The notes below the pieces were generated by a model. It was not told the origin of the DNA, searched no databases, and saw only the letters and a program-made list of their open reading frames with translations. Shown here piece after piece: positions 1-64,000 of a DNA stretch of 64,000 nt. The translations under genes were made by a program, and so were the position numbers. How positions within the stretch are numbered: the stretch's first letter is position 1; each line of letters opens with the position of its first letter. The stretch lies in NCBI RefSeq assembly GCF_001598815.1, contig NZ_BCZQ01000006.1, forward strand, positions 124,001 through 188,000, in the 5' to 3' direction. Source of the stretch: Sphingopyxis terrae subsp. terrae NBRC 15098. Lineage in GTDB: Bacteria > Pseudomonadota > Alphaproteobacteria > Sphingomonadales > Sphingomonadaceae.

Positions 1-1155
1 GTTCACTTCGCGCCGCGTGCCATCGGCCGACGTCGTGACGGTTTCGCTTTTGTCATCGCCATTGGTGGTGACAATCATGATACGGTGCGGTCCGTCCAGA
101 ACCGGCGCAGGAGGAGCCGGCGGCGCCTCCGGTGCGGCGGGCGGAGCCGGCGTGGCGGGCGGCGCGATCAATCCGGCGTCCTGGACATGCGCGGTGGCGG
201 TTCCCGCTGGGACGAGCGTCGCCGTCGCGCCGAGAACGGCCAGCGTCGCGCTGCCCACGAGAAGTTTGCCGGCAAAGCGCCGCTGTTTCGAAATATCCTG
301 CTGCATCAACATGGTCAGCCTCTCCTGCAGATTATCGTGAACCGCCATCGGGGCGGCAAGTGACAGGCGCGCACCGACCGCTGCCTTGGCGATCGCGGCG
401 GCATAATGGGCGGTGCGCACGCGGCGTTCGGCGGTGTCGGCCATCGTCAGCACGCGCGCGTCGCACGCCGCCTCCTGGTCGAAACGAAACGCCCGGATCG
501 CGCGCCACGCGAGCGGGTTGAACCATTGCGAAGCGAGCAGAAGCAGCGCGGCGCTGTTCGCCCACAAATCGCCGTGGCGATGGTGCGCAAGTTCATGATC
601 GATCGCCAGCGCGCGCTCTTCGGCGGCGTAGCGGGCGAAAAAGTCGTGGGGTACCGCCACATATCGGCTGAAAAGGCCAAAGGCGACGGGACCATCGACG
701 GCGCCGCTCATGACGAGACGGATCGAACCGATCGGTTCGAGCGCGACCGCCTGCGCCAGCACCAGCCGCCGGAAGCGCATATGGCGCACGATCGCCGTCG
801 CGATCAGCAACAGCGCGCCCGCCATCCACAGGGTGAACAGCAGCGGCAGCGCGTCGGCCAGCCCCCAGCTCGGCTGCGGCATCGCCGCCGGCGTCCCGAT
901 CGTCCGCGCCGCGTCGGCCGCCTCGATCAGCATCACATCGGCCGGGACGCTGGCCGCGGTCGGCGCTGCCACCGGATTGGCCAAGGGCAAGGGCGGCAGC
1001 ACCAGCCGCAGCGCCGGCACGAGCCACAGCGCATAGGTCAGGCGCGGACCGAACTGGCGCGCAAAGGGCTTGCGCACCAGCAGCACCGCGAGGACGAGCA
1101 GAGCGGTGGTGACGAGCGTGTCGCCCCAAATCTGCATGATGGTCGGGCCGCTCAT
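1..1155 (-). CDS. M56 family (BlaR1/MecR1-like) membrane metallopeptidase, 3' end outside window
   Basis: This is an open frame of 385 codons that runs off the left edge, so the C-terminus is missing. The N-terminus has hydrophobic segments. A zinc-protease motif HELAHH begins near residue 187, inside the run DHELAHHRHGD, and is followed about 30 residues later by FDQEAACD, as in the M56 family. By family knowledge such proteins sense a signal in the membrane and cleave a BlaI/MecI repressor. The ATG lies inside the stop of the upstream BlaI-like gene (ATGA overlap), so the two are translated together. The visible C-terminal part is rich in Ala and Pro. No beta-lactamase gene is present, so the regulated target is unknown. 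Confidence 0.85.
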   Translation of the reverse strand, partial: MSGPTIMQIWGDTLVTTALLVLAVLLVRKPFARQFGPRLTYALWLVPALRLVLPPLPLANPVAAPTAASVPADVMLIEAADAARTIGTPAAMPQPSWGLADALPLLFTLWMAGALLLIATAIVRHMRFRRLVLAQAVALEPIGSIRLVMSGAVDGPVAFGLFSRYVAVPHDFFARYAAEERALAIDHELAHHRHGDLWANSAALLLLASQWFNPLAWRAIRAFRFDQEAACDARVLTMADTAERRVRTAHYAAAIAKAAVGARLSLAAPMAVHDNLQERLTMLMQQDISKQRRFAGKLLVGSATLAVLGATATLVPAGTATAHVQDAGLIAPPATPAPPAAPEAPPAPPAPVLDGPHRIMIVTTNGDDKSETVTTSADGTRREVN

Positions 1156-1520
1156 GACTTGAGCTTCCGGAGCAGCGCCTCGATCTCGGCGATATCGGCG
1201 TCGGTCAAGGCTTCGCGGTCGGCGAGATGCGCGATCAGCGGGCTGACGCGGCCGCCGAAGAGGCGATCGACGAAACGCTGCGATTCCTCGCCCACCGCCG
1301 CGTCGCGATCGACCGCCGGACGATAGAGATAACGCCGGCCGTCGGCCTCCGCCGCAACGGCGCCCTTCTGCACGAGCCGCGCGAGCAGCGTCTTGACCGT
1401 TGCCTGCGTCCAGCCATTCGCCCGGCCGACGCGCGCGGTCAGATCGGCCGCGGTCTGCGGGGCGTCATCCCACAGTGCGGCCAGCACCTGCATTTCGGAT
1501 TCGCTTGGTCGTTCCGCCAT
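1152..1520 (-). CDS. BlaI/MecI/CopY family transcriptional repressor
   Basis: The 122-residue protein begins MAERPSESEMQVLAALWDD and has the winged-helix repressor layout of the BlaI/MecI family, including a recognition-helix region around GWTQATVKTLLARLVQKG. The family binds TACA-TGTA operators as dimers and is inactivated by cleavage by an M56 partner, which here overlaps it by four bases. The start at 1520 is chosen because GGGAGGGG precedes this ATG and because the extension upstream of it would run through the candidate operator at 1556-1571. That operator suggests autoregulation. Confidence 0.88.
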   Translation of the reverse strand: MAERPSESEMQVLAALWDDAPQTAADLTARVGRANGWTQATVKTLLARLVQKGAVAAEADGRRYLYRPAVDRDAAVGEESQRFVDRLFGGRVSPLIAHLADREALTDADIAEIEALLRKLKS

Positions 1521-1555
1521 GGTGAACCCCTCCCTTCGGCTGCGACAATCTATGC

Positions 1556-1571
1556 GACTACAAATGTAGTC
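1556..1571. promoter_or_regulatory. Candidate BlaI-type operator palindrome
   Basis: The 16-base dyad GACTACAAATGTAGTC contains TACA-N2-TGTA, the core recognised by BlaI/MecI repressors. It lies 36 bases upstream of the repressor start codon, a position suited to autorepression. Binding is inferred from the family. Confidence 0.6.
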
Positions 1572-1820
1572 AATTGACTGAACGGTCGATGAACGGAATT
1601 TTTCCGGCCGGTGTCGGAATTTTTGACAAGTCTGCCGCACGGTAAGAAATCGCTAACCAGCGCAACCCGCCGATTTGCGCGACGGCCCGAAAATGGCACG
1701 GCACTTGTATAGTAAGATATGTTCCCGAGTGTTCCGCTCAATGGAGCGGTGGGGGGCATCGGTCTGGTCCCTGATGCCCCCTGCCCCCACCGGGACATCC
1801 CCACTTGCCCCCGACGCAGA

Positions 1821-1855
1821 CGGGGGGCGGAGCGGCCTTCAGGCCCCGCCCCCCG
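1821..1855 (-). terminator. GC-rich hairpin downstream of the DUF3857 gene
   Basis: Perfect 10-bp arms CGGGGGGCGG (1821-1830) and CCGCCCCCCG (1846-1855) are separated by 15 bases, 32 bases past the stop of the minus-strand gene ending at 1887. There is no clear T tract, so the terminator role is inferred from position and stem strength. Confidence 0.45.
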
Positions 1856-1886
1856 GATGCATTTCCCGCATCAATTTTCGCTGTCG

Positions 1887-4679
1887 TTACGGCTTCAGCC
1901 CGAAGCGGGCATAATCGCGTTCGGTCGACGGCGACAGCTGGCGCGCGATCGCGAGATCGGCCGCGGCATCGGTGGCGCGGCCCAGCCGCTGGTAGACGAT
2001 CGCACGCAGGAAGCGGCTCGATGCGAGCGACGGCACCTGCAGCAGCGCCGCGTCGAGATCGCGCAGCGCATCGTCGTTGCGGCCAAGGCGCAGCCACACC
2101 AGCGCGCGGCTGTCCAGAATATGCGCCGTGCTGTCCGCCAGTTCCATCGCCGAGGTGCAGTCCTTGAGCGCGCTGTCGACCGCGACTTCGCGCGATGCCT
2201 TCACCCAGCAGCGCGCGTTGAGCAGGTCGGGCGACCCGGGCTTTGTCGCAAAGAGCGCATCGAGCTCGTCGATCGCGGCCTTGGGATCGCCGAATTCGCC
2301 GACCATCGCCGCCTTGGCGAGCCGGAGGTCGCTTTTCGATTTGCCGCCAAGCGCGATGCGATCGTCGAACATCCGCGTCGCCGCGGCGACATCGCCCTTT
2401 TCGGCGGTCAGCATTGCGACAGCCCCGATCGCGCCGAGCGACGAGGGGTCGAGCTTGCGCGCCTCTTCGGCATCGGCGAGCGCGCCCGCAATATTCCCCA
2501 ATTCCTTGCGCACCCCCGACCGGGACAGATAGGCGTCCTCCGACGGCTGCAATGCGATCTGGCGGGTCAACGTCTGCTCGGCTGCCTTATAATCGCCGAT
2601 GCCGCGCTGGAACGACGCTTCGCTGATCAGCGCCGACACATTTTCCTCATCGGCCTTGGCGGCGTTGACCGCATAAATCGACCGCACTGCGTCGAGCTGC
2701 GACGTCGATGGTGCGCCTTTCAGGTTCCAGCGCCGCCGCGCATCCTCGGGCGCGACCAGCCGCGGGGTCTGGCTGATGACGGTGGCAACGCGGTCGCGCT
2801 CGGCCGCGACATCCGTCGGCGCGATTTCGACGCCGCTGCTCGCCAGCACCTCGTCGACGACGACATAGCCGTCGGCCATCGTCACGCTGCGCTTGACATC
2901 GACGCCGGCGAGCCGCGCGTCGAGCGCGCCTTCGCCCTCGATCTTGTAGTCACGGCCGCCGTCGGGCAACCGGACGCGCAAACGATAATGCGCATAGTCG
3001 GGCGCGCCCGTCGCAACGGGAATATTCGCCCAGGAAGCGCGCGCGCGGTCGGGCGAAAATTCGATCAGATTGCCGACACGCGACAGCCAGCGCTCGCTGT
3101 GATTATCCTCGCGCTCCCACCCCGATCCGAACACGCCGCGCGCGGTGATCGTCACGCTGCCGTCCGCGGCGTCGGGCTTGGCTTCCAGCTTGTCGAACTG
3201 CGCCTGCCCGACGAAATTCTGCAGCAGGCCGTTCAGCATGTCCTCCTGCTCCTTGGGACCGAGCTGCGCGGTCGACAGGGTAAGCAGGCTCGCGAGCTGG
3301 CCGCGCACGACCATGTCGACCTTGATGACCGACGGAAGGTCGATGCTGGTGCTTTCGTCGGCATCGAGCGCCAGGTCGATCGTCGGACGCGCCGGACGGC
3401 GCAGCGCGATCTTCTCCAGCTCCGCCCCTTCGGCCCGCACCGGCAGGACATAGCCAAAGGCCGGCGTATCGCGAATATCGGCGAGCCGCGTGCCGAGCCC
3501 CGTTCCGTCGAGCCACAGCGGCTCGCCGCCGATCGTCGCCTTGACGATGACATGATTGAAAGCCAGCGCGGTGGGCAGGCGGCTCGCCACCGCATCGCCG
3601 AGCTGCGCATGCGCAAGCACCGGTTCGGCGTCGATATCCATCGCGTGCAGCATCGCGAGCAGCAGCAGCGTTTTCGCCTTGCAGTCGCCATAGCGGACGT
3701 CCCAGGTCTTCGCGGGCGTCTGCGGCACATAATTACCGCCGTCCATGCCGACCGCCAGATAGCGGACCTTGCCCTGCACGAGTTGCAAGGCTTTGGCGGC
3801 GCGTTCGAGCGGGTCGGTCGCAGCGGCCTTGATCGCCGCCACTTCGGCGGCGAGCGGACTATCGTCCGCGATGGTGCCGGCGGTCGCGTACAGCGGCGCC
3901 ATCACCTTCGACACGTCGGACCAGCCCGAAAAGGTCGATGCCTCGATCAGCGGCGGGCTGCGAAAGCGCATCGGCGCGTCCGACGGCATTTCCGCCTGTT
4001 TCGCGATCGGCAGGGTGACGGGCAGCTCGTAATAGGCGCCCTTGCGCACCGGCTTCAGCGTGACGCCATTGGCGAAGGATTTCCATTGCAGCTTGTCGTC
4101 GGCGCGCCAGGACAGACGGTAGCTGCCCGATCCGATGCGCGCGGGTTCGGCGATCAGCGGCACAGCCAGCTGTGCGCGGCCGCCCAGCGCGTCATCCTTG
4201 TTGGTGATCGACATGCGCAGCCGCAACATGTCGCCCACGCGCAGTCCCTCGACGGGCAGATTGGCCGACAGGATGCCGGTCAGTTCGCGCTGTTCGAGCG
4301 CTTCTTCGCGGCGCAATACGGTAAACTTCTGGCCGCCCGCCAGTGCGTCGATCACCTGCCCGTCGCGGATGATCGACAGTTCGTGGACGATCAGATCGCC
4401 CTTGTCGGGCGCCCAGCCGACCGTCACATTGCTGTTCTGCGCCAGTTCTTCGGGTGTGTTGAGCTTGATGACGGTGTCGGTGTAGTTCCAGACCGTCGCG
4501 CCATCGACACGCTGTTCGATATCGAGCACCTGCAACCCGCCGCCCGGTGCAGCGTCGGGCAGGGTGGCGACCTGTGCCCAGTCGGGGGCGGGCTGATAGA
4601 GCGGTTGCTCGCCCGCCAACGCCGACCCGGCCGGGCCAATCAGCAATACCACACCGGCAACACGTCCCCATCCGGCCAT
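1887..4679 (-). CDS. DUF3857 and transglutaminase-like domain protein with C-terminal TPRs
   Basis: The 930-residue exported protein starts with a signal peptide (MAGWGRVAGVVLLIGPAGSALA). It has an N-terminal DUF3857 beta domain (about 60-250), then a transglutaminase-like core with a visible triad: Cys333 in YGDCKAKT, His376 in FNHVIVK and Asp391 in LWLDGTG. A Leu/Ala-rich region of tetratricopeptide type occupies about residues 690-930. Such proteins are periplasmic or surface peptidases or transglutaminases whose substrates are mostly unknown. The start at 4679 is preferred over an ATG further upstream because GGGGGAAAAGG precedes it and it begins the signal peptide. The gene is monocistronic as far as seen, with a strong hairpin after it. 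Confidence 0.85.
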   Translation of the reverse strand: MAGWGRVAGVVLLIGPAGSALAGEQPLYQPAPDWAQVATLPDAAPGGGLQVLDIEQRVDGATVWNYTDTVIKLNTPEELAQNSNVTVGWAPDKGDLIVHELSIIRDGQVIDALAGGQKFTVLRREEALEQRELTGILSANLPVEGLRVGDMLRLRMSITNKDDALGGRAQLAVPLIAEPARIGSGSYRLSWRADDKLQWKSFANGVTLKPVRKGAYYELPVTLPIAKQAEMPSDAPMRFRSPPLIEASTFSGWSDVSKVMAPLYATAGTIADDSPLAAEVAAIKAAATDPLERAAKALQLVQGKVRYLAVGMDGGNYVPQTPAKTWDVRYGDCKAKTLLLLAMLHAMDIDAEPVLAHAQLGDAVASRLPTALAFNHVIVKATIGGEPLWLDGTGLGTRLADIRDTPAFGYVLPVRAEGAELEKIALRRPARPTIDLALDADESTSIDLPSVIKVDMVVRGQLASLLTLSTAQLGPKEQEDMLNGLLQNFVGQAQFDKLEAKPDAADGSVTITARGVFGSGWEREDNHSERWLSRVGNLIEFSPDRARASWANIPVATGAPDYAHYRLRVRLPDGGRDYKIEGEGALDARLAGVDVKRSVTMADGYVVVDEVLASSGVEIAPTDVAAERDRVATVISQTPRLVAPEDARRRWNLKGAPSTSQLDAVRSIYAVNAAKADEENVSALISEASFQRGIGDYKAAEQTLTRQIALQPSEDAYLSRSGVRKELGNIAGALADAEEARKLDPSSLGAIGAVAMLTAEKGDVAAATRMFDDRIALGGKSKSDLRLAKAAMVGEFGDPKAAIDELDALFATKPGSPDLLNARCWVKASREVAVDSALKDCTSAMELADSTAHILDSRALVWLRLGRNDDALRDLDAALLQVPSLASSRFLRAIVYQRLGRATDAAADLAIARQLSPSTERDYARFGLKP

Positions 4680-4778
4680 CGGCCTTTTCCCCCAATCAAA
4701 TGCCCCAAAACAAATTCCAGCCTGCATGGGCTGACGGCGCGATGCAACCGCCATTCCATGCCAGCATGGATCTATTGG

Positions 4779-6173
4779 TCAGCCGGCGACGGCACGGCTC
4801 CGCGCATAAAGGAAATAGACCGCCAGACCGCCGATATTCCAGACGAGGAACCACAGCTGCGTCTTCGCGGGCAGGCTGAAGAAAAGATAGATGCACCCCA
4901 GCACTGCGATGCCGCCGACCACCCACGGCATTGGCGCGCGGAAGGTCCGCGGTGCGTCGGGCGCGCGGCGGCGCATGATGAGCATGCACACCGACACTGC
5001 GGTAAAGGCCGCGAGCGTTCCCGCATTGGCCAGCGCCGCCAGCTCGCCGAGCGGGATGAAACCCGCCAGCACCGCGACGACTGCGGCGGTGAAGATCGTG
5101 ATCCGCACCGGCGTCCCGCGCGCCGACAGCTTCGCCAGGCTGGCGGGCAACAGGCCGTCGCGCGCCATGGTGAAGAAGATGCGGCTTTGACCGTAGAAGA
5201 AGGCCAGGATCACCGTCGGCAACGCAATGACCGCAGAAATCGCCAGATAATGGGCGGCGAGCGGCTGGCCGAGTTCGCGCAGGATCAAGGCCAGCGGTTC
5301 GGGGCTGTTCGCAAAGCGGCTGTAGGAAATGGCCCCGACCGCCGCGACCGCGACGGCAATGTAGATCAGGACGCAGGCGATCATCGACCCGACGATCCCG
5401 ATCTTGAGGTCGCGGTCGGGATTCTTCGCCTCCTCGGCGGCCGTCGCGATTGCGTCGAAGCCGTAGAAGGCAAAAAAGATGATCGCCGCCGCCGCCATTA
5501 CACCGCGCTCGACGCCGTCAGGCCCCATATGCTTGGCAAAGCCGAACGGGCTGAAGGGTTCGAGATTGGCGGCGTCGAAGGCGGGCAGCGCGACCGCCAC
5601 GAACACCGCAAGCGCGACGATCTTGACCAGCACGAGAATGGCGTTGACCGTCGCACTCTCGCGCATACTATAAAGCAGCATTCCCGCGACCACCGCGATG
5701 ATCGCGATCGCCGGGAGGTTGACGATCCCGCCGAGTTCGGGGCCCTGCATCAATTCCTGCGGCACCCGCGCCCATTCGTGGAGCAGCGGCGCGGCATAGC
5801 CCGACCAGCCGACCGCGACCGCGCTGACGACCAGCGAATATTCGAGGATCAGGCTCCATCCGACGATCCACGCGATCAGTTCGCCGATCACCACATAGCT
5901 GTAGGTATAGGCGCTGCCCGACGCGGGGATCATCGTCGCCATTTCGGCATAGGCGAGCGCGGCGCAGGCGCAGATCAGTCCGGCAATGACGAACGAAAGG
6001 ATGACCGCGGGGCCCGCCTTGTCGGCGCCGACGCCGATCAGCGTCAAGATACCGGTGCCGACGATCGCGCCGACGCCGAGCGCGACGAGATGCGGCCATC
6101 CGAGCGTGCGCGCGAGCTTGTGCTCATGCGCGTCGGGAACGATCGCCTTGCGGCGAAATAGGCTGTCGGACAT
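4779..6173 (-). CDS. APC superfamily amino acid permease
   Basis: The 464-residue integral membrane protein has about 12 hydrophobic segments. The first contains the APC-type substrate loop VGAIVGTGIL, and later come ASGSAYTYSYVVIGE and FYGFDAIATAAEEAKNPDRD, which are typical of the cationic amino acid transporter branch. It probably imports an amino acid by proton symport, but the substrate cannot be read from the sequence. A GTG lies three codons upstream; the ATG at 6173 is preferred because AGGGGAG sits at suitable spacing. It is transcribed in the same direction as the DUF3857 gene, with a 99-base gap. Confidence 0.88.
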   Translation of the reverse strand: MSDSLFRRKAIVPDAHEHKLARTLGWPHLVALGVGAIVGTGILTLIGVGADKAGPAVILSFVIAGLICACAALAYAEMATMIPASGSAYTYSYVVIGELIAWIVGWSLILEYSLVVSAVAVGWSGYAAPLLHEWARVPQELMQGPELGGIVNLPAIAIIAVVAGMLLYSMRESATVNAILVLVKIVALAVFVAVALPAFDAANLEPFSPFGFAKHMGPDGVERGVMAAAAIIFFAFYGFDAIATAAEEAKNPDRDLKIGIVGSMIACVLIYIAVAVAAVGAISYSRFANSPEPLALILRELGQPLAAHYLAISAVIALPTVILAFFYGQSRIFFTMARDGLLPASLAKLSARGTPVRITIFTAAVVAVLAGFIPLGELAALANAGTLAAFTAVSVCMLIMRRRAPDAPRTFRAPMPWVVGGIAVLGCIYLFFSLPAKTQLWFLVWNIGGLAVYFLYARSRAVAG

Positions 6174-6258
6174 GCGGCACACTCCCCTGTCTCACGATTT
6201 GGCGTGTTACTTTATTGCCGACTTTTGGAACGCTCGGCCGGGGAAGGCAAGCGCCGCC

Positions 6259-6900
6259 TTATGGCGCCTGGCGCGCCATCCACATCGCGCGCGCCCCCAG
6301 CCCCGCGGCAAGCGCGATCGCGAGCACGTAAGCCAGCGGTGCCGACCACAGAACGGTGCGCGCACCCAGGACGGCACCGCCCGCCAGCCCCGCCCATAGC
6401 CCCAGATGATGACGCCACCGCCGGTCGCCCTCGCCACGAAGCGCGTTGGCGATCTTCTGCCCCATCTGGACGAGCGTGCCCGTCATATAGGTGACGCCGA
6501 CCACAGTGCCGTCGCTGCCCTCGATCGCCGCATTGACGACGCCCATCGCAAAAGCGAGGCCGAGAATGGCGACCCAGCCGGCATCGGCCACGCGCAGCAG
6601 CGCCGCGACGACCAGCAGCAGCGTCACGCACATCAGCACCGCCGGCGTGCGCCGCCGCCCTGCGCGCGCGCCGATCAACGATCCGGCGACGACGCCGGTG
6701 ACGAAAATCGCAATGATGCTGCCCGCAAGCAGGGCGGCGCGATGGCCCTCCGCCACCCCGACCGCGAGGCGGGTCGAATTGCCCGTCATGAACGACACGA
6801 AAAAGCCCGCCGATTCGACGAAGCCGATCGCATCGACGAAGCCCGCCAAAACAGCGATCCCGACAGCGAGCGTGCGATAAGCCTGATCGAAGCGGATCAT
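6259..6900 (-). CDS. DUF1275 (YoaK-like) membrane protein
   Basis: The 213-residue protein has six hydrophobic segments. It carries the DUF1275 signature region VDAIGFVESAGFFVSFMTGN near residues 22-41 and a second, related motif GVTYMTGTLVQMGQ near 136-149. The family is of unknown function and is proposed to be transport-related. The stop of the pterin dehydratase lies only seven bases beyond the start side of this gene, so both probably share a transcript read from 7195 downward. Confidence 0.85.
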   Translation of the reverse strand: MIRFDQAYRTLAVGIAVLAGFVDAIGFVESAGFFVSFMTGNSTRLAVGVAEGHRAALLAGSIIAIFVTGVVAGSLIGARAGRRRTPAVLMCVTLLLVVAALLRVADAGWVAILGLAFAMGVVNAAIEGSDGTVVGVTYMTGTLVQMGQKIANALRGEGDRRWRHHLGLWAGLAGGAVLGARTVLWSAPLAYVLAIALAAGLGARAMWMARQAP

Positions 6901-6907
6901 CGGCGGA

Positions 6908-7195
6908 TCAGAGCAAGGCTTCGATCGCTTCCGCCAAGCGCGCGTCGCGATCGGACAGCCCGTCGGCGTCGTGCGTGGTCAGCAGGATGTCGACGCGATT
7001 ATAGACGTTCGACCATTCGGGATGGTGATCCATCTTTTCGGCGATGATCGCGACGCTCGCCATGAAGCCGAAGGCCTGCGCGAAATCGTCGAACCGGAAC
7101 CGGCGCGTGATCGCGTCGCGCTGCGGCTCGTGCGTCCATTCGGGAAAGCGCGCGAGCAGCGCCGCACGCGCCGCATCGTCGAGTTTCTGGACCAT
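6908..7195 (-). CDS. phhB: 4a-hydroxytetrahydrobiopterin dehydratase (pterin-4a-carbinolamine dehydratase)
   Basis: The 95-residue protein matches the PCD/DCoH family along its whole length, with the diagnostic active-site run [17 protein letters not shown] (64-70 and around) and a closing [12 protein letters not shown]. The enzyme dehydrates the carbinolamine form of tetrahydrobiopterin after aromatic amino acid hydroxylation and acts in the cytoplasm. The start at 7195 is chosen by length and by GGGAGAAAG upstream. A longer in-frame extension exists but lies antisense to the zincin gene. No phenylalanine hydroxylase gene is seen in the window. Confidence 0.9.
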
Positions 7196-7246
7196 CCGCT
7201 TTCTCCCGCTGGTAAAGACCGTGTCCCCGCCATAAGGAAGGGCGCG

Positions 7247-7675
7247 ATGAGCGACAAGGCCGCCCTTTCCCGATTGCCCGACGGCTGGACCGGCGGCGCC
7301 CCCGATGCCGATGCCTTTCACGCAATGGCCGACGCGGCGCTGGCCGCGCTGCCCGATATTTTCAAGCCGCACATCCGCGGCGTGGTCGTCGCGATCGAGG
7401 AATTTGCCGACGACGAAACGCTCGCTTCGCTCGGTATCGAGCATCCCTATGATCTGACCGGCCTCTACGAAGGCCGGCCGCTGACCGAACGCAGCATCGA
7501 CATGAGCGGCGGCATGCCCGACCGGGTGACGCTCTATCGCATCCCGATTCTGATCGAATGGATCGAAGGCAGCGAACGGCTCGACTGGCTGGTGCGCCAC
7601 GTCCTGATCCACGAAATCGGACATCATTTCGGCTTTTCGGACGACGATATGCACGCGCTGGAAGACATGGCGTGA
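7247..7675 (+). CDS. Metallopeptidase family protein (minimal zincin, DUF-type HExxH)
   Basis: The 142-residue cytoplasmic protein has a zinc-binding HEIGHHFGF motif at residues 122-130 near its C-terminus. This fits the small zincin family often found next to ccmAB in alphaproteobacteria. The start follows AAGGAAGGGCGCG. Its stop overlaps the GTG start of ccmA (GTGA), so it is the first gene of a three-gene unit. Substrates of this family are unknown to me. Confidence 0.85.
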
Positions 7676-8256
7676 CGCTGTTGCTCCAGCTAGACCGCAT
7701 TGCCTGCATCCGTGGCGACCGGCTGCTGTTCGAAGGCCTGTCGCTGGCGCTTGCGCGCGGCGAGGCGCTGTGGCTGCGTGGTCCCAACGGTGCCGGCAAA
7801 TCGAGCCTGATCCGCGTTGCCGCGGGCCTGCTCCGCGCCGCGGCGGGCACGGTGACGCGGCACGAACGCTGCGCGCTGATCGACGAAGCCGCGGCGCTCG
7901 ATGCCGAACTGCCGCTGCGCCGGGCGCTCGACGTCTGGGCGCGCATCGACGGCATCGACGGCCCGATGACGCAGCGCGCGATGGAGGCGATGGCGCTCGG
8001 CGCTCTTGCCGAAGTACCGGTTGCTATGCTGTCGACGGGCCAGCGCAAACGCGCCGCGATGGCACGCGTCATCGGCAGCGCGGCGCCGATCTGGATGCTC
8101 GACGAACCCGCCAATGGCATGGACGACGCCGCCCGGACGCGGCTCGTCGCAGCGATCGCGGCGCACCGCGCGAACGGCGGCGCGGTACTGCTCGCCTCGC
8201 ACTTCGCGCTCGACATCCCAGATCTTGCCGAGCTGGACATGGGCGCGCGCGCATGA
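7672..8256 (+). CDS. ccmA: Haem exporter ATP-binding subunit CcmA
   Basis: The 194-residue ABC ATPase has Walker A GPNGAGKS (37-44), signature LSTGQRKR (120-127) and Walker B WMLDEP (141-146). The short length and the RKR-type signature fit CcmA of the system I cytochrome c maturation pathway, in which CcmAB powers release of holo-CcmE. The start is a GTG overlapping the stop of the zincin gene; an earlier ATG would lie deep inside that gene. Its stop overlaps the ATG of ccmB. Confidence 0.9.
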
Positions 8257-8900
8257 CCGCCCTGCTCGCGCTTTTCTGGCGCGACCTGCGCCGCGCCTGG
8301 GGCAGCGGCGCGCTGTGGCTGCCCGTCGTCTTTTTCCTGCTGGTCGCGACCGCCTTTCCCTTCGCGGTGGGCCCCGACGCGCCGCTGCTCGCGCGCACGG
8401 GGGGCGGCATGCTGTGGGTCGCGGCGCTGCTCGCGGCGCTGCTGCCGATCGACCGGCTGATCCGCCCCGACAAGGATGCGGGCGTGCTCGATCAGCTTGC
8501 GGTGCGCGGCATCGCCGACGAGGTCGTCGCGGCGGTCAAGATCGCCGCCCATGCGATCGGCTTCGGGCTGCCGTTGCTGATTGCACTGCTGCCAGCCGCC
8601 GCGCTGCTTGCACAGGATGCGGCGCGCGTCGCGACGATTGCCCTCGGCCTCGCCATCGCCATCCCCGCCCTCGCCTCGCTCGCCGTGCTCAGCGCCGCGC
8701 TCACGGCGAACCTCAAGGGCGGCAATGCAATCGGCGGCCTGCTCGTCCTGCCGCTCGCGGTGCCGCTGCTGATCTTCGGCGCCGGAATGCTCGATCCGTC
8801 GGGGCGCGGCGCCATGAAACTGCTCGCCGCTGCCAGCCTGCTGCTGACGGTGATCGGCCCCTTTGCGGCGGGGGCGGCGTTACGAGGCTTGCGGGAATAG
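8253..8900 (+). CDS. ccmB: Haem exporter permease subunit CcmB
   Basis: The 215-residue membrane protein has about six hydrophobic segments and follows ccmA with an ATGA overlap. The segment LIRPDKDAGVLDQL near residues 69-82 resembles the family pattern after the second helix. It is the membrane partner of CcmA in cytochrome c maturation. ccmC, ccmD and ccmE, which often follow, are absent: the gene is followed by palindromic repeats and then by ribosomal genes on the other strand. Confidence 0.88.
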   Translation: MTALLALFWRDLRRAWGSGALWLPVVFFLLVATAFPFAVGPDAPLLARTGGGMLWVAALLAALLPIDRLIRPDKDAGVLDQLAVRGIADEVVAAVKIAAHAIGFGLPLLIALLPAAALLAQDAARVATIALGLAIAIPALASLAVLSAALTANLKGGNAIGGLLVLPLAVPLLIFGAGMLDPSGRGAMKLLAAASLLLTVIGPFAAGAALRGLRE

Positions 8901-8936
8901 CGGGTTTCGAGCGGAAAGGGGCATCTGATCCTCATC

Positions 8937-9010
8937 GTCATCCCGGACTTGATCCGGGATCCATTCACGCAGCGTCAGAATAATGGATCCCGGATCAAGC
9001 CCGGGATGAC
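8937..9010. repeat. 74-bp paired palindrome, copy 1 (REP-like)
   Basis: Two 29-base arms, 8937-8965 (starting GTCATCCCGGACTTGATCCG) and 8982-9010, form an inverted repeat with one mismatch around the spacer CACGCAGCGTCAGAAT. Almost the same 74 bases recur at 36743-36816. It lies between ccmB and the rplA terminator. Confidence 0.9.
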
Positions 9011-9038
9011 GAACGAATAGAGCTCCACGTCGTCTTTG

Positions 9039-9125
9039 TGTTCCCCGGCCAAGGCCGGGGTCCAGAGTGTCGAGCGCTGATGTTGATACTGTAAAGCCCT
9101 GGCCCCCGGCTTTCGCCGGGGAACA
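9039..9125. repeat. Second paired palindrome family (CCCCGGC type)
   Basis: A segment starting TGTTCCCCGGCCAAGGCCGG (9039-9067) is followed by an imperfect inverted copy ending CGCCGGGGAACA (9098-9125). Each half is itself a hairpin. The layout resembles the 29-bp repeats around the GIY-YIG gene at 48.8 kb (CCCCG stem, then CCAG/CCAGG). Together with the preceding repeat it fills most of the 334 bases between ccmB and rplA. Confidence 0.75.
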
Positions 9126-9184
9126 CCAAGCGGTTAGCGGCAACGCCCACTTTCCATCCCAATCCATCCCTTCAGCCCATAAGA

Positions 9185-9212
9185 AAAGGGCCGGAGTTTC
9201 CCCCGGCCCTTT
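9185..9212 (-). terminator. Rho-independent terminator of rplK-rplA
   Basis: Read on the minus strand, the hairpin AAAGGGCCGG (arm 9203-9212), CCGGCCCTTT (arm 9185-9194) ends in TTTTCTT. It starts 22 bases after the rplA stop. Stem, loop and T tract are all visible. Confidence 0.85.
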
Positions 9213-9234
9213 CGTTGAATGGCTTCGCCTGAAA

Positions 9235-9933
9235 TCAGGCGCCGGCGACGTCCGCGGTGTCGATCTTGACGCCCGGGCCCATCGACGACGACAGCGCGAT
9301 CTTGCGGACATATTTGCCCTTCGCACCGGCCGGCTTGGCCTTGACGATCGCGTCGACGAACGCGTCGAAGTTCTGGCGGAGCTTTTCCTCGCCGAACGAC
9401 AGCTTGCCGAGGCCAGCGTGGATGATCCCGGCCTTTTCGACGCGGAATTCGATCTGGCCGCCCTTGGCTGCCTTGACCGCTTCGGCGACGTTCGGGGTCA
9501 CAGTGCCCAGCTTCGGGTTCGGCATCAGGCCCTTCGGACCCAGCGTCTTGCCGAGGCGGCCGACGATGCCCATCATGTCCGGCGTCGCGATGACGCGGCC
9601 ATAGTCGAGGTTACCCGCGAGCATGTCTTCCATCAGGTCTTCGGCACCGACCTTGTCGGCACCGGCGGCGAGCGCCTTGTCGGCATTGTCGCCGCGCGCG
9701 AAAACCGCGACCTTGACGTCTTTGCCGGTACCGGCGGGCAGCGTGACGACGCCGCGGACCATCTGGTCGGCGTGACGCGGATCGACGCCCAGGTTCATCG
9801 CGATTTCGAGCGTTTCGTCGAACTTCGCCGAAGCGAGTTCACGGACGGTCTTCAGCGCGTCTTCGATGCTGTGCAGCTTCGTCGCGTCGACCTTGCCCTC
9901 GAGGGCCTTCTGCTTCTTGGTCAGCTTTGCCAT
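9235..9933 (-). CDS. rplA: 50S ribosomal protein L1
   Basis: The 232-residue protein has the usual L1 length and starts [15 protein letters not shown]. The conserved L1 region [19 protein letters not shown] (about 125-143) is intact. L1 forms the L1 stalk of the large subunit and, in other bacteria, represses its own operon by binding the rplK leader. It follows rplK by four bases and is followed by a clear terminator. rplJ and rplL, which often come next, are not in the window. Confidence 0.98.
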
Positions 9934-9937
9934 CGGT

Positions 9938-10369
9938 TCAGCCCTCCGTCACTTCGAGGCCCATCGAGCGGGCGCTGCCTTCGATGATCTTGGTCGCCTG
10001 TTCGATGTCGTTGGCGTTCAGATCCTTCATCTTGATCTCGGCGATTTCGGCGAGCTTCGAGCGCGCGATCTTGCCACCGCTGATCTTGCCGGGCTCCTTC
10101 GAACCCGACTTCAGGTTCGCGGCCTTCTTGATGAGGTAGGTCGCCGGGGGCGTCTTGGTGACGAACGAGAAGCTCTTGTCCGCAAAGACGGTGATGATGG
10201 TCGGGGTCGGCGTGCCCTTGTCCATGCCGTCGGTCGCGGCGTTGAACGCCTTGCAGAATTCCATGATGTTGACGCCGCGCTGACCCAGCGCTGGCCCGAG
10301 CGGCGGCGAGGGGTTGGCAGTGCCGGCGGGCACCTGCAGCTTGATATAGCCGCTGATCTTCTTGGCCAT
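9938..10369 (-). CDS. rplK: 50S ribosomal protein L11
   Basis: The 143-residue protein has the canonical L11 sequence, with [19 protein letters not shown] near residues 22-40 and the C-terminal rRNA-binding domain [20 protein letters not shown]. It binds the GTPase-associated centre of 23S rRNA. AGGAGG precedes the ATG. It is the first gene of the rplK-rplA pair, with a 185-base leader region separating it from the acyltransferase gene upstream. Confidence 0.98.
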
Positions 10370-10554
10370 GATGGCCTCCTTTCTTTCTGTCGCCCCGGAC
10401 GCGTCCGGGGCTCAAAATAAGCGGTCCAGCAGAGGGTTATCAGCCCTCCTCCCGCGCGGAATCACGCCGCCGTTCCAAAGGAGGGCGATCGCGAAGCGCG
10501 GCCGTTAGCGGGCTTTCGCCCGAAATGCAAGGAAAGACGCGCCGCGCGGCGTGG
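10370..10554. other. Leader region of rplK with a 20-bp perfect palindrome
   Basis: No gene is seen here. A perfect palindrome GCCCCGGACGCGTCCGGGGC lies at 10392-10411, 23 bases before the rplK start, and could fold in the leader RNA or terminate transcription from the acyltransferase gene; no T tract follows it. An L1 autoregulatory site would be expected in this region but I cannot identify one with confidence. Confidence 0.55.
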
Positions 10555-11622
10555 TCAGGCGGCCGCGGCGACCGCCAGTCCGCTCCGGCGATTCTTCCAC
10601 CGGTTTCGGATGATGCGCTGCGCCGGACGCTCGACGATGCGATAGGTGAGTTCGGCGAGCAGCAACACGATTGCTGCGAAGAGGACATGCGCCGTCAACA
10701 AGCCATAGTCCCAGTGCCGGAACTTCGTGGTCAGCCTCAACAGACCTTCCGCGACCGGGATATTCAGCAGATAGATCGAATAGCTGCGATCGCCGAGCCA
10801 GACGAGCGGGGCTGCACCCATGAACCGGGTCCGGAGCGCAAGGATCAGCACCGCCGGCCATGTCAGTATGGCGAAGGGCAAGGCGGGATTCGCCATACCT
10901 GTCGGAATGAACAATCCGGCCACCGCGATCGCGGCGAGCAGCAAGGTCGGGACGCGCGCCAGCAGCGCGCGATAGCGCCAGAGCAGCAAACCGATGAAAA
11001 AGCCGAGCCCGCCGCGGGCAAGGCTGTTCGCGGACGTCAGCGGTTGGCCGGCATGTCCGTCGAGCAGCAGCACCGCCGCACTTACGGCAATCGCCAGACA
11101 CGCGACCGCCACGAGTGTCCGCCGCCCGACAAACGCTGCCGCAGCGAAAAGGATGTAGCAGAAAATTTCGACCGAGATCGACCAGGACGGCCCATCAAAG
11201 GTTCGCGCGACGGGCTGCGTGAACACCTGCAACATGAACAGGTGAGCGATGAAAGCGCCCACAGTATTATAGGACATCCACCAGAAGGCGATAGCCGTAA
11301 CCCCGAGCATGAACAGGTGAAGCGGATAGAGCCGCGCAATACGCGCCACGGTAAAATCGCCCAAGTTTGCCGGTGTTCGCAGCGTTTCGCCAAAGCGATA
11401 GACATGCGCGAAGACAAAGCCCGACAGGATGAAGAACAGGTCGACCCCCGCCCATCCATAGTGACGGAGCCATACTATGACCGGTCCGCCCCAGCCGTCG
11501 GCAAAAACGGCACGGTCGAACATCACCTGAGTGTGATAACCGAAGGCGACAGCGCAGGCAGCAAGCCCGCGCACCCCGTCAAGCTGCTTCAATCGTCCGA
11601 TGGCCGTGCCGTCCGTTCCCAT
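10555..11622 (-). CDS. Acyltransferase 3 family membrane protein
   Basis: The 355-residue integral membrane protein matches the acyltransferase 3 (OafA/NodX-like) family. The N-terminus reads LKQLDGVRGLAACAV, where the family's R/H motif region begins, followed by a conserved FFILSGFVFAHVY segment, and about ten hydrophobic stretches follow. The family O-acylates extracytoplasmic sugars or lipids. The ATG at 11622 is preferred to a TTG at 11655. It lies 36 bases after the tesB stop and is probably co-transcribed with it. Its position between nusG and rplK is unusual. Confidence 0.85.
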   Translation of the reverse strand: MGTDGTAIGRLKQLDGVRGLAACAVAFGYHTQVMFDRAVFADGWGGPVIVWLRHYGWAGVDLFFILSGFVFAHVYRFGETLRTPANLGDFTVARIARLYPLHLFMLGVTAIAFWWMSYNTVGAFIAHLFMLQVFTQPVARTFDGPSWSISVEIFCYILFAAAAFVGRRTLVAVACLAIAVSAAVLLLDGHAGQPLTSANSLARGGLGFFIGLLLWRYRALLARVPTLLLAAIAVAGLFIPTGMANPALPFAILTWPAVLILALRTRFMGAAPLVWLGDRSYSIYLLNIPVAEGLLRLTTKFRHWDYGLLTAHVLFAAIVLLLAELTYRIVERPAQRIIRNRWKNRRSGLAVAAAA

Positions 11623-11658
11623 TCGAAAAGCAGCCCCCTTCTGCGGCGCGCGCAATCG

Positions 11659-12594
11659 CTATCGCGCGGCATCCGGGCGATAGCGTACCAGGCCTTCCTG
11701 CACCACGGTTGCGATCAGCGTGCCGTCCTGGCGATAGATCGACCCGCGGCACAGCCCGCGGTCACCGCCGGTCCACGGGCTGTCCATCACGAACACGAAC
11801 CAGTCGTCGACACGAATATCGTCGTGGAACCACATCGCATGATCGAGGCTGGTCGACACCAGACCGGGCGTCCAGAAGTTGACGCCGTGCGGCAGCATCG
11901 CCGACGACAAAAGCCCCATGTCGGATGCGAAAGCGAGGAAACCGCGATGAAGCAGCGGATCGTCGCCGATCGGTGCGGCGACGCGGAACCATTGATAATG
12001 CTGCGTCGCCTTGGCCGAAGCCGGGGGGCGATAGCTGCGCACCTCGAACGGCCGCCGCCGCGCCATATGGGCAAGGTGGCGGTCCGAAATATTGGGATCG
12101 GCAGCGATGAAATCGGTGAAGTCCCAGCACTGCTCGGGCGGCAGCAGGTCGGGCATCGGCACCTGATGCGACAGCCCTTTCGCCGGAATCTGGAACGATG
12201 CGGTCAGGTTGAAGATCACCTTGCCGTCCTGGCGCACGACGACACGGCGGTTCGAAAAGCTGCGCCCGTCGAAATCGCGGTGGATGCGGAAGTGCAGCGG
12301 CTTGGTCTCGTCGCCGCCGCGCAGGAAATAGGCGTGGAGCGAATGCACCTGCTTTCCGGTCTCGACCGTGCGCGAAGCCGCGAACATCGCCTGCGCGATG
12401 ACCTGCCCGCCGAAAATCCGGTCGCGCGCGGTGGTCGCTAGGGCGGGATAGGTAAATTCATCCTCGACGCCGGGCACGGGGTCGAGATCGAACAGCCGCG
12501 CGACCGCCGCGACGACCTTCTCGGCCGAAACACCCGCGTTGATTTCGCGTGCGCGCGCAACGCGAGCCTGAATCTCGTCCTGACTCAGACTCAT
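11659..12594 (-). CDS. tesB: Acyl-CoA thioesterase II
   Basis: The 311-residue protein has the double hot-dog architecture of TesB, with the N-terminal landmark [12 protein letters not shown] (about 59-70) and the C-terminal landmark [17 protein letters not shown] (about 247-263). It hydrolyses acyl-CoA thioesters in the cytoplasm. The C-terminal landmark contains the Asp seen in TesB active sites. It starts 40 bases after nusG on the same strand. Confidence 0.92.
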
Positions 12595-12634
12595 GCGATT
12601 ATCCAGTGCTGCGAAAAGCGACGGCCCACGGCCA

Positions 12635-13171
12635 TCACTTCATCCGTTCGACCTGCTCGAAATCGAGCTCGACCGGCGTCGCACGGCCGAAGATCGATAC
12701 GCTGACCTTGACGCGCGCCTTGTCGAAATCGAGTTCTTCGACCACGCCGTTGAAGCTCGCGAACGGGCCTTCGAGCACCTTGACCTGATCGCCGATTTCG
12801 TAATCTACGCGAATCTCGGTCTTCGGGCGCGCGGCGGCTTCTTCCTTGCTGTTCAGGATACGCGCGGCTTCGGCTTCGCTGATCGGCTGGGGCTTGCCCG
12901 ACGACCCCAGGAAGCCCGTAACCTTCGGTGTATTCTTGACGAGGTGATACACATCGTCGGTCATCGTCAGCTTGGCGAGCACATAGCCGGGGAAGAATTT
13001 GCGTTCGGACTGAACCTTCTTGCCGCGCTTGACCTCGGTCACCGTTTCGACGGGCACTTCGACCGCCTCGACGAAATCGCTGAGTCCCAGACGCTCGGCT
13101 TCGGTGACGACCGAATCGCGAACCTTGTTCTCGAAACCCGAATAGGCGTGAATGATGTACCAGCGCGCCAT
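12635..13171 (-). CDS. nusG: Transcription antitermination protein NusG
   Basis: The 178-residue protein starts [17 protein letters not shown], the classic NusG N-terminus. The NGN domain spans about residues 1-110 and contains [10 protein letters not shown], and a C-terminal KOW domain follows ([20 protein letters not shown], about 125-144). It couples RNA polymerase to the ribosome and Rho. It follows secE by 40 bases, the usual order. Confidence 0.98.
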
Positions 13172-13211
13172 CTGTGCGTGTCCTGTCCTGAAATTGGGTG
13201 TGAAGCGCGGA

Positions 13212-13409
13212 TCAGCCCGCGAGCGACGTCAGCCAGCCGACGATCAGCTTGAATACCGTGTCGACGCCGAAGAAGAACAGCGACAGCAGGATCGTCATGA
13301 TCAGAACCATGATCGTCGTCTGCATCGTCTCGCGGCCCGTCGGCCACACGATCTTGCCGGCTTCCGCCTTTACCTGGTTGACGAATTCGCCAATTTTGGG
13401 CCTCGCCAT
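13212..13409 (-). CDS. secE: Preprotein translocase subunit SecE
   Basis: The 65-residue single-span SecE has the conserved cytoplasmic region EAGKIVWPTGRETMQTT and one transmembrane helix (about 34-55). It stabilises SecY in the Sec translocon. The start at 13409 (MARPKIGEF) is chosen over an in-frame ATG 21 bases upstream because GAAGGACGGGA precedes it. Confidence 0.95.
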   Translation of the reverse strand: MARPKIGEFVNQVKAEAGKIVWPTGRETMQTTIMVLIMTILLSLFFFGVDTVFKLIVGWLTSLAG

Positions 13410-13787
13410 ATCGATCGTCCCGTCCTTCATGCGTCTCAGTTCACGGCCAGATGGGTTGCCGCCCCCGCCGCGTCAAACACGGCTTCAGGCAATAGTCCGC
13501 CCACCCTCCCCGAGCATGTCGGCGAAAGGCGGAAGGAAAACGGCGCATCTGTCCGAATGGGCGGCCTTTAGCCGCGCGCCAGGGCCTTGGCAAGCGATTG
13601 CCGCATGGCACCCCCACGCGCCGGCCTGAGAGATCGCGCCATGCACGCGCCCACAGAAGGCCGGCCGGGAATTTTCCGATCGGAACCGAGCGGCATGGCG
13701 CGCCCCGCCGCGCCAAAGAGCCACGCCAGCCATCGGAGAAATATCATGCCGGTTTCAAGATGTTCCGGAACGGTCGCCGAGGGACCG
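13410..13787. other. Region upstream of secE, no gene seen
   Basis: About 378 bases between tRNA-Phe and secE, presumably carrying the secE-nusG promoter. Small reading frames exist on both strands but none shows family features. A short dyad ACGGTC/GACCGT (about 13770-13788) sits just past the 3' end of the tRNA. Confidence 0.6.
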
Positions 13788-13863
13788 TGGTGCCCGGGGG
13801 CGGGATCGAACCACCGACACTGCGATTTTCAGTCGCATGCTCTACCAACTGAGCTACCCGGGC
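13788..13863 (-). tRNA. tRNA-Phe (GAA)
   Basis: The reverse strand folds into a 76-base cloverleaf. The acceptor GCCCGGG pairs with CCCGGGC, the D arm has GCTCAGTTGGTAGAGC, the anticodon stem is TGCGA/TCGCA around a loop with anticodon GAA, and the T loop reads GGTTCGATCC. The 3' CCA is encoded. Confidence 0.97.
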
Positions 13864-13960
13864 ACGGGCTCCACAAGGCCGTGCGGCCTGTTCGGGAGCG
13901 GCGGCTATAGGCAGGGGTTTCGATCCTGTCCAGAGCCTTTGTTGCGCAAATTTTGTCCTG

Positions 13961-14155
13961 TCATTCATCCTCGAAACGGTCGCCGTCGAGGCCCCCGTCG
14001 GGCGCCTGATCGACCGGTACGCGATAGCCTTCGTCGAACCAGCGATTGAGGTCGCGGTCGCGGCAACCGCGGCTGCAAAAGGGCTTGTAGGTCTCGTCGC
14101 GCGGCTTGCCGCACAAGGGGCAGCGGCGCGATCGGGCGGCGGCATTACTGGGCAT
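13961..14155 (-). CDS. yacG: DNA gyrase inhibitor / zinc-binding protein YacG
   Basis: The 64-residue protein has four zinc-ligand cysteines in the YacG pattern: Cys12 and Cys15 (CPLC), Cys27 and Cys31 (CSRGC). The tail is acidic. The E. coli homologue binds GyrB and inhibits gyrase. The ATG lies inside the 3' end of the RNase E/G-like gene (11-base overlap), and the gene closes an infA-maf-RNase-yacG operon. Confidence 0.92.
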   Translation of the reverse strand: MPSNAAARSRRCPLCGKPRDETYKPFCSRGCRDRDLNRWFDEGYRVPVDQAPDGGLDGDRFEDE

Positions 14156-15107
14156 GGCCCGTTCCTTTCACTTGCGCATCGGCGGCGATCGCGACCGCGC
14201 GCCCGGCGCGCCGTTCGAGCATCGCGACCCAGTGCGGGTGCGCGCCGATCCATTGGGCAACGGCCGGTCGCGCCGTGAGTTGCAGCGGTCCGGCACCAAC
14301 CGCGCGCTCGGCCTGACGCAAGAGCAGCGCGGCATCGGTCGCCACGGGATCGAAGCGAACCTGCTCGATCAGCGACGGGCGCTCGCGGCGCCGGATGATC
14401 TGCAGAAAGCCGAACCCGTTGGTCGCGGTGCGCTCGAACGGCTGCGGGAAATACGCATCGACCCAGCCATCTACCGCCTGCCGCTCGGCGCGGCCGGGCA
14501 GCGAGGGAAAATCGATGCCGATCGAACCGCCGATGTCGCAGCAGCGCACCACATGCGCCGCAGCGGCGGCGCCGGCTTGTGCCAGCGCCAGCGGATCGCC
14601 ATCGCCGTCGATGTCGATGAGCAGCATCGCGGGCGTGGCATCGACCCACAGCGCGCCGCCGGCGAACGGCCAGTGGCCGGTGCGGACATGATCGATCAGA
14701 TCGGACCAGCCCGCGTCCTCGAGCCGGTCGGGGCCGGTCGGCGCCAAGTCGGTCACCGGCAGGCCGCTCGCGGCGATGCGCGCGCGCAGGTCGGGGCCGT
14801 CATCTGGCGCGGCGTCGCTAAGCCGGCCGCGCGCGGGCTTGTCGCGGCCGCGCTCGCGCAGCGCCATGCGTATGATCTCGACCGCCAGCCGCGTGCCGAG
14901 CGGAACGCCCCTTGCCGCCACGGTCGCGACGGGGTCGCCCGGCAGGTCGAGCCGCACCACCCCCGGTTCGATCAACCGCCCGGTGATAATAGCACCGACG
15001 CGCGGCCGCTCGCCCTCGCGTTCGATCCGCGCCTCGATAATATGACCGTCTTCGATCAATGCGGCCCGCGCCTCGCCGATGCCGGCTTCGTATAGCCACT
15101 CAGCCAA
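14145..15107 (-). CDS. RNase E/G-like ribonuclease (short form)
   Basis: The 320-residue protein resembles the catalytic core of RNase E/G but is much shorter than E. coli RNase G. Both magnesium-binding aspartates appear kept: Asp165 in LLIDIDGDGD (in place of the SIDIN motif) and Asp199 in GSIGIDFPSL (in place of IVIDFIDM). I chose a TTG start at 15107 because it gives [21 protein letters not shown] lies six bases before it, and it overlaps the maf stop by only eight bases; a GTG at 15122 is the alternative. It may process rRNA or mRNA. Confidence 0.85.
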   Translation of the reverse strand: MAEWLYEAGIGEARAALIEDGHIIEARIEREGERPRVGAIITGRLIEPGVVRLDLPGDPVATVAARGVPLGTRLAVEIIRMALRERGRDKPARGRLSDAAPDDGPDLRARIAASGLPVTDLAPTGPDRLEDAGWSDLIDHVRTGHWPFAGGALWVDATPAMLLIDIDGDGDPLALAQAGAAAAAHVVRCCDIGGSIGIDFPSLPGRAERQAVDGWVDAYFPQPFERTATNGFGFLQIIRRRERPSLIEQVRFDPVATDAALLLRQAERAVGAGPLQLTARPAVAQWIGAHPHWVAMLERRAGRAVAIAADAQVKGTGHAQ

Positions 15108-15696
15108 GTGGCACTCCGGCACTCGTCAGCAGCGCGCGCGTCTCGAAGATCGGCAGGCCGACGACGTTGGAATGGCTGCCCGAAAGGAAGCGCACAAACA
15201 TCTCGGCCTTGCCCTGGATGGCGTAGCCGCCGGCCTTGCCCATCCCCTCGCCGCTCGCGACATACCAGTCGATCTCGGCGGGCGTCAGCCGTTTGAAGGC
15301 GACGACGGTATCGGCGACGCGAACGCGCGGGCGGCCATCCGCCGCGACAACGCAAACCCCCGAATAGACATGATGGCGCCGCCCCGACAACAGACCGAGC
15401 ATCCGGCGCAGATCGGCCTCGTCGGCTGGCTTTTCGAGAATGCGGCGCCCGACCGCGACGGTCGTGTCGCCCGCCAGCACCACCTCGTCCGCCGAGCGGT
15501 CGACGGCGCGGGCCTTGCTCTCGGCGAGGCGCGCGACATAGGCGCGCGGCAGTTCGCCCTTCAGCGGGGTTTCATCGATGTCGGGAGCCGCAATGCGCGC
15601 CGGCTCGAGACCGATGCGCGCCAGCAGCTCGCGCCGACGCGGCGACGTCGATGCGAGCACGAGCGACGGTGCGGGCAAGATCGCCGCCCCACTCAC
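15100..15696 (-). CDS. maf: Maf family nucleotide pyrophosphatase
   Basis: The 198-residue protein has the Maf signature [17 protein letters not shown] near the N-terminus, then [12 protein letters not shown] and the catalytic-region VVLAGDTTV. Maf proteins hydrolyse non-canonical or modified NTPs such as dTTP, UTP or m7GTP. The start is a GTG whose GTGA overlaps the infA stop, so it is translationally coupled to infA. Confidence 0.93.
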
Positions 15697-15911
15697 TTGA
15701 AGCGATAGGTGATCCGACCCTTGGTCAGGTCATAGGGGGTGAGTTCGACGAGCACTTCGTCGCCCACCAGAACGCGGATGCGGTTCTTGCGCATCTTGCC
15801 GGCCGTATGGCCCAGAATTTCATGGTCGTTTTCCAGCCGGACGCGGAACATCGCGTTGGGCAGCAGTTCGACCACCTGGCCGCGCATTTCGAGAAGTTCT
15901 TCTTTCGCCAT
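15693..15911 (-). CDS. infA: Translation initiation factor IF-1
   Basis: The 72-residue S1-fold protein is nearly invariant across bacteria ([20 protein letters not shown] start, GRITYRFK end). It binds the ribosomal A site during initiation. It is the first gene of the infA-maf-RNase-yacG unit. Confidence 0.98.
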
Positions 15912-15994
15912 CTATCCTCTATGGGCTCGAAATTTAAGGATGCGCGCCCATAGCTCCAAATGCGCGCAATTGAAAGCCATCTGTCGCGGTGGCG

Positions 15995-16861
15995 TCAGGA
16001 CACGAGTTTCAGTTTGCGCGCGACGCGCCAGCCGACGGTCTTTGCCCAGGCATAGCTCGGCCAGCGTGGCGGCATTGCGGGGTTCAGCCCCATCCGGCGC
16101 AGCGCGGCATTGGCGGCATGGGCTTCGGATTCGCGGTAGCTCCATTCGCTGCGCCAGGTGATCGAGAGCGAGATCGAGGGCGCGTCGCCGTTGCGGACAT
16201 AATGCGGCGCCATCACCGGCATCAGCACCGCATCGCCCGGCGCGAGCGGGACCGCCTGTTCGGCGCCTTCAAAGCCATCTTCCCACGGCAGGTTGCGGTG
16301 ACCGCCGGTGTGGTAGCGTTCGTGCTCAATCCGGTGGGCAAAGCGTTCGTCGCCCGCGGGCCAGACGTGCATCACCTTGCTGCCGCGAAGCTGGAGCAGG
16401 ATGTTGTGCTCGGGATCGAAATGATAGGGCGTGATCGATCCTGGCGACGAGATGAAGACGAACCCCTGCGGCGTCAGCATCGCACCCGTCCGCGGCGAAA
16501 CGACGGGTTCCAGCTCGCCAAGCAGATCCATCAGCAGCGTGCGATAGGCATCGACCGTTTCGATATTCTTGAGCACCGCCCAACTGCGGTTGCTATCGAT
16601 GGTGCGGATCGTTTCGGCAATCGACAGCCCGTTCGATGGCACATCCTCGGGCCGGATACCGACAGGCAGATCGCCCGGATTATATTCGACCTGCGACCCC
16701 GGCAAAGTGTCGGCGAGCGCGGCCAGCGCATCGAGCGAGAGCAAGGGATGGTCGGGCAGGTGGTGGTGCAGCAGCCCCGCCTGCGCCGGATAGAGCGCGG
16801 TCATACGCTCCAGCGTTTCGGGCGGAAAGACACGAACTTGGTCGGCGGATTGCGCGGTCAT
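15995..16861 (-). CDS. JmjC/cupin_8-like putative Fe(II)/2-oxoglutarate oxygenase
   Basis: The 288-residue protein has a double-stranded beta-helix oxygenase motif: His147-Phe-Asp149 in TPYHFDPEHN and a distal His220 in MAPHYVRN. This is the HxD...H iron triad of JmjC-like cupins, so a hydroxylase role is likely but the substrate is unknown. The ATG overlaps the stop of the acetyltransferase gene (ATGA), and both follow the XrtA amidotransferase gene on the same strand. It may tailor a polysaccharide, lipid or peptide of the XrtA locus, which is inference from position. Confidence 0.75.
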   Translation of the reverse strand: MTAQSADQVRVFPPETLERMTALYPAQAGLLHHHLPDHPLLSLDALAALADTLPGSQVEYNPGDLPVGIRPEDVPSNGLSIAETIRTIDSNRSWAVLKNIETVDAYRTLLMDLLGELEPVVSPRTGAMLTPQGFVFISSPGSITPYHFDPEHNILLQLRGSKVMHVWPAGDERFAHRIEHERYHTGGHRNLPWEDGFEGAEQAVPLAPGDAVLMPVMAPHYVRNGDAPSISLSITWRSEWSYRESEAHAANAALRRMGLNPAMPPRWPSYAWAKTVGWRVARKLKLVS

Positions 16862-18042
16862 GACGGATCCTGTTCGATCGGCGGTTTGGGGGCGGCGCGC
16901 TTCAGGCGGCGCCAGATTTTCTCGGCACGCGCCAGCGCGCGAAAGCGCCAGCGGTCCGAGGCGCCCGACAGGGGCGCGTTGATCCACACCAACCGGCGCC
17001 GTTCGCGCCAGACGCTGTCGATCATCGGATGATCGGGCGCCGCGCAGCTGTCGACCCATGCGACGCGCGCGTCGGCGAGGATATCGAGATTCGCCTGCTG
17101 AAGCAGCACCCCGGGCGAGAAGCGGGCATATTCCTCGTCGAAGGCGGTCTTGAAGGAAAAGGCGCCGGGCGGCGCCACGAAGTTGATCAGCAGCGCGATC
17201 GGCCGCTCGCCAAGATCGAGCGCGCGCATGTCGAGCCGGCCCGCCTCGGCCGCTGCGGCAAGGATCGCGCGGAACCAGGCCTCGGTTTCGCTCTGGCTCG
17301 CAAGCGCCGATCCGGCGCGCCCCTTCCAGCCGCGCGCTTCGAGGTCGAGGAAGGCATCGATCCAGCCCTCGATCGCGTCGCCGCTGCGCCACTGGCGAAA
17401 TGTCAGCGGCCCCAGTTCGGCAAGGCGGTTGGCCTGGCGCCGCAATTCCTTGCGTTTCTTGCCGCGCATGGCGGCTTCCCAATAGGCGCCCGGCGAAAGG
17501 TCGCTTTCGAGCAGCGCGCGCTCCTCGCGGTGGACGGCTTCGGCCTCGTCGCCGCGACCGCGCACGACTTCGGCCAGCGCGCGATGCAGCGGGCCGTCTT
17601 CGGTCAATCGCGGCACCTGAACCAGCGTTTGCGCCCACGGCGCAGCATCGCACCAGCCAAGCAGGATCGACCAGAACAGCGTTTCGCAGCCCGCGCGCAC
17701 CAGCGGGGCGCCGTGAAAATGATTGGGATGCGCCCAGCCGACAACATGGCGGAGCGGCAACGGGCCGTAGCGTGCGGCGGGCGCCAGCGGCATTACGCCG
17801 ATCAGCGGCCCGTCGCTGCCCGTCATCACCATCACCAGCCGCGCCTGCCGCTCAGGATCGAGCAGGTGCAGCGCCGATTGCAGGCACCAGCGTTCGACGA
17901 AGGGATTGGGCTCGCTCGCCGCCGCGGCCAGGCGGTCCCAAGCCGCGGCAAGATCGTCCGACAGCGCGAGCGGATCGACAACACGAACGGTCAGCGGCGC
18001 GGCTTCGGCGGCATGGGTCGGAAAGGCGGGATGCACCGTCAT
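16858..18042 (-). CDS. GNAT family acetyltransferase, BioF2/CelD (FemAB-like) type
   Basis: The 394-residue protein matches the acetyltransferase_6 (BioF2/CelD) group. It has the basic segment MRGKKRKELRRQANRLAELG near residues 191-210 and a C-terminal region LLINFVAPPGAFSFKTAFDEEYARFSPG typical of this fold (quoted in parts: PGAFSFKTAFDEEYARF). Related genes occur in EPS and cellulose clusters. It lies 77 bases after the amidotransferase gene and overlaps the oxygenase gene. The start at 18042 follows from the family N-terminus; the frame upstream enters the amidotransferase gene. Confidence 0.8.
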   Translation of the reverse strand: MTVHPAFPTHAAEAAPLTVRVVDPLALSDDLAAAWDRLAAAASEPNPFVERWCLQSALHLLDPERQARLVMVMTGSDGPLIGVMPLAPAARYGPLPLRHVVGWAHPNHFHGAPLVRAGCETLFWSILLGWCDAAPWAQTLVQVPRLTEDGPLHRALAEVVRGRGDEAEAVHREERALLESDLSPGAYWEAAMRGKKRKELRRQANRLAELGPLTFRQWRSGDAIEGWIDAFLDLEARGWKGRAGSALASQSETEAWFRAILAAAAEAGRLDMRALDLGERPIALLINFVAPPGAFSFKTAFDEEYARFSPGVLLQQANLDILADARVAWVDSCAAPDHPMIDSVWRERRRLVWINAPLSGASDRWRFRALARAEKIWRRLKRAAPKPPIEQDPS

Positions 18043-18119
18043 CGGCGGCGAGCCTAGCAGCGAGTTGTTAAGAAGCGGTGGCGATTCAGCGGCTTCGCAC
18101 CACGCGCGCCGCCGAGAAA

Positions 18120-20015
18120 CTAGATACCAAAAAGCTTCGCCAGCGACTTTTCCAGCATGAAAAATTGCCAGATCAGCCGCCCATGATCGCGGCGGCCCGA
18201 CTGGTGCGCGGCGACAACGCGTTCGATCTCCGCCATGTCGAACCAACCCGTCCGCGCGAGCGTCCCCGAATGGGCGAGCGCGCGCGCCTGTTCGGTCAGC
18301 GCGCCGCGGAACCAGTGCGACACCGGCGTCACGAACCCCATCTTGGGCCGGTACAATATGTCGTGCGGCAGATAGCGTTCCATCGCCTGTTTCAGGATCG
18401 CTTTCCCCGTCCCGCCTTTCACCCGCATCGCGGCGGGGAGCGAGGCGGCGAATTCGACGAGCCGGTAATCGAGCAGCGGCTCGCGCGCCTCGAGGCTGAC
18501 GGCCATGCTCATCCGGTCGGTCTTCGTCAAAATGTCGCCGGGCAGCCAGATCTTGAGGTCGGCATATTGCGCGCGGTCGAGCCGTTCGCGCGCCGGCGCC
18601 TCGGCCATCGCCTGCCAATAGCGCGTTTCCGCGACATGATCGCCGAGCGCGCGGATCGCGGCATCGTTGAACAGGCGCGCGCGCTGGTCGGGGCCGGTGA
18701 CGCCGACCGCTTCGGCATAGCCTTCGGCGCCGCTCTTCGACAGGCTGGCAAGCGTAGCGCGGGCGCGTAGCGGGCGCGGCGCCCAGTCCATCTGCGGCCA
18801 GACGCGCGCGAGCGGCCCCAGAAGATTGCGCCGCAGCACGGCGGGGATCAGCGAACGCAGCCGTTCCTCCTGATGATGGAAGACCAGCCGGCGATAGCCC
18901 GCAAACGCCTCATCGGCGCCGTCGCCCGACAGCGCGACCGTCACCTCTTCGCGCGCCAGTTCGCAGACGCGATAGGTCGGCAGCGCGCTCGCGTCGGCGA
19001 AGGGTTCGTCGAACATGTCGGCGATACGGTTGACCAGCGCGAAATCGGCGGCCGCGACGGTGCGGGTGCGGTGATCGGTGGCGAAGCGGTCCGCGATCGT
19101 CGCCGCATAGGCGGTTTCGTCGAGCGCCGCCTGATCAAAACCGATGGTGCAGGTCTTGACGGCTTTCGCGCTCGCTTCGGCCATCAGCGCCACCACAGCG
19201 CTCGAATCGACGCCGCCCGACAGAAAGGCGCCGAGCGGTACGTCGGCGACCATGCGGTCGGTAACCGCGGCGCGCATCAGATGGACGAGATGCTCGGCCG
19301 CCTCGCCCTCACTGGCGCGGATGCGGTTCGAAAAATCGGGCGACCACCAGCAGGTCGGGGCGGGAAACGGCTTGCCGCGTTCGAGCAGCAGATAATGGCC
19401 CGCGCCCAATTTGCTGACGCCCGCCATGATGCAATTGTCGTCGGGCACATAGCCCAGCGCCAGAAAGTCCTCGACCGCCGACAGATTGGCCTCGCGCCGC
19501 AGCAGCGGATGCCGCAGCAGGCCCTTGAGTTCGGACGCAAAGGCGATCGATCCGTCCGACAGCTGCGCGAAATGCAGCGGCTTCACGCCCAGCCGGTCGC
19601 GCGCAAGGAACAGGCAACCCCGCTGATGGTCGTGGATTGCAAAGGCGAACATGCCATTGAGCCGCGACAGGCAATCCGGACCCCACTGTCGCCACGCCGC
19701 CAGAATCACCTCGGTATCGCCGCTGGTGCGAAAGCGGTGGCCACGGTCTTCGAGTTCGGCGCGCAATTGCCGGAAATTATAGATCTCGCCGTTGAAGCTG
19801 ATCGTCACCGCTTCGTCGTCGCTCGCCATCGGCTGCGGGCTGCCTTCGATGTCGATGATCGACAGCCGCAGATGCCCAAGCCCGACGCCTGGTGCGGTCC
19901 ATTCGCCCGACCCATCGGGGCCGCGATGGCTCATGGGATGCAGCATCGCGCGCAGCCGCGCGGGATCGACGGGCTTGGCCGTCTCCAGATGATAAATGCC
20001 CGCGATCCCACACAT
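18120..20015 (-). CDS. XrtA/PEP-CTERM system amidotransferase (asparagine synthase-like)
   Basis: The 631-residue protein has an N-terminal class II glutaminase domain with catalytic Cys2 (MCGIAGIYHLE) and a synthetase domain with the PP-loop AFLSGGVDSSAVVALM (about 262-277). It is the amidotransferase found beside xrtA in PEP-CTERM/EPS loci, where it probably transfers amide nitrogen to a sugar or other envelope building block. The start is fixed by Cys2. It follows xrtA by 13 bases. Confidence 0.9.
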   Translation of the reverse strand: MCGIAGIYHLETAKPVDPARLRAMLHPMSHRGPDGSGEWTAPGVGLGHLRLSIIDIEGSPQPMASDDEAVTISFNGEIYNFRQLRAELEDRGHRFRTSGDTEVILAAWRQWGPDCLSRLNGMFAFAIHDHQRGCLFLARDRLGVKPLHFAQLSDGSIAFASELKGLLRHPLLRREANLSAVEDFLALGYVPDDNCIMAGVSKLGAGHYLLLERGKPFPAPTCWWSPDFSNRIRASEGEAAEHLVHLMRAAVTDRMVADVPLGAFLSGGVDSSAVVALMAEASAKAVKTCTIGFDQAALDETAYAATIADRFATDHRTRTVAAADFALVNRIADMFDEPFADASALPTYRVCELAREEVTVALSGDGADEAFAGYRRLVFHHQEERLRSLIPAVLRRNLLGPLARVWPQMDWAPRPLRARATLASLSKSGAEGYAEAVGVTGPDQRARLFNDAAIRALGDHVAETRYWQAMAEAPARERLDRAQYADLKIWLPGDILTKTDRMSMAVSLEAREPLLDYRLVEFAASLPAAMRVKGGTGKAILKQAMERYLPHDILYRPKMGFVTPVSHWFRGALTEQARALAHSGTLARTGWFDMAEIERVVAAHQSGRRDHGRLIWQFFMLEKSLAKLFGI

Positions 20016-20028
20016 ATAGGAAGCAGCC

Positions 20029-21540
20029 CTAGCGCAGTTTCAGCGCGCGGTCAGCCATCGCCTGCGCTCCGCCCGACGCGGAAAGGAAATCGGCGATCGC
20101 ATCGCGGCCGCCCGCGCGCTCCTCCGCCGTCAGAATCAGCGCCAGCGCGCGCGGATCCCCGCCGAGCAGCCGCGCCTTGAGTTCGGCCAATTTCGCGGCG
20201 CGCGCGCTGCCCGTCGCGCGGCCGTCGACGACATACCAGGTCGCCGCGTCGCGCAGCACCGGGCCAGGATGAAGCAGCCGCTCGGTCTTGCCGCCATCGA
20301 CAGCGGGCAGCGCCGCGCTCCACGCCCATTTGCTGTCGGGGTCGATCGCGCCCTGCCCGAAGCCGACGACCTCGCGGCCTTCGGCCTGTCGTTCATAGCC
20401 CCCGATCGCGACTGTCACGCGGCGTCCCGCGGCATCGACGAAATGCCGGACCAACCGGCGGTCGGCACCGTCGAAGCGCGGATGCCACGCGGCGCCCTCG
20501 CTCGCTGCGTCGTGCCAGCCCGGCGGCGGCGGCGCCGCCATCGTCGCGGGCAGCGGCGCGGCGCGGCCCCCAATCAGCGCGGCCCACCCCGAAAAGGCGA
20601 GCGGCAGCGCGAAGGCGACCGCCAATACCGCAGGCGCCCGACCGGCAAATCGCAGCGGCGCATCCAGCCCAGTGATGTCGACCGCCACATCGTTCGCCGG
20701 CCGGTCGAACCATCGCTTTGCGACCAGCATCACGATCAGGATCACGATCCCAAAGAATATCCAGCCGTAGAAGACATGATCGATGCCCCCCGCGGCCTCG
20801 ATCCCCCAGATTTCGGCGGCGACCATCGTGCCATAGGCGCGCAGCGCATTGGCGGCGACGGTCGTCGCGAGCGCCGCGGCGACGAAGACGATCCGCCGCG
20901 TCCAGCTTTTGAAACAGAGGTTCGCGGCGAACACCGAATAGGCGAGCATCGCGATCAGGAAATTGACCCCCGAACAAGCCTCCGCCACCTCGAAGAAGCC
21001 GGCGCGCGTGGTGATGAACACGCCCTCGATCGCCGCGTCGAGCCCCGAGAGATGAAGCAGGACGACGCTGATCCGCGCCGTCAGCGTCTGGAGCAGCGGC
21101 ACCAATTCCTCGCCGAAGGGAACGAGCAGCAGCGCATAGCCAAGCGGGAAGAGAAGCCCGCGCACGAGGTTTTCGCCGAGCGCAGCACCGACCGCGCCCT
21201 GCAACATCAGGACAAGCCCCAACTGCCTGAACAGGCCGACGCCCGCCGCTTCGCCCACCAACCAGACGAAGCCGCCGCCCGCCAGCCATACGGCGCCGGG
21301 CCACCACCAGACCGGCGCCAGCGTGCGAAGCTGCGGCCAGCGCTGCTGCACCAGCCAGCCGATCATCGGCACAATCAACAGGCAATGGGTGAATGTCGAA
21401 CTGTGCCACCAGATGCCTGCCATGTCGGCGGCATCGCGCGCGAACAGCAGCAGGATCGCCGCCGCGAGCGCGCCGAGCGCAGCCAGATGCCGCTGCCACA
21501 GCGACCAGCCGCGCAGCGCCGCGATCGGCCGGGCGGTCAT
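20029..21540 (-). CDS. xrtA: Exosortase A fused to an EpsI domain
   Basis: The 503-residue protein has a multi-span exosortase part (about 1-275) and a C-terminal EpsI-type domain (about 310-503). The proposed catalytic residues are visible: Cys189 in VAEACSGVNFL, Arg234 in NALRAYG and His255 in GIDHVFYGW. Exosortases process PEP-CTERM sorting signals and probably transfer proteins to a carbohydrate. The start at 21540 (MTARPIAALRG) overlaps the stop of the glycosyltransferase gene as ATGA, which favours it over an in-frame start 48 bases upstream. No PEP-CTERM substrate gene is seen in the window. Confidence 0.93.
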   Translation of the reverse strand: MTARPIAALRGWSLWQRHLAALGALAAAILLLFARDAADMAGIWWHSSTFTHCLLIVPMIGWLVQQRWPQLRTLAPVWWWPGAVWLAGGGFVWLVGEAAGVGLFRQLGLVLMLQGAVGAALGENLVRGLLFPLGYALLLVPFGEELVPLLQTLTARISVVLLHLSGLDAAIEGVFITTRAGFFEVAEACSGVNFLIAMLAYSVFAANLCFKSWTRRIVFVAAALATTVAANALRAYGTMVAAEIWGIEAAGGIDHVFYGWIFFGIVILIVMLVAKRWFDRPANDVAVDITGLDAPLRFAGRAPAVLAVAFALPLAFSGWAALIGGRAAPLPATMAAPPPPGWHDAASEGAAWHPRFDGADRRLVRHFVDAAGRRVTVAIGGYERQAEGREVVGFGQGAIDPDSKWAWSAALPAVDGGKTERLLHPGPVLRDAATWYVVDGRATGSARAAKLAELKARLLGGDPRALALILTAEERAGGRDAIADFLSASGGAQAMADRALKLR

Positions 21541-22742
21541 TCGGGAAGCCCCAGCAAGTCGCCGAGTGGTTCCAGCCGCGCGTCCCACCCATAGCGCGCG
21601 ATCATTCGGTCACGCGCGCGGGCACCCATCTTCGCGGCACCGCCCGGATCGCCAAATACGCCGGCGATTGCGTCCGCCATGGCCGCGGCCCCATCGGCGA
21701 CGAGCAGATGGTCGCCGTCGACCGCGTCGATCCCGGTCGCGGCGGCGGCGCTCGCGACGACCGGCCGCGCCATCGCCATCGCCTCGAGCAGCTTGTTCTG
21801 CACCCCGCGCGCGAGCAGCAGCGGCGCCACGACGACATCGGCGGCGGAGAGCCACGGGCGCACGTCGGGGACTTCGCCGGTGACGGTGACGCCGGGCAGC
21901 CGGGCGAGCAGCCGCACCTCTTCGGTCGGCGCGCGGCCGACGATCGCAAAGCGTGCGCGCGGTTCGCGCTGGCGCAGCAGCGGCAGCACCGCCGCCGCAA
22001 ACCAGCTCACCGCGTCAATATTGGGGCGATAGTCCATCTGGCCGGTGAACACCGCCAGCGGTCCATCGCCTTCATCCACCGCCGCGAAATCCTGCGCCGG
22101 GTCGAAACGGTCGGTGTCGATGCCATTTTCGACCGCGACGGCGATGTCGCCGCCAAGGCCGCTGCGCGTCCGGAACAGCGCCGCCTCCGCCTCGCTGACG
22201 AACAGGCTGGTATCGACCGAACGTGCGACTTTCGCTTCATAGGCGCCGAGCTTTGCCGCTTCGCGCCGGTGAACCCAGTTCATGGGCTGGCGCCTGTCCT
22301 GTTCGGCATAGGTCGCAAATTTGGCCGAATCGACGTCGACGAAATCCATGATGACCGGTCCGTCGAAACGCGCCGGAAGAAATTGCGCCATCTGGCCCGA
22401 GAAGGCGACGATATGGGTAATGCGCCCGGTCGCCAGCAAGGCATCGACGTAAGAGGCGACCACGCTGCTGCAGAACAGCCGGTTCGACACCGGCTCGCCG
22501 CGCAGCACCGCCTGCGCGAGCGCGATGGGCCGCGCAGCGCGGCGCGCGTCGATGCACAGGCTTTTACAAAGCGGCGCCATTTTCGTCCGCGCCGTCTCCG
22601 CCTCGCCCACATTGTCGGCGAGCGCGGCGACATGGACGGGGGCCAGCTTGCGCAGCGCCTCGAACATGTGCCAGCTTCTTATCCGGTCGCCGCGGTCGGG
22701 CGGCCAGGGCGCGCGGTGGACCAGGAACAGGATTTCGGCCAT
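21537..22742 (-). CDS. XrtA/PEP-CTERM system glycosyltransferase (TIGR03087 type)
   Basis: The 401-residue protein has the GT-B fold pattern of family GT4, with FLVHRAPWPPDRGDRIRSWH at the N-terminus (characteristic of TIGR03087) and a C-terminal donor site region LLLARGVQNKLLEAMAMARP. It probably adds a sugar to the lipid-linked EPS repeat. The ATG at 22742 lies eight bases after the FemAB stop, and the stop overlaps the xrtA start. Frames upstream of this ATG are antisense noise. Confidence 0.9.
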   Translation of the reverse strand: MAEILFLVHRAPWPPDRGDRIRSWHMFEALRKLAPVHVAALADNVGEAETARTKMAPLCKSLCIDARRAARPIALAQAVLRGEPVSNRLFCSSVVASYVDALLATGRITHIVAFSGQMAQFLPARFDGPVIMDFVDVDSAKFATYAEQDRRQPMNWVHRREAAKLGAYEAKVARSVDTSLFVSEAEAALFRTRSGLGGDIAVAVENGIDTDRFDPAQDFAAVDEGDGPLAVFTGQMDYRPNIDAVSWFAAAVLPLLRQREPRARFAIVGRAPTEEVRLLARLPGVTVTGEVPDVRPWLSAADVVVAPLLLARGVQNKLLEAMAMARPVVASAAAATGIDAVDGDHLLVADGAAAMADAIAGVFGDPGGAAKMGARARDRMIARYGWDARLEPLGDLLGLPE

Positions 22743-22750
22743 CGCGCGGG

Positions 22751-23818
22751 TCAACCCAATCCGCGCGCGATCAGCGGCCCGATGCGGTTGGCCGCCCACA
22801 GCGGCAGCTTCTTCCACAGATCGACCTGCAACCGGTATTTGGCGCTGTTCGGGTTGGTGTCGCGCGGCGCCTCGCCCGGCGCGAGCCAGCGCGCATAAGT
22901 CAGCGGGCGGGGTTCGAAACCCCAATTCTTCTTATAGGCGAAGGGACCGGTGCCAAGCTTCGAACGGCCGAAATCGAAACGGGTGCAGCCGCGCGCGCGG
23001 GCATGCCCCATCAGCGCGAAATACATCAGCTCGTTGGCGCGCAGCCCGCGCGCTGCCGCCGTCCCGCCACCCCAATAGGGCATCACCGTGCCGCGCCAAT
23101 AGAGGCTGAGCACGCTCGCCACCGGCCGGCCGTCGGCGCGCACGGTCAATATGTCGGCATCCTCGCCAAAGGCGTCGAGCACCGCATCGAACAGCGCCTT
23201 CGGAAAGACCGGCGTGCCGAGGTTGCGAACGCTCGTCGCGTAGATGCGGTAATGGTCGCGCCGCTCGGCGGCATCGCGCCCCGTCGTCACCGACAGATCG
23301 CCCGCCAGCGCCTTGCGCACCTCGGCGCGCTGCTTGCGCGGGACGGCGAGCAATTCGGCTTCGTCATCGGCGGCGAGGTCGCGCGTGAAGCCGGCGTAGA
23401 CGTCGCCTTCGCAGCGCCAGCCCTCGCCTGCGGGCAGCGGGCCGCCGCGCAGTTCGACCGACGGAACGCCGAGCGCGCGGGCCAGGTCGGCGGCGCCCTT
23501 GGCCAGTGTGGCGGCAACCGCTGCATCGTCCGCCAGCAGTCCGCCGTCGACAGCAAAGCCGCTGCCGACCAGCGCCTGTCCGAACAGCGGCGAGCGGACA
23601 TGGTGTAGTGGGACAAGCCCCGTCAGCGCGCTGTGCGCATCGCGCGCCGTGACGAGATGGCAGCGGTGACCCGCCGCCTTGGTGATCGCTTCGCACCAGG
23701 CGCGCGTATGAAAGGGGGTTGCATCGCGGTGCGCGGCGACATAGGCGTCCCACGCCGCCGCGTCCGCAAGCGGCGCGCCGGCAAAGGCGTCGCTCATCGT
23801 TTTGACCGGTGCGTTCAC
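22751..23818 (-). CDS. XrtA/PEP-CTERM system FemAB-related protein (TIGR03019 type)
   Basis: The 355-residue protein matches the FemAB/GNAT-like family of XrtA loci, with the late motif TRFDFGRSKLGTGPFAYKKN and a C-terminus rich in Trp, Lys and Leu. FemAB-type enzymes transfer amino acids from aminoacyl-tRNA or similar donors. I chose the GTG at 23818 because its GTGA overlaps the deacetylase stop and gives an MNAPVKT start; the ATG at 23797 is the alternative. Neither has a strong ribosome site, as expected for coupled translation. Confidence 0.85.
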   Translation of the reverse strand: MNAPVKTMSDAFAGAPLADAAAWDAYVAAHRDATPFHTRAWCEAITKAAGHRCHLVTARDAHSALTGLVPLHHVRSPLFGQALVGSGFAVDGGLLADDAAVAATLAKGAADLARALGVPSVELRGGPLPAGEGWRCEGDVYAGFTRDLAADDEAELLAVPRKQRAEVRKALAGDLSVTTGRDAAERRDHYRIYATSVRNLGTPVFPKALFDAVLDAFGEDADILTVRADGRPVASVLSLYWRGTVMPYWGGGTAAARGLRANELMYFALMGHARARGCTRFDFGRSKLGTGPFAYKKNWGFEPRPLTYARWLAPGEAPRDTNPNSAKYRLQVDLWKKLPLWAANRIGPLIARGLG

Positions 23819-24675
23819 GCCGCGGCGCGCCACGGCCGGGCGCGATACCGCTGCGCCGCGAGCAGTGCATCGGCGCGCGTCCATTCGAAATCGTCGAGCA
23901 GCTTCTTCAACTTACCCGCCATCGCTGAGAGGCCAGTATAATGCCGGACCTTCGACCGTAGCGGCGCATCGGCGACGCGCGGCTGACCGGGATCGATCTC
24001 CCAAGGGTGGAAATACAGGATCGCGGGATGTCCCTCGCGATTCATCCGCTCGATCGCCCAGCGCGTGAACCCATAAGGAAGCAGGCGCATGAAACCGCCC
24101 CCGCCCGCAGCAAGCGTACGGCCCGCGACGCGCGCAGTCGTCACCGGCCATTCGATCAATGCGCTGTCGGGAAGCGGCTGCCACGCATGGCGCGGGCTTT
24201 TCGGCCAGCCATAATGATCGTGCACCACCGGCGCGACGCTGCTCGAATAGGCATAGCCCTGTTCGGCAAGGACGGCATGCGCCCAGGGCGTGCGCATATC
24301 GACCGAAAAGCTGGGTGCGCGATAGCCGCGCACGGGCTGTCCGCCCAGATTTTCGAGGATGGCGCGCGTCTTTTCAAGGTCGGCGGCGAATTCGCCCGCC
24401 GTCATCTGGAACACGCGCTTGTGGTCATAACCATGGCTCGCCAGCTCGTGCCCCGCATCGACGATCCGCCGGATCAGCGCGGGATAGCGTTCGGCGACCC
24501 AGCCGAGCGTGAAGAAGGTGCCCCGAACCCCGGCTTCGGCGAACAGGTGCAGAACCGCGTCGCAATTCGCCTCGACCCGGCATTCGAGCGCCGGCCAGTC
24601 GGCGCGATCGATCGTGCGCTCAAAGGCGCCGACCTGAAACCAGTCCTCGACATCGACCGACAGGCCGTTCTGCAT
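23815..24675 (-). CDS. XrtA/PEP-CTERM system polysaccharide deacetylase
   Basis: The 286-residue protein is a NodB-type carbohydrate esterase 4 homologue. It begins MQNGLSVDVEDWFQVGAFE, with the DVED motif that supplies the catalytic base and metal Asp, followed by HELASHGYDHKRV (metal His residues in SHGYDH) and RGYRAPSFSVD. It removes N-acetyl groups from EPS sugars. GAGGTGATGGACG precedes the ATG. It lies 45 bases after the ATPase gene and overlaps the FemAB start. Confidence 0.92.
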   Translation of the reverse strand: MQNGLSVDVEDWFQVGAFERTIDRADWPALECRVEANCDAVLHLFAEAGVRGTFFTLGWVAERYPALIRRIVDAGHELASHGYDHKRVFQMTAGEFAADLEKTRAILENLGGQPVRGYRAPSFSVDMRTPWAHAVLAEQGYAYSSSVAPVVHDHYGWPKSPRHAWQPLPDSALIEWPVTTARVAGRTLAAGGGGFMRLLPYGFTRWAIERMNREGHPAILYFHPWEIDPGQPRVADAPLRSKVRHYTGLSAMAGKLKKLLDDFEWTRADALLAAQRYRARPWRAAA

Positions 24676-24720
24676 CGTCCATCACCTCTGCCGGTCGCAT
24701 AGCCGAAATCGGCGCTGCCG

Positions 24721-25878
24721 TCAGGCCGCCCAAACCTGCGATTTTGCGGGGTTGGGGGCATTATCTGGATCGCGCTCGACCCATTCGATCAGCAGATCGA
24801 GAACCCGGCGCAGCGCTTCGTCCTGTTCGGCAATCCGCGTCTCGAGCGCCGAAATCTGCGCGCGCAGCGCATCGAACTGCGCCGTATCCTGCGGAGCCGC
24901 GACTGCCGGCACAGCGGCGTCCGTCGCCGGCGCCGCGAAGGGCGCGCGCTCTGCGCTTGCCACCGGCCATTCGTGCGGTGGGGCGGCGTGCGGCGCGCGC
25001 GCCGATGCAGCATGCGCCACCACTTCCTCGACGGGCAACGGCGCAAGGCTCGCCTCGTCGATGCCGCGGTCCGATTCGATCTCGGCGATCACGTTGCGAA
25101 CATGCTGCGCGTTGATGCGGTTGAGTTCCTCGACCGCGCCGAACAGCAGCAGGCGACTGACGAGGACGTTGAGCTTGCGCGGCACGCCTTCGCTATAATC
25201 ATACATCAGCTCGAAACTGTCGGGGCTGAAGCTCGGGTTGCCCGTCCAGCCCACCTTGCCGAGGCGGTGGAGGATATAGGGTTCGACCTCTTCGGGTTCC
25301 ATCGGATCGAGATGATGCGTCGCGATCACGCGCTGGCGTAATTGTTCCAGCGTCGGCGAATGGAAAAGCGTCTGGCGGAATTCGGGCTGGCCGAGCAGGA
25401 AAATCTGCAGCAGCGAATGGCCGCCGAGCTGGAAGTTCGACAGCATCCGCAGCTCTTCGAGCGCCGAGATCGCAAGATTCTGCCCCTCGTCAACGATCAG
25501 CAGCGTGCGCCGCCCGGCGCGCGCCTGTTCGCGCAGATATTGCTCCATCGCGCGCAGCAGTTCGGCCTTGCTCTGCCCCTCCCATTCGATGCCGAATTGT
25601 TCGGCAACAAGGCGCAGCAGATCGTCGCCCTCGACCTGTGTCGACACCAGCTTGACGGCGGTCAGCCGGTTCGGATCGATCGTGTTCATCAGATGGCCGA
25701 CCAGCGTCGTCTTGCCCGCGCCGACATCGCCGGTGATGACGATGAAGCCTTCACCCTGCGCCAGCCCATAGCCAAGGTAGGACATCGCCTTGCGGTGCGT
25801 TCCGCTCTCGAAATAGAAAGCGGGATCGGGCGTCAGCTGGAACGGGCGTCCGGTGAAGCCGTAGAATTGATCGTACAT
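24721..25878 (-). CDS. XrtA/PEP-CTERM system ExeA-like ATPase (TIGR03015 type)
   Basis: The 385-residue AAA ATPase starts MYDQFYGFTGRPFQLTPDP, the classic ExeA-like start. It has Walker A GDVGAGKTT (50-58) and Walker B LLIVDEGQN (Asp130-Glu131). The last hundred residues are Ala/Pro-rich linker plus a short coiled-coil-like tail (ALETRIAEQDEALRRVLDLL). In secretion systems ExeA relatives couple ATP use to envelope assembly, and here it probably supports EPS export. It starts 23 bases after the barrel gene stop. Confidence 0.9.
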   Translation of the reverse strand: MYDQFYGFTGRPFQLTPDPAFYFESGTHRKAMSYLGYGLAQGEGFIVITGDVGAGKTTLVGHLMNTIDPNRLTAVKLVSTQVEGDDLLRLVAEQFGIEWEGQSKAELLRAMEQYLREQARAGRRTLLIVDEGQNLAISALEELRMLSNFQLGGHSLLQIFLLGQPEFRQTLFHSPTLEQLRQRVIATHHLDPMEPEEVEPYILHRLGKVGWTGNPSFSPDSFELMYDYSEGVPRKLNVLVSRLLLFGAVEELNRINAQHVRNVIAEIESDRGIDEASLAPLPVEEVVAHAASARAPHAAPPHEWPVASAERAPFAAPATDAAVPAVAAPQDTAQFDALRAQISALETRIAEQDEALRRVLDLLIEWVERDPDNAPNPAKSQVWAA

Positions 25879-25901
25879 CGCAGTAATCCCGTTGTGCTGG
25901 A

Positions 25902-27638
25902 TCAGAAGTTGTAACGCAGACCGACGAGCGCCGATCCGATAAGCTGGCTGTTGAAGCCATCCTGGTCGAAGGCGTTGAGCCCCGCCGCCGCCGTTCCGGT
26001 CAGGCCGCGCCAGAAGCGCCGCGAATAGGCCGCGGAGATACCGGCCGACTGGACGTCGGACGCACCGGGCGAACCATTGTCGAAATAGTTGAGGTAGCCC
26101 GAAATGCTGAGGTCCGAAGAGGAATCGAGCTGGCGCCCGGCGGAGACGAAAAGATAATAGGCCTCGTCCACCGTGCCGTTGATCGCGCCGAGTACCGATC
26201 CGGTCGGCACCAGCAGCTTGCGGCGGTCGTATCCCGCACCGACACCATAGCTCCAGCGGCCATAGCGCGACGACAGGATCGCCTGCACGCCGCTGCTGCG
26301 GAACTGCGCGGTCGTCGTATTGGCAAGCTGCGGGGCAAGGCATCCACCACTCTGCTGCCCGAAGACGCAGGCGTTCACATCGCCGCTGATCGGATTGCGT
26401 GTCGGATCGAACTGCGTCGGCAGCGCCGACAGCCCGGTGGTCAGCCCGCGCCCGAAGCTCGAAAGCCCGTCATAAACGCCAAGCTGGAACAGCGTCCTGT
26501 CGTCGGGACGATAGGCGAAGCTGCCGGTATAGACCGTGTCGCCATAGCGGCGGCCGACGCGCGCGGTCAGCGAGGTGCGCGGGCTGGGCCGCCACATCAC
26601 GCCGGCATCCCAGATCAGTCCGTCGGTGTCGAACGAAAGCTGTCGCGGCTGCGACGTGTCGGTGACAAAGCGGCCGTTCGAATCGCGCACCGGCACCCCA
26701 TTGGTGTCGAGCAGCGGATCGCGCTGGCTTATCTGGACCTTTTCATAGCCCACGCCGCCCAGCAAGGCGACGCTGGGGCTGATCGGCACCGTAACGTCCG
26801 CGCGGGCATATTTGCCCTCGAACCGCTGGTCGAGCTGATTGCTGTCCTCGCGCTCATAGCCGCCCGAAACCTGCCAGCCGAAGGGCAGATCGCCCGGACG
26901 CTGGCCGAGGCTGGCCCAGGCGACATGGTTCGTCGAGCTGTCATAGGCATCGCCGACCGGAACGCCCGGTGCGAGCACCGCGGGTGTATCGATGTCGACC
27001 TTCGTATAACCGAAACGATAGCCGGCTCCGAAGTCGAGGTTGCCGATGCGCTTGGTCAGCGTCGGACCGGCATAGATGGAATAGAGATTGGCGACATTGT
27101 TCGCGCCGCCGATGAACAGGCCGCTGTCGGCGCCCCGACCGTCGGCGCGCGCACGGGTCGCAAGCGCGCCGCCTTCGATATTGAAGCCCTGCATCAGTTC
27201 GAGGCGCGCCCGCGCGAGACCGCTGAGCACGTCTGCATCGCCGAGACCGCCCGATTCGCCGAAGCGATGTTCGTAGCGAATCGTGGCCGCCGCCTCGGCG
27301 CGGCGCGTCGCGATCACCGCATCGACCCCGGCCGCTACGGTCGTGTAGGTGAGCACGTCGCCGCCATTCTTGAGCTCGGCAGTGAGTACCTGGCCGATCT
27401 CGAGATAGGGGCTGACGTCGACCTGGCGGCGCTTCTTCTGCTTCTCGGCGCGCTTGCCGCCCTTGCGGTCGCTTTCGCCGGAGGCAGCGCCCGAAGCCGG
27501 GGCAGCATCGCTTGCGCCCGAGCCCGAGCCGGAACCGCTGTCCTGCGACCATTGGGCCTGCGCGCCCGTCGCCGTTCCGGCGAGCAACAACGCCGCGATC
27601 GCGGCCACGCCGCGCAAATAAGTCCGGTCGCGCATCAT
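25902..27638 (-). CDS. XrtA/PEP-CTERM system outer-membrane beta-barrel protein (TIGR03016 type)
   Basis: The 578-residue exported protein has a signal peptide ending GTATGAQAQ, a Gly/Ser and Lys/Arg-rich linker (about 30-70), then a long series of amphipathic beta-strands ending LVGLRYNF, whose terminal Phe suits BAM-dependent insertion. It probably forms the outer-membrane EPS channel, in the role of PelB/AlgE-type porins. The ATG overlaps the stop of the kinase-like gene. Confidence 0.88.
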   Translation of the reverse strand: MMRDRTYLRGVAAIAALLLAGTATGAQAQWSQDSGSGSGSGASDAAPASGAASGESDRKGGKRAEKQKKRRQVDVSPYLEIGQVLTAELKNGGDVLTYTTVAAGVDAVIATRRAEAAATIRYEHRFGESGGLGDADVLSGLARARLELMQGFNIEGGALATRARADGRGADSGLFIGGANNVANLYSIYAGPTLTKRIGNLDFGAGYRFGYTKVDIDTPAVLAPGVPVGDAYDSSTNHVAWASLGQRPGDLPFGWQVSGGYEREDSNQLDQRFEGKYARADVTVPISPSVALLGGVGYEKVQISQRDPLLDTNGVPVRDSNGRFVTDTSQPRQLSFDTDGLIWDAGVMWRPSPRTSLTARVGRRYGDTVYTGSFAYRPDDRTLFQLGVYDGLSSFGRGLTTGLSALPTQFDPTRNPISGDVNACVFGQQSGGCLAPQLANTTTAQFRSSGVQAILSSRYGRWSYGVGAGYDRRKLLVPTGSVLGAINGTVDEAYYLFVSAGRQLDSSSDLSISGYLNYFDNGSPGASDVQSAGISAAYSRRFWRGLTGTAAAGLNAFDQDGFNSQLIGSALVGLRYNF

Positions 27639-28669
27639 GACGCGCCTCCCTGTCCGTAATAGGTGCCGAAGCGGCGGCCGCCCGGCGAGAATTTCACTCC
27701 GTTGAGGAGCAGCTGGATATGCGGGCAACCGCCCATCAGCCCGACCGCATCGCGCAGCGAGGATTCGAGCGTCTGATCGGCGCGCACCACGATGATGAGC
27801 TGGCCGACATGCCCCGCGAGCACCGCGGCCGGCGAGGCGGCGAGAACCGGCGGCGAATCGAGGATGATGATCCGCCCCGGCGCACCCTGTTCGAGCTGCG
27901 CGAGCAGCGTCTCGGTTCGGGCCGATGCGAGCAGTTCGGTGTCGTGCATATGCTGCGTACCGGCAGGCATGACCTTCAGCCCCGGAATGTCGGTCTGGAT
28001 CAGGCAGTCGCCGAGCGACAGATGCGGGTCGGCCAGCGCGTCCATCAGGCCCGGCCCATCGGGCAGCCCCAGCGTTTCGAGGACGCTGGGTTTGGCGATG
28101 TCGGCATCGATCAGCAACACGTCGTGATCGGCCTCGACCGCAAGGCTGAGCGCCAGATTGACCGCGGTAAAGGTCTTTCCCTCGCCCGGATTGGCCGATG
28201 CGATCAGCACGCGGTGACCGCGCGGCACGACGGGACGGTTGGCGGTGCCCGCGAAGTTGCGAATGATCTCGCGCTTCACGATACGATATTCTTCCGCGAT
28301 GCCGGTGACCGGCGCGCCAGGTACCACCATCCCGCGCGCGGCGAGCCGCTCGCGATCGATCTTGCCCTGCCGGTTCGCGACGATCGCCGGGGCGGCGCGC
28401 GCCACCTCCTTGCGCGGCGATGCCTTTGCCGCGGGCGTGGAGGTGGATGGGGGCGTCGCTTCGACCGCCGGTGCCGGCGCATCGGGCGGCAGGATTTCGG
28501 GCTGCGGCGCTTCGGCAGCGGGCTTCGCCTTCTTCGCCTTGCGCTCGGGTTCGGGCGGAAGCTGCGAGACGTCGATCGTCGGCGCATGCTTCGCCGGGTC
28601 AAGGCCGAACATGTCGGCCGCGCGTTCGAGCAGCGAGGGCTGGCGCTTGACGGGGCGTTGGTCGTTCAT
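27635..28669 (-). CDS. XrtA-associated tyrosine-kinase-like ATPase (CpsD/CapB family)
   Basis: The 344-residue protein has an Ala/Pro-rich N-terminal half and a BY-kinase ATPase domain: Walker A ASANPGEGKT (Lys165), Walker A' VLLIDADI (around Asp188-Asp190) and Walker B IIILDSPP. Such kinases control chain length and export together with the Wzz-like partner encoded just upstream. The C-terminus has only a Tyr-Tyr pair (FGTYYGQGG) instead of a Tyr-rich cluster. The ATG at 28669 is preferred over a GTG at 28687 (which overlaps the upstream stop) because GAGGAAAAGG lies before it. Confidence 0.88.
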   Translation of the reverse strand: MNDQRPVKRQPSLLERAADMFGLDPAKHAPTIDVSQLPPEPERKAKKAKPAAEAPQPEILPPDAPAPAVEATPPSTSTPAAKASPRKEVARAAPAIVANRQGKIDRERLAARGMVVPGAPVTGIAEEYRIVKREIIRNFAGTANRPVVPRGHRVLIASANPGEGKTFTAVNLALSLAVEADHDVLLIDADIAKPSVLETLGLPDGPGLMDALADPHLSLGDCLIQTDIPGLKVMPAGTQHMHDTELLASARTETLLAQLEQGAPGRIIILDSPPVLAASPAAVLAGHVGQLIIVVRADQTLESSLRDAVGLMGGCPHIQLLLNGVKFSPGGRRFGTYYGQGGAS

Positions 28670-28683
28670 GTCCTTTTCCTCGC

Positions 28684-30219
28684 TCACGCGACCATGCCAC
28701 GCTGGACGAACTCGGCGACCAGCAGCAGCGCATAGAGGCCGACGAGCGCCGCGCCCCCGCCGGCAAGCCAGACAAGCCGCTTGCGCCGCTCGACATGCCG
28801 GTCGGGCGTCACGACCTCGGTGATCGATCCGATGACCGGAAGTCCGCTCGCGCGCTCAAGCTTCGCGGCGGTGGCATAGCTTGTGCGCACCTGCGCCAGG
28901 CCAAAGGCCGCGCCGATGCCGCCGCCGATCCCGGCGAGCAGGACGAGTGTCAGGAACAGCGGGCGATTGGGCGCCGCAGGGCTGGTCGGCTTCGACGGCG
29001 GATCGAGCAATTCGATCCGGATCGCGTCGGTTTCGGTCTGCACATCGCCGCGCAACCGCACCTGTTCGCGCTGCGCGAGCAGTTTGTCATACTGCGCCTT
29101 TTGCGCCGTATATTCGCCGTTGATCCGGTCATATTCCGCGGCAATGCCCGGGTTCTGGATCTGCTGCGAGGTGATGCGCGCGATGTCGCCAGTGAGCTGC
29201 GCCTTGCGCGCCGACAGCGCGCTGACGGTCGCCTGCCGCTCGGCGCGCATCGCGGCCAGCGACGAATAGGCGGGGTTCTGCATCCCGCCGCCACCGCCAT
29301 TGCCTTCGCGGTCGGCCTGCGCCTTGAGCGAGGCGATCTGACTCTTGAGCGCGATGACATCGGGGTGCGCGTCGGTCAGCCCGCGTGCGCGCATCGATGC
29401 AAGCTCGTTCTGTGCGCCCGCAAGTTGCTGCCGCGCGACGCCGCCGCCGACACCGCCTGCGCCCGGCACCGTCGCGGGGGTCGAGGCGAGCTGGCCGTTG
29501 GCGGCCGCCAGCGCCGCCTGCGCCGCAACCAGTTGTGTTTCGATCTGGCTGAGTTCGGCGCGCGCCGCATCGACGCGCTGGGCGGGCGATCCGGCACCGC
29601 CCGGAATCAGGCCGATATTCTGCGCCTCGAACGCGGCGCGCCGCGCCTCGATCTCGCGCAGCGATTTTTCGCGGTCAGCGATCTGCGAATCCAGGAATTT
29701 CAGCCCCTCGCGCGCATCGACGCGCCCCCCGCGCAGCTGATCGTCGCGAAAGACGGTGATCAGGCTGTCAAGCACACCGCTCGCCAGCTTGGCATTGTCG
29801 GCGTCCGACAGGCTGCCGATGCCGACGCTAGAGGTGATTTCGAAGATATTATCCTGCTGCGGCACGATCTTGATATTCTTTTGCAGCATCGCGACCGCAC
29901 CGGCTTTCTCACGCTCGCCCGCACCCGCCGGGATCAGGCCGGTGGTCGTCGCGACTTTCTCCAGATTGCGCGCGCTGGTCAGCGTTTCGCGAATCTGGTC
30001 GATCTGCTGGCGCCCGCCAAAGGATCCGCCCTGCGCATCGTCGGGCAGGATCTGGTTCACATCGACGAGCAGGCGCGCGCGGCTGTCATAGCGGTTCGGG
30101 ATCGACGCGATCGCCAGCCAGCCGAGGATGCAAATGCCCCAGGCGACCGCGAGCACGAGCCAGCGCCGCGTCCAGACGCTGTGCACCGCAACCCGGAATT
30201 CGTCATAAAGGCCGTTCAT
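28684..30219 (-). CDS. XrtA system polysaccharide chain length determinant (Wzz-like)
   Basis: The 511-residue inner-membrane protein has a first helix at about 20-38 (LVLAVAWGICILGWLAI), a long periplasmic coiled-coil region with Gly-rich stretches (about 240-310), and C-terminal helices near 425-445 and 483-503. It belongs to the Wzz/GNVR group and sets EPS chain length with the kinase-like partner downstream, whose start region it touches. A 53-base gap separates it from the export lipoprotein gene. Confidence 0.9.
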   Translation of the reverse strand: MNGLYDEFRVAVHSVWTRRWLVLAVAWGICILGWLAIASIPNRYDSRARLLVDVNQILPDDAQGGSFGGRQQIDQIRETLTSARNLEKVATTTGLIPAGAGEREKAGAVAMLQKNIKIVPQQDNIFEITSSVGIGSLSDADNAKLASGVLDSLITVFRDDQLRGGRVDAREGLKFLDSQIADREKSLREIEARRAAFEAQNIGLIPGGAGSPAQRVDAARAELSQIETQLVAAQAALAAANGQLASTPATVPGAGGVGGGVARQQLAGAQNELASMRARGLTDAHPDVIALKSQIASLKAQADREGNGGGGGMQNPAYSSLAAMRAERQATVSALSARKAQLTGDIARITSQQIQNPGIAAEYDRINGEYTAQKAQYDKLLAQREQVRLRGDVQTETDAIRIELLDPPSKPTSPAAPNRPLFLTLVLLAGIGGGIGAAFGLAQVRTSYATAAKLERASGLPVIGSITEVVTPDRHVERRKRLVWLAGGGAALVGLYALLLVAEFVQRGMVA

Positions 30220-30272
30220 CGCTTGTCGTCAGTCCTTGCTGGGCAGTGGCGGTCGGGGGCGCATGCGCGCCG

Positions 30273-30929
30273 TCAGAACATGCTTTCGGGGATGATGATG
30301 ACGTCGCCCGGCTGAAGCTTGACGTTCGCCTTGATGTCGCCGCGCTTGATCAGGTCGTTGAGGCGAAGCCCATATTCATGCTGCTTGCCGCTGCCCTTGT
30401 CGAAGCGGACGAGCCGCGCCTTGTTGCCAGCGGCATAGTCGCCGAGTCCGCCGACCGCGATCATCGCGTCGAGGACGGTCATATTCGCGCGATAGGGGAT
30501 CGACGCCGGCTTTTCGGTCGCGCCCACGACACGCACCTGCTGCGAGAAGGTGCTGTTGAAGCTGGTGACGATCACGCTGACGATGGGATCGGTGATATAT
30601 TGGCTGAGCGCGAGCTTGATGTCCTGCTGAAGCATCGTCGGCGTCTTGCCGACCGCGGGCATATCGGTGATCAGCGGCGTGGTGATCCGGCCGTCGGGGC
30701 GCACCTGCACCTTGCCGCCGAGTTCGGGGTTGCGCCACACGAAGATCTGCAACTCGTCGAGCGGCCCGATGATATATTCCTCGCCCGGTCCTTCCTGGTT
30801 CGCGACGAAATTGGCGCTGGGAAGCTGCGGCGCGGTGGTGCCGGCCCCCATGCACCCGGTCAGCGCGGTCGCGGCGATGCCGGAAATCAGCGCGGCGCGG
30901 GCGGCGCGAAGCGAGGGGAAGGACGTCAT
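30273..30929 (-). CDS. XrtA system exopolysaccharide export lipoprotein (Wza-like)
   Basis: The 218-residue lipoprotein has lipobox ALTGC (Cys26), a polysaccharide export domain with YIIGPLDELQIFVWRNPELG, and an SLBB-like C-terminal part (QVRVVGATEKPASIPYR onward). It probably forms or lines the outer-membrane export channel. The start at 30929 has AAAGGTGAA upstream and begins the signal peptide. It is the first gene after a 184-base gap, so a promoter for the export operon probably lies just upstream. Confidence 0.9.
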   Translation of the reverse strand: MTSFPSLRAARAALISGIAATALTGCMGAGTTAPQLPSANFVANQEGPGEEYIIGPLDELQIFVWRNPELGGKVQVRPDGRITTPLITDMPAVGKTPTMLQQDIKLALSQYITDPIVSVIVTSFNSTFSQQVRVVGATEKPASIPYRANMTVLDAMIAVGGLGDYAAGNKARLVRFDKGSGKQHEYGLRLNDLIKRGDIKANVKLQPGDVIIIPESMF

Positions 30930-31071
30930 GTTCAATTCACCTTTCGAGCGGACGGGTGCCGCCGCGGCGCCAATCCCCGCAGCAACAGCCAATGCGTCAG
31001 GGTCAGCCATGCTGGAAAAGGGTGAACATACCGTTAGTATTGGGATAAGTTGTGTCCGCGCTTGTCGCACA

Positions 31072-31090
31072 TTGTGCCGCTTCGGCACAA
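31072..31090. promoter_or_regulatory. Perfect dyad upstream of the EPS export operon
   Basis: Arms TTGTGCCG and CGGCACAA (8 bp, 3-base loop) sit 143 bases before the export lipoprotein start and 24 bases after the decarboxylase stop. There is no T tract in either direction that would make a normal terminator, so a regulator site or mRNA hairpin is possible. Confidence 0.35.
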
Positions 31091-31113
31091 AATTTAACCG
31101 CGTTCGGTAAGGT

Positions 31114-32343
31114 TCAGACGAGCATCTCGTGCGCCGGCCCCTGCCCGAGGAATGCAGCGGGGCTCGCCGAGGCGCCATAGGCGCCCGCCTGGAACAGCGC
31201 GATCAGATCGCCGACATCGGCGCGCGGCAAGCCAACCTGATCGCCCAGCCGGTCGAGCGGGGTGCACAGACAGCCAACGACCGACACGGTTTCGACGGCC
31301 TCGCGGCCGAACCGGCCGGCAACCGCGATCGGATAGTTACGCCGGATCACCGTCCCGAAATTGCCGCTCGCGGCGAGTTGGTGATGCAGTCCTCCGTCGG
31401 TGACGACGAAGGTTTCCCCGTGGCTGACTTTCCGGTCGACGACGCGCGTGAGATAGACCCCGGCCTCGGCGACGAGCCAGCGGCCAAGTTCCATCGCAAA
31501 GCCGCTCTCTGCCAGCGCGGCCCCTCGCGCGCCGAGCGTTTCGGCTAGCCGCGCGCCGACCGTCGCAGCGTCGACCGCGCGGTCGCCGGGGAAATAGGGA
31601 ACCCCCATGCCGCCGCCCAGGTTGACGAGCGGCGGGGCGGCGCCGACCGCCTCCGCAAGCCGCGCCGCGAGCGCGACCGTCTGCGCCTGCGTATCAGCGA
31701 TCGCATCGGCATCAAGTGCCTGCGATCCTGCGAAAATATGAAAGCCGCGCCAATCGGCGCCGGCATCGATCAGCGTGCGGACCAGCGCCGGCACCGCGTC
31801 GGCATCGACCCCGAACGGCTTGGCGCCGCCCCCCATTTTCATGCCCGATCCCTTGAGATCAAAGTCGGGATTGACGCGCACTGCGAGCCGGGGCCGCGTC
31901 CCGATACGGTCGGCAATGGCCAGCGCCCGTGCCCCCTCCCCCGCCGATTCAAGATTGAGCGTCGCGCCCGCCGCAATCGCCGCTTCCAGTTCGCGGTCGC
32001 GCTTCCCGGGGCCGGCGAAGCTGATGTGTTCGGCCGCCATGCCGCTCGCGAGTGCCAGCGCCAATTCCCCGCCGGATGCAACGTCGAACCCGTCGACGAT
32101 GGTCGCCATATGCGCAAGCAGCGGCGCGAAGGGATTGGCCTTCATCGCATAATGGAGCTGCACCCCACCGGGCATTGCGGCGCGCCATTCGGCGGCGCGC
32201 GCGGTCAGCATCGCGCGGTCATAGACAAAGAGCGGCGTGTCGCCCGCGGCCTCGGCGAGGGCATCGGCGCGCCGGCCCCCGATGCGCAGCATGCCGTCGG
32301 CGTCAGCAGCAAAGCCGGGCGGGATCGGGCCGTGCGGCTTCAT
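31114..32343 (-). CDS. PLP-dependent decarboxylase, exosortase A system-associated (TIGR03099 type)
   Basis: The 409-residue protein has the alanine-racemase-fold decarboxylase pattern of the ornithine/diaminopimelate decarboxylase group: PLP lysine Lys68 in HYAMKANPFAP, the Gly-rich LVNLGGGMGVPYFPGD and the late Cys in VVGCLCTPLDRLG. It should decarboxylate an amino acid, whose identity is unknown. The ATG overlaps the stop of the ligase gene as ATGA, so ligase and decarboxylase act from one mRNA, probably making a building block loaded on the acyl carrier protein of the divergent arm. Confidence 0.9.
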   Translation of the reverse strand: MKPHGPIPPGFAADADGMLRIGGRRADALAEAAGDTPLFVYDRAMLTARAAEWRAAMPGGVQLHYAMKANPFAPLLAHMATIVDGFDVASGGELALALASGMAAEHISFAGPGKRDRELEAAIAAGATLNLESAGEGARALAIADRIGTRPRLAVRVNPDFDLKGSGMKMGGGAKPFGVDADAVPALVRTLIDAGADWRGFHIFAGSQALDADAIADTQAQTVALAARLAEAVGAAPPLVNLGGGMGVPYFPGDRAVDAATVGARLAETLGARGAALAESGFAMELGRWLVAEAGVYLTRVVDRKVSHGETFVVTDGGLHHQLAASGNFGTVIRRNYPIAVAGRFGREAVETVSVVGCLCTPLDRLGDQVGLPRADVGDLIALFQAGAYGASASPAAFLGQGPAHEMLV

Positions 32344-33869
32344 GCCGCCACCCCTGCACCCCATTCGGCCGCGATCGCGACGCGGTCGAGCTTGCCATTG
32401 GGATTGCGCGGCAGCGCCTCGCGCCACTCCACGGCCTTGGGCTGCATGAAGTTGGGGAGCGTCCGGCGCAGTTCGGCGGCGAACGCCTCGCGGTCCGCAT
32501 CGGCCTTGCCGCGCACGATCAACTGGATCGCAGCGCCCAGCCGCGCGTCGGGCACGCCGAAGGCGACGGCTTCATAGACCATGCCAGTGGCGACGGCGGC
32601 ATCCTCGACCTCGGTCGGGCTGACCCGGTTGCCCGCGGTCTTGATCATCGCATCGTCGCGGCCGACGAAATAGAGCAGACCATCGCCATCGCGGCGCACC
32701 GTGTCGCCCGACCAGACAGCGGTGCCGCCCCACGTCGATGCCGCAGGCGCTGCGCGGAACCGCTCGGCGGTGCGTTCGGCATCGCGCCAATAGCCCTGCG
32801 CGACGAGGGGTCCGCAATGGACGAGCTCGCCCGCTTCGCCATCGGCGGTGATGCTGCCATCGGGGCGGCAGACGAGAATTTCGGCGTGCGGAATGGCACG
32901 GCCCATCGAGGTCGGATGCGCCGCGACCAACTCCGGGTCGAGCCAGGTCGACCGGAACGCTTCGGTCAGGCCGTACATCGGATAAATATCGGCCTCGACA
33001 AAAGTCGCGCGCATCGCGTCGATCAGCGACGGCGTCAGTGCGCCGCCGCTGTTGGTAAGGCGGCGCAGCGATGCGGCGACATCCACCGGCCAATCGACCT
33101 CGACCAGTTGCACCCATAAGGGCGGGACCCCGGCGAGCGTCGTCGCGCCGTGCCGCGCCACCGCCTTCACCACATCGCGCGGCGCCAGATAATCGAGCGG
33201 CGCCGCCGCCGCACCTGCATACCAGGCCGAAAGAAGCTGGCTCTGGCCATAATCGAAGCTGAAAGGCAGCACCGCCAGCACGCGATCATCGGCGCCAAGC
33301 GCCAGATAGGTCGCGACACTCTCGGCACCGAGCCACAGATTGGCGTGACTGAGCATCACGCCCTTGGGCCGTCCGGTCGATCCGCTGGTATAGAGAATGG
33401 CGACCAGATCGCCGGGATCGCCCGCCGAAGGGGGCAAGCGCTCCGGATGGCCGTCGATCGCCGCCTCGACCGCAGTCAGATCGCGCAGCGCACAGCCGCC
33501 GGGAAGGCCGTCGCCCAGCATGTCGGCCCGCGCGCGATTGGTAAGCAACAGCGCTGCGCCACTGTCGGCCAGAATATGCGCGACCTGCGGTGCCTTCAGC
33601 AGCGGATTGACCGGCACATGGATCAGCCCGGCGCGCGCCGCGGCGAGCGGCATCAGGCAGGCAGCGCGCGTCTTTGCGCTCCAGCTCGCCACCCGGTCGC
33701 CGGGCCGGGCGCCCGCGGCGCTCAGCCATGCCGCTAGCCGGCCGACACCCGCATCGAGATCGGCAAACGACATCGGCGCGTCGCCGATGAGCAGCGCAGG
33801 CGCATCGGCCGCGCCGCGCAGCGCGAGATGGTCGAGGGGGTATGAGGGCGGGTTTTCGGCTTTGGTCAT
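32340..33869 (-). CDS. Acyl-CoA ligase (AMP-forming), exosortase A system-associated (TIGR03098 type)
   Basis: The 509-residue adenylate-forming enzyme has the AMP-binding motif LYTSGSTGRPKGVMLSH (about 165-181), the YGLTEAF motif, the hinge motif YFVGRDDAMIKTAGNRVSP and the C-terminal catalytic Lys region LPRNPNGKLDR. By family it activates a carboxylic or amino acid as AMP ester and transfers it to a thiol, here plausibly that of the ACP encoded at 34903. It is divergent from the plus-strand arm, with only 35 bases between the two start codons. Confidence 0.92.
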   Translation of the reverse strand: MTKAENPPSYPLDHLALRGAADAPALLIGDAPMSFADLDAGVGRLAAWLSAAGARPGDRVASWSAKTRAACLMPLAAARAGLIHVPVNPLLKAPQVAHILADSGAALLLTNRARADMLGDGLPGGCALRDLTAVEAAIDGHPERLPPSAGDPGDLVAILYTSGSTGRPKGVMLSHANLWLGAESVATYLALGADDRVLAVLPFSFDYGQSQLLSAWYAGAAAAPLDYLAPRDVVKAVARHGATTLAGVPPLWVQLVEVDWPVDVAASLRRLTNSGGALTPSLIDAMRATFVEADIYPMYGLTEAFRSTWLDPELVAAHPTSMGRAIPHAEILVCRPDGSITADGEAGELVHCGPLVAQGYWRDAERTAERFRAAPAASTWGGTAVWSGDTVRRDGDGLLYFVGRDDAMIKTAGNRVSPTEVEDAAVATGMVYEAVAFGVPDARLGAAIQLIVRGKADADREAFAAELRRTLPNFMQPKAVEWREALPRNPNGKLDRVAIAAEWGAGVAA

Positions 33870-33904
33870 CGGCTGTTAGGACAGTGGTGATAGAGCGCCG
33901 CACC

Positions 33905-34906
33905 ATGGATGGGAACGGTGAACATCACGCTAATGATGCCAAGCTGCCCGCCGCAGCGCGCGGCATGGGTCATGCTTCACCGTTCGACCGTCCCCAATGG
34001 TTCGACCTGCTTGCCGCGCATGGATTTGCCGGAGAAGGCCGATTCGATGCGGCGGGCTTCGCAGGCGAAACCGCGGCGTGGCTGCCGCTTCGGCGTGAAA
34101 AATCGAGCGTGCTTGCGGGCCTCGTCAACTGGTACAGCTTTGCAATCCGCCCGCTTTATACCGGCCAGGGCGACCATATGGCCGCGCTGCGCGACCTGTT
34201 CGCACGCGCCCGCACCGAGGCCGCACGCCTGACGCTCTATCCCGTGCCCGATGCCGAAAAGGACAGCATCGCTGCCGCGATGCGCGCCGCCGGCTGGTGG
34301 GTGCGCGCGTTGCCGGCGGGCGATCGCCACTGGCTCGACCTGACGGGGCTCGATCATGACGGCTGGTGGGCCACCCGCCCCGGCGCGCTGCGCAGCACGG
34401 TCCAGCGCAAGGCGAAAAAGAATATTGTCGCGATCGAGATTCTGACCGCATTCGACGCCGATGCCTGGGCGGCCTATGAGCATATCTACGCCGCGAGCTG
34501 GAAGCCCGAAGAGGGCGACCCCGCGCTGCTCCGCGCCTTTGCCGAGAGCGAAAGCGCGCGCGGCACCTTTCGCATGGGGCTGGCGCGGATCGACGGCGCA
34601 GCGGTGGCGGCGCAATATTGGACGGTCGAGGACGGCACCGCCTTCATCCACAAGCTCGCGCATGTCGAAGACAGTCTGAAGGCATCGCCCGGCACCCTGC
34701 TTTCGGCGGCTCTGTTCCGCCATGTCATCGCGGTCGATGGCGTGCGCCGTATCGATTTCGGCACCGGCAACGACGCCTACAAGCGCGACTGGATGAACCG
34801 GCACGAGCCCTTGTGGCGATTGGAGGGTTTCAATCGCGGGCGCATCGCGGCATGGGGACCGGCATTGAAGGCCTTTGCCCGTTCGCTGCTCAGGAAAGAC
34901 ACATGA
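33905..34906 (+). CDS. FemAB/GNAT-type acyltransferase of the XrtA locus, divergent arm
   Basis: The 333-residue protein has the CelD/BioF2-like GNAT pattern: a basic helix GALRSTVQRKAKKNIVA near 155-171, YAASWKPEEGDPALLRAF, and a late strand-helix RIDFGTGNDAYKRDWM like the DFGRSKLGTG region of FemAB relatives. It is a second FemAB-like gene in this locus, unlike the one at 22751-23818 in sequence. The ATG at 33905 is chosen because it lies just outside the divergent ligase gene. Its stop overlaps the ACP start. Confidence 0.8.
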   Translation: MDGNGEHHANDAKLPAAARGMGHASPFDRPQWFDLLAAHGFAGEGRFDAAGFAGETAAWLPLRREKSSVLAGLVNWYSFAIRPLYTGQGDHMAALRDLFARARTEAARLTLYPVPDAEKDSIAAAMRAAGWWVRALPAGDRHWLDLTGLDHDGWWATRPGALRSTVQRKAKKNIVAIEILTAFDADAWAAYEHIYAASWKPEEGDPALLRAFAESESARGTFRMGLARIDGAAVAAQYWTVEDGTAFIHKLAHVEDSLKASPGTLLSAALFRHVIAVDGVRRIDFGTGNDAYKRDWMNRHEPLWRLEGFNRGRIAAWGPALKAFARSLLRKDT

Positions 34907-35169
34907 CCGAAGCCCATAAAGTCGATGCCACCCTTCGCGCCCTGCTCGCCGACGTCCTCGGCCTTGGCGACGAACGCGCGGCAGCGCTGACCGAAGACAG
35001 CGGCCTGTTCGGCGAACTGCCCGAATTCGATTCCATGGCCGTCGCAACCGTGCTGACCGAGATGGAGGACCGTCTCGGCATCCTGATCGACGATGACGAC
35101 GTCGACGGCGAAATCTTCGAAACCTATGGCAATCTGCTGCGCTTCGCCGAACGCAAGGTTCAGGGCTGA
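34903..35169 (+). CDS. Acyl carrier protein of the exosortase A locus
   Basis: The 88-residue acidic protein has the phosphopantetheine attachment motif with Ser44 in EFDSMAVATVLTEMEDRLGI. It should carry an acyl or aminoacyl group for the ligase, decarboxylase and hydrolases of this locus. The ATGA overlap with the FemAB-like gene and the 18-base gap to the next gene show an operon. Confidence 0.9.
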   Translation: MTEAHKVDATLRALLADVLGLGDERAAALTEDSGLFGELPEFDSMAVATVLTEMEDRLGILIDDDDVDGEIFETYGNLLRFAERKVQG

Positions 35170-35187
35170 CCGGCATGCGAGGGGCGA

Positions 35188-35862
35188 ATGGACGAGCATA
35201 GGCTTCGCATCGCGCCCGACGGCACGCCCCGCGCGACGATCCTGTTCGCGGCCCCCTTGTTCGAGGAAGCGAACCGCAGCCGCCGCACTATCGTACGCGC
35301 GATGCGCGCCTTGGCCGCGCAAGGTTTCGCCGCCGTGCTTCCCGACCTGCCGGGCCAGAATGAAAGCCCCGTCGCGCTCGCCGATGTCGATTTGAACCGG
35401 TGGCAGAGCGCCTTTGCCGAGGTGGCCAGTGAAATAGAAGGGCCGATAATTATCGCCGCGCTGCGCGGCGGCGCGCTGATCGACCATCAGGCCGCGGCCG
35501 CAGCATGGTGGCGGCTGGCGCCCGTCGGCGGCGGCTCGCTGCTCCGCACCCTGCTGCGCGCGCGCGTCAGTGCCGATCGCGAGGCGGGCGTGACATCTTC
35601 GCTCGACAGCCTTCAGGAGCAAGCGAAAAGCGAGCCCTTGCTGCTCGCCGGCAATCGCCTGTCGCCGGCGATGGTCGTGTCCCTCGCGACAAGCGAGCCG
35701 CAGGCGGTCACGCCGCTGCGCACTGTGGCGCTGGGCAGCGGCGACGAAGCGATTGCCGGCACGCCGCTGTGGCTGCGCGCCGAACCGGGCGAAGACGCCG
35801 CCATGGCTGATGCTATAGCCGCCGACATCGCCGCATGGAGCCGGACATGCGGCATCAGCTGA
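35188..35862 (+). CDS. Exosortase A system-associated hydrolase 2 (alpha/beta fold)
   Basis: The 224-residue protein follows the alpha/beta-hydrolase layout of the TIGR03101-type family: an early strand TILFAAPLFEEANRSRR, then LPDLPGQNESP. At the place of the nucleophile elbow it reads AALRGGALI, with no Ser or Cys, so it may be non-catalytic or use another residue. It overlaps the next hydrolase gene by 16 bases. A partner or scaffold role beside hydrolase 1 is inferred. Confidence 0.85.
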   Translation: MDEHRLRIAPDGTPRATILFAAPLFEEANRSRRTIVRAMRALAAQGFAAVLPDLPGQNESPVALADVDLNRWQSAFAEVASEIEGPIIIAALRGGALIDHQAAAAAWWRLAPVGGGSLLRTLLRARVSADREAGVTSSLDSLQEQAKSEPLLLAGNRLSPAMVVSLATSEPQAVTPLRTVALGSGDEAIAGTPLWLRAEPGEDAAMADAIAADIAAWSRTCGIS

Positions 35863-36638
35863 GCTTCCTTTGCGAAGACGCGGCGCTCGCCGCGAGCCTC
35901 GACGACGCGCCGGGAACGACCGGGCTGCTGATCGTGTCGGGCGGCAACGAGATCCGCAGCGGCGCGCATCGCGGCATGGCGATGCTGGCGCAGCGGGTCG
36001 CGGCGGCGGGCCATCCGGTCTTTCGCTTCGACCGCCGCGGGATCGGTGACAGCGAGGGCGAAAATGGTGGCTATACGCGCAGCGGCGCCGACATCGCCGC
36101 CGCGATCGCCGCGTTTCGCACGGCTGCGCCGCACGTCACCCGCATCCTTGCCTTCGGCAATTGCGACGCGGCGAGCGCGCTGCTGCTGCACCAGCCGCTC
36201 CCGCTCGACGGTCTGATCCTCGCCAATCCGTGGACTTATGATGACGCGGAACCAGATCCAGGCGAACAGCCGGCGCTGCCGCCAGCCTCGGCGATCCGCG
36301 CACGCTATCTGGCGCGGATCAAGGATCCGAAAAGCCTGCTGCGCCTGCTGAAGGGCGAGATCGATATCGGCAAACTGGTCCGCGGCCTGTCGGCGATGAA
36401 ACGGACGCCGCAAGCCGCCGCACCCGACAGCCTCGCCGCGCGGCTCGACGCGGCGATGACCGCGCTGGCTTGCCCCTCGACGATCCTGCTCGCGACCGGC
36501 GACCGCACCGCGCAGGCATTCATCGCGCATTGCCGGCCCGCAAACATCCCGGTCGAACATCTCGAAAGCGCATCGCACAGCTTCGCTGGCGGTGACGCGG
36601 ATTGGCTTTTTGCAAGAATATTGGAACGGCTGCGCTGA
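35847..36638 (+). CDS. Exosortase A system-associated hydrolase 1 (alpha/beta fold)
   Basis: The 263-residue protein has the alpha/beta-hydrolase pattern of the TIGR03100-type family: VFRFDRRGIGDSEG (oxyanion/strand region, 58-71) and a nucleophile elbow FGNCDAAS with Cys106 in place of the usual Ser. A late His in SASHSFAGGD could complete the triad. A thioesterase or transferase role on the neighbouring ACP fits, but is not proved. The ATG at 35847 is preferred over one at 35835 because GGAG lies seven bases before it. Confidence 0.88.
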   Translation: MRHQLSFLCEDAALAASLDDAPGTTGLLIVSGGNEIRSGAHRGMAMLAQRVAAAGHPVFRFDRRGIGDSEGENGGYTRSGADIAAAIAAFRTAAPHVTRILAFGNCDAASALLLHQPLPLDGLILANPWTYDDAEPDPGEQPALPPASAIRARYLARIKDPKSLLRLLKGEIDIGKLVRGLSAMKRTPQAAAPDSLAARLDAAMTALACPSTILLATGDRTAQAFIAHCRPANIPVEHLESASHSFAGGDADWLFARILERLR

Positions 36639-36683
36639 CGGCGGCTTTGGGACCGAATGCGGACATTGCCACTTCCCCACCCG

Positions 36684-36710
36684 CTCACCCTGAGCTTGTA
36701 GAAGGGTGAA
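36684..36710. repeat. Short dispersed repeat of CACCCTGAG...AAGGGTG type
   Basis: CACCCT and AAGGGTG form a small hairpin around TGAGCTTGTAG. Repeats of this look are common between genes in sphingomonads. It lies between hydrolase 1 and the larger palindrome at 36743. Confidence 0.55.
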
Positions 36711-36742
36711 CGGAGTGGGGTAGGCGAGCCTATTCGCCTTTC

Positions 36743-36816
36743 GTCATCCCGGACTTGATCCGGGATCCATTCACGCAGCGTCGGAACAATGGATTCCGGA
36801 TCAAGTCCGGGATGAC
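36743..36816. repeat. 74-bp paired palindrome, copy 2 (REP-like)
   Basis: The arms 36743-36771 and 36788-36816 match the copy at 8937-9010, with spacer CACGCAGCGTCGGAAC differing by two bases. The element lies between the convergent ends of hydrolase 1 and pirin. Confidence 0.9.
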
Positions 36817-36875
36817 GGTGAAAAAAGTCGTTCGGCGCGACTCGCGAAATATAGGCCCTGCAAGCTCGCAATCGA

Positions 36876-37760
36876 TCACGGATAGCCCGGCGTCTTGGGC
36901 GCGTCGGGCAGCGGAATGAATTCTTCGCTGTCGCCCGCGACCAGCGGGAAATTGCCATTCTTCCAGTCGTGCTTCGCCTGATTGATCCGGTCGCGCGACG
37001 AGCTGACGAAATTCCACCACAGGTGCCGCGGGGTGCGGAAGGCTTCGCCGCCGAGCAGCATCACGCGTGCGTCGGTGGCGGCGCGCAGCGTCATCGCCTG
37101 CCCCGGCTTCAATATATAGAGGCTGTAACGGTCGAGCGCTTCGCCATCGAGGGTCGCATCGCCCATCGCGACCAGCACCGCGCGCTCGTCGGCCTCCGCT
37201 TCGATCGGCAGACTTGCCCCCGCCGCCATCAATATGTCGGCATAGATGGTCGCGGCGTGCTGGGTGATCGGCGATGTCGCGCCCCACAGCGTCCCCATGA
37301 TCACGCGTGCCGACACCTTGCCGTCCTCGACCAGCGGCAGATCCTCCTTGGCGACATGCTCGAACGCCGGGTCGATCTCCTCCTTGCCGTCGGGCAGCGC
37401 CAGCCACGTCTGCATGCCCGAGATCGGCGATCCGGTCGCGCGCTCGGCCGCGGGCGTGCGCTCCGAATGGACGATGCCGCGCCCGGCGGTCATCAGATTG
37501 CACGCGCCCGGCCGGATCGTCGCCCAAGTGCCAAGACTGTCGCGATGGTCGATCGCGCCTTCGAACAAATAGGTGACGGTGGCGAGGTTGATGTGCGGAT
37601 GCGGGCGCACGTCCATCCCCTGCCCGATGTCGAAATGCGCCGGCCCGAACTGATCGACGAAGATGAAGGGGCCGACCATCGTCCGCTCCTTGTTCGGCAG
37701 CGTGCGCCGCACATCGAAGGCCCCGATGTCATGGGTCGAGGGGGTAATGACAGTGAACAT
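36876..37760 (-). CDS. Pirin family protein
   Basis: The 294-residue bicupin has the pirin metal ligands His54 and His56 (VRPHPHINLATVTYL), His98 and Glu100 (GIVHSERTPA). Some pirins are quercetinases and others are redox regulators; which applies is not visible. Its ATG overlaps the stop of the upstream cupin gene (TGATG), so a four-gene unit DUF2200-cupin-pirin with BolA upstream seems likely. Confidence 0.93.
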   Translation of the reverse strand: MFTVITPSTHDIGAFDVRRTLPNKERTMVGPFIFVDQFGPAHFDIGQGMDVRPHPHINLATVTYLFEGAIDHRDSLGTWATIRPGACNLMTAGRGIVHSERTPAAERATGSPISGMQTWLALPDGKEEIDPAFEHVAKEDLPLVEDGKVSARVIMGTLWGATSPITQHAATIYADILMAAGASLPIEAEADERAVLVAMGDATLDGEALDRYSLYILKPGQAMTLRAATDARVMLLGGEAFRTPRHLWWNFVSSSRDRINQAKHDWKNGNFPLVAGDSEEFIPLPDAPKTPGYP

Positions 37761-38131
37761 CAGCCGATCCTTTCCAGCCTGTGGCGCGTCTTGTCGGTTT
37801 CGACCGTGCCGGTGTTGCGCGTCGATCCCGGTTCGAGCAGCAGCACATGGCACTCGCCGTCCAGCGCCTCGGGACAATGTTCGGTTCCGTGCGGAACGAT
37901 GATGAATTCGCCCGGCCCGACGATCACATCGCCGCTGCGCAGGCCCATCTTCATCCGGCCCTGCACCACCAGAAACAATTCATCTTCCGTTTCATGGTGA
38001 TGCCAGTCGAACTTGCCTTCGAATTTGACCAGCTTGACCTGAAAATCATTGATGTCGCCGGCGACACGCGGGTTCCAGTGATCGTGGAAGGTCGCAAAGG
38101 CTGCGGCGAGGTTGACCTTGTCGATCGTCAT
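37760..38131 (-). CDS. Small cupin domain protein
   Basis: The 123-residue single-domain cupin has metal ligands His44 and His46 and a Glu near 51 in [13 protein letters not shown], then [14 protein letters not shown] with the distal His. Such proteins are small oxygenases, isomerases or sensors, and no substrate can be assigned. It overlaps both the DUF2200 stop and the pirin start. Confidence 0.88.
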
Positions 38132-38487
38132 GGCACGGGCGCCCGCAATATCTTGTCCATCGCCTTGCCCTTCGCCAGTTCGTCGATCAGCTTGTCGAGA
38201 TAGCGTATCTCGCGCATCAGCGGATCGTCGATTTCTTCGATACGCACGCCGCAGATGACGCCGCGAATCTGCGTGCGTGCCGCATTCATCGCCGGCGCGC
38301 CCGCGATAAAGCTGGCGTAATCGGTGCCGGCCGCGAGCAACGCCTTGAGCTCCCGCTGGCTGTAGCCGGTGAGCCAACCGATAACCTGATCCACCTCGGC
38401 CTTCGTTCGCCCCTTGCGTTCGGCCTTGGCGACCAGCAGCGGGTAAACCTTCGCGAAGCTCATGCGATAGATGCGATGCTCGGTCAT
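38128..38487 (-). CDS. DUF2200 family protein
   Basis: The 119-residue cytoplasmic protein matches DUF2200 along its length (start [19 protein letters not shown], middle [14 protein letters not shown], end [12 protein letters not shown]). Function is unknown. It lies seven bases after the BolA-like gene and overlaps the cupin start. Confidence 0.88.
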
Positions 38488-38494
38488 CCGCGCC

Positions 38495-38773
38495 TCATTC
38501 GCCCGGCGCGAGCGCCCGGATCGCCAGCGCGTGAACGCGGTTGCCCGGCATGTCGCCGAGCGCCTTGTTCACTGCCCGCTGGCGCGCGACGCGGGTCTGG
38601 CCCGCGAAGCCCGCCCATCGGATCGTCAGGCTGAAATGCGATTCGCCGCTGCCGTCATCGCCGGCGTGGCCGTGATGCTGGGCGCTGTCGTTATTCAGGG
38701 TGAAATCGGCGTCGGGGAAAGCCGCGGCGAGCAGCGCTTCCATTTCGCGTTGGGCTGGACCTTTTTGCGTCAT
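38495..38773 (-). CDS. BolA family protein
   Basis: The 92-residue protein has the BolA fold pattern, with [30 protein letters not shown] carrying the conserved helix-turn (seen as [13 protein letters not shown]) and the closing [10 protein letters not shown]. BolA proteins work with monothiol glutaredoxins in iron-sulfur and stress responses. The start at 38773 is preferred over an in-frame start 30 bases upstream, which would overlap the divergent J-domain gene. Confidence 0.9.
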
Positions 38774-38801
38774 GCCCCCATGTTGGGAGCAGATACCCAG
38801 C

Positions 38802-39392
38802 ATGACAAGCCCCCGCTCCCCCCGATTCCACGGCCGCGTTCCGCGTGAGGCCCCTTGCGCCGTTCCCGGCTGCCAAGAGCCCGGCGAATTTCGCGCCCCC
38901 GCGTCGCCGCATCGCTCGCCCGACGGACCGCCGCCCTATCGCTGGCTGTGCCTCGATCATGTTCGCGAATTCAACGCGGGCTATAATTATTTCGAGGGCA
39001 TGAATGCCGACCAGATCATGGCCGCGCAGTCGCCGACCGCGGGTTGGGAGACCGAAAGCCGCACCTTTCGCGCTGCCGGCAGCGCCGACCTGCCGCCGCG
39101 CTGGGCCGATTTCAAGGATCCGATGGATGCGCTCGGCGCGCGCTTTCGCCAGCGCATGGACGAGGCGCGGCGCGAAGCCGCCGACCCGCGCTTCACGCGC
39201 GAGGAGCATCGCGCGCTGCAACTGATGGGGCTCGCCACCGATGCCGACCGCGCCGCGCTGCGCCGCCGCTACAGCGAGCTGGTGCGCAAATATCACCCCG
39301 ACCGCAACGGCGGCGACCGCAGCCATGAGGTGCGGCTGGGCGAAGTCGTCGCGGCCTATCAATTGCTGCGCAAGACCAAGGCATTTGCATAG
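38802..39392 (+). CDS. J-domain protein
   Basis: The 196-residue protein has a C-terminal J domain with the HPD motif at 165-167 (RKYHPDRNGG). The N-terminal part has Cys19, Cys24, Cys50 and His53 (CAVPGC, WLCLDH), a possible zinc site. It should stimulate a DnaK-type ATPase, and its client is unknown. It is divergent from the BolA gene with a 28-base gap, and the NTF2-like gene follows 11 bases later. Confidence 0.9.
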   Translation: MTSPRSPRFHGRVPREAPCAVPGCQEPGEFRAPASPHRSPDGPPPYRWLCLDHVREFNAGYNYFEGMNADQIMAAQSPTAGWETESRTFRAAGSADLPPRWADFKDPMDALGARFRQRMDEARREAADPRFTREEHRALQLMGLATDADRAALRRRYSELVRKYHPDRNGGDRSHEVRLGEVVAAYQLLRKTKAFA

Positions 39393-39403
39393 GAGAGGCA
39401 CGG

Positions 39404-39841
39404 ATGAGCGAACTCGACGCGGCGCGGATCGAAACGGTGAAACGCCATATGGCGCTGGAGATCACCCACGACTGGGACGGGGTGATCGCGACCTTCGACC
39501 ATCCGCGCTACGAACTGCTCGGCCCCGGCACCGTCTTTGACGGCGAGGCGGCGGTGCGATCCTATTTCGCCGCGTCGCGCGAGCCCTTCCCCGATCAGGC
39601 GAACGAGATCATCGCGATCGCCGCCGACGCGGCGACGAATACGGTGCTCGTCGAATTCTGGCTGACGGGCACGCACCTCGGCCCGCTGAAGCTGGGGCTG
39701 CGCACCGTCGAGCCGACGGGCAAGGCCTTTCGTATCCGTATGGCGGCGAGTTTCGAATTCGCACCAGGCAGCGACCGGATCGTCTGCGAGCGTCCCTATT
39801 ACGACCAGTCGGCGGTGATGAAGGCGCTTGATCTGTTCTGA
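39404..39841 (+). CDS. NTF2-like/SnoaL-type protein
   Basis: The 145-residue protein has the cone-shaped NTF2-like fold pattern, with HDWDGVIATFDHPRYELLG, then VRSYFAASREPFPDQ and VEFWLTGTHLG. Family members are small isomerases, hydrolases or binding proteins, and no active site can be assigned here. AGGAGAGGC precedes the ATG. It probably shares a transcript with the J-domain gene. Confidence 0.82.
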   Translation: MSELDAARIETVKRHMALEITHDWDGVIATFDHPRYELLGPGTVFDGEAAVRSYFAASREPFPDQANEIIAIAADAATNTVLVEFWLTGTHLGPLKLGLRTVEPTGKAFRIRMAASFEFAPGSDRIVCERPYYDQSAVMKALDLF

Positions 39842-39941
39842 ATAAGGCGTTGCAAGGGGCAACCCATCGCGATACCGCGCTAGCCGAAGCGTCGGCCCGT
39901 CCGGCGACTCTCTCCCGATGCGTTTTGCTGGACCTTGCGAC

Positions 39942-40931
39942 ATGACCGATATTCCGAACAGCCTTCCCGACCATCATGGTTCGACGCTGCTGGCAGCGCC
40001 CGATACCGAGGTCGATGCGCGCGAGCTGTTCGGGGTCGACATCGACATGAAGGTGCCGGCGTTCAGCGAATCCGACGAGCGGGTTCCCGACCTCGACCCC
40101 TCCTATGTCTTCGACGGCGACACCACGCTCGCGATCCTCGCGGGCTTCAAATATAACCGCCGCGTCATGGTGCAGGGCTATCACGGCACCGGCAAATCGA
40201 CGCATATCGAACAGGTGGCGGCGCGGCTGAAATGGCCGTGCATCCGTATCAACCTCGACGCGCATATCAGCCGCCTCGACCTTGTCGGGCGCGATGCGAT
40301 CGTGCTGCGCGACGGCAAGCAGGTGACCGAATTCCGCGAAGGCCTGCTTCCCTGGGCGCTGCAGACGCCGACCGCGCTCGTCTTCGACGAATATGACGCG
40401 GGGCGGCCCGACGTGATGTTCGTGATCCAGCGCGTGCTGGAGGCCGAAGGCAAGCTGACGCTGCTCGATCAGAACCGCGTCATCCGCCCGAACCCGCACT
40501 TCCGCCTGTTCGCCACCGCGAACACCGTCGGGCTGGGCGACACGAGCGGGCTCTATCACGGCACGCAGCAGATCAACCAGGGCCAGATGGACCGCTGGAA
40601 CATCGTCGTGACGCTGAACTATCTGCCCGCGGCGACCGAGAGCGAGATCATCCTGAAGAAGGTGCCGGGCACCGACGATGCCACCGTCGCCAATATGGTG
40701 AAGGTTGCGGATCTGACGCGTCAGGGCTTCGTCAACGGCGATATCTCGACTGTCATGTCGCCGCGTACCGTCATCAGCTGGGCGCAGAATGCGGCGATCT
40801 TCCACAGCCTGGGCTTCGCCTTCCGCCTGTCGTTCCTCAACAAGTGCGACGAGGCCGAGCGGATGATCGTCGCCGAATATTATCAGCGCGTGTTCGGCGA
40901 AGACCTGCCCGAAGGCGTCGTCGGCAAATAA
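39942..40931 (+). CDS. cobS: Cobaltochelatase subunit CobS (AAA+ ATPase)
   Basis: The 329-residue AAA+ protein starts [14 protein letters not shown] and has Walker [14 protein letters not shown] (about 77-89) and [15 protein letters not shown] as Walker B region. CobS and CobT form the chaperone-like part of the cobalt chelatase whose CobN subunit is not in the window. An ATG at 39918 is in frame but less likely by homology. A terminator-like hairpin follows, and cobT comes 2.5 kb later. Confidence 0.93.
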
Positions 40932-40937
40932 GGCGGG

Positions 40938-40958
40938 AGGGCGCGATGCGCCCTTTCC
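40938..40958 (+). terminator. Terminator-like hairpin after cobS
   Basis: Arms AGGGCGC (40938-40944) and GCGCCCT (40948-40954) are followed by TTCCC, seven bases after the cobS stop. It lies between convergent gene ends and could serve both strands. Confidence 0.5.
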
Positions 40959-40965
40959 CTCGCGT

Positions 40966-42042
40966 TCAGCGCAGCACCGCCTCGGCATCGACGAGCCGGA
41001 TGTCGTGCATCATGTTCAGAGAGGCTTCGAAATAGCCCTTGTGCGACGCGCCGACGATGACGAGCGCGCGCGCCCCGGGCTGCGCCGCCATCGCGGCGCG
41101 GATATTGGCGACCATGCGCAGGTTCCGCGTTTCCCACCAGCCGGTGTAGTAGCGGCCGTAATGCTGCGGCGAGGGTTCGGCGAGCGCGGCGCCGAAATCG
41201 CTGTCGAACGCCATCCGCATCGCCTCCGGGCTGTTGTAGGCGCGATAGAGGGCGAGCACGCCGTCACCGTCGAGCCGCTTTCTGAGGTCGGCATCGATAG
41301 CGCTGCGCTTCGCGGTCACCGGATTGTCCCAAGCGCGCTGGATCGCTTCGCCATAACCCGCTTCGCCCGCAACGCGGTTGATCGTCGCATCGGCGCTGTG
41401 ATCGTCGACCGAATAGACCCGGTCGAGTCCCAGCCGCGCGGCCAGCGCCGCGCCGATCAGGAAATTTTCGTTGCGGCGTGTTGTCAGCATCGTCAGGCGC
41501 TCGACCAGCACCGCATCGAGCCCATCGCCCGCGCGCCGTTCGGTCGCAGGCAAGCGCAACCATTGGACCAGCGCCGATGCCTGCTCGCCGCCCGCCAGGA
41601 AAACCGCGGCGAGATGCCGGCGCTGCGCCGCGGTGGGCTCGGCGGGCCAGTCGGCGAGGAGCCGCTCCGCCTCAACCGTCGCCGCCGGAACGTCGAGCCC
41701 CGTCGCCGCGCGCGCCGGTTCGGGGTTCCAGCAATAATCGTCATACACGCCGGGATAGATCGGTTTGTAGCGCAGCAGCATCTCGCAATCGGGACCCGAG
41801 AGCCCTTCGATGGTGACGATCTGCGGTCGCCACGCGGCGAGCCTAGTCAGCAGCGGGTCGAGGGCTTTGGCATCGAAATCCTTGGGAAAGCCCGACAGGT
41901 GCGGCGATCCGAGCACGAGTGCCTGCCCCGGCTCGCCCGCGACAGTCTGCTTGAGCCGGCTGGGGTCGAAGCTCGGCTCATAGGCGGGAGCCGCGGGCGC
42001 GGCGGTTGCAGCGAGCATCAGCGCGGCAAGTGCGAACATCAT
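40966..42042 (-). CDS. DUF5694-type exported protein
   Basis: The 358-residue protein has a signal peptide (MMFALAALMLAATAAPAAP) and the pattern of the DUF5694/TraB-like family: VLGSPHLSGFPKDF near 43-56, VTIEGLSGPDCEMLL, and a late VIVGASHKGYFEASL. It is probably periplasmic and possibly a hydrolase of the TIKI/TraB fold, which is inference. GGGAAGGAAA precedes the start. It is convergent with cobS and divergent from the next gene. Confidence 0.78.
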   Translation of the reverse strand: MMFALAALMLAATAAPAAPAYEPSFDPSRLKQTVAGEPGQALVLGSPHLSGFPKDFDAKALDPLLTRLAAWRPQIVTIEGLSGPDCEMLLRYKPIYPGVYDDYCWNPEPARAATGLDVPAATVEAERLLADWPAEPTAAQRRHLAAVFLAGGEQASALVQWLRLPATERRAGDGLDAVLVERLTMLTTRRNENFLIGAALAARLGLDRVYSVDDHSADATINRVAGEAGYGEAIQRAWDNPVTAKRSAIDADLRKRLDGDGVLALYRAYNSPEAMRMAFDSDFGAALAEPSPQHYGRYYTGWWETRNLRMVANIRAAMAAQPGARALVIVGASHKGYFEASLNMMHDIRLVDAEAVLR

Positions 42043-42175
42043 TTTCCTTCCCTGTCGCTGCACGGCCGACCGCGCGCAGTGGAGCCACTATACCAACGTG
42101 TATTAATTCATCAATACAGCCTGAAGCCGCACTTCGCGCTTCCAAAGCCCGCTGCGCTCTGCCAGCGTCGCCGCC

Positions 42176-43390
42176 ATGATCCGGCGATTCCCGCGCATGC
42201 CCCGCCCCCCCAAGCGCTTGCTCGCTTTCGCTCTCGCCCTCCCGCTTGCAGGGTGTGCGACCGCGGTCGATTATGGCAAGGTTCCGCATTCGGCCTATGT
42301 CGCCGACGCACGCTGCACCGCGCAGGCCGGGGCGGAGGTCGATACCGCGGCGCTGCCGCTCTTCTTCGTGACGAGCCGCCTACCCGATTGCCGGACGCCC
42401 GACATCCGGCTGACCAACCATCGCGGCGACCGCATCCGCTATGGCCGCTTTGCAGCGCCGCACGACAGGAAGGTCGACGGCAAGACACGCTTTCTGACCC
42501 CGCTTGCCTTTCAGGAGGCGGGCGACTGGTGGGCGGGTCTGCAGGCCGAAACCGATCGCCGTCAGGGCCGCGTCCTCCTCTATGTCCATGGCTATCGCGA
42601 GACGTTCGAAACGACGTCGAAGGATGCGGCGCAGATCGCGCGGATGACCGGTTTCGACGGGCCCATCGTCGAATATAGCTGGCCGTCGCAGGGCAAGCTG
42701 CTGAGCTATGCCGTCGACGAAACCAACATGTATCATGACGTGCGCAATTTCCGCCTGTTCCTGAAGGCGCTGGCCGAGCGTCCGTGGGTAAAGGAAATCG
42801 TCGTCGTTTCGCATTCGCTCGGCGCGCGGCTGGTGATACCCGCAATCGCCTATGTCGACCGGACGGCGCCGAGCGCGGACAGCAGCAACATTTCCAACAT
42901 CATCCTCGCCTCGCCCGATTTCGACCGCGAGACGTTCGAGCGCGACATTGCGAACGACGTGCTCGCCACCGCGCGGGTCGCGCGCGACCGACGCATCACC
43001 GCCTATGTATCGCGCAGCGACAAGGCGCTGGCGGCATCGCGCGCGCTGCACGGCTATCCGCGGCTCGGCTCTCCGTATTGCTTCGATCCGTTCGAGGCGG
43101 CGGATCTGCGCGCAAAGGGCCTGCCCGAACGCTGCTATGCCGCCGCCATTCCCGGCCTGACGATCGTCGACACCACCGACATTTCGCGCGGATCGACGGG
43201 GCACAGCGATTTCCTGCGCAGCGCGCTCGCCTGCATGGATTTTGTCGACATGATCCGCGGCAAGCGCAGTCGGCCCGAACGCACGCCCACGCATCTCGCC
43301 CATGTCTTTCGCCTCGCCCCCGATCCGCAGATGCCGAGCCGGCTCGACGAGACGATTTGCAACCGTCTCCCCGATGGCGACAAGGATTAG
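42176..43390 (+). CDS. DUF900-type alpha/beta-hydrolase lipoprotein
   Basis: The 404-residue protein has a lipobox PLAGC (Cys27) and an alpha/beta-hydrolase domain: LLYVHGYRETFE (oxyanion region, about 130-141), then the nucleophile elbow VVSHSLGARL with Ser near 209. This matches the DUF900 esterase-like family. It is probably a cell-envelope esterase. An ATG at 42197 would give a shorter signal peptide and is possible. cobT starts 47 bases after its stop, so both may be co-transcribed. Confidence 0.85.
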   Translation: MIRRFPRMPRPPKRLLAFALALPLAGCATAVDYGKVPHSAYVADARCTAQAGAEVDTAALPLFFVTSRLPDCRTPDIRLTNHRGDRIRYGRFAAPHDRKVDGKTRFLTPLAFQEAGDWWAGLQAETDRRQGRVLLYVHGYRETFETTSKDAAQIARMTGFDGPIVEYSWPSQGKLLSYAVDETNMYHDVRNFRLFLKALAERPWVKEIVVVSHSLGARLVIPAIAYVDRTAPSADSSNISNIILASPDFDRETFERDIANDVLATARVARDRRITAYVSRSDKALAASRALHGYPRLGSPYCFDPFEAADLRAKGLPERCYAAAIPGLTIVDTTDISRGSTGHSDFLRSALACMDFVDMIRGKRSRPERTPTHLAHVFRLAPDPQMPSRLDETICNRLPDGDKD

Positions 43391-43437
43391 AGCCGATGCT
43401 CTTCCTTCGTCGGTGAAAGCCCGTTAGAGCCGATTCG

Positions 43438-45261
43438 ATGTCCGGCCAGTCTCCCCTCGACGATTTCAAGACCGCGCTGTCGAGTGTAGCGCGCGCCGTG
43501 ACGCGCGATGCCGAGGTCGAGGTGGGGTTCACCGCTGACGCGCCGGTCCAGATCGGCAAGCAGATCAAGGTGCCGACCCCGTCGCGCACCCTGCCCGCCG
43601 ATCAGGTGGCCGAAGCGCGCGGCTTTGCCGACGGTTATGCGCTGCGCATGAAGCATCACAGCGACACGGTGCACGCCGCGGCGCGCCCGGTCGAACCGCT
43701 CGCCGCTGCGGCCTTCGATGCGATGGAACGCGCGCGAGTCGAGGCGCTGGGCGCCCGCAACATGGCCGGAATGCGCGCCAATCTGCGCGCCAGCCTGGCG
43801 ATGCGGATGCGCAGCGACCCGATCAGCCGCGCGCAGGATCGCGGCGAAGTCCCGATATCGAGCGCGCTCGAACTGATGCTGCGCGAGGCGCTGACCGGCG
43901 AACAGGCGCCGCAGGGCACCGAAACCGGGCTGTCGCTGGTGCGCGAATGGATCAGCCAGGATGCCGGCGCCGACCTGACCGCGCTCGCGATGCTGATCGA
44001 CGATCAGGCCGCCTTTGCCGAAACCGCGCGGCTTGCGCTACGCCACCTCGACCTGATGCAGGCCGACGATCCGCTCGAGGAAGGCGCCGAGGACGGCGGC
44101 GAGGACGATCAGACCGAAGCCGAAGAGAGCCAGGAAGAACAGGAAAGCGAGGACGGCGGCACCGGCGAGAGTCAGGTCGACGCGCGCGCCGAAATGTCGG
44201 GCGATCAGGCCGACGATGGCGAAAGCGATCCCGACGCCCAGGAAATGGAAGCCGACGGCGAGCCCGAGATGGGCGGCGAAGGCGACGAGGGCATGTTGCC
44301 CGTGCGGCCCAACCGCCTGCCCACCGACGTTCCCGATTTTAACTATGTCCGCTTCACCGAGAAGCATGACGAGATCGTCGCCGCGACCGAATTGTGCGAC
44401 GAAGAGGAATTGACGCGGCTGCGCGCCTATCTCGACCAACAGATGACGCATCTGCAGGGCGCGGTGACGAAGCTCGCCAACCGTTTGCAACGCCGCCTGA
44501 TGGCGCAGCAGAACCGCGCCTGGGATTTCGATCAGGAGGAAGGCCAGCTCGACGCCTCGCGTCTTGCCCGCGTCGTCGTGTCACCGGGCCATTCGCTGTC
44601 CTACAAGATCGAACGCGATACCGATTTTCGCGATACCGTCGTCACGCTGCTCCTCGACAACAGCGGGTCGATGCGCGGGCGGCCGATCAGCATTGCGGCG
44701 ATCAGCGCCGACATTCTGGCCCGCACGCTCGAACGCTGCGGCGTGAAGACCGAGATTCTGGGCTTCACGACGCGGACGTGGAAGGGCGGGCAGAGCCGCG
44801 AGGACTGGCTCGCCGCCGGACGCCCGCCGCACCCCGGCCGCCTCAACGACCTGCGGCACATCATCTACAAGCCCGCCGACGAACCCTATCGCCGCGCCCG
44901 CAAGTCGCTCGGCCTGATGATGCGCGAGGGGCTGCTGAAAGAGAATATCGACGGCGAAGCGCTGATGTGGGCGCACACCCGCATCGTCAATCGCCCCGAG
45001 GAACGCCGCATCCTGATGGTGATCAGCGACGGCGCGCCGGTCGACGACAGCACGCTGTCGGTCAATCACGGCGCCTATCTCGACCAGCATCTGCGCCAGG
45101 TGATCGATTGGATCGAAAAGAAATCGCCGGTCGAGCTTTGCGCGATCGGCATTGGCCACGACGTAACCCGTTATTACAGCCGCGCCGTGACCATCATGGA
45201 TGCCGAGCAATTGGGCGGCACGATGGTCGAACAATTGGCGGGATTGTTCGACATAGAATGA
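43438..45261 (+). CDS. cobT: Cobaltochelatase subunit CobT
   Basis: The 607-residue protein has an N-terminal CobT domain, a long Asp/Glu/Gln-rich stretch (about 204-290), and a C-terminal von Willebrand A domain with the MIDAS motif [10 protein letters not shown] near residue 406. It partners CobS in the ATP-dependent CobNST cobalt chelatase of aerobic B12 synthesis. It is on the same strand as cobS but separated from it by two unrelated genes. A 272-bp inverted-repeat element starts 20 bases after its stop. Confidence 0.93.
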
Positions 45262-45280
45262 GCGTAGCGGAGGGGAGGAC

Positions 45281-45552
45281 GCTAGGGTCAGGACCCATTA
45301 ATTCCGCGTTCGAGGTTTGAAGCGATTTCGCTCGGGGCGAGGAGAAAAGGCGAAGGAATATGAATATATTTCAAGGCTTTTCGACGACGCCATGGGCAAA
45401 ATCGGTCAAATCCCGCAGGGACGCCGAAATGGCTTCGATCTCGAACCTTGCCGGCCTTGCGGGTAGCGATGCTCCCCGCTGCACCCGCAAAGGCCCGATA
45501 TCTTCGCCACTTCGGCGCCTCGATCGTGGAATTAATAGGTCCTGACCCTAGC
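45281..45552. mobile_element. 272-bp MITE-like element with 25-bp terminal inverted repeats
   Basis: The end 45281-45305 (GCTAGGGTCAGGACCCATTA then ATTCC) is repeated inverted at 45528-45552 with a single mismatch. Inside, a second inverted pair is visible (around 45309-45330 and 45427-45450, sharing TTCGAG and GAAGC blocks). No transposase is encoded. A 100-codon minus-strand frame spans it (45288-45590) but I see no protein family. The right end supplies the stop codon of the gene at 45548-46006. Confidence 0.65.
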
Positions 45553-46006
45553 CTGAGCAGTCCGCAGAGCTCGCTCGCCCCGCTTCCCACCGCTTGAACG
45601 ATACGTCTATTGCCTCAAGCATAACGGTTGGATCATCGCGCAAATCTCGCCCTTTGATCTTGGCTTCGCCTTCCCACGACTTTTCGCACAACGACCCCGA
45701 TGCGGAACTCCATTTTACCTGGATTCTAAGTTGGGATTTTGGCGCCTTCCCAATGCCCATGTACGCCGTGCACACGCTTGCCTCGATATTGACAATGCTA
45801 GGGAGGGCGTCATCCGTGCCAACACGCTCAGCCACATCGCGTCGAGACGGAAGCGCGATGTCGCGCGCCTTAAGGGCTCCCGCCGGAACGCAAACCAAGC
45901 CCTTTTTTACGCTCCCTACCTTGCGTTCACCCTCGATCGCCAAATCTACTGGTAACTGGTCTCCGGTTCCCGCGAGCATCAAAAAAATAGGGAAAAGCAA
46001 CATCAT
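45548..46006 (-). CDS. Small secreted hypothetical protein, 3' end in a repeat element
   Basis: The 152-residue protein starts with a hydrophobic leader (MMLLFPIFLMLAGTGDQLPVDL) and has two cysteines in the middle (VCVPAG, VCTAYMG) and two near the end (LCEKSWEG, DCSG). I do not recognise the family. The ATG overlaps the stop of the upstream secreted protein gene. Its TAG stop lies in the last five bases of the 272-bp element, so the native C-terminus may have been changed by insertion. Base composition is more AT-rich than in the flanking genes. Confidence 0.6.
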   Translation of the reverse strand: MMLLFPIFLMLAGTGDQLPVDLAIEGERKVGSVKKGLVCVPAGALKARDIALPSRRDVAERVGTDDALPSIVNIEASVCTAYMGIGKAPKSQLRIQVKWSSASGSLCEKSWEGEAKIKGRDLRDDPTVMLEAIDVSFKRWEAGRASSADCSG

Positions 46007-46857
46007 TTAACCGTGAAATCAAACACACGAGCTGTCATTGCACCACCGACTGCAGCACCAGGCATCGCTTGGATGAACCCATATTCTCCGGGAGAAAGGT
46101 CGACTGTCGGCGTAACTTTATAGACGCCCGGACGAACCAGATCATAATCGAAAGACAGACGATCCTTGTCCATTACCCCCATTTTGCTGCCACCGATATT
46201 CATGCTTCCGACCCTTGCCTCACGTCGCCCCTTCTTTGGCATCAGCCCGATCAGAGAAAATTCGTTAGGCGACGCCGCAGCGGCCACCGTGGCGCCGGCC
46301 CACGGACTGACATTACTGGCTGTGGCTGGATTGGACTCGTCAAAAAAGAAGTAGAAGATGGGCCGTTTCGAAGTGGTGATGGTCCGCGCGCTTTCGTTAG
46401 CGATCGCAACTTTTATGCTCATGGACGCGATGCCCCCGGTAAGCGCATACCCAAAAATGCCACCTGTCTTCGCTTGATTTGAGACCGTGTAGTCGATCCT
46501 GTGCATCCGGGGCGCGGCATCACTTTGAAGAATATACAACCCAGCAGGGTGAGGTATCATCGGATCAGGCGAGTCGAGCGACAGTGACGAAGGTGGCGGT
46601 GCCTTCGCGGCATTCCGTTCAATCATCGCCGCGATCACCGATCCGGTAATGCCCTTGCCACTAAGTTGGATCAAAGCATCTGTGGATGTATCAAATTCCG
46701 CATCCTCATTCGCGATCTTTGCGATGATCGCCTCGTCGCTGATGCCGGCATTATGGAGCAATACGATGGTGTCGTTCGACAGCGTCTCCGCTTGGGCGGG
46801 ATAGGGGGCAAGAATGACCAACCCAGTAACCGCAAGATAATTTGCAAAACGCCCCAC
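46003..46857 (-). CDS. Secreted hypothetical protein
   Basis: The 284-residue protein has a signal peptide ending PYPAQAET, then a short helical region LSNDTIVLLHNAGISDEAII (about 26-45), a proline-rich linker (PPPSS) and a beta-rich remainder. The helical start resembles short oligomerisation modules in other secreted bacterial proteins, but I cannot name a family with confidence. It is coupled to the next small gene. GC content is lower than around it, which suggests later acquisition. Confidence 0.6.
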   Translation of the reverse strand: MGRFANYLAVTGLVILAPYPAQAETLSNDTIVLLHNAGISDEAIIAKIANEDAEFDTSTDALIQLSGKGITGSVIAAMIERNAAKAPPPSSLSLDSPDPMIPHPAGLYILQSDAAPRMHRIDYTVSNQAKTGGIFGYALTGGIASMSIKVAIANESARTITTSKRPIFYFFFDESNPATASNVSPWAGATVAAAASPNEFSLIGLMPKKGRREARVGSMNIGGSKMGVMDKDRLSFDYDLVRPGVYKVTPTVDLSPGEYGFIQAMPGAAVGGAMTARVFDFTVK

Positions 46858-47103
46858 AATATCCCCCTTAAAAACTTACAGGCGCCGATTGCCACGAAGG
46901 GATGTGACCAACAAGAGCAATTCAATCACTTTTGGATGTGCTTGAGCGCTGGTGACAACCCCTTCGCCGCCGGTTACACATTGCCGCCGGCGCCGCAGGG
47001 ACTCGCAGCCCCACGACGGGACTCGCTGCGCCGATTGACGGCCGATGGTCGCCGGCACGGGCTTGGGCCGCACCGATTTGGGGTGCGCTGCTGAAGGGGG
47101 CGA

Positions 47104-48756
47104 GTGACCGTGAAAAAAGCATCTGACCTGTTCATCGAATGCCTGGAAGAAGAAGGCGTCGAATATATCTTCGGCGTTCCGGGCGAGGAAAATCTCGACT
47201 TTCTCGACAGCCTGTCGCGTTCGCAAAAAATCAAGCTGATCCTGACCCGCCATGAGCAGGGGGCGGGCTTCATGGCCGCGACCTATGGCCGTCACACCGG
47301 CAAGACCGGGGTGTGCCTTGCGACGCTGGGCCCTGGCGCGACCAATTTCGTGACCGCGGCGGCTTATGCCCAGCTTGGCGGCATGCCGATGATGATGATC
47401 ACCGGGCAGAAACCGATCAAGAAATCGAAGCAGGGCCGGTTCCAGATCCTCGACGTCGTCGCGATGATGGGACCGATCACCAAATATACGCACCAGATGG
47501 CCTCGTCGGACAATATCCCGAGCCGCGTGCGCGAGGCCTTTCGCCTGGCCGAGGAAGAAAAGCCCGGCGCGGTGCATATCGAACTGCCCGAGGATATCGC
47601 CGACGAACATACCGAAAGCCTGCCGCTGAAGCGCAGCCATTCGCGCCGCCCGACCGCCGACGTCAAATCGATCCGCGAGGCGGTGAAGGCGCTCGAAAAT
47701 GCGAAGGCGCCGGTACTGGTAATCGGCGCGGGCGCGAACCGCACGATGACCAGCCGGATGCTGCTGCAGTTCATCGAAAAGACCGGCATCCCCTTTCTGA
47801 CCACCCAGCTCGGCAAGGGCGTGATCGACGAACGGCATCCGAAATTCCTCGGGTGCGCGGCACTGTCATCCGGCGATTTCGTGCACCGCGCGGTCGAGGC
47901 GTCGGACTGCATTGTCAACATCGGTCACGATGTGATTGAAAAGCCCCCCTTCTTCATGCAGCCCGGCGGGCCCACCGTTATCCATGTGTCCACCAAGACC
48001 GCCGAGGTCGATCCGGTCTATTTCCCCGGCATCGAAGTCATTGGCGATATTGCCAATGCGATCTGGCAGATGAAGGAGGATATCGTGCCGAACGGCGGCT
48101 GGTCGTTCGACCATATGCTCGCCTATCGCAAGGCCGAGGTCGAGCATACCGCCCCGCTCGCCGCCGACACGCGCTTCCCGATCTTTCCGCCGCATCTGGT
48201 GCAGCAGGTCCGCGACGCGATGCCCGACGACGGCATCATCTGCCTCGACAATGGCGTCTACAAGATCTGGTTCGCGCGCGGCTACACCGCCTACCGCCCG
48301 AACACCGTGCTGCTCGACAATGCGCTCGCGACGATGGGCGCAGGCCTGCCCAGCGCTATGATGTCGGCGATGGTCTACCCCGACCGCAAGGTCATGGCGA
48401 TCTGCGGCGACGGCGGCTTCATGATGAACAGTCAGGAAATGGAGACCGCGGTTCGCCTGGGGCTCAACCTGACCGTGCTGATCCTCAACGATTCAAGCTA
48501 TGGCATGATCCGCTGGAAACAGGCGAATATGGGGTTCAAGGATTGGGGGCTGACCTATGGCAACCCCGATTTCGTCAAATATGCTGAAAGCTATGGCGCG
48601 CACGGCCACCGCGTCGAAAGCGCGGCGCACCTCAAGGAACTTCTTGCGCATACGCGCGATACTCCCGGTGTGCACCTGATCGATTGCCCAGTAGATTATT
48701 CGGAGAATGACCAGATTTTGAACATCGACATCAAGAAGCTGTCGAAGGAACTCTGA
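47104..48756 (+). CDS. Acetolactate synthase large subunit-like TPP enzyme
   Basis: The 550-residue protein has the three-domain TPP fold: the N-terminal catalytic Glu in TRHEQGAGFMA (about residue 51), a central domain, and the C-terminal TPP/Mg motif ICGDGGFMMNSQEMETA followed by NDSSYGMI. It resembles catabolic or stand-alone acetolactate synthases; no small subunit gene is nearby. It probably condenses pyruvate or a related 2-oxo acid. The GTG start at 47104 follows AAGGGGGCGA, and a second GTG two codons later is possible. An aldehyde dehydrogenase gene follows after the GIY-YIG element. Confidence 0.85.
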   Translation: MTVKKASDLFIECLEEEGVEYIFGVPGEENLDFLDSLSRSQKIKLILTRHEQGAGFMAATYGRHTGKTGVCLATLGPGATNFVTAAAYAQLGGMPMMMITGQKPIKKSKQGRFQILDVVAMMGPITKYTHQMASSDNIPSRVREAFRLAEEEKPGAVHIELPEDIADEHTESLPLKRSHSRRPTADVKSIREAVKALENAKAPVLVIGAGANRTMTSRMLLQFIEKTGIPFLTTQLGKGVIDERHPKFLGCAALSSGDFVHRAVEASDCIVNIGHDVIEKPPFFMQPGGPTVIHVSTKTAEVDPVYFPGIEVIGDIANAIWQMKEDIVPNGGWSFDHMLAYRKAEVEHTAPLAADTRFPIFPPHLVQQVRDAMPDDGIICLDNGVYKIWFARGYTAYRPNTVLLDNALATMGAGLPSAMMSAMVYPDRKVMAICGDGGFMMNSQEMETAVRLGLNLTVLILNDSSYGMIRWKQANMGFKDWGLTYGNPDFVKYAESYGAHGHRVESAAHLKELLAHTRDTPGVHLIDCPVDYSENDQILNIDIKKLSKEL

Positions 48757-48777
48757 CGGTCGCGAACTCGCTTTTCT

Positions 48778-49144
48778 TGTCATCCCCGCGAAAGCGGGGA
48801 CCCAGGAGTTGGATGAGCCGAACCTATCATGTTTATATCCTCGCCAGCGGGCGCAACGGAACGCTCTATACCGGTGTGACGGGAGATCTGGCGCAGCGGA
48901 TGGAACAGCATCGCGACGGCGAAGGTTCAAAGTTTACGACAAAATACGGCGTTACTCGTCTGGTTCACATCGAAGCATTTGCCGACGTGAACGCAGCGAT
49001 CGCCCGCGAGAAAGCTGTAAAGAAATGGCGCCGGGCATGGAAACTGGAACTCATCGAACGGGGCAATCCGCAATGGCTCGACCTATATGATCGGATTAAC
49101 GGCTGAGCATGTCGCCCTGGGTCCCCGCTTTCGCGGGGATGACA
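48778..49144. mobile_element. 367-bp element: GIY-YIG gene between perfect 29-bp inverted repeats
   Basis: The left end 48778-48806 (TGTCATCCCCGCGAAAGCGG then GGACCCAGG) is exactly repeated inverted at 49116-49144. Each end is also a hairpin (CCCCGC/GCGGGG around GAAA or TTTC). The only content is the GIY-YIG gene, which starts six bases after the left end and stops nine bases before the right end. Confidence 0.8.
48813..49106 (+). CDS. GIY-YIG nuclease-like protein
   Basis: The 97-residue protein is a stand-alone GIY-YIG domain, with VYI (7-9), YTG (19-21), a likely catalytic Arg near residue 29 (LAQRMEQH) and a likely metal Glu66 (AREKAVKKW). Such single-domain proteins are predicted nickases or DNA-structure nucleases and are often misannotated as UvrC. 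The ribosome site AGGAG straddles the inner edge of the left repeat, four bases before the ATG, so the repeat supplies part of its translation start. Confidence 0.88.
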   Translation: MSRTYHVYILASGRNGTLYTGVTGDLAQRMEQHRDGEGSKFTTKYGVTRLVHIEAFADVNAAIAREKAVKKWRRAWKLELIERGNPQWLDLYDRING

Positions 49145-49187
49145 ATGGGGGGTGGCGGAGCGCGCGCCAGCATGTTGGAGAATGATT

Positions 49188-50621
49188 GTGAAACTCAAGG
49201 ACGTCTACCCGCTCTATCTCAACAACAAGGCGGTGCAGCCGAACACCGACCTCAAGGTGATCGACAAATTCACCGGCGAAATCGCTTTCCGTACCGCACT
49301 GGCGACCCCCGACGTCATCGATGAAGCCATCGCCGGCGCGGTGCGCGCCGCCGAGCCGATGGCGCGGCTCGCGAGTTACGAGAAGCAGGATGTCCTCAAT
49401 CATTGCGTCGCGCGCTTCAAGGAACGCTTCGACGAGCTTGCCTATGCGCTGTGCGTCGAAGCGGGAAAGCCGATCGCCGACAGCGAGGGCGAGGTCGGGC
49501 GCCTGATCGACACCTTCCGCATCGCCGCCGAAGAGGCGACGCGCAACTATGGCGAGATCCAGCCGCTCGACATATCGGCGCGCGCCAAGGGCTATATGGG
49601 GATGTGGAAGCGGGTGCCGATCGGCCCGTGCAGCTTTATCTCGCCGTTCAATTTTCCGCTCAACCTTGCGGCGCACAAGATCGCGCCGGCGATCGCGATG
49701 GGCTGCCCCTTCGTGATGAAGCCCGCCTCGATGACGCCGCTGGGCGCGATTATCATGGGCGAGGTGCTCGCCGAGTGCGACATATTGCCCGAAGGCGCGT
49801 TCAGCATCCTGCCCGCGAGCCGCGACGGCGCCGATCTGTTCACCACCGACGAACGGCTGAAATTGCTGAGCTTCACCGGCTCGCCCGGCGTCGGTTGGGA
49901 CCTCAAGGCAAAGGCCGGCAAGAAGAAGGTCGTGCTCGAACTCGGCGGCAATGCCGCCGTGATCGTCGACAAGGACGCCGACCTCGATCATGCGCTCGCG
50001 CGGATCATCTTCGGTGGCTATTACCAGTCGGGGCAAAGCTGCATCCATGTGCAGCGCGTCATCATCCACGCCGACATCTACGACCGTTTCCGCGACATGC
50101 TTGCCGCCAAGGTGAAGACGCTCAAATCGGGCGATCCCAAAAAGCGCGACACCTTCATCGGCCCGATGATTTCGGCAAAGGAAGCAGAGCGGCTCAAGGG
50201 CTGGATCGACGACGCGGTCGCGGCCGGGGCGACGTTGCTCGCCGGTGGCGGTTGCGAGGGCAATATGCTCGAGGCGACGCTGCTCGAAAATGTGCCCGAG
50301 GGGGCGGACGTGGTGCGCGAGGAAGCCTTCGGCCCGGTGGTCGTCCTGTCGCGCTTCACCGACTGGAACGCCGCACTGGCGGAGGTCAACGACAGCAAAT
50401 TCGGCTTGCAGGCCGGGATCTTCACCCGCGACATTCACAAGATATTGGAAGCGTGGGACGACCTCGACGTCGGCGGCATCGTCGTCAATGACGTCTCCTC
50501 CTACCGCGTCGACAATATGCCCTATGGCGGGGTCAAGGATTCGGGCCTCGGGCGCGAAGGCATCCGTTTCGCGATGGAAGATATGAGCGAAATCCGCAAT
50601 CTGGTGATCCGGCGCGTCTGA
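49188..50621 (+). CDS. Aldehyde dehydrogenase family protein
   Basis: The 477-residue protein has the ALDH motifs: SFTGSPGVGWDLKAKAGKKK, catalytic-base Glu in VLELGGNAA, nucleophile Cys in YYQSGQSCIHVQR and the NAD-site region EEAFGPVVVLS. It oxidises an aldehyde with NAD(P). The GTG at 49188 is chosen because GGAG lies seven bases before it; an ATG two codons earlier is too close to that site. The preceding acetolactate-synthase-like gene suggests a joint pathway, now separated by the GIY-YIG element. Confidence 0.9.
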   Translation: MKLKDVYPLYLNNKAVQPNTDLKVIDKFTGEIAFRTALATPDVIDEAIAGAVRAAEPMARLASYEKQDVLNHCVARFKERFDELAYALCVEAGKPIADSEGEVGRLIDTFRIAAEEATRNYGEIQPLDISARAKGYMGMWKRVPIGPCSFISPFNFPLNLAAHKIAPAIAMGCPFVMKPASMTPLGAIIMGEVLAECDILPEGAFSILPASRDGADLFTTDERLKLLSFTGSPGVGWDLKAKAGKKKVVLELGGNAAVIVDKDADLDHALARIIFGGYYQSGQSCIHVQRVIIHADIYDRFRDMLAAKVKTLKSGDPKKRDTFIGPMISAKEAERLKGWIDDAVAAGATLLAGGGCEGNMLEATLLENVPEGADVVREEAFGPVVVLSRFTDWNAALAEVNDSKFGLQAGIFTRDIHKILEAWDDLDVGGIVVNDVSSYRVDNMPYGGVKDSGLGREGIRFAMEDMSEIRNLVIRRV

Positions 50622-50631
50622 TCCTGAATAA

Positions 50632-50666
50632 CTGCGTCATTGCGAGCGAAGCTCGCAATGACGCAG
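50632..50666. repeat. Perfect 16-bp palindrome (CATTGCGAG type), possible terminator
   Basis: Arms CTGCGTCATTGCGAGC (50632-50647) and GCTCGCAATGACGCAG (50651-50666) are perfect around GAA, 10 bases past the aldehyde dehydrogenase stop. It has REP-like character and may stop transcription, although there is no T tract. Confidence 0.75.
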
Positions 50667-50765
50667 AATGGAAGCCGCCGATAGTCACCGAACCGCCGCA
50701 AAACATTCTTCAAACTGTCGCGGCTTTGATTCGGCGCATGTAACAAAACTCGTGTCTAGGCCGTG

Positions 50766-50781
50766 GGCAGCCAAGGCTGCC
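50766..50781 (+). promoter_or_regulatory. Leader hairpin before the LpxH-like gene
   Basis: GGCAGCC and GGCTGCC pair around AA directly before the ribosome site GGAG of the gene at 50795. The hairpin could affect translation or mRNA stability; no regulator can be named. Confidence 0.35.
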
Positions 50782-50794
50782 TACGGAGTGAGAC

Positions 50795-51676
50795 ATGGCC
50801 TCGATCTCGACCCTGCCGATCCCGAACCGCTTTCCCGATCCCTTCACCACCGAACCGCATGTGCCCGAGCGGGTGATCGGCGAGCGGCGCAATTACCGCA
50901 CCGTGTGGGTCAGCGACATCCACCTCGGAACGCGCGGCTGCAACGCCGGGCTGCTGATCGACTTTTTCGACCATGTCGATTGCGAGACGCTCTATCTCGT
51001 CGGCGACATCATCGACGGCTGGCGGCTGAAGAAGCGGCATTTCTGGCCGCCCGAGCATAATGACGTCGTCTGGCGCGTGCTGAAGCGCGCGAAGCGCGGC
51101 ACGCGCGTCGTCTATGTCCCCGGCAATCACGACGAGATGGTCAAGCCGTTCGACGGCTTCGATTTCGGCGGCGTCGAAATCCGGCGCGAGGCGGTTCACG
51201 AGACCGCCGATGGCCGCAAGCTGTTGATCGTCCATGGCGACGAGTTCGATGCGGTGATGCTCGCGCACCGCTGGCTCGCCTTTGTCGGCGACGCAGCCTA
51301 CACCGCGCTGATGAAGTGCAATGTGGTCGTCAACGCGATCCGCAGCCGCCTCGGCCTCCCCTATTGGTCGCTGTCGATGGTCGCCAAGCACAAGGTCAAG
51401 AACGCCGTCCAGTTCATCGGCCACTATGAAGAGGTGGTCGCCCATGCGGCGCGCTCACGCGGGGTCGACGGGGTGGTGTGCGGCCATATCCACAGCGCCG
51501 AAATGCGGGCGATCGACGGCGTCGATTATTACAACGACGGCGACTGGGTCGAGGGTTGCACCGCGCTGGTCGAACATCATGACGGCCGCATGGAAATCCT
51601 GCACTGGGCCGAAGAGGTCGCCGCACGCGACGCGCCGGCCCCGCTCGGCCTTCCTGCTGCCGCAAAGGCCGCGTGA
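50795..51676 (+). CDS. UDP-2,3-diacylglucosamine diphosphatase-like metallophosphoesterase (LpxH-related)
   Basis: The 293-residue protein has the calcineurin-like metal motifs in order: SDIHLGTRG, LVGDIIDGW, VPGNHDE and GHIHSAEM. It is close to the LpxH/YbbF group but longer, and the exact substrate is not certain; it may hydrolyse UDP-diacylglucosamine in lipid A synthesis or another lipid-linked phosphate. GGAG precedes the ATG. A glycosyltransferase gene follows seven bases later in the same transcript. Confidence 0.85.
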   Translation: MASISTLPIPNRFPDPFTTEPHVPERVIGERRNYRTVWVSDIHLGTRGCNAGLLIDFFDHVDCETLYLVGDIIDGWRLKKRHFWPPEHNDVVWRVLKRAKRGTRVVYVPGNHDEMVKPFDGFDFGGVEIRREAVHETADGRKLLIVHGDEFDAVMLAHRWLAFVGDAAYTALMKCNVVVNAIRSRLGLPYWSLSMVAKHKVKNAVQFIGHYEEVVAHAARSRGVDGVVCGHIHSAEMRAIDGVDYYNDGDWVEGCTALVEHHDGRMEILHWAEEVAARDAPAPLGLPAAAKAA

Positions 51677-51683
51677 GCGCCGC

Positions 51684-52733
51684 ATGCGGATATTGATCGT
51701 TACCGACGCCTGGGAGCCACAGGTCAACGGTGTCGTGCGCACGCTGCAGGCGACGATCGCCGAGTTGCGCGCGCAGGGGCATGTCGTGGGGGTGATCTCG
51801 CCCGATCTGTTCCGGTCAATCCCCTGCCCGACCTATGGCGAGATCCGCCTGGCCTTCGCGGGCAAGCGCGCCGTCGCACGGCGCATACGCGCCTTCGCAC
51901 CCGAGGCGATTCATATCTCGACCGAGGGGCCGCTCGGCCTTGCGGCGCGGCGCTGGTGCATCGATACCGGCTTTCCCTTCACCACCGCCTATCACACGCG
52001 CTTTCCCGAATATGTCGCGGCGCGCATCCCCGTGTCGCCGCAGTTCGTGTGGCGCTTTATCCGCTGGTTCCATCGCCCCGCGCAGCACATCATGGTCGCA
52101 ACGCGCTCGCTGAAACGCGAGCTTGCGGAGCAGGGTCTTGGGCAGACGATGATGTGGGAACGCGGCGTCGATCACGCCCTCTTTCATCCCGATCGCACGT
52201 CCCATCCCGATTTCGCCGGCCTCGCCCGCCCGATCCAGCTCTATGTCGGCCGCGTCGCGGTCGAAAAAAACATCGAGGCATTTCTCGAAACCCGACATCC
52301 GGGAACGAAGGTGATCGTAGGGGACGGTCCGGCGCTCGATGATCTGCGCGCCCGCTTCCCGGATGTCCGTTTCCTCGGCAAGCTCGGCGGCGAGCGTCTT
52401 GCCAGCGCCTATGCCGGCGCTGACGTCTTCGTCTTCCCCAGCCGTACCGACACCTTCGGCCTTGTCGTCATCGAAGCGCTGTCGTGCGGCACGCCCGTCG
52501 CGGCCTATCCCGTTGCCGGCCCGGCCGACATCGTCACCGACGACGCTGGCGCTCTCGATACCAATCTCGATCGTGCGATCGCGCTGGCACTGACACGCGA
52601 TCCGGCCCGCGCCGCGGCCTTGGGCCAACGCTACAGCTGGCCGAACTGCACGCGGCAGTTTCTGCGCGCACTGACCTTCGTACCCGCCGAATCCGCGACG
52701 ACGCCGGCCACGGTTTCGGCCCGCCTGGTTTAG
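51684..52733 (+). CDS. GT4 family glycosyltransferase
   Basis: The 349-residue GT-B enzyme starts MRILIVTDAWEPQVNGVVRT and has the donor-site pattern VFVFPSRTDTFGLVVIEALS with the E-x7-E region. It resembles alpha-mannosyl- or glucosyltransferases of phospholipid or sulfolipid type (SqdX/MgtA-like). Pairing with an LpxH-like gene suggests glycolipid or lipid A related work, which is inference. Its TAG stop forms one arm of a hairpin shared with the convergent receptor gene. Confidence 0.88.
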   Translation: MRILIVTDAWEPQVNGVVRTLQATIAELRAQGHVVGVISPDLFRSIPCPTYGEIRLAFAGKRAVARRIRAFAPEAIHISTEGPLGLAARRWCIDTGFPFTTAYHTRFPEYVAARIPVSPQFVWRFIRWFHRPAQHIMVATRSLKRELAEQGLGQTMMWERGVDHALFHPDRTSHPDFAGLARPIQLYVGRVAVEKNIEAFLETRHPGTKVIVGDGPALDDLRARFPDVRFLGKLGGERLASAYAGADVFVFPSRTDTFGLVVIEALSCGTPVAAYPVAGPADIVTDDAGALDTNLDRAIALALTRDPARAAALGQRYSWPNCTRQFLRALTFVPAESATTPATVSARLV

Positions 52734-52750
52734 AGTCAGCCAGGACTCTA
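52731..52750. terminator. Hairpin made of both convergent stop codons
   Basis: TAGAGTC (52731-52737) and GACTCTA (52744-52750) form a perfect 7-bp stem around AGCCAG. The left arm starts with the TAG of the glycosyltransferase and the right arm ends with the TAG of the receptor gene on the other strand. It may act as a weak bidirectional terminator. Confidence 0.45.
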
Positions 52751-55189
52751 GAAGGCCTTGCGCCACTCCAGCTCGATATAGCGGCCGAGCGGGTCGATAT
52801 AGCCCGGCGCATAGGTGAGCGGCACGACGCCGCTGGCGTCGGTGACCTTGCGCTGCGCATCGAACAGATTGTCGATCGACAGGCGCAGGCGCGACCCCTT
52901 CAGGATCGGCAGCGCCTTGGTCAGTTCGGGCTTCTGGTTGAAATCGACGAAAAAGCGCAGATTGAAAGTTGCAAGATCGTGGAAGGTCAGATCGCCGTTG
53001 GCGCCGCCGACGACGCGGCTGCCGCTGTCATATTTGGCGCTGACCCGTGCGCCGATGCCCTTGTAAAAGACGCCGCCGTCGAGTTCGACCAGATTGCGGT
53101 TGCTGCCGCCACCATTGCCGGTCGCCGATCCGTTCAGCAGATCGAGTTCGGGGACGCCGGGCCGGATCAGCACGCGGTCGGTCAGCTTGATCGTGTGATA
53201 GAGCGACAATTGCCAGCGGCCGCCCTGCGGTCCGCCGAACATGCCGCCCGGACCACCGCGCCCGCCGCGAAAGCCGCCGCCGGGGCCACGCGGGCGTGCA
53301 GGCGCTGCGGCGGGCGCATCGCCCGATCCGGCGGGTTTAGCGGCCTGCCCGTCGGGCGGCGGCGGGGCGTCGCCCTGCGCCGGCTGCGGACGTCGCTCGG
53401 CGCCGCCAGCCGGACGACCGCCACCGAAGCGGCCCGCACCCGGACCCGCTTGCGACTGGCCGAAACTGCGGCCGAAATTGATCCCCCAGCGAATTTGTGA
53501 ATTGGTTGCGCGGTCGAAATTCACCGGGCGCTGGTCGAGCGCGACAAGCACGCCGCCGACGCGCGTCGCGCGATCCGGGAAAGCGGCCTCGATCTCGGGC
53601 GTCAACAGCGGGAAGCCGTTGCTGGTGTCGTCGCTACGGTTGCTGTTGTAGTTGATCGAAAGGTTCAACCCCTCGACCATCGGCGGCGACCAGTTGAGCC
53701 CGAGCTTCACATCGCGGCGCTGTTCGGCGAGGAGGAAAGGATTGCCGCCGGTCGTCGTCTGGATCTGCACCGTCTGGCCGGTGCGGAAGTCGTAGTAGGT
53801 GACATTGTCGGTAACCAGCGGCGCCGCGCCGAGCTGCGTCACCGAAGGCGCCGCCTCGTCGCGGTTGAAGCTTGCGAGCAACGACAGATTGTCGGTCAGC
53901 CCCCAATTGAGCGTCGCGCCCCAGCTTTTGAGCGCGGCGAAATCGCTCGGGTTTTCGACCTGGCCGTTCAGCGTCAGCGAAATGCGGCCGATCTTGCCGA
54001 CATCATAGTCGGGATCGAGGATCGGCACCATCAGCGATCCGAAAACGCTCGGCGTGTCGCGCGCGAGGTCGCTCGTCGTGATGACGCCGCTGCGGTCGGC
54101 GCGGCTATCATAACGCAGGCCGGTATAGGCCCCGGTGATCGATGCGCGGATCGGGCCGGCCCAGCCCTCGATCACGCTGCCCGAGATATTGGCATTGCCG
54201 CCGAAGCTCTGCTGGCTGCTGTCGAAACGGTCGCGCCCGCCACTCAGACGTTCGGTAAAGATCCGCTGATCGCTGTCGGCATAATTGCCCGTAACCGACC
54301 AGCGCCACGCGCCGAGCATGCCGTTGGCGCTTGCCGAACCCGTCCAGTTCTGCGTCCGGCTGTCGCGGCGCAGCGGATCGCTGACACCGCCCGCGCCAGG
54401 GCCAAGGAGGCTGAGGCTGTCGGTCTGGTCGAACCGCAGGCTTGCCGACAGGTCGGTGACCTTGTCAAGATTGCGGACGATCGTGCCGTCGATGATATAG
54501 GTGTCGCTGGCCGGCAGGAGGCTGCGCCCCGTGTCGCCAAGGTCGCGCTCGCGCTCGAGCAGCATCGTCTGATGCTCCCACCCCCCGTTGAGGTTGAAGC
54601 GGCCATTCTGTCCGATCGCGACGACCGCGGGTTCCAGCTCGCTCTTGAACTGCCCGCCCTGCGTCGGCACGCCTGCCTCGCCCTCCACCGACACCTGTTT
54701 GAAATCGGGCTTGAGCACGAAATTCACCACGCGATCGGTCGCGGCATAACCATATTGCAGCGCGACTTCCTCGGGGAAAATCTCGACCTTGGCGATCGCT
54801 TCGGGCGGAAGGTTGCGCACCGCGCCGAAGCCGCCGATCCGGCGCCCATTGACCAGGATAACGGGGCGCCCGCTGCCGCGCCCGCGCCCCGACCGCGTGA
54901 TCGGTTCGAGCGCCGTCAACAATTCCTCGATCGACGAGGCGCCATAGCTGGCGATCGCGGCTTCATCGAGTTCGGCCTCGGCAGCGATATCGGTATCGAG
55001 TTGCCCCGCGATCCGCGGCGCGGTCACGACGATTTCATCGGCATAGTCGATATCGTCGTCGGTCGCGGTACCCGAGCTCGAAGCGACGGGGACCGCCGCC
55101 TGATCCTGCGCCATCGCGGCCGGAACAGCCGCAAGCGCGGCGCCGGTCAGCCACAGGGCGCGCATGGGAAGGAGCGGTCGAACATACAT
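52748..55189 (-). CDS. TonB-dependent receptor with low-complexity insert
   Basis: The 813-residue protein has a signal peptide (to about AAMAQ), a TonB-box-like EIVVTAPR region near 53-60, a plug domain with SSIEELLTALEPITRSGRG and RPVILVNGRRIGGFGAV, and a beta-barrel ending in RYIELEWRKAF with terminal Phe. At about residues 578-658 the barrel is interrupted by a Gly/Pro/Arg/Ala-rich stretch, probably an extracellular loop. Substrate is unknown. It is divergent from guaA, with 220 bases between them for both promoters. Confidence 0.88.
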   Translation of the reverse strand: MYVRPLLPMRALWLTGAALAAVPAAMAQDQAAVPVASSSGTATDDDIDYADEIVVTAPRIAGQLDTDIAAEAELDEAAIASYGASSIEELLTALEPITRSGRGRGSGRPVILVNGRRIGGFGAVRNLPPEAIAKVEIFPEEVALQYGYAATDRVVNFVLKPDFKQVSVEGEAGVPTQGGQFKSELEPAVVAIGQNGRFNLNGGWEHQTMLLERERDLGDTGRSLLPASDTYIIDGTIVRNLDKVTDLSASLRFDQTDSLSLLGPGAGGVSDPLRRDSRTQNWTGSASANGMLGAWRWSVTGNYADSDQRIFTERLSGGRDRFDSSQQSFGGNANISGSVIEGWAGPIRASITGAYTGLRYDSRADRSGVITTSDLARDTPSVFGSLMVPILDPDYDVGKIGRISLTLNGQVENPSDFAALKSWGATLNWGLTDNLSLLASFNRDEAAPSVTQLGAAPLVTDNVTYYDFRTGQTVQIQTTTGGNPFLLAEQRRDVKLGLNWSPPMVEGLNLSINYNSNRSDDTSNGFPLLTPEIEAAFPDRATRVGGVLVALDQRPVNFDRATNSQIRWGINFGRSFGQSQAGPGAGRFGGGRPAGGAERRPQPAQGDAPPPPDGQAAKPAGSGDAPAAAPARPRGPGGGFRGGRGGPGGMFGGPQGGRWQLSLYHTIKLTDRVLIRPGVPELDLLNGSATGNGGGSNRNLVELDGGVFYKGIGARVSAKYDSGSRVVGGANGDLTFHDLATFNLRFFVDFNQKPELTKALPILKGSRLRLSIDNLFDAQRKVTDASGVVPLTYAPGYIDPLGRYIELEWRKAF

Positions 55190-55409
55190 GGTGGGGGAGA
55201 GCCTTTATCTTGTCTTTTGATCATCATGCCGCCGCCGATTGAACCGGCGATGAAGCGAATTACCGCCTTGCCGGGCAGCTATTCGCTATTTGTCGCAACA
55301 CTATGGCATCGCGAGGGCGCTTCCACCAACGCCCCCTCCAGACCGACGAAGCGCTGGGCCGCCCGGCTTGACCCTAGACAGTCGGCCCCGGCATCCGTAT
55401 CGGCCAGCC

Positions 55410-56996
55410 ATGCCGACTCCAGCCTCTTCCGCCGCCCCCGAATCGATCCTGATCGTCGATTTCGGCAGCCAGGTCACCCAGCTCATCGCCCGCCGCGTCC
55501 GCGAAGCCGGCGTCTACAGCGAGATCGTTCCGTTCAACGCCGCCGAGGCCGCGCTCGAACGGATGAAGCCCAAGGGCGTGATCCTCTCGGGCTCACCGGC
55601 ATCGGTCCCTGCGGCGGGCAGCCCGCGCGCCCCGCAATCGGTATTCGAAAGCGGCCTCCCCATCCTCGGCATCTGTTACGGCCAGCAGGTGATGAGCCAG
55701 CAGCTCGGCGGACAGGTCGAGCCCGGCGGCGCCGACGGCGAGCGCGACGGCGAATTCGGCCGCGCCTTCCTGACCGTCACCGAACCCTGCGTGCTCTTCG
55801 ACGGATTGTGGGAGGTCGGCGAGCGGCATCAGGTGTGGATGAGCCACGGCGACCGCGTCACGCGCTTCGCCCCCGGCTTTCGCATCGTCGCGGTCAGCGA
55901 CGGCGCCCCCTTCGCGCTGATCGCCGACGACGAACGCCGCTATTACGGCACGCAATTCCACCCCGAGGTCGTCCACACGCCTGACGGCGCCAAGCTGATC
56001 GCCAATTTCGTGCGCCATGTCTGCGGTTGCAGCGGCGACTGGACGATGGCCGAGTTCCGCGCCACGAAGATCGCCGAAATCCGCGCGCAGGTCGGCGACC
56101 AGCGCGTCCTCTGCGGCCTGTCGGGCGGCGTCGACAGCGCGGTCGCCGCGGTGCTGATCCATGAAGCGATCGGCGAGCAACTCACCTGTGTCTTCGTCGA
56201 CCATGGCCTGCTGCGCATGAACGAGCGCGAGCAGGTCGAACGGCTGTTCCGCGACCATTACAACATCCCGCTTGTCGTCGTCGATGCGGAGGAACGCTTC
56301 ATGGCGGGCCTCGCAGGGGTCACCGACCCCGAAAAGAAGCGCAAATTCATCGGCGCCGAATTCATCAACGTCTTCGAGGAGGAAGCGAAGAAGATCGGCG
56401 GCGCCGATTTCCTCGCGCAAGGCACGCTCTATCCGGACGTCATCGAGAGCGTCAGCTTCACCGGCGGGCCGAGCGTCACGATCAAGAGCCACCACAATGT
56501 CGGCGGCCTTCCCGAGCGGATGAACATGAAGCTCGTCGAACCGCTGCGTGAACTGTTCAAGGACGAGGTCCGCCTGCTCGGCAAGGAACTCGGTCTCCCC
56601 GACATCTTCGTCGGCCGCCACCCCTTCCCCGGCCCCGGCCTCGCAATCCGCATCCCCGGCGAAGTGTCGAAGGAACGCTGCGATATCCTCCGCAAAGCCG
56701 ATGCGGTGTATCTCGACGAAATCCGCAATGCCGGGCTTTACGACGCGATCTGGCAGGCTTTCGCGGTGCTGCTGCCTGTCAAGACCGTCGGCGTGATGGG
56801 TGACGGGCGCACCTACGACCATGTCTGCGCGCTGCGCGCCGTGACCTCGACCGACGGCATGACCGCCGACATCTACCCCTTCGACGCAAGCTTCCTCAGC
56901 CGCTGCGCGACGCGCATCATCAACGAGGTGCAGGGCATCAACCGCGTGGTGTACGATTATACCTCGAAGCCGCCGGGCACTATCGAGTGGGAATAA
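55410..56996 (+). CDS. guaA: GMP synthase (glutamine-hydrolysing)
   Basis: The 528-residue enzyme has the class I glutaminase domain with catalytic Cys89 (GICYGQQVM) and His/Glu in FHPEVVHT, then the ATP-pyrophosphatase domain with PP-loop [11 protein letters not shown], and the C-terminal dimerisation domain ending PPGTIEWE. It aminates XMP to GMP. The ATG at 55410 is chosen by homology; upstream frame lacks domain content. Its 3' end is a known integration site for genomic islands, and an integrase gene follows. Confidence 0.97.
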
Positions 56997-57160
56997 TTTT
57001 TGCCCATCCGAGGGTATCCGAAACTACGCCAGAATACGACATAACCACCTGAAAAACAAAAATATTTCAGCCGAGACCTATCGAGAGCTATCGGTGGGCA
57101 TCAAACGCGTCTGTCGTGCCCGCTGACGGACCCTGCCCCCGTTGATCATTCGGAAAATCG

Positions 57161-57273
57161 AAAGTACCGTCATAGCGACTGAGGCCAATGACGGTACTTT
57201 TTTCAGCCTAATACGCTGAACATAAACAGATATTTTCGTCAAAAGCCTCCAAAAACCGCGTGACGGTACTTTT
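57161..57273. promoter_or_regulatory. Three copies of TGACGGTACTTTT before the integrase gene
   Basis: AAAGTACCGTCAT (57161-57173) and ATGACGGTACTTT (57188-57200) form a perfect 13-bp inverted pair; TGACGGTACTTTT recurs as a direct copy at 57261-57273, 18 bases before the integrase start. The layout suggests integrase or excisionase arm sites or an autoregulatory operator. The inverted pair is followed by TTTTTTC and could also terminate guaA transcription. Confidence 0.6.
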
Positions 57274-57290
57274 CCGCGAGGAGGCCCAGA

Positions 57291-58547
57291 ATGTTGACGG
57301 ATGCGGCACTCAAGTGCCTGAAACCAAAAGCCAAAATGTACAAGGTGACCGATCGTGACGGCATGTATGTGCGTGTCGCGCCGACAGGCGGCATCTCGTT
57401 CAGGCTCGACTATCGGCTGAACGGCAGGCGGGAGACCGTCCATCTCGGCAAGTACGCCCGAGATGGGATCTCGCTCGCCCGGGCTCGCGAATTGTGCCTG
57501 GACGCGAAACGCATGATTGCCGAGGGGCGGTCCCCTGCCATCGAGAAGCAGCGGGAGAAGCGCCGGATCAAGGAGGCCAAGAGCTTCGGCGAGTTCGGCG
57601 AGAAGTGGTTGACGGGCGCGCCCATGGCTGACAGCACGCGCGCCATGCGCCGCGCCATATTCGAGCGTGAACTCAAGCCGGTCTGGCAGAACCGTTTGCT
57701 GACCGAAATCACGCCTGATGACCTGCGCGCCCACTGCGCCAAGATCGTGGAACGGGGCGCGCCCGCGACGGCCATCCATGTGCGGGATATCCTGAAGCAG
57801 ATCTACGCCTTCGCCATCCTCCACGGCGAGAAGGTCGCGAACCCGGCCGATGATGTCGGCCCTGCTTCGATTGCCACCTTTACGCCCAAGGACCGGGCGC
57901 TTTCCCCGACCGAGATCCGCATCATGCTCAAGCAACTCGAGCATGTCGCGACGCTGCCGACGATCCGGCTCGGCATGAAGCTCTACCTCCTCACCATGGT
58001 CCGGAAGAGCGAACTACAGGACGCGGTCTGGGATGAAGTCGATTTCGAAAACGCTGTCTGGACGATCCCGAAGGAGCGCATGAAGCGATCGAAGCCGCAC
58101 AATGTCTACCTGTGCCGGCAGACCCTCGACATCATGATCGCGCTCAAGACCTGCGCCGGTAATTCCCGGTATCTGCTGCCGTCCCGCTACGATGCGGATG
58201 CGCCGATGTCGCGGGCGACCTTCAACCGGGTCACTTACGCTGTCGTCGAACAGGCCAAGAAGGAGGGGCTGCCGCTGGAGCCGTTCACCGTGCATGACCT
58301 GCGCCGCACGGGCTCGACGCTGCTCAATGAGTTGGGCTTCAACCGCGACTGGATCGAAAAGTGCCTGGCGCACGAGGACGGGCGTTCATCACGCGGCGTC
58401 TACAACAAGGCCGAATACGAGGTTCAGCGTCGCCACATGATGCAGGAATGGGCCGACACCGTCGATGCCTGGGTTGAGGGGCGGAAGTATGTTCCGACGC
58501 TGCTGCCGACAGTCATGCCGTCTATCGCGCTCGATCCTGCCCTTTGA
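57291..58547 (+). CDS. Tyrosine recombinase/integrase with DUF4102-type arm-binding domain
   Basis: The 418-residue protein has an N-terminal arm DNA-binding domain of P4/CP4-57 type (LTDAALKCLKPKAKMYKVTD, about 1-90), a SAM-like core-binding domain (about 100-190) and a catalytic domain with Arg in MVRKSELQDA, His-x-x-Arg in VHDLRRTGS, His in LAHEDG and the nucleophile Tyr in GVYNKAEY. It should catalyse integration and excision of the element at guaA. GAGGAGG lies before the ATG. Its 3' end overlaps the AlpA-like gene on the other strand by 26 bases. Confidence 0.95.
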   Translation: MLTDAALKCLKPKAKMYKVTDRDGMYVRVAPTGGISFRLDYRLNGRRETVHLGKYARDGISLARARELCLDAKRMIAEGRSPAIEKQREKRRIKEAKSFGEFGEKWLTGAPMADSTRAMRRAIFERELKPVWQNRLLTEITPDDLRAHCAKIVERGAPATAIHVRDILKQIYAFAILHGEKVANPADDVGPASIATFTPKDRALSPTEIRIMLKQLEHVATLPTIRLGMKLYLLTMVRKSELQDAVWDEVDFENAVWTIPKERMKRSKPHNVYLCRQTLDIMIALKTCAGNSRYLLPSRYDADAPMSRATFNRVTYAVVEQAKKEGLPLEPFTVHDLRRTGSTLLNELGFNRDWIEKCLAHEDGRSSRGVYNKAEYEVQRRHMMQEWADTVDAWVEGRKYVPTLLPTVMPSIALDPAL

Positions 58548-58797
58548 CTGGGCGGGACTTGCGCTTGGTGACGTCGGGATGCTGTGCGCGAGGGATTGGC
58601 TTCGCGCGCCGCGCCAGCAACCAGGCGTGGACCTCGGCGAGGTCCCAGACGATGCAGCGCGGCGACAGCGCGAAGCGGCGTGGGAATTCGCCGCGCTGCT
58701 CCATCTCGTAGATTGTGCTGTCGGCCAGGGGCACCATCTCGCGCAGTTGGTGCCGCCGGATGGTCTTCGTGATCTCCAAAGGCTCGTTTTGGACCAT
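58522..58797 (-). CDS. AlpA-type DNA-binding regulator/excisionase
   Basis: The 91-residue protein has the AlpA/MerR-like winged-helix pattern: RRHQLREMVPLADSTIYEME then GEFPRRFALSPRCIVWDLAE and AWLLARRAK. In P4-like elements AlpA activates the integrase or acts as recombination directionality factor. The ATG at 58797 has GGAGATTGGGT upstream; longer frames lack family sequence. It is convergent with the integrase gene. Confidence 0.88.
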   Translation of the reverse strand: MVQNEPLEITKTIRRHQLREMVPLADSTIYEMEQRGEFPRRFALSPRCIVWDLAEVHAWLLARRAKPIPRAQHPDVTKRKSRPVKGQDRAR

Positions 58798-59209
58798 ACC
58801 CAATCTCCTTAGCGGCTGTCGCAGGCGATTGAGAACGATAGGTGCCGATGCCGGAAGTCCCTCCCGAGTGGCGTGCGGCAATTTCGGGCTCTGGCGTAGA
58901 AATCGGCGGGTCATTTTCAGTCCTGACAGCGCGGCCGGACATCCGTCAGCCCACAGAATCTGCACGACTCGCCGCACGCGTTCCGCGCCGTAATTGCGCT
59001 GTTCAGATCACGCACCATTTACTGCTTGCACCGGCGAGATGCGATCCGGAAGTCCGCTAGCGACGTAGCAACAGTCGAATGTGTGACACTTAAGGATTTC
59101 GTGGGCGGCGGTAGCGAGGAGGCGGAGAAGACCCATAATTTGATCGGAACAGTTCTCGGGGGCTGACGGGGCTACGTTTGCAAAGACCTTTGCATCATGG
59201 GGAACCATC
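58798..59209. other. Gap between divergent AlpA-like and LysR genes, no gene seen
   Basis: About 412 bases with short frames on both strands but no recognisable protein. It must carry the promoters of the two divergent regulator genes. Elements of this type often have further genes here, so this copy may be reduced. Confidence 0.55.
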
Positions 59210-60208
59210 GTGCCGAGATCGAAGATCGAGCTGCGCCATGTGCGCTACATCATCGCCGCCGCGGAAAGCGGCAGCTTCCGGCGCGCGGCACAAGATCTCG
59301 GCGTCGAGCAGTCGGCGATCAGCCGCCGCATCCGGGATGTCGAGGATGAGATCGGCGCACAGCTGTTCCGCCGTCATCCTGCCGGCGTCGACCTGACGGA
59401 CATCGGCAAACAATTCCTGAATCAGGCCGCTTCTGGGGCTCGCCAGATCGGATCGGCGCTCGACGGCGCAAGAACGGTGGCGAACAGAGGACGGCATCTT
59501 CGGATCGGCGTGTTCGGGCCTCTGACCATAGGCTTTCTGTCCGAGCTCTTCGGGGCCTTCCGGGGTGACCGACCGGGGGTCAAGCTGCGGTTCAGCGAGG
59601 GCAGCTGTCCCGAACTTATCGCGGCCGTGCGGCGGGGGCAGCTTGATGTCGGTGTCGTCGCCGAAGCATCGCCCGGGAAGGGCTTTGACGTGACGCCTCT
59701 GTGGGCCGAGCCCGTGTACGCGGCATTGCCGGACGGTGACCCACTCGCCGATCAGAAGGCACTCCGGTGGGATGACCTGCGTGATCGGCACTTTGTCGTG
59801 ACTGATTTACCGACCGGCGATTTCGCGAAGGGCTACCTGATGCGAAACCTCCAGACTTCGCCCGGAGACCTACAGATCGAGCAATTGTCCGTCACTCGGG
59901 AATCTCTGATGCAGATCGTCGCGCATGGGGACGGCGTCACCATCGCAGGCAGCGCGCATGTCCGTCACGGAGTGCCAGGCATTGCTTTTCGCCTGATCGA
60001 GGATGCTGTTCTCCGCTATGGTGCTGTCCAACCGCGAGGGGCGCTCCATCGGAACCTCGAGCGCCTGCTGGCGCTGGCAAAGTCTTTCTCGGAGCGAGAT
60101 GACGCTTGGTTCGCCCGGCAACGGCTCATGCGCCCTGAGCATCGGCGCGTGCCGCAAGTTGACTGCCATCGCGGCGCGCGCGGGCGAACCCCCGATCGGT
60201 TGCAATGA
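59210..60208 (+). CDS. LysR family transcriptional regulator of the conjugative element
   Basis: The 332-residue protein has an N-terminal winged helix (IELRHVRYIIAAAESGSFRR, then AAQDLGVEQSAISRRIRDVE) and a substrate-binding domain starting LRIGVFGPLTIGFLSELFGA. The effector is unknown; the gene is usual beside trbI in alphaproteobacterial elements. The start is a GTG preceded by GGGGAACC. The last 83 bases overlap the DUF2274 gene on the other strand, and the C-terminal tail from about residue 305 looks non-conserved. Confidence 0.9.
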   Translation: MPRSKIELRHVRYIIAAAESGSFRRAAQDLGVEQSAISRRIRDVEDEIGAQLFRRHPAGVDLTDIGKQFLNQAASGARQIGSALDGARTVANRGRHLRIGVFGPLTIGFLSELFGAFRGDRPGVKLRFSEGSCPELIAAVRRGQLDVGVVAEASPGKGFDVTPLWAEPVYAALPDGDPLADQKALRWDDLRDRHFVVTDLPTGDFAKGYLMRNLQTSPGDLQIEQLSVTRESLMQIVAHGDGVTIAGSAHVRHGVPGIAFRLIEDAVLRYGAVQPRGALHRNLERLLALAKSFSERDDAWFARQRLMRPEHRRVPQVDCHRGARGRTPDRLQ

Positions 60209-60383
60209 AGCGCTCGAGCATGGGCACAATCAGCTTCGTCGGGTCGCCGATGGTCTGGCCTTGTTCGCGGCCGAGTGCTGCGGCGTAGGCGACGAGGTCC
60301 CGATGCAGCGGCGCAGGGAGTTCAATCGTCACCTTCACCGGCTTGTCGTCGATGATCGGGCCGAGCTTCAGCTTGGTCATCAC
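60126..60383 (-). CDS. DUF2274 family protein of the trb cluster
   Basis: The 85-residue protein has the ribbon-helix-helix-like DUF2274 pattern (start MTKLKLGPIIDDKPVKVTIE, then LPAPLHRDLVAYAAALGRE). It is regularly found after trbI in such elements and may be a small DNA-binding regulator. Its ATG overlaps the trbI stop as ATGA, and its 3' end overlaps the LysR gene. Confidence 0.88.
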   Translation of the reverse strand: MMTKLKLGPIIDDKPVKVTIELPAPLHRDLVAYAAALGREQGQTIGDPTKLIVPMLERFIATDRGFARARRDGSQLAARADAQGA

Positions 60384-61579
60384 AACCCTCCATAAGGTTC
60401 GAGCACGAGGTCGCGGGTGACGATGACGCGCACGGGGAACCCCGGTCTGATCGTCAGGGTCGGCGCGACATTGAGTTGCCGACGGATGATCTGCTGCCCT
60501 GCGTCGTTGATGGTGTCCTGCCCGCCGTTGCGGATCGCCCGGAGCAGCCGATCCTGATCGTCAACGGCGAGTTCGGCGCCGACCGACAGCAGTGTCGACA
60601 GGCCGGCTGCCTTGGCGAGATCCCACCAGTGATAGTCGACGCCATCCTGAAGACCCGCATAGCCTTGCGCGTCGGCTCCGGGTTGACGTTCCAGGACGAT
60701 CGAACGGCCATTCGGAAGGATGAGCCGCTTCCAGACGAGCAGCACCCGGCGCTGACCGAAGCCGACATCGTTGCTGTACTCGCCGATCAGCCGCGTGCCC
60801 TGTGGGACGAGCAGGATGCGCCCGGTCGGGCTGTCGTAGACATGCTCCGTGACCTGCGCGGTGATCTGGCCCGGCAGGTCGGATCGGATGCCGGTGATGA
60901 GGGCCGCGGCGATGACGGCGCCGGTCTGAAGCACATAGGGCGATGCCGGACCCATCACGCGATCTGGCGAGACCGTGCGGCGGTCCACGCCCGCATTCAG
61001 GAACGCGAGCTGGCGATCCTGCGCCGTCGCTGCACCTGGCTGGCCCGGAAGACCTAGCCCAGAGAGGCTCGGGCTGCCTGGTCCACCAACTGTCGCAATC
61101 GGAGCTGCGACGCGCGCCTCCGTCTGGAAGAAGACGCGGCTCGTTCGGGCAGCTTCTTCTTCCGCGCGTCTGCGTTGCTCGACCGGATCGACGGTGGGCG
61201 CTGCTGCCATCGGCGGCGTGACGGGCTGGCCACGGTTCTGCGCATCGAGGATGGGGCGCCCCAGATCCCCGGGCAGCGGAGGCCCAAGCACCGGACCGGT
61301 GTAGTCGCGTGGCAGGCCGGCGAGCCCGTCCGCGGTTCGCCGATTTTGCGTGGAGTAAAGCTCCTCACTGCCAGGACCGATATTGCGCGTCTGAAGCGCA
61401 TAGATGAGCGCGCCACCGACCCCGAGGGCGGCGACGAGACTGATGCCGCCCAGCACCTTTCGCGACAGTCGGGTGACCCGGGGCGGTTCGGCGCGCAGCC
61501 GCATCGGCGCAGCGGCGTCGCCGGGCTGTGTGCCGACCAGCTGTGCGTCGGCTTCGTTGGGCGTGTCGCGCTCGCTCAT
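60380..61579 (-). CDS. trbI: Conjugal transfer protein TrbI (VirB10-like)
   Basis: The 399-residue protein has a cytoplasmic N-terminus, one helix near 42-62 (GGISLVAALGVGGALIYAL), a Pro-rich periplasmic linker and a VirB10/TrbI C-terminal domain (from about 190: LQTGAVIAAALITGIRSDLP, LLVPQGTRLIGEYSNDVGFG). It spans both membranes in the type IV secretion core complex. The ATG overlaps the trbG stop. Confidence 0.95.
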   Translation of the reverse strand: MSERDTPNEADAQLVGTQPGDAAAPMRLRAEPPRVTRLSRKVLGGISLVAALGVGGALIYALQTRNIGPGSEELYSTQNRRTADGLAGLPRDYTGPVLGPPLPGDLGRPILDAQNRGQPVTPPMAAAPTVDPVEQRRRAEEEAARTSRVFFQTEARVAAPIATVGGPGSPSLSGLGLPGQPGAATAQDRQLAFLNAGVDRRTVSPDRVMGPASPYVLQTGAVIAAALITGIRSDLPGQITAQVTEHVYDSPTGRILLVPQGTRLIGEYSNDVGFGQRRVLLVWKRLILPNGRSIVLERQPGADAQGYAGLQDGVDYHWWDLAKAAGLSTLLSVGAELAVDDQDRLLRAIRNGGQDTINDAGQQIIRRQLNVAPTLTIRPGFPVRVIVTRDLVLEPYGGL

Positions 61580-62556
61580 GACGCGGGCCTCCCATCGGTG
61601 CGAACGATCCGGACCGTCTGCTGGCGCTCGCCACTGCCGAGACGGAGCTCGGCGGCGCCGAACAAGCGGTCGACGATCAGGATGTTCTGGTGGATCCGGC
61701 TGTTGGCGATCTGCGGTTCGCCATCTGCGCCGATGACGAAGAGCGGCGGCATCTCGCCCTGAACGATCCCACGCGGGAACTCGACATAGACGCGGCGCCC
61801 GTCGTCGTAGACCGAAATTGGCCGCCACGGCGGCGTGTCGCCCGTGAGGCCGTAGCGATAGTTCCGTGCCGCAACGGCCGGGATCACTGGCGTAGCGGGC
61901 ACTGCCTGTCTCTGCGAGGCGGGCGGCTGGGGATAGGCCCAGGCGACGGCCGGCATATAGGGGCGTTCGCCCGAGCGCAGCTCGATCATGTAGATGCGAC
62001 GGTCGGTGGTGATGACCAGATTGGTCGTGATGTCTGGCCGTGTCGGCTTCACGAGGACATGGACGCGGCGAGTGATCCCCGAGCCGCTCTCGGTGTCGCC
62101 GATGATCCAGCGCGCCGTGTCGCCCGCAGCGATCGGGCCGGCGCCGGTCAGGCTCTCGCCTGGTTCCAGCGCGATGTTGGTGATCTGCCCGGGAGCGGCA
62201 TAGACCTGATAGAGCGCGCCCTCGCTCCAGGGATAGATCTGGATCGAGTTGTAATACCCCTCGCGGCGTGGTTCGACGCGCGCGGCGGCGTTGGCATTCT
62301 CCACGCGGCCCGCCGGCGTCCCTGCGGCAGCGCCACCGCGCGCGGGTGTCCAGGCGGGCGGTGTGTGAAGCGGCCTAGGTGGCGCCTCCGTGACGGCAGC
62401 CGGCACAGGGGGAAGCGGCGGCACATCGACGTCATAGCTGATCTGTGGCGGTCGGTTGGTCGCGCAGCCGGCCAGCGCCAATCCGGAGATCAGCAAAAGC
62501 GCAGAGCCGGATAGGCGGAAGCCGCGGCTCGCGGGTCGGCGGAGATGATTTCTCAT
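61576..62556 (-). CDS. trbG: P-type conjugative transfer lipoprotein TrbG (VirB9-like)
   Basis: The 326-residue protein has a lipobox LALAGC (Cys31), a Pro-rich linker, and a VirB9/TrbG domain with YPWSEGALYQVYAAPGQITN and a late RNYRYGLTGDTPPWRPISVY. It forms the outer part of the conjugation core complex with TrbI. ATGA overlaps exist with trbF upstream and trbI downstream. Confidence 0.95.
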   Translation of the reverse strand: MRNHLRRPASRGFRLSGSALLLISGLALAGCATNRPPQISYDVDVPPLPPVPAAVTEAPPRPLHTPPAWTPARGGAAAGTPAGRVENANAAARVEPRREGYYNSIQIYPWSEGALYQVYAAPGQITNIALEPGESLTGAGPIAAGDTARWIIGDTESGSGITRRVHVLVKPTRPDITTNLVITTDRRIYMIELRSGERPYMPAVAWAYPQPPASQRQAVPATPVIPAVAARNYRYGLTGDTPPWRPISVYDDGRRVYVEFPRGIVQGEMPPLFVIGADGEPQIANSRIHQNILIVDRLFGAAELRLGSGERQQTVRIVRTDGRPAS

Positions 62557-63242
62557 TGCCCCATCTCCCGAGACCAGTTGATGGCGTTGACGTAGATCCC
62601 AAGCGGATTAGCCCGCAGCCGCTCTGCGTCGCGCGGGGGTTGGATCACGATGGTCAGGATGGCTGTCCAGCGCTGTGTCGTGGAGAGCTGGCCGTTCTCG
62701 TACTGGCGTTCGGTCCAGGCAACGCGGAAGCTGTCAGGCGACGCGCGGATCACGCTCGACACTTCGACCGACACCTGCTGCTTCCCGACGCGGGTAAACG
62801 GATCGTTGGCGCGGGCGAAGTCATTGAGGGCCGCCGCGCCGCGATCGGTCGTGAACTCGTAGGCGCGCAGCCAATTCTGCCGCACGACGATGGCGTCGGC
62901 CGGGATCGAGCGGACCTGCTCGATGAACCGCGCCAGATGCCAGGCCACCTGCGGGTCGGTGGGGCGGTAGTCGGCCTGCGCTGGCGCGACCGCCTGCGCC
63001 TGGCCGAGATTGTCGACCTGCACCACCCACGGGACGATGGTCCCGCGCGCCGACTGCCAGACCAGCGCGGCAGCGAAGCCGGCGGAGAGGATCAGGCAGC
63101 CGAAGGCCATGAGCCGCCAGTTTCGGGCCTGGACACGCGCTGAGCCGATTCTATCATCCCAGATCTGCCCCGCGCGCTGATACGGCGTCTCGGGCTCGGG
63201 CGTCTTTCCATAGTGGGTTGCAGGTCGCTTGAAGAAGCTCAT
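62553..63242 (-). CDS. trbF: Conjugal transfer protein TrbF (VirB8-like)
   Basis: The 229-residue bitopic protein has a short cytoplasmic N-terminus (MSFFKRPATHYGKTPEPETP), one helix at about 44-63 and a periplasmic NTF2-like VirB8 domain (VRQNWLRAYEFTTDRGAAAL, then TQRWTAILTIVIQPPRD). It is an inner-membrane scaffold of the type IV secretion system. The ATG overlaps the trbL stop. Confidence 0.95.
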   Translation of the reverse strand: MSFFKRPATHYGKTPEPETPYQRAGQIWDDRIGSARVQARNWRLMAFGCLILSAGFAAALVWQSARGTIVPWVVQVDNLGQAQAVAPAQADYRPTDPQVAWHLARFIEQVRSIPADAIVVRQNWLRAYEFTTDRGAAALNDFARANDPFTRVGKQQVSVEVSSVIRASPDSFRVAWTERQYENGQLSTTQRWTAILTIVIQPPRDAERLRANPLGIYVNAINWSREMGQ

Positions 63243-64000
63243 GTGCGGTCGCCTCCGGAGAGATTGATGGAAGAGCCGCCGCCGTGGCTGTCGCCCGATC
63301 GGATCGCGTGTGCCGCGAGCGTGACGCCGTGGCTCATGGTCTGCCCACGTCGCATGCGCTGCGCCCAAGCCGGCGGGCTGGCGGCAGAGCCTGTGGCTGC
63401 CGGTGCGGCTGAACCGGCATCATTCGCGACCGTTCCCATGCTCGAGGAACCGCCGGTGGCTCCGAAGCCGCTTTTGACGCCGTCGGCGAAGCTCGAGCGA
63501 AGGCTTTGCGCGGCCCGGCGCAGCGGAGAGGCTGCCGCGCCGCCGGCCGCTCGTGCGACGCCGCCGAGGCCCGACGCGACGCCGGCGGCGCCCCACTGGC
63601 CGAGGGAACCGAGACTGTAGGCAGCGGAGGCGGCTCCCGCCGCGGTGGCTCCACCGCGCACGGCGGTGGCGCCGCCGGAAATGGCGCTCGCGCCACCGCG
63701 CAAGGCGAGCCCGGCCGCGCCGCCGGCAGCCATGGCTGCGCCGCCCGCGACGAGGCCGGTGCCGATGGCGGAGCCTGCGCCGAGTTGCGGGCCGCCGGAA
63801 ACGATGCCGTTGGCGATACCCGGACCAAAGATGCCGAGACCGAGAAGCGACAGCGCCGCCAATACGACGGCCATCGCGTCGTCGATGGTCGGTGGCTGAC
63901 CGCCGAATCCTGCCGTGAACTGACTGAACAGTGTCGAGCCGATGCCGATGATAACGGCGAGCACCAGCACCTTGATCCCAGACGAGATGACGTTGCCCAG
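63239..64000 (-). CDS. trbL: P-type conjugative transfer protein TrbL (VirB6-like), 5' end outside window
   Basis: The open frame of 254 codons enters from the right edge without a start, so only the C-terminal part is present. It shows two hydrophobic stretches (VLVLAVIIGIGSTLFSQF and AVVLAALSLLGLGIFG) and then a long Gly/Ala/Ser-rich tail, as usual for TrbL. It is the polytopic inner-membrane channel component of conjugation. It overlaps trbF by ATGA. Confidence 0.92.
   Translation of the reverse strand: MGNVISSGIKVLVLAVIIGIGSTLFSQFTAGFGGQPPTIDDAMAVVLAALSLLGLGIFGPGIANGIVSGGPQLGAGSAIGTGLVAGGAAMAAGGAAGLALRGGASAISGGATAVRGGATAAGAASAAYSLGSLGQWGAAGVASGLGGVARAAGGAAASPLRRAAQSLRSSFADGVKSGFGATGGSSSMGTVANDAGSAAPAATGSAASPPAWAQRMRRGQTMSHGVTLAAHAIRSGDSHGGGSSINLSGGDRT

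Follow-up and report, generated by a model that had tools for sequence, protein, structure and literature searches.

The window, by which we mean the whole stretch of DNA analysed (64 kb), contains a small nuclease gene packed between two inverted copies of a REP. The gene (48813..49106, plus strand) runs from an ATG at 48813 to a stop codon that ends at 49106 and encodes a 97-aa GIY-YIG nuclease; to its left lies a CGTC-type REP (48777..48806, plus strand), assigned from its sequence, its inverted-repeat match and its fold and by comparison of its form with excerpts of PMC3733652, and to its right lies the identical REP inverted (49116..49145, minus strand), with its tag directed away from the gene. 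Outside the unit, genes for a thiamine-pyrophosphate (TPP) enzyme (47104..48756, plus strand) upstream and an aldehyde dehydrogenase (ALDH; 49188..50621, plus strand) downstream provide the context. The first-pass annotation had placed a lone 97-residue gene between two metabolic genes, 6 and 9 bases from its flanking repeats, with a ribosome site across the inner edge of the left one, and our coordinates agree on each point: the arm-to-gene spacing is 6 nt (left) and 9 nt (right), and a likely ribosome site, AGGAG (48804..48808, plus strand; function predicted from sequence), overlaps the left arm's inner edge. Its exact inverted hairpin repeats also stand, being 100% complementary, 309 nt apart and, for the left arm, foldable, but each is 30 nt long, not 29 bp. 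An exact inverted pair of 30 nt is far beyond chance expectation in 64 kb (4^30).

The left arm consists of a GTC tag (48779-48781), a stem (48783-48789 paired with 48794-48800) around a GAAA loop (48790-48793), and a CCA-type tail within 48801-48806. As single-stranded DNA it forms a 7-bp stem with the GAAA loop at -9.3 kcal/mol (z -3.8), and none of 200 shuffled sequences was equally stable. No T-run follows the right arm in the sequence, and no direct repeat lies beside the outer arm ends, as a target-site duplication would leave there. A longer frame of 109 aa opens within the left arm (window 48777-49106), in which the repeat reads MSSPRKRGPR; REPs can thus cause wrong start calls.

The product of the window gene belongs to the GIY-YIG superfamily, as both its fold and its catalytic-type residues are present. 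Pfam reports only PF01541 (GIY-YIG; E 7.1e-16), and Y8, Y19, R29, H33, E66 and N85, which we take to be the catalytic-type residues of the superfamily, are 99-100% conserved among 159 relatives. The AlphaFold model is confident (pLDDT 91.8, pTM 0.83), and in a Foldseek search of the PDB its sole match at E up to 0.001 was the UPF0213 protein 1zg2, also the best PDB match by sequence (E 1.9e-8); the next structural matches, at E 0.017 and above, were 1ywl and Slx1 entries, the latter with TMq 0.52-0.60. The curated NCBIfam models gave no match to the protein; Rfam, PHROGs and PADLOC likewise gave none.

Eight PF01541 genes, all different, are present in the own assembly, one of them with a frame the size of UvrC. 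Four others, all small, constitute a subfamily here termed A-type (45-49% identical to the window gene), each lying between inverted copies of a different palindrome; a further three, termed B-type, are flanked on both sides or overlapped by palindromes of a CCGTTCG... family. The own genome does not hold several near-identical copies of the unit as a whole, such as an insertion sequence would leave. The repeat itself is scattered: by pattern searches, from which all genome repeat counts derive, the own genome has 34 matches to its core TCCCCGCGAAAGCGGGGA with 2 mismatches or fewer, some of them as inverted pairs (reversed control, 0), and only 9 to the full 27-nt repeat with 3 or fewer, the two arms included; genomic copies of the window-type repeat occur as inverted dimers, 43-51 bp apart. 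A lone palindrome in the window (9105-9120, minus strand) is near to the family that frames another GIY-YIG gene, L002. At the B-type genes L001, L003, L004 and L289, the CCGTTCG-type palindromes at the bounds run partly inside the open frame, and the frame of L001 continues as a single 408-codon open frame into an apparent further gene, presumably for an RNA methyltransferase. Elsewhere, two more GIY-YIG genes, L290 and L295 of genome G003, lie between repeats of the form CGTCATTGCGAG...GCAATC(T)CCAG, a further family that looks widespread.

The association between such genes and inverted REPs is solid. Loci were picked by protein similarity alone: for the genus, the best 93 places of a longer E-value list (one of which, L149, is the same gene as L002), and for other bacteria, 80 loci kept of 565 relatives; loci in which fewer than 120 nt separated the gene from the end of its contig (1/93 and 7/80, respectively) were excluded. 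Within the genus, 87 of 92 A-type genes lie between inverted palindromic arms (29/32 plus 58/60). In a first batch of 30 genus loci, 26 of 29 genes were framed, against 0/30 genes for ParE toxins, which are also small (the 30 include identical copies, L186-L188 and L198-L199), and 4 of 35 neighbouring genus ORFs were framed. In other bacteria, whose individual phylum assignments may be wrong because many records are metagenome bins, 49 of 73 related genes were framed, against 7/1460 random positions and 3/173 neighbouring ORFs; 14 of the 24 unframed loci have a CGTC-type REP to one side or both (background windows, 11/540), and the 10 of 73 loci that have no REP by either test weigh against the explanation favoured below. 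Applied to Y1 transposase genes, the method detected inverted repeats of a different sequence at 11 of 16, and is therefore not tuned to one repeat. The first-pass annotation had asked whether GIY-YIG genes are flanked by repeats more often than other genes, and regarded bare GIY-YIG genes elsewhere as telling against its idea; these counts answer in favour of flanking on both points, and the window unit exemplifies a more general pattern.

Most arms have the published form of CGTC REPs, namely a GTC tag, a stem-loop and a CCA tail. As described in excerpts of a 2013 paper (Di Nocera, De Gregorio, Rocco 2013, PMC3733652), CGTC REPs have a CGTC or TGTC tag, an 8-9 bp stem whose positions 1 and 2 are complementary AT, a loop of 4-5 and a CCA tail, occur mostly as inverted dimers, and have hosts that include sphingomonads; no associated transposase is reported in these excerpts. 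The window arm, TTGTCA-stem-loop-stem-CCCAGG, fits the CGTC/TGTC tag and the CCA tail, and has a 7-bp stem with one AT pair, a loop of 4 and an outer A opposite C; many arms of other bacteria have the full 8-bp stem. Among 272 arms, the stem was clear in 246 and an orientation could be assigned to 239, and the tag faced away from the gene in 215 of these 239. In the oriented arms, the tag was GTC in 155 cases and GTG in 33, and the stem was followed by CCA in 188, fractions that lean upward because tag and tail also served as orientation cues. The GTAG tag of RAYT-type REPs does not characterize these arms.

Nuclease clade and repeat are matched. By protein, the 92 genes of the genus make up nine clades, and by surroundings 18 neighbourhood groups, most clades occupying one conserved neighbourhood, and large clades contain sub-groups with their own repeat (for example, QTYHVY, to which the window gene belongs, and KPGYLYLMAS, both in clade 0). 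Between genes from different neighbourhoods, protein and repeat similarity are correlated (r 0.24 over 3413 pairs; 0 of 1000 shuffles as high), a modest Mantel correlation that depends on the 40 pairs whose proteins are more than 70% identical, in which repeat similarity is 0.84-0.91, compared with 0.41-0.47 below that level. The MHADF clade is clearly present in several neighbourhoods: its proteins, 78-95% identical across groups, occur in five neighbourhood groups (compared over flanks of about 440 nt) and have the same kind of repeat in four; one MHADF-type gene, L246, is unframed. A test for concerted change of the two arms (centred) was mixed, with 2 of 5000 shuffles as high for clade 3, 46 of 5000 for clade 2, and 402 or more of 5000 for the other seven groups, and no conclusion here rests on it.

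Across 80 genomes, presence of a clade goes with a higher count of its matching repeat (P 3.7e-4, 2.3e-5 and 5.2e-4; window clade, 0.01), also when the gene's own two arms are subtracted (P 8.4e-4, 6.6e-5 and 9.5e-4), the link being weakest for the window clade (P 0.027), which shares genome G063 with the FGPT clade. These statistics ignore phylogeny and multiple testing, the FGPT copy of G078 (with an in-frame stop) was scored absent, and genes not fetched may be mis-scored as absent; 4 of 12 non-matching clade-repeat tests also fell below 0.05, two of them involving T1 and TF, which overlap. The three repeats counted together have a median of 36 in the 64 genomes with an A-type model match (E up to 1e-12; some matches may be B-type) and of 5.5 in the 16 without (P 4.6e-5). 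Four genomes, G009, G071, G032 and G046, carry 74, 85, 28 and 25 of the three repeats and have a UvrC-sized gene as their only GIY-YIG gene; this counts against the explanation favoured below, and would be explicable by loss after spread, or equally by another spreader.

At the window locus itself the constraint on the arms is extreme. In nine genomes with the intact unit at the TPP-ALDH junction, the 27-nt left repeat is on average 99.2% identical and the right repeat 100%, compared with 43% and 40% for the outer flanks and 57% for third codon positions of the gene; in eight of the nine, the arms are perfect inverted pairs. The first-pass annotation had proposed a minimal mobile element, and as a currently mobile element the unit is not borne out: it is intact at the same junction in at least nine of 80 genomes, and most clades keep to one conserved neighbourhood. 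Empty sites between the same neighbours, the absence of which (with gene and repeat always at one locus) the annotation had counted against mobility, do exist: among 30 loci upstream of the ALDH gene (own genome included), 2 have an intact gene, 2 a remnant and 26 no GIY-YIG gene (one of the 26, L048, does not adjoin the TPP enzyme). The window unit thus looks vertically inherited and often lost, rather than recently hopping. The two remnants (L064 and L067) are a C-terminal piece and an internally shortened copy that keeps both arms. By eye, the TPP-ALDH gap (window 48757-49187; L039-L068) holds palindromic pairs of several unrelated families in different relatives, and appears to be a hot spot for such elements.

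Comparison with a close relative, G077 (97-98% DNA identity around the site), reveals exchange of repeat families. There, a CCGTTCG-type pair replaces the window unit; at a second site, G000 and G077 carry pairs of different families; and at a third, the B-type gene L003 is missing in G077. Repeat families thus change from relative to relative while the slots stay fixed. The comparison also shows two repeat pairs and one B-type gene to be shared. G077 has no A-type model match and one B-type gene; L020 is present in G077, divided over two stretches. Between the close relatives compared, no clean REP insertion with defined ends was found. In a separate comparison, G003:C3:212000-219000 was ruled out as the counterpart of the G004 element L232.

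The association of gene and repeats, their clade-specific pairing, the link to repeat abundance, the extreme constraint on the arms at the window locus, the intact catalytic-type residues, the lack of a Y1 transposase in the own genome and the family exchange at the same site between close relatives are, we think, best explained by a REP system built on a GIY-YIG nuclease, a reading that is probably correct. Stated more broadly, and with slightly less assurance, we favour the view that the CGTC superfamily of palindromic repeats has its dedicated partners and spreaders among GIY-YIG nucleases and not among HUH transposases in several bacterial phyla, with nuclease clade and hairpin evolving as matched pairs, which would make them a second, independent REP solution. 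Of the first-pass proposal that a GIY-YIG nuclease mobilises REPs, the part that survives is the association with clade-specific repeats, and the part that does not is hopping of the unit itself at present.

GIY-YIG nucleases are expected to cut by hydrolysis. In the mechanism we propose, the enzyme would recognise its own CGTC-type hairpin when this is extruded as a hairpin or cruciform, and would probably bind it and cut at or near the base of the stem, where tag and tail lie. The cut could initiate copying of REPs and inverted REP pairs into intergenic sites by way of host replication and repair, perhaps (at a guess) with DNA inserted through gene conversion or a replication-coupled copy, and mobilisation of REPs by the nuclease is in this sense likely. 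A gene placed between two copies of its own target would keep gene and target matched. The overlap of the left arm with the ribosome site suggests that the gene may, in addition, be regulated by the protein or by the hairpin.

The most serious alternative is that the nuclease acts on the repeats without spreading them, in maintenance or containment, opening or resolving REP cruciforms, with the flanking pair as its sensor or operator and the repeats spreading otherwise. The association and arm-constraint data fit this equally well, as do inheritance of most clades at one place (like a host gene), the overlap of the left arm with the ribosome site, a fold resembling Slx1, and the four genomes that retain repeats without the gene; however, genomes with a clade have a larger rather than a smaller number of matching repeats, the MHADF clade has moved between neighbourhoods, and a gene missing in many relatives (16 of 80 lack an A-type model match) would be odd for maintenance, so that we consider this account unlikely, if still a substantial contender. 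It is considerably less probable that the arms serve the gene simply as hairpins for regulation or termination, in autoregulation, and that their likeness to scattered REPs is secondary: a conserved arm with its hairpin over the ribosome site would suit such a role, but the tag and tail outside the stem are common to distant bacteria, no T-run follows the right arm, and matching repeats are scattered in genomes as inverted pairs, in numbers that follow clade presence.

Two further accounts are each very improbable. According to one, the genes merely land in repeat-rich intergenic gaps, as might be supposed from the palindromic pairs seen by eye in the TPP-ALDH gap of many relatives and from the framed ORFs (4/35) neighbouring the genus genes; the controls largely refute it (ParE, 0/30 with some identical copies, and 3/173 neighbouring ORFs, against 87/92 and 49/73), and such hitch-hiking genes would not be expected to have clade-matched repeats and arms under constraint. 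According to the other, the repeats are mobilised in trans by a Y1-HUH transposase (RAYT) encoded elsewhere in the genome and the GIY-YIG gene has no part in it, RAYTs being the known partners of REPs (excerpts of PMC3733652). Y1_Tnp (PF01797), however, is present in 15 of 80 genus genomes and was found neither in the own genome, with which this account is incompatible unless the enzyme was lost recently, nor in the repeat-rich G006, G009, G041, G063, G065, G070 and G072; where Y1 genes are present, the inverted repeats at the 11 of 16 testable copies (L340, L343-L351 and L353) are unrelated in sequence, many of the form AATTACGGTGACAG....

A REP system based on a GIY-YIG nuclease bears on an existing question: REPs of the CGTC type, which are common across alphaproteobacteria and found in further phyla, were reported in 2013 to lack a known enzyme (excerpts of PMC3733652). 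GIY-YIG nucleases are the best candidate for that enzyme, and a matched nuclease opens the question to direct testing, for which a protein of 97 aa and a hairpin of 30 nt suffice, the many clade-repeat pairs forming a ready panel for specificity tests. If true, at least two unrelated nucleases have given rise to REP partnerships, and spreading repeats in bacteria would be added to the roles of the GIY-YIG superfamily. Among the matches listed from the open PMC literature (which leaves preprints and most subscription journals outside), no paper linked GIY-YIG nucleases to REPs; the 2006 GIY-YIG survey (PMC1564403) contains no word starting with 'palindrom', and the 2025 RepRanger paper none starting with 'nuclease' or 'transposase'.

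Several known systems resemble parts of this one. The window protein shares with the UPF0213 proteins (BH0048, 1zg2; EF2693, 1ywl), its best PDB match in sequence and fold, a single GIY-YIG domain of about 97 aa, and with Slx1, a branched-DNA nuclease by entry titles, the GIY-YIG fold; Slx1, by contrast, is a larger, eukaryotic protein that has Slx4 as its partner. In excerpts of PMC1564403, homing endonucleases of the GIY-YIG type and Penelope elements likewise tie a GIY-YIG nuclease to the spread of DNA, but involve introns, DNA-binding domains or a reverse transcriptase, whereas here a bare 97-aa domain lies between hairpins. The repeats resemble the CGTC REP superfamily in tag (CGTC/TGTC), stem-loop, CCA tail, inverted dimers and sphingomonad hosts, and differ from its description in the excerpts of PMC3733652 in the window stem (7 bp, theirs 8-9 bp), in the GTG tag of some clades, and in framing a GIY-YIG gene where that text reports no associated transposase. 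The closest parallel is the RAYT/REPtron and REPIN system, in which, too, a small nuclease gene lies between inverted REPs, several paralogues per genome have different repeats, gene positions are mostly conserved, and matching repeats are scattered as inverted pairs. In its workings the window unit would parallel a RAYT/REP pair, yet it falls outside that system, since both nuclease and repeat class differ: GIY-YIG (PF01541) instead of Y1-HUH (PF01797), and repeats of GTC/CCA form instead of GTAG-tagged REPs.
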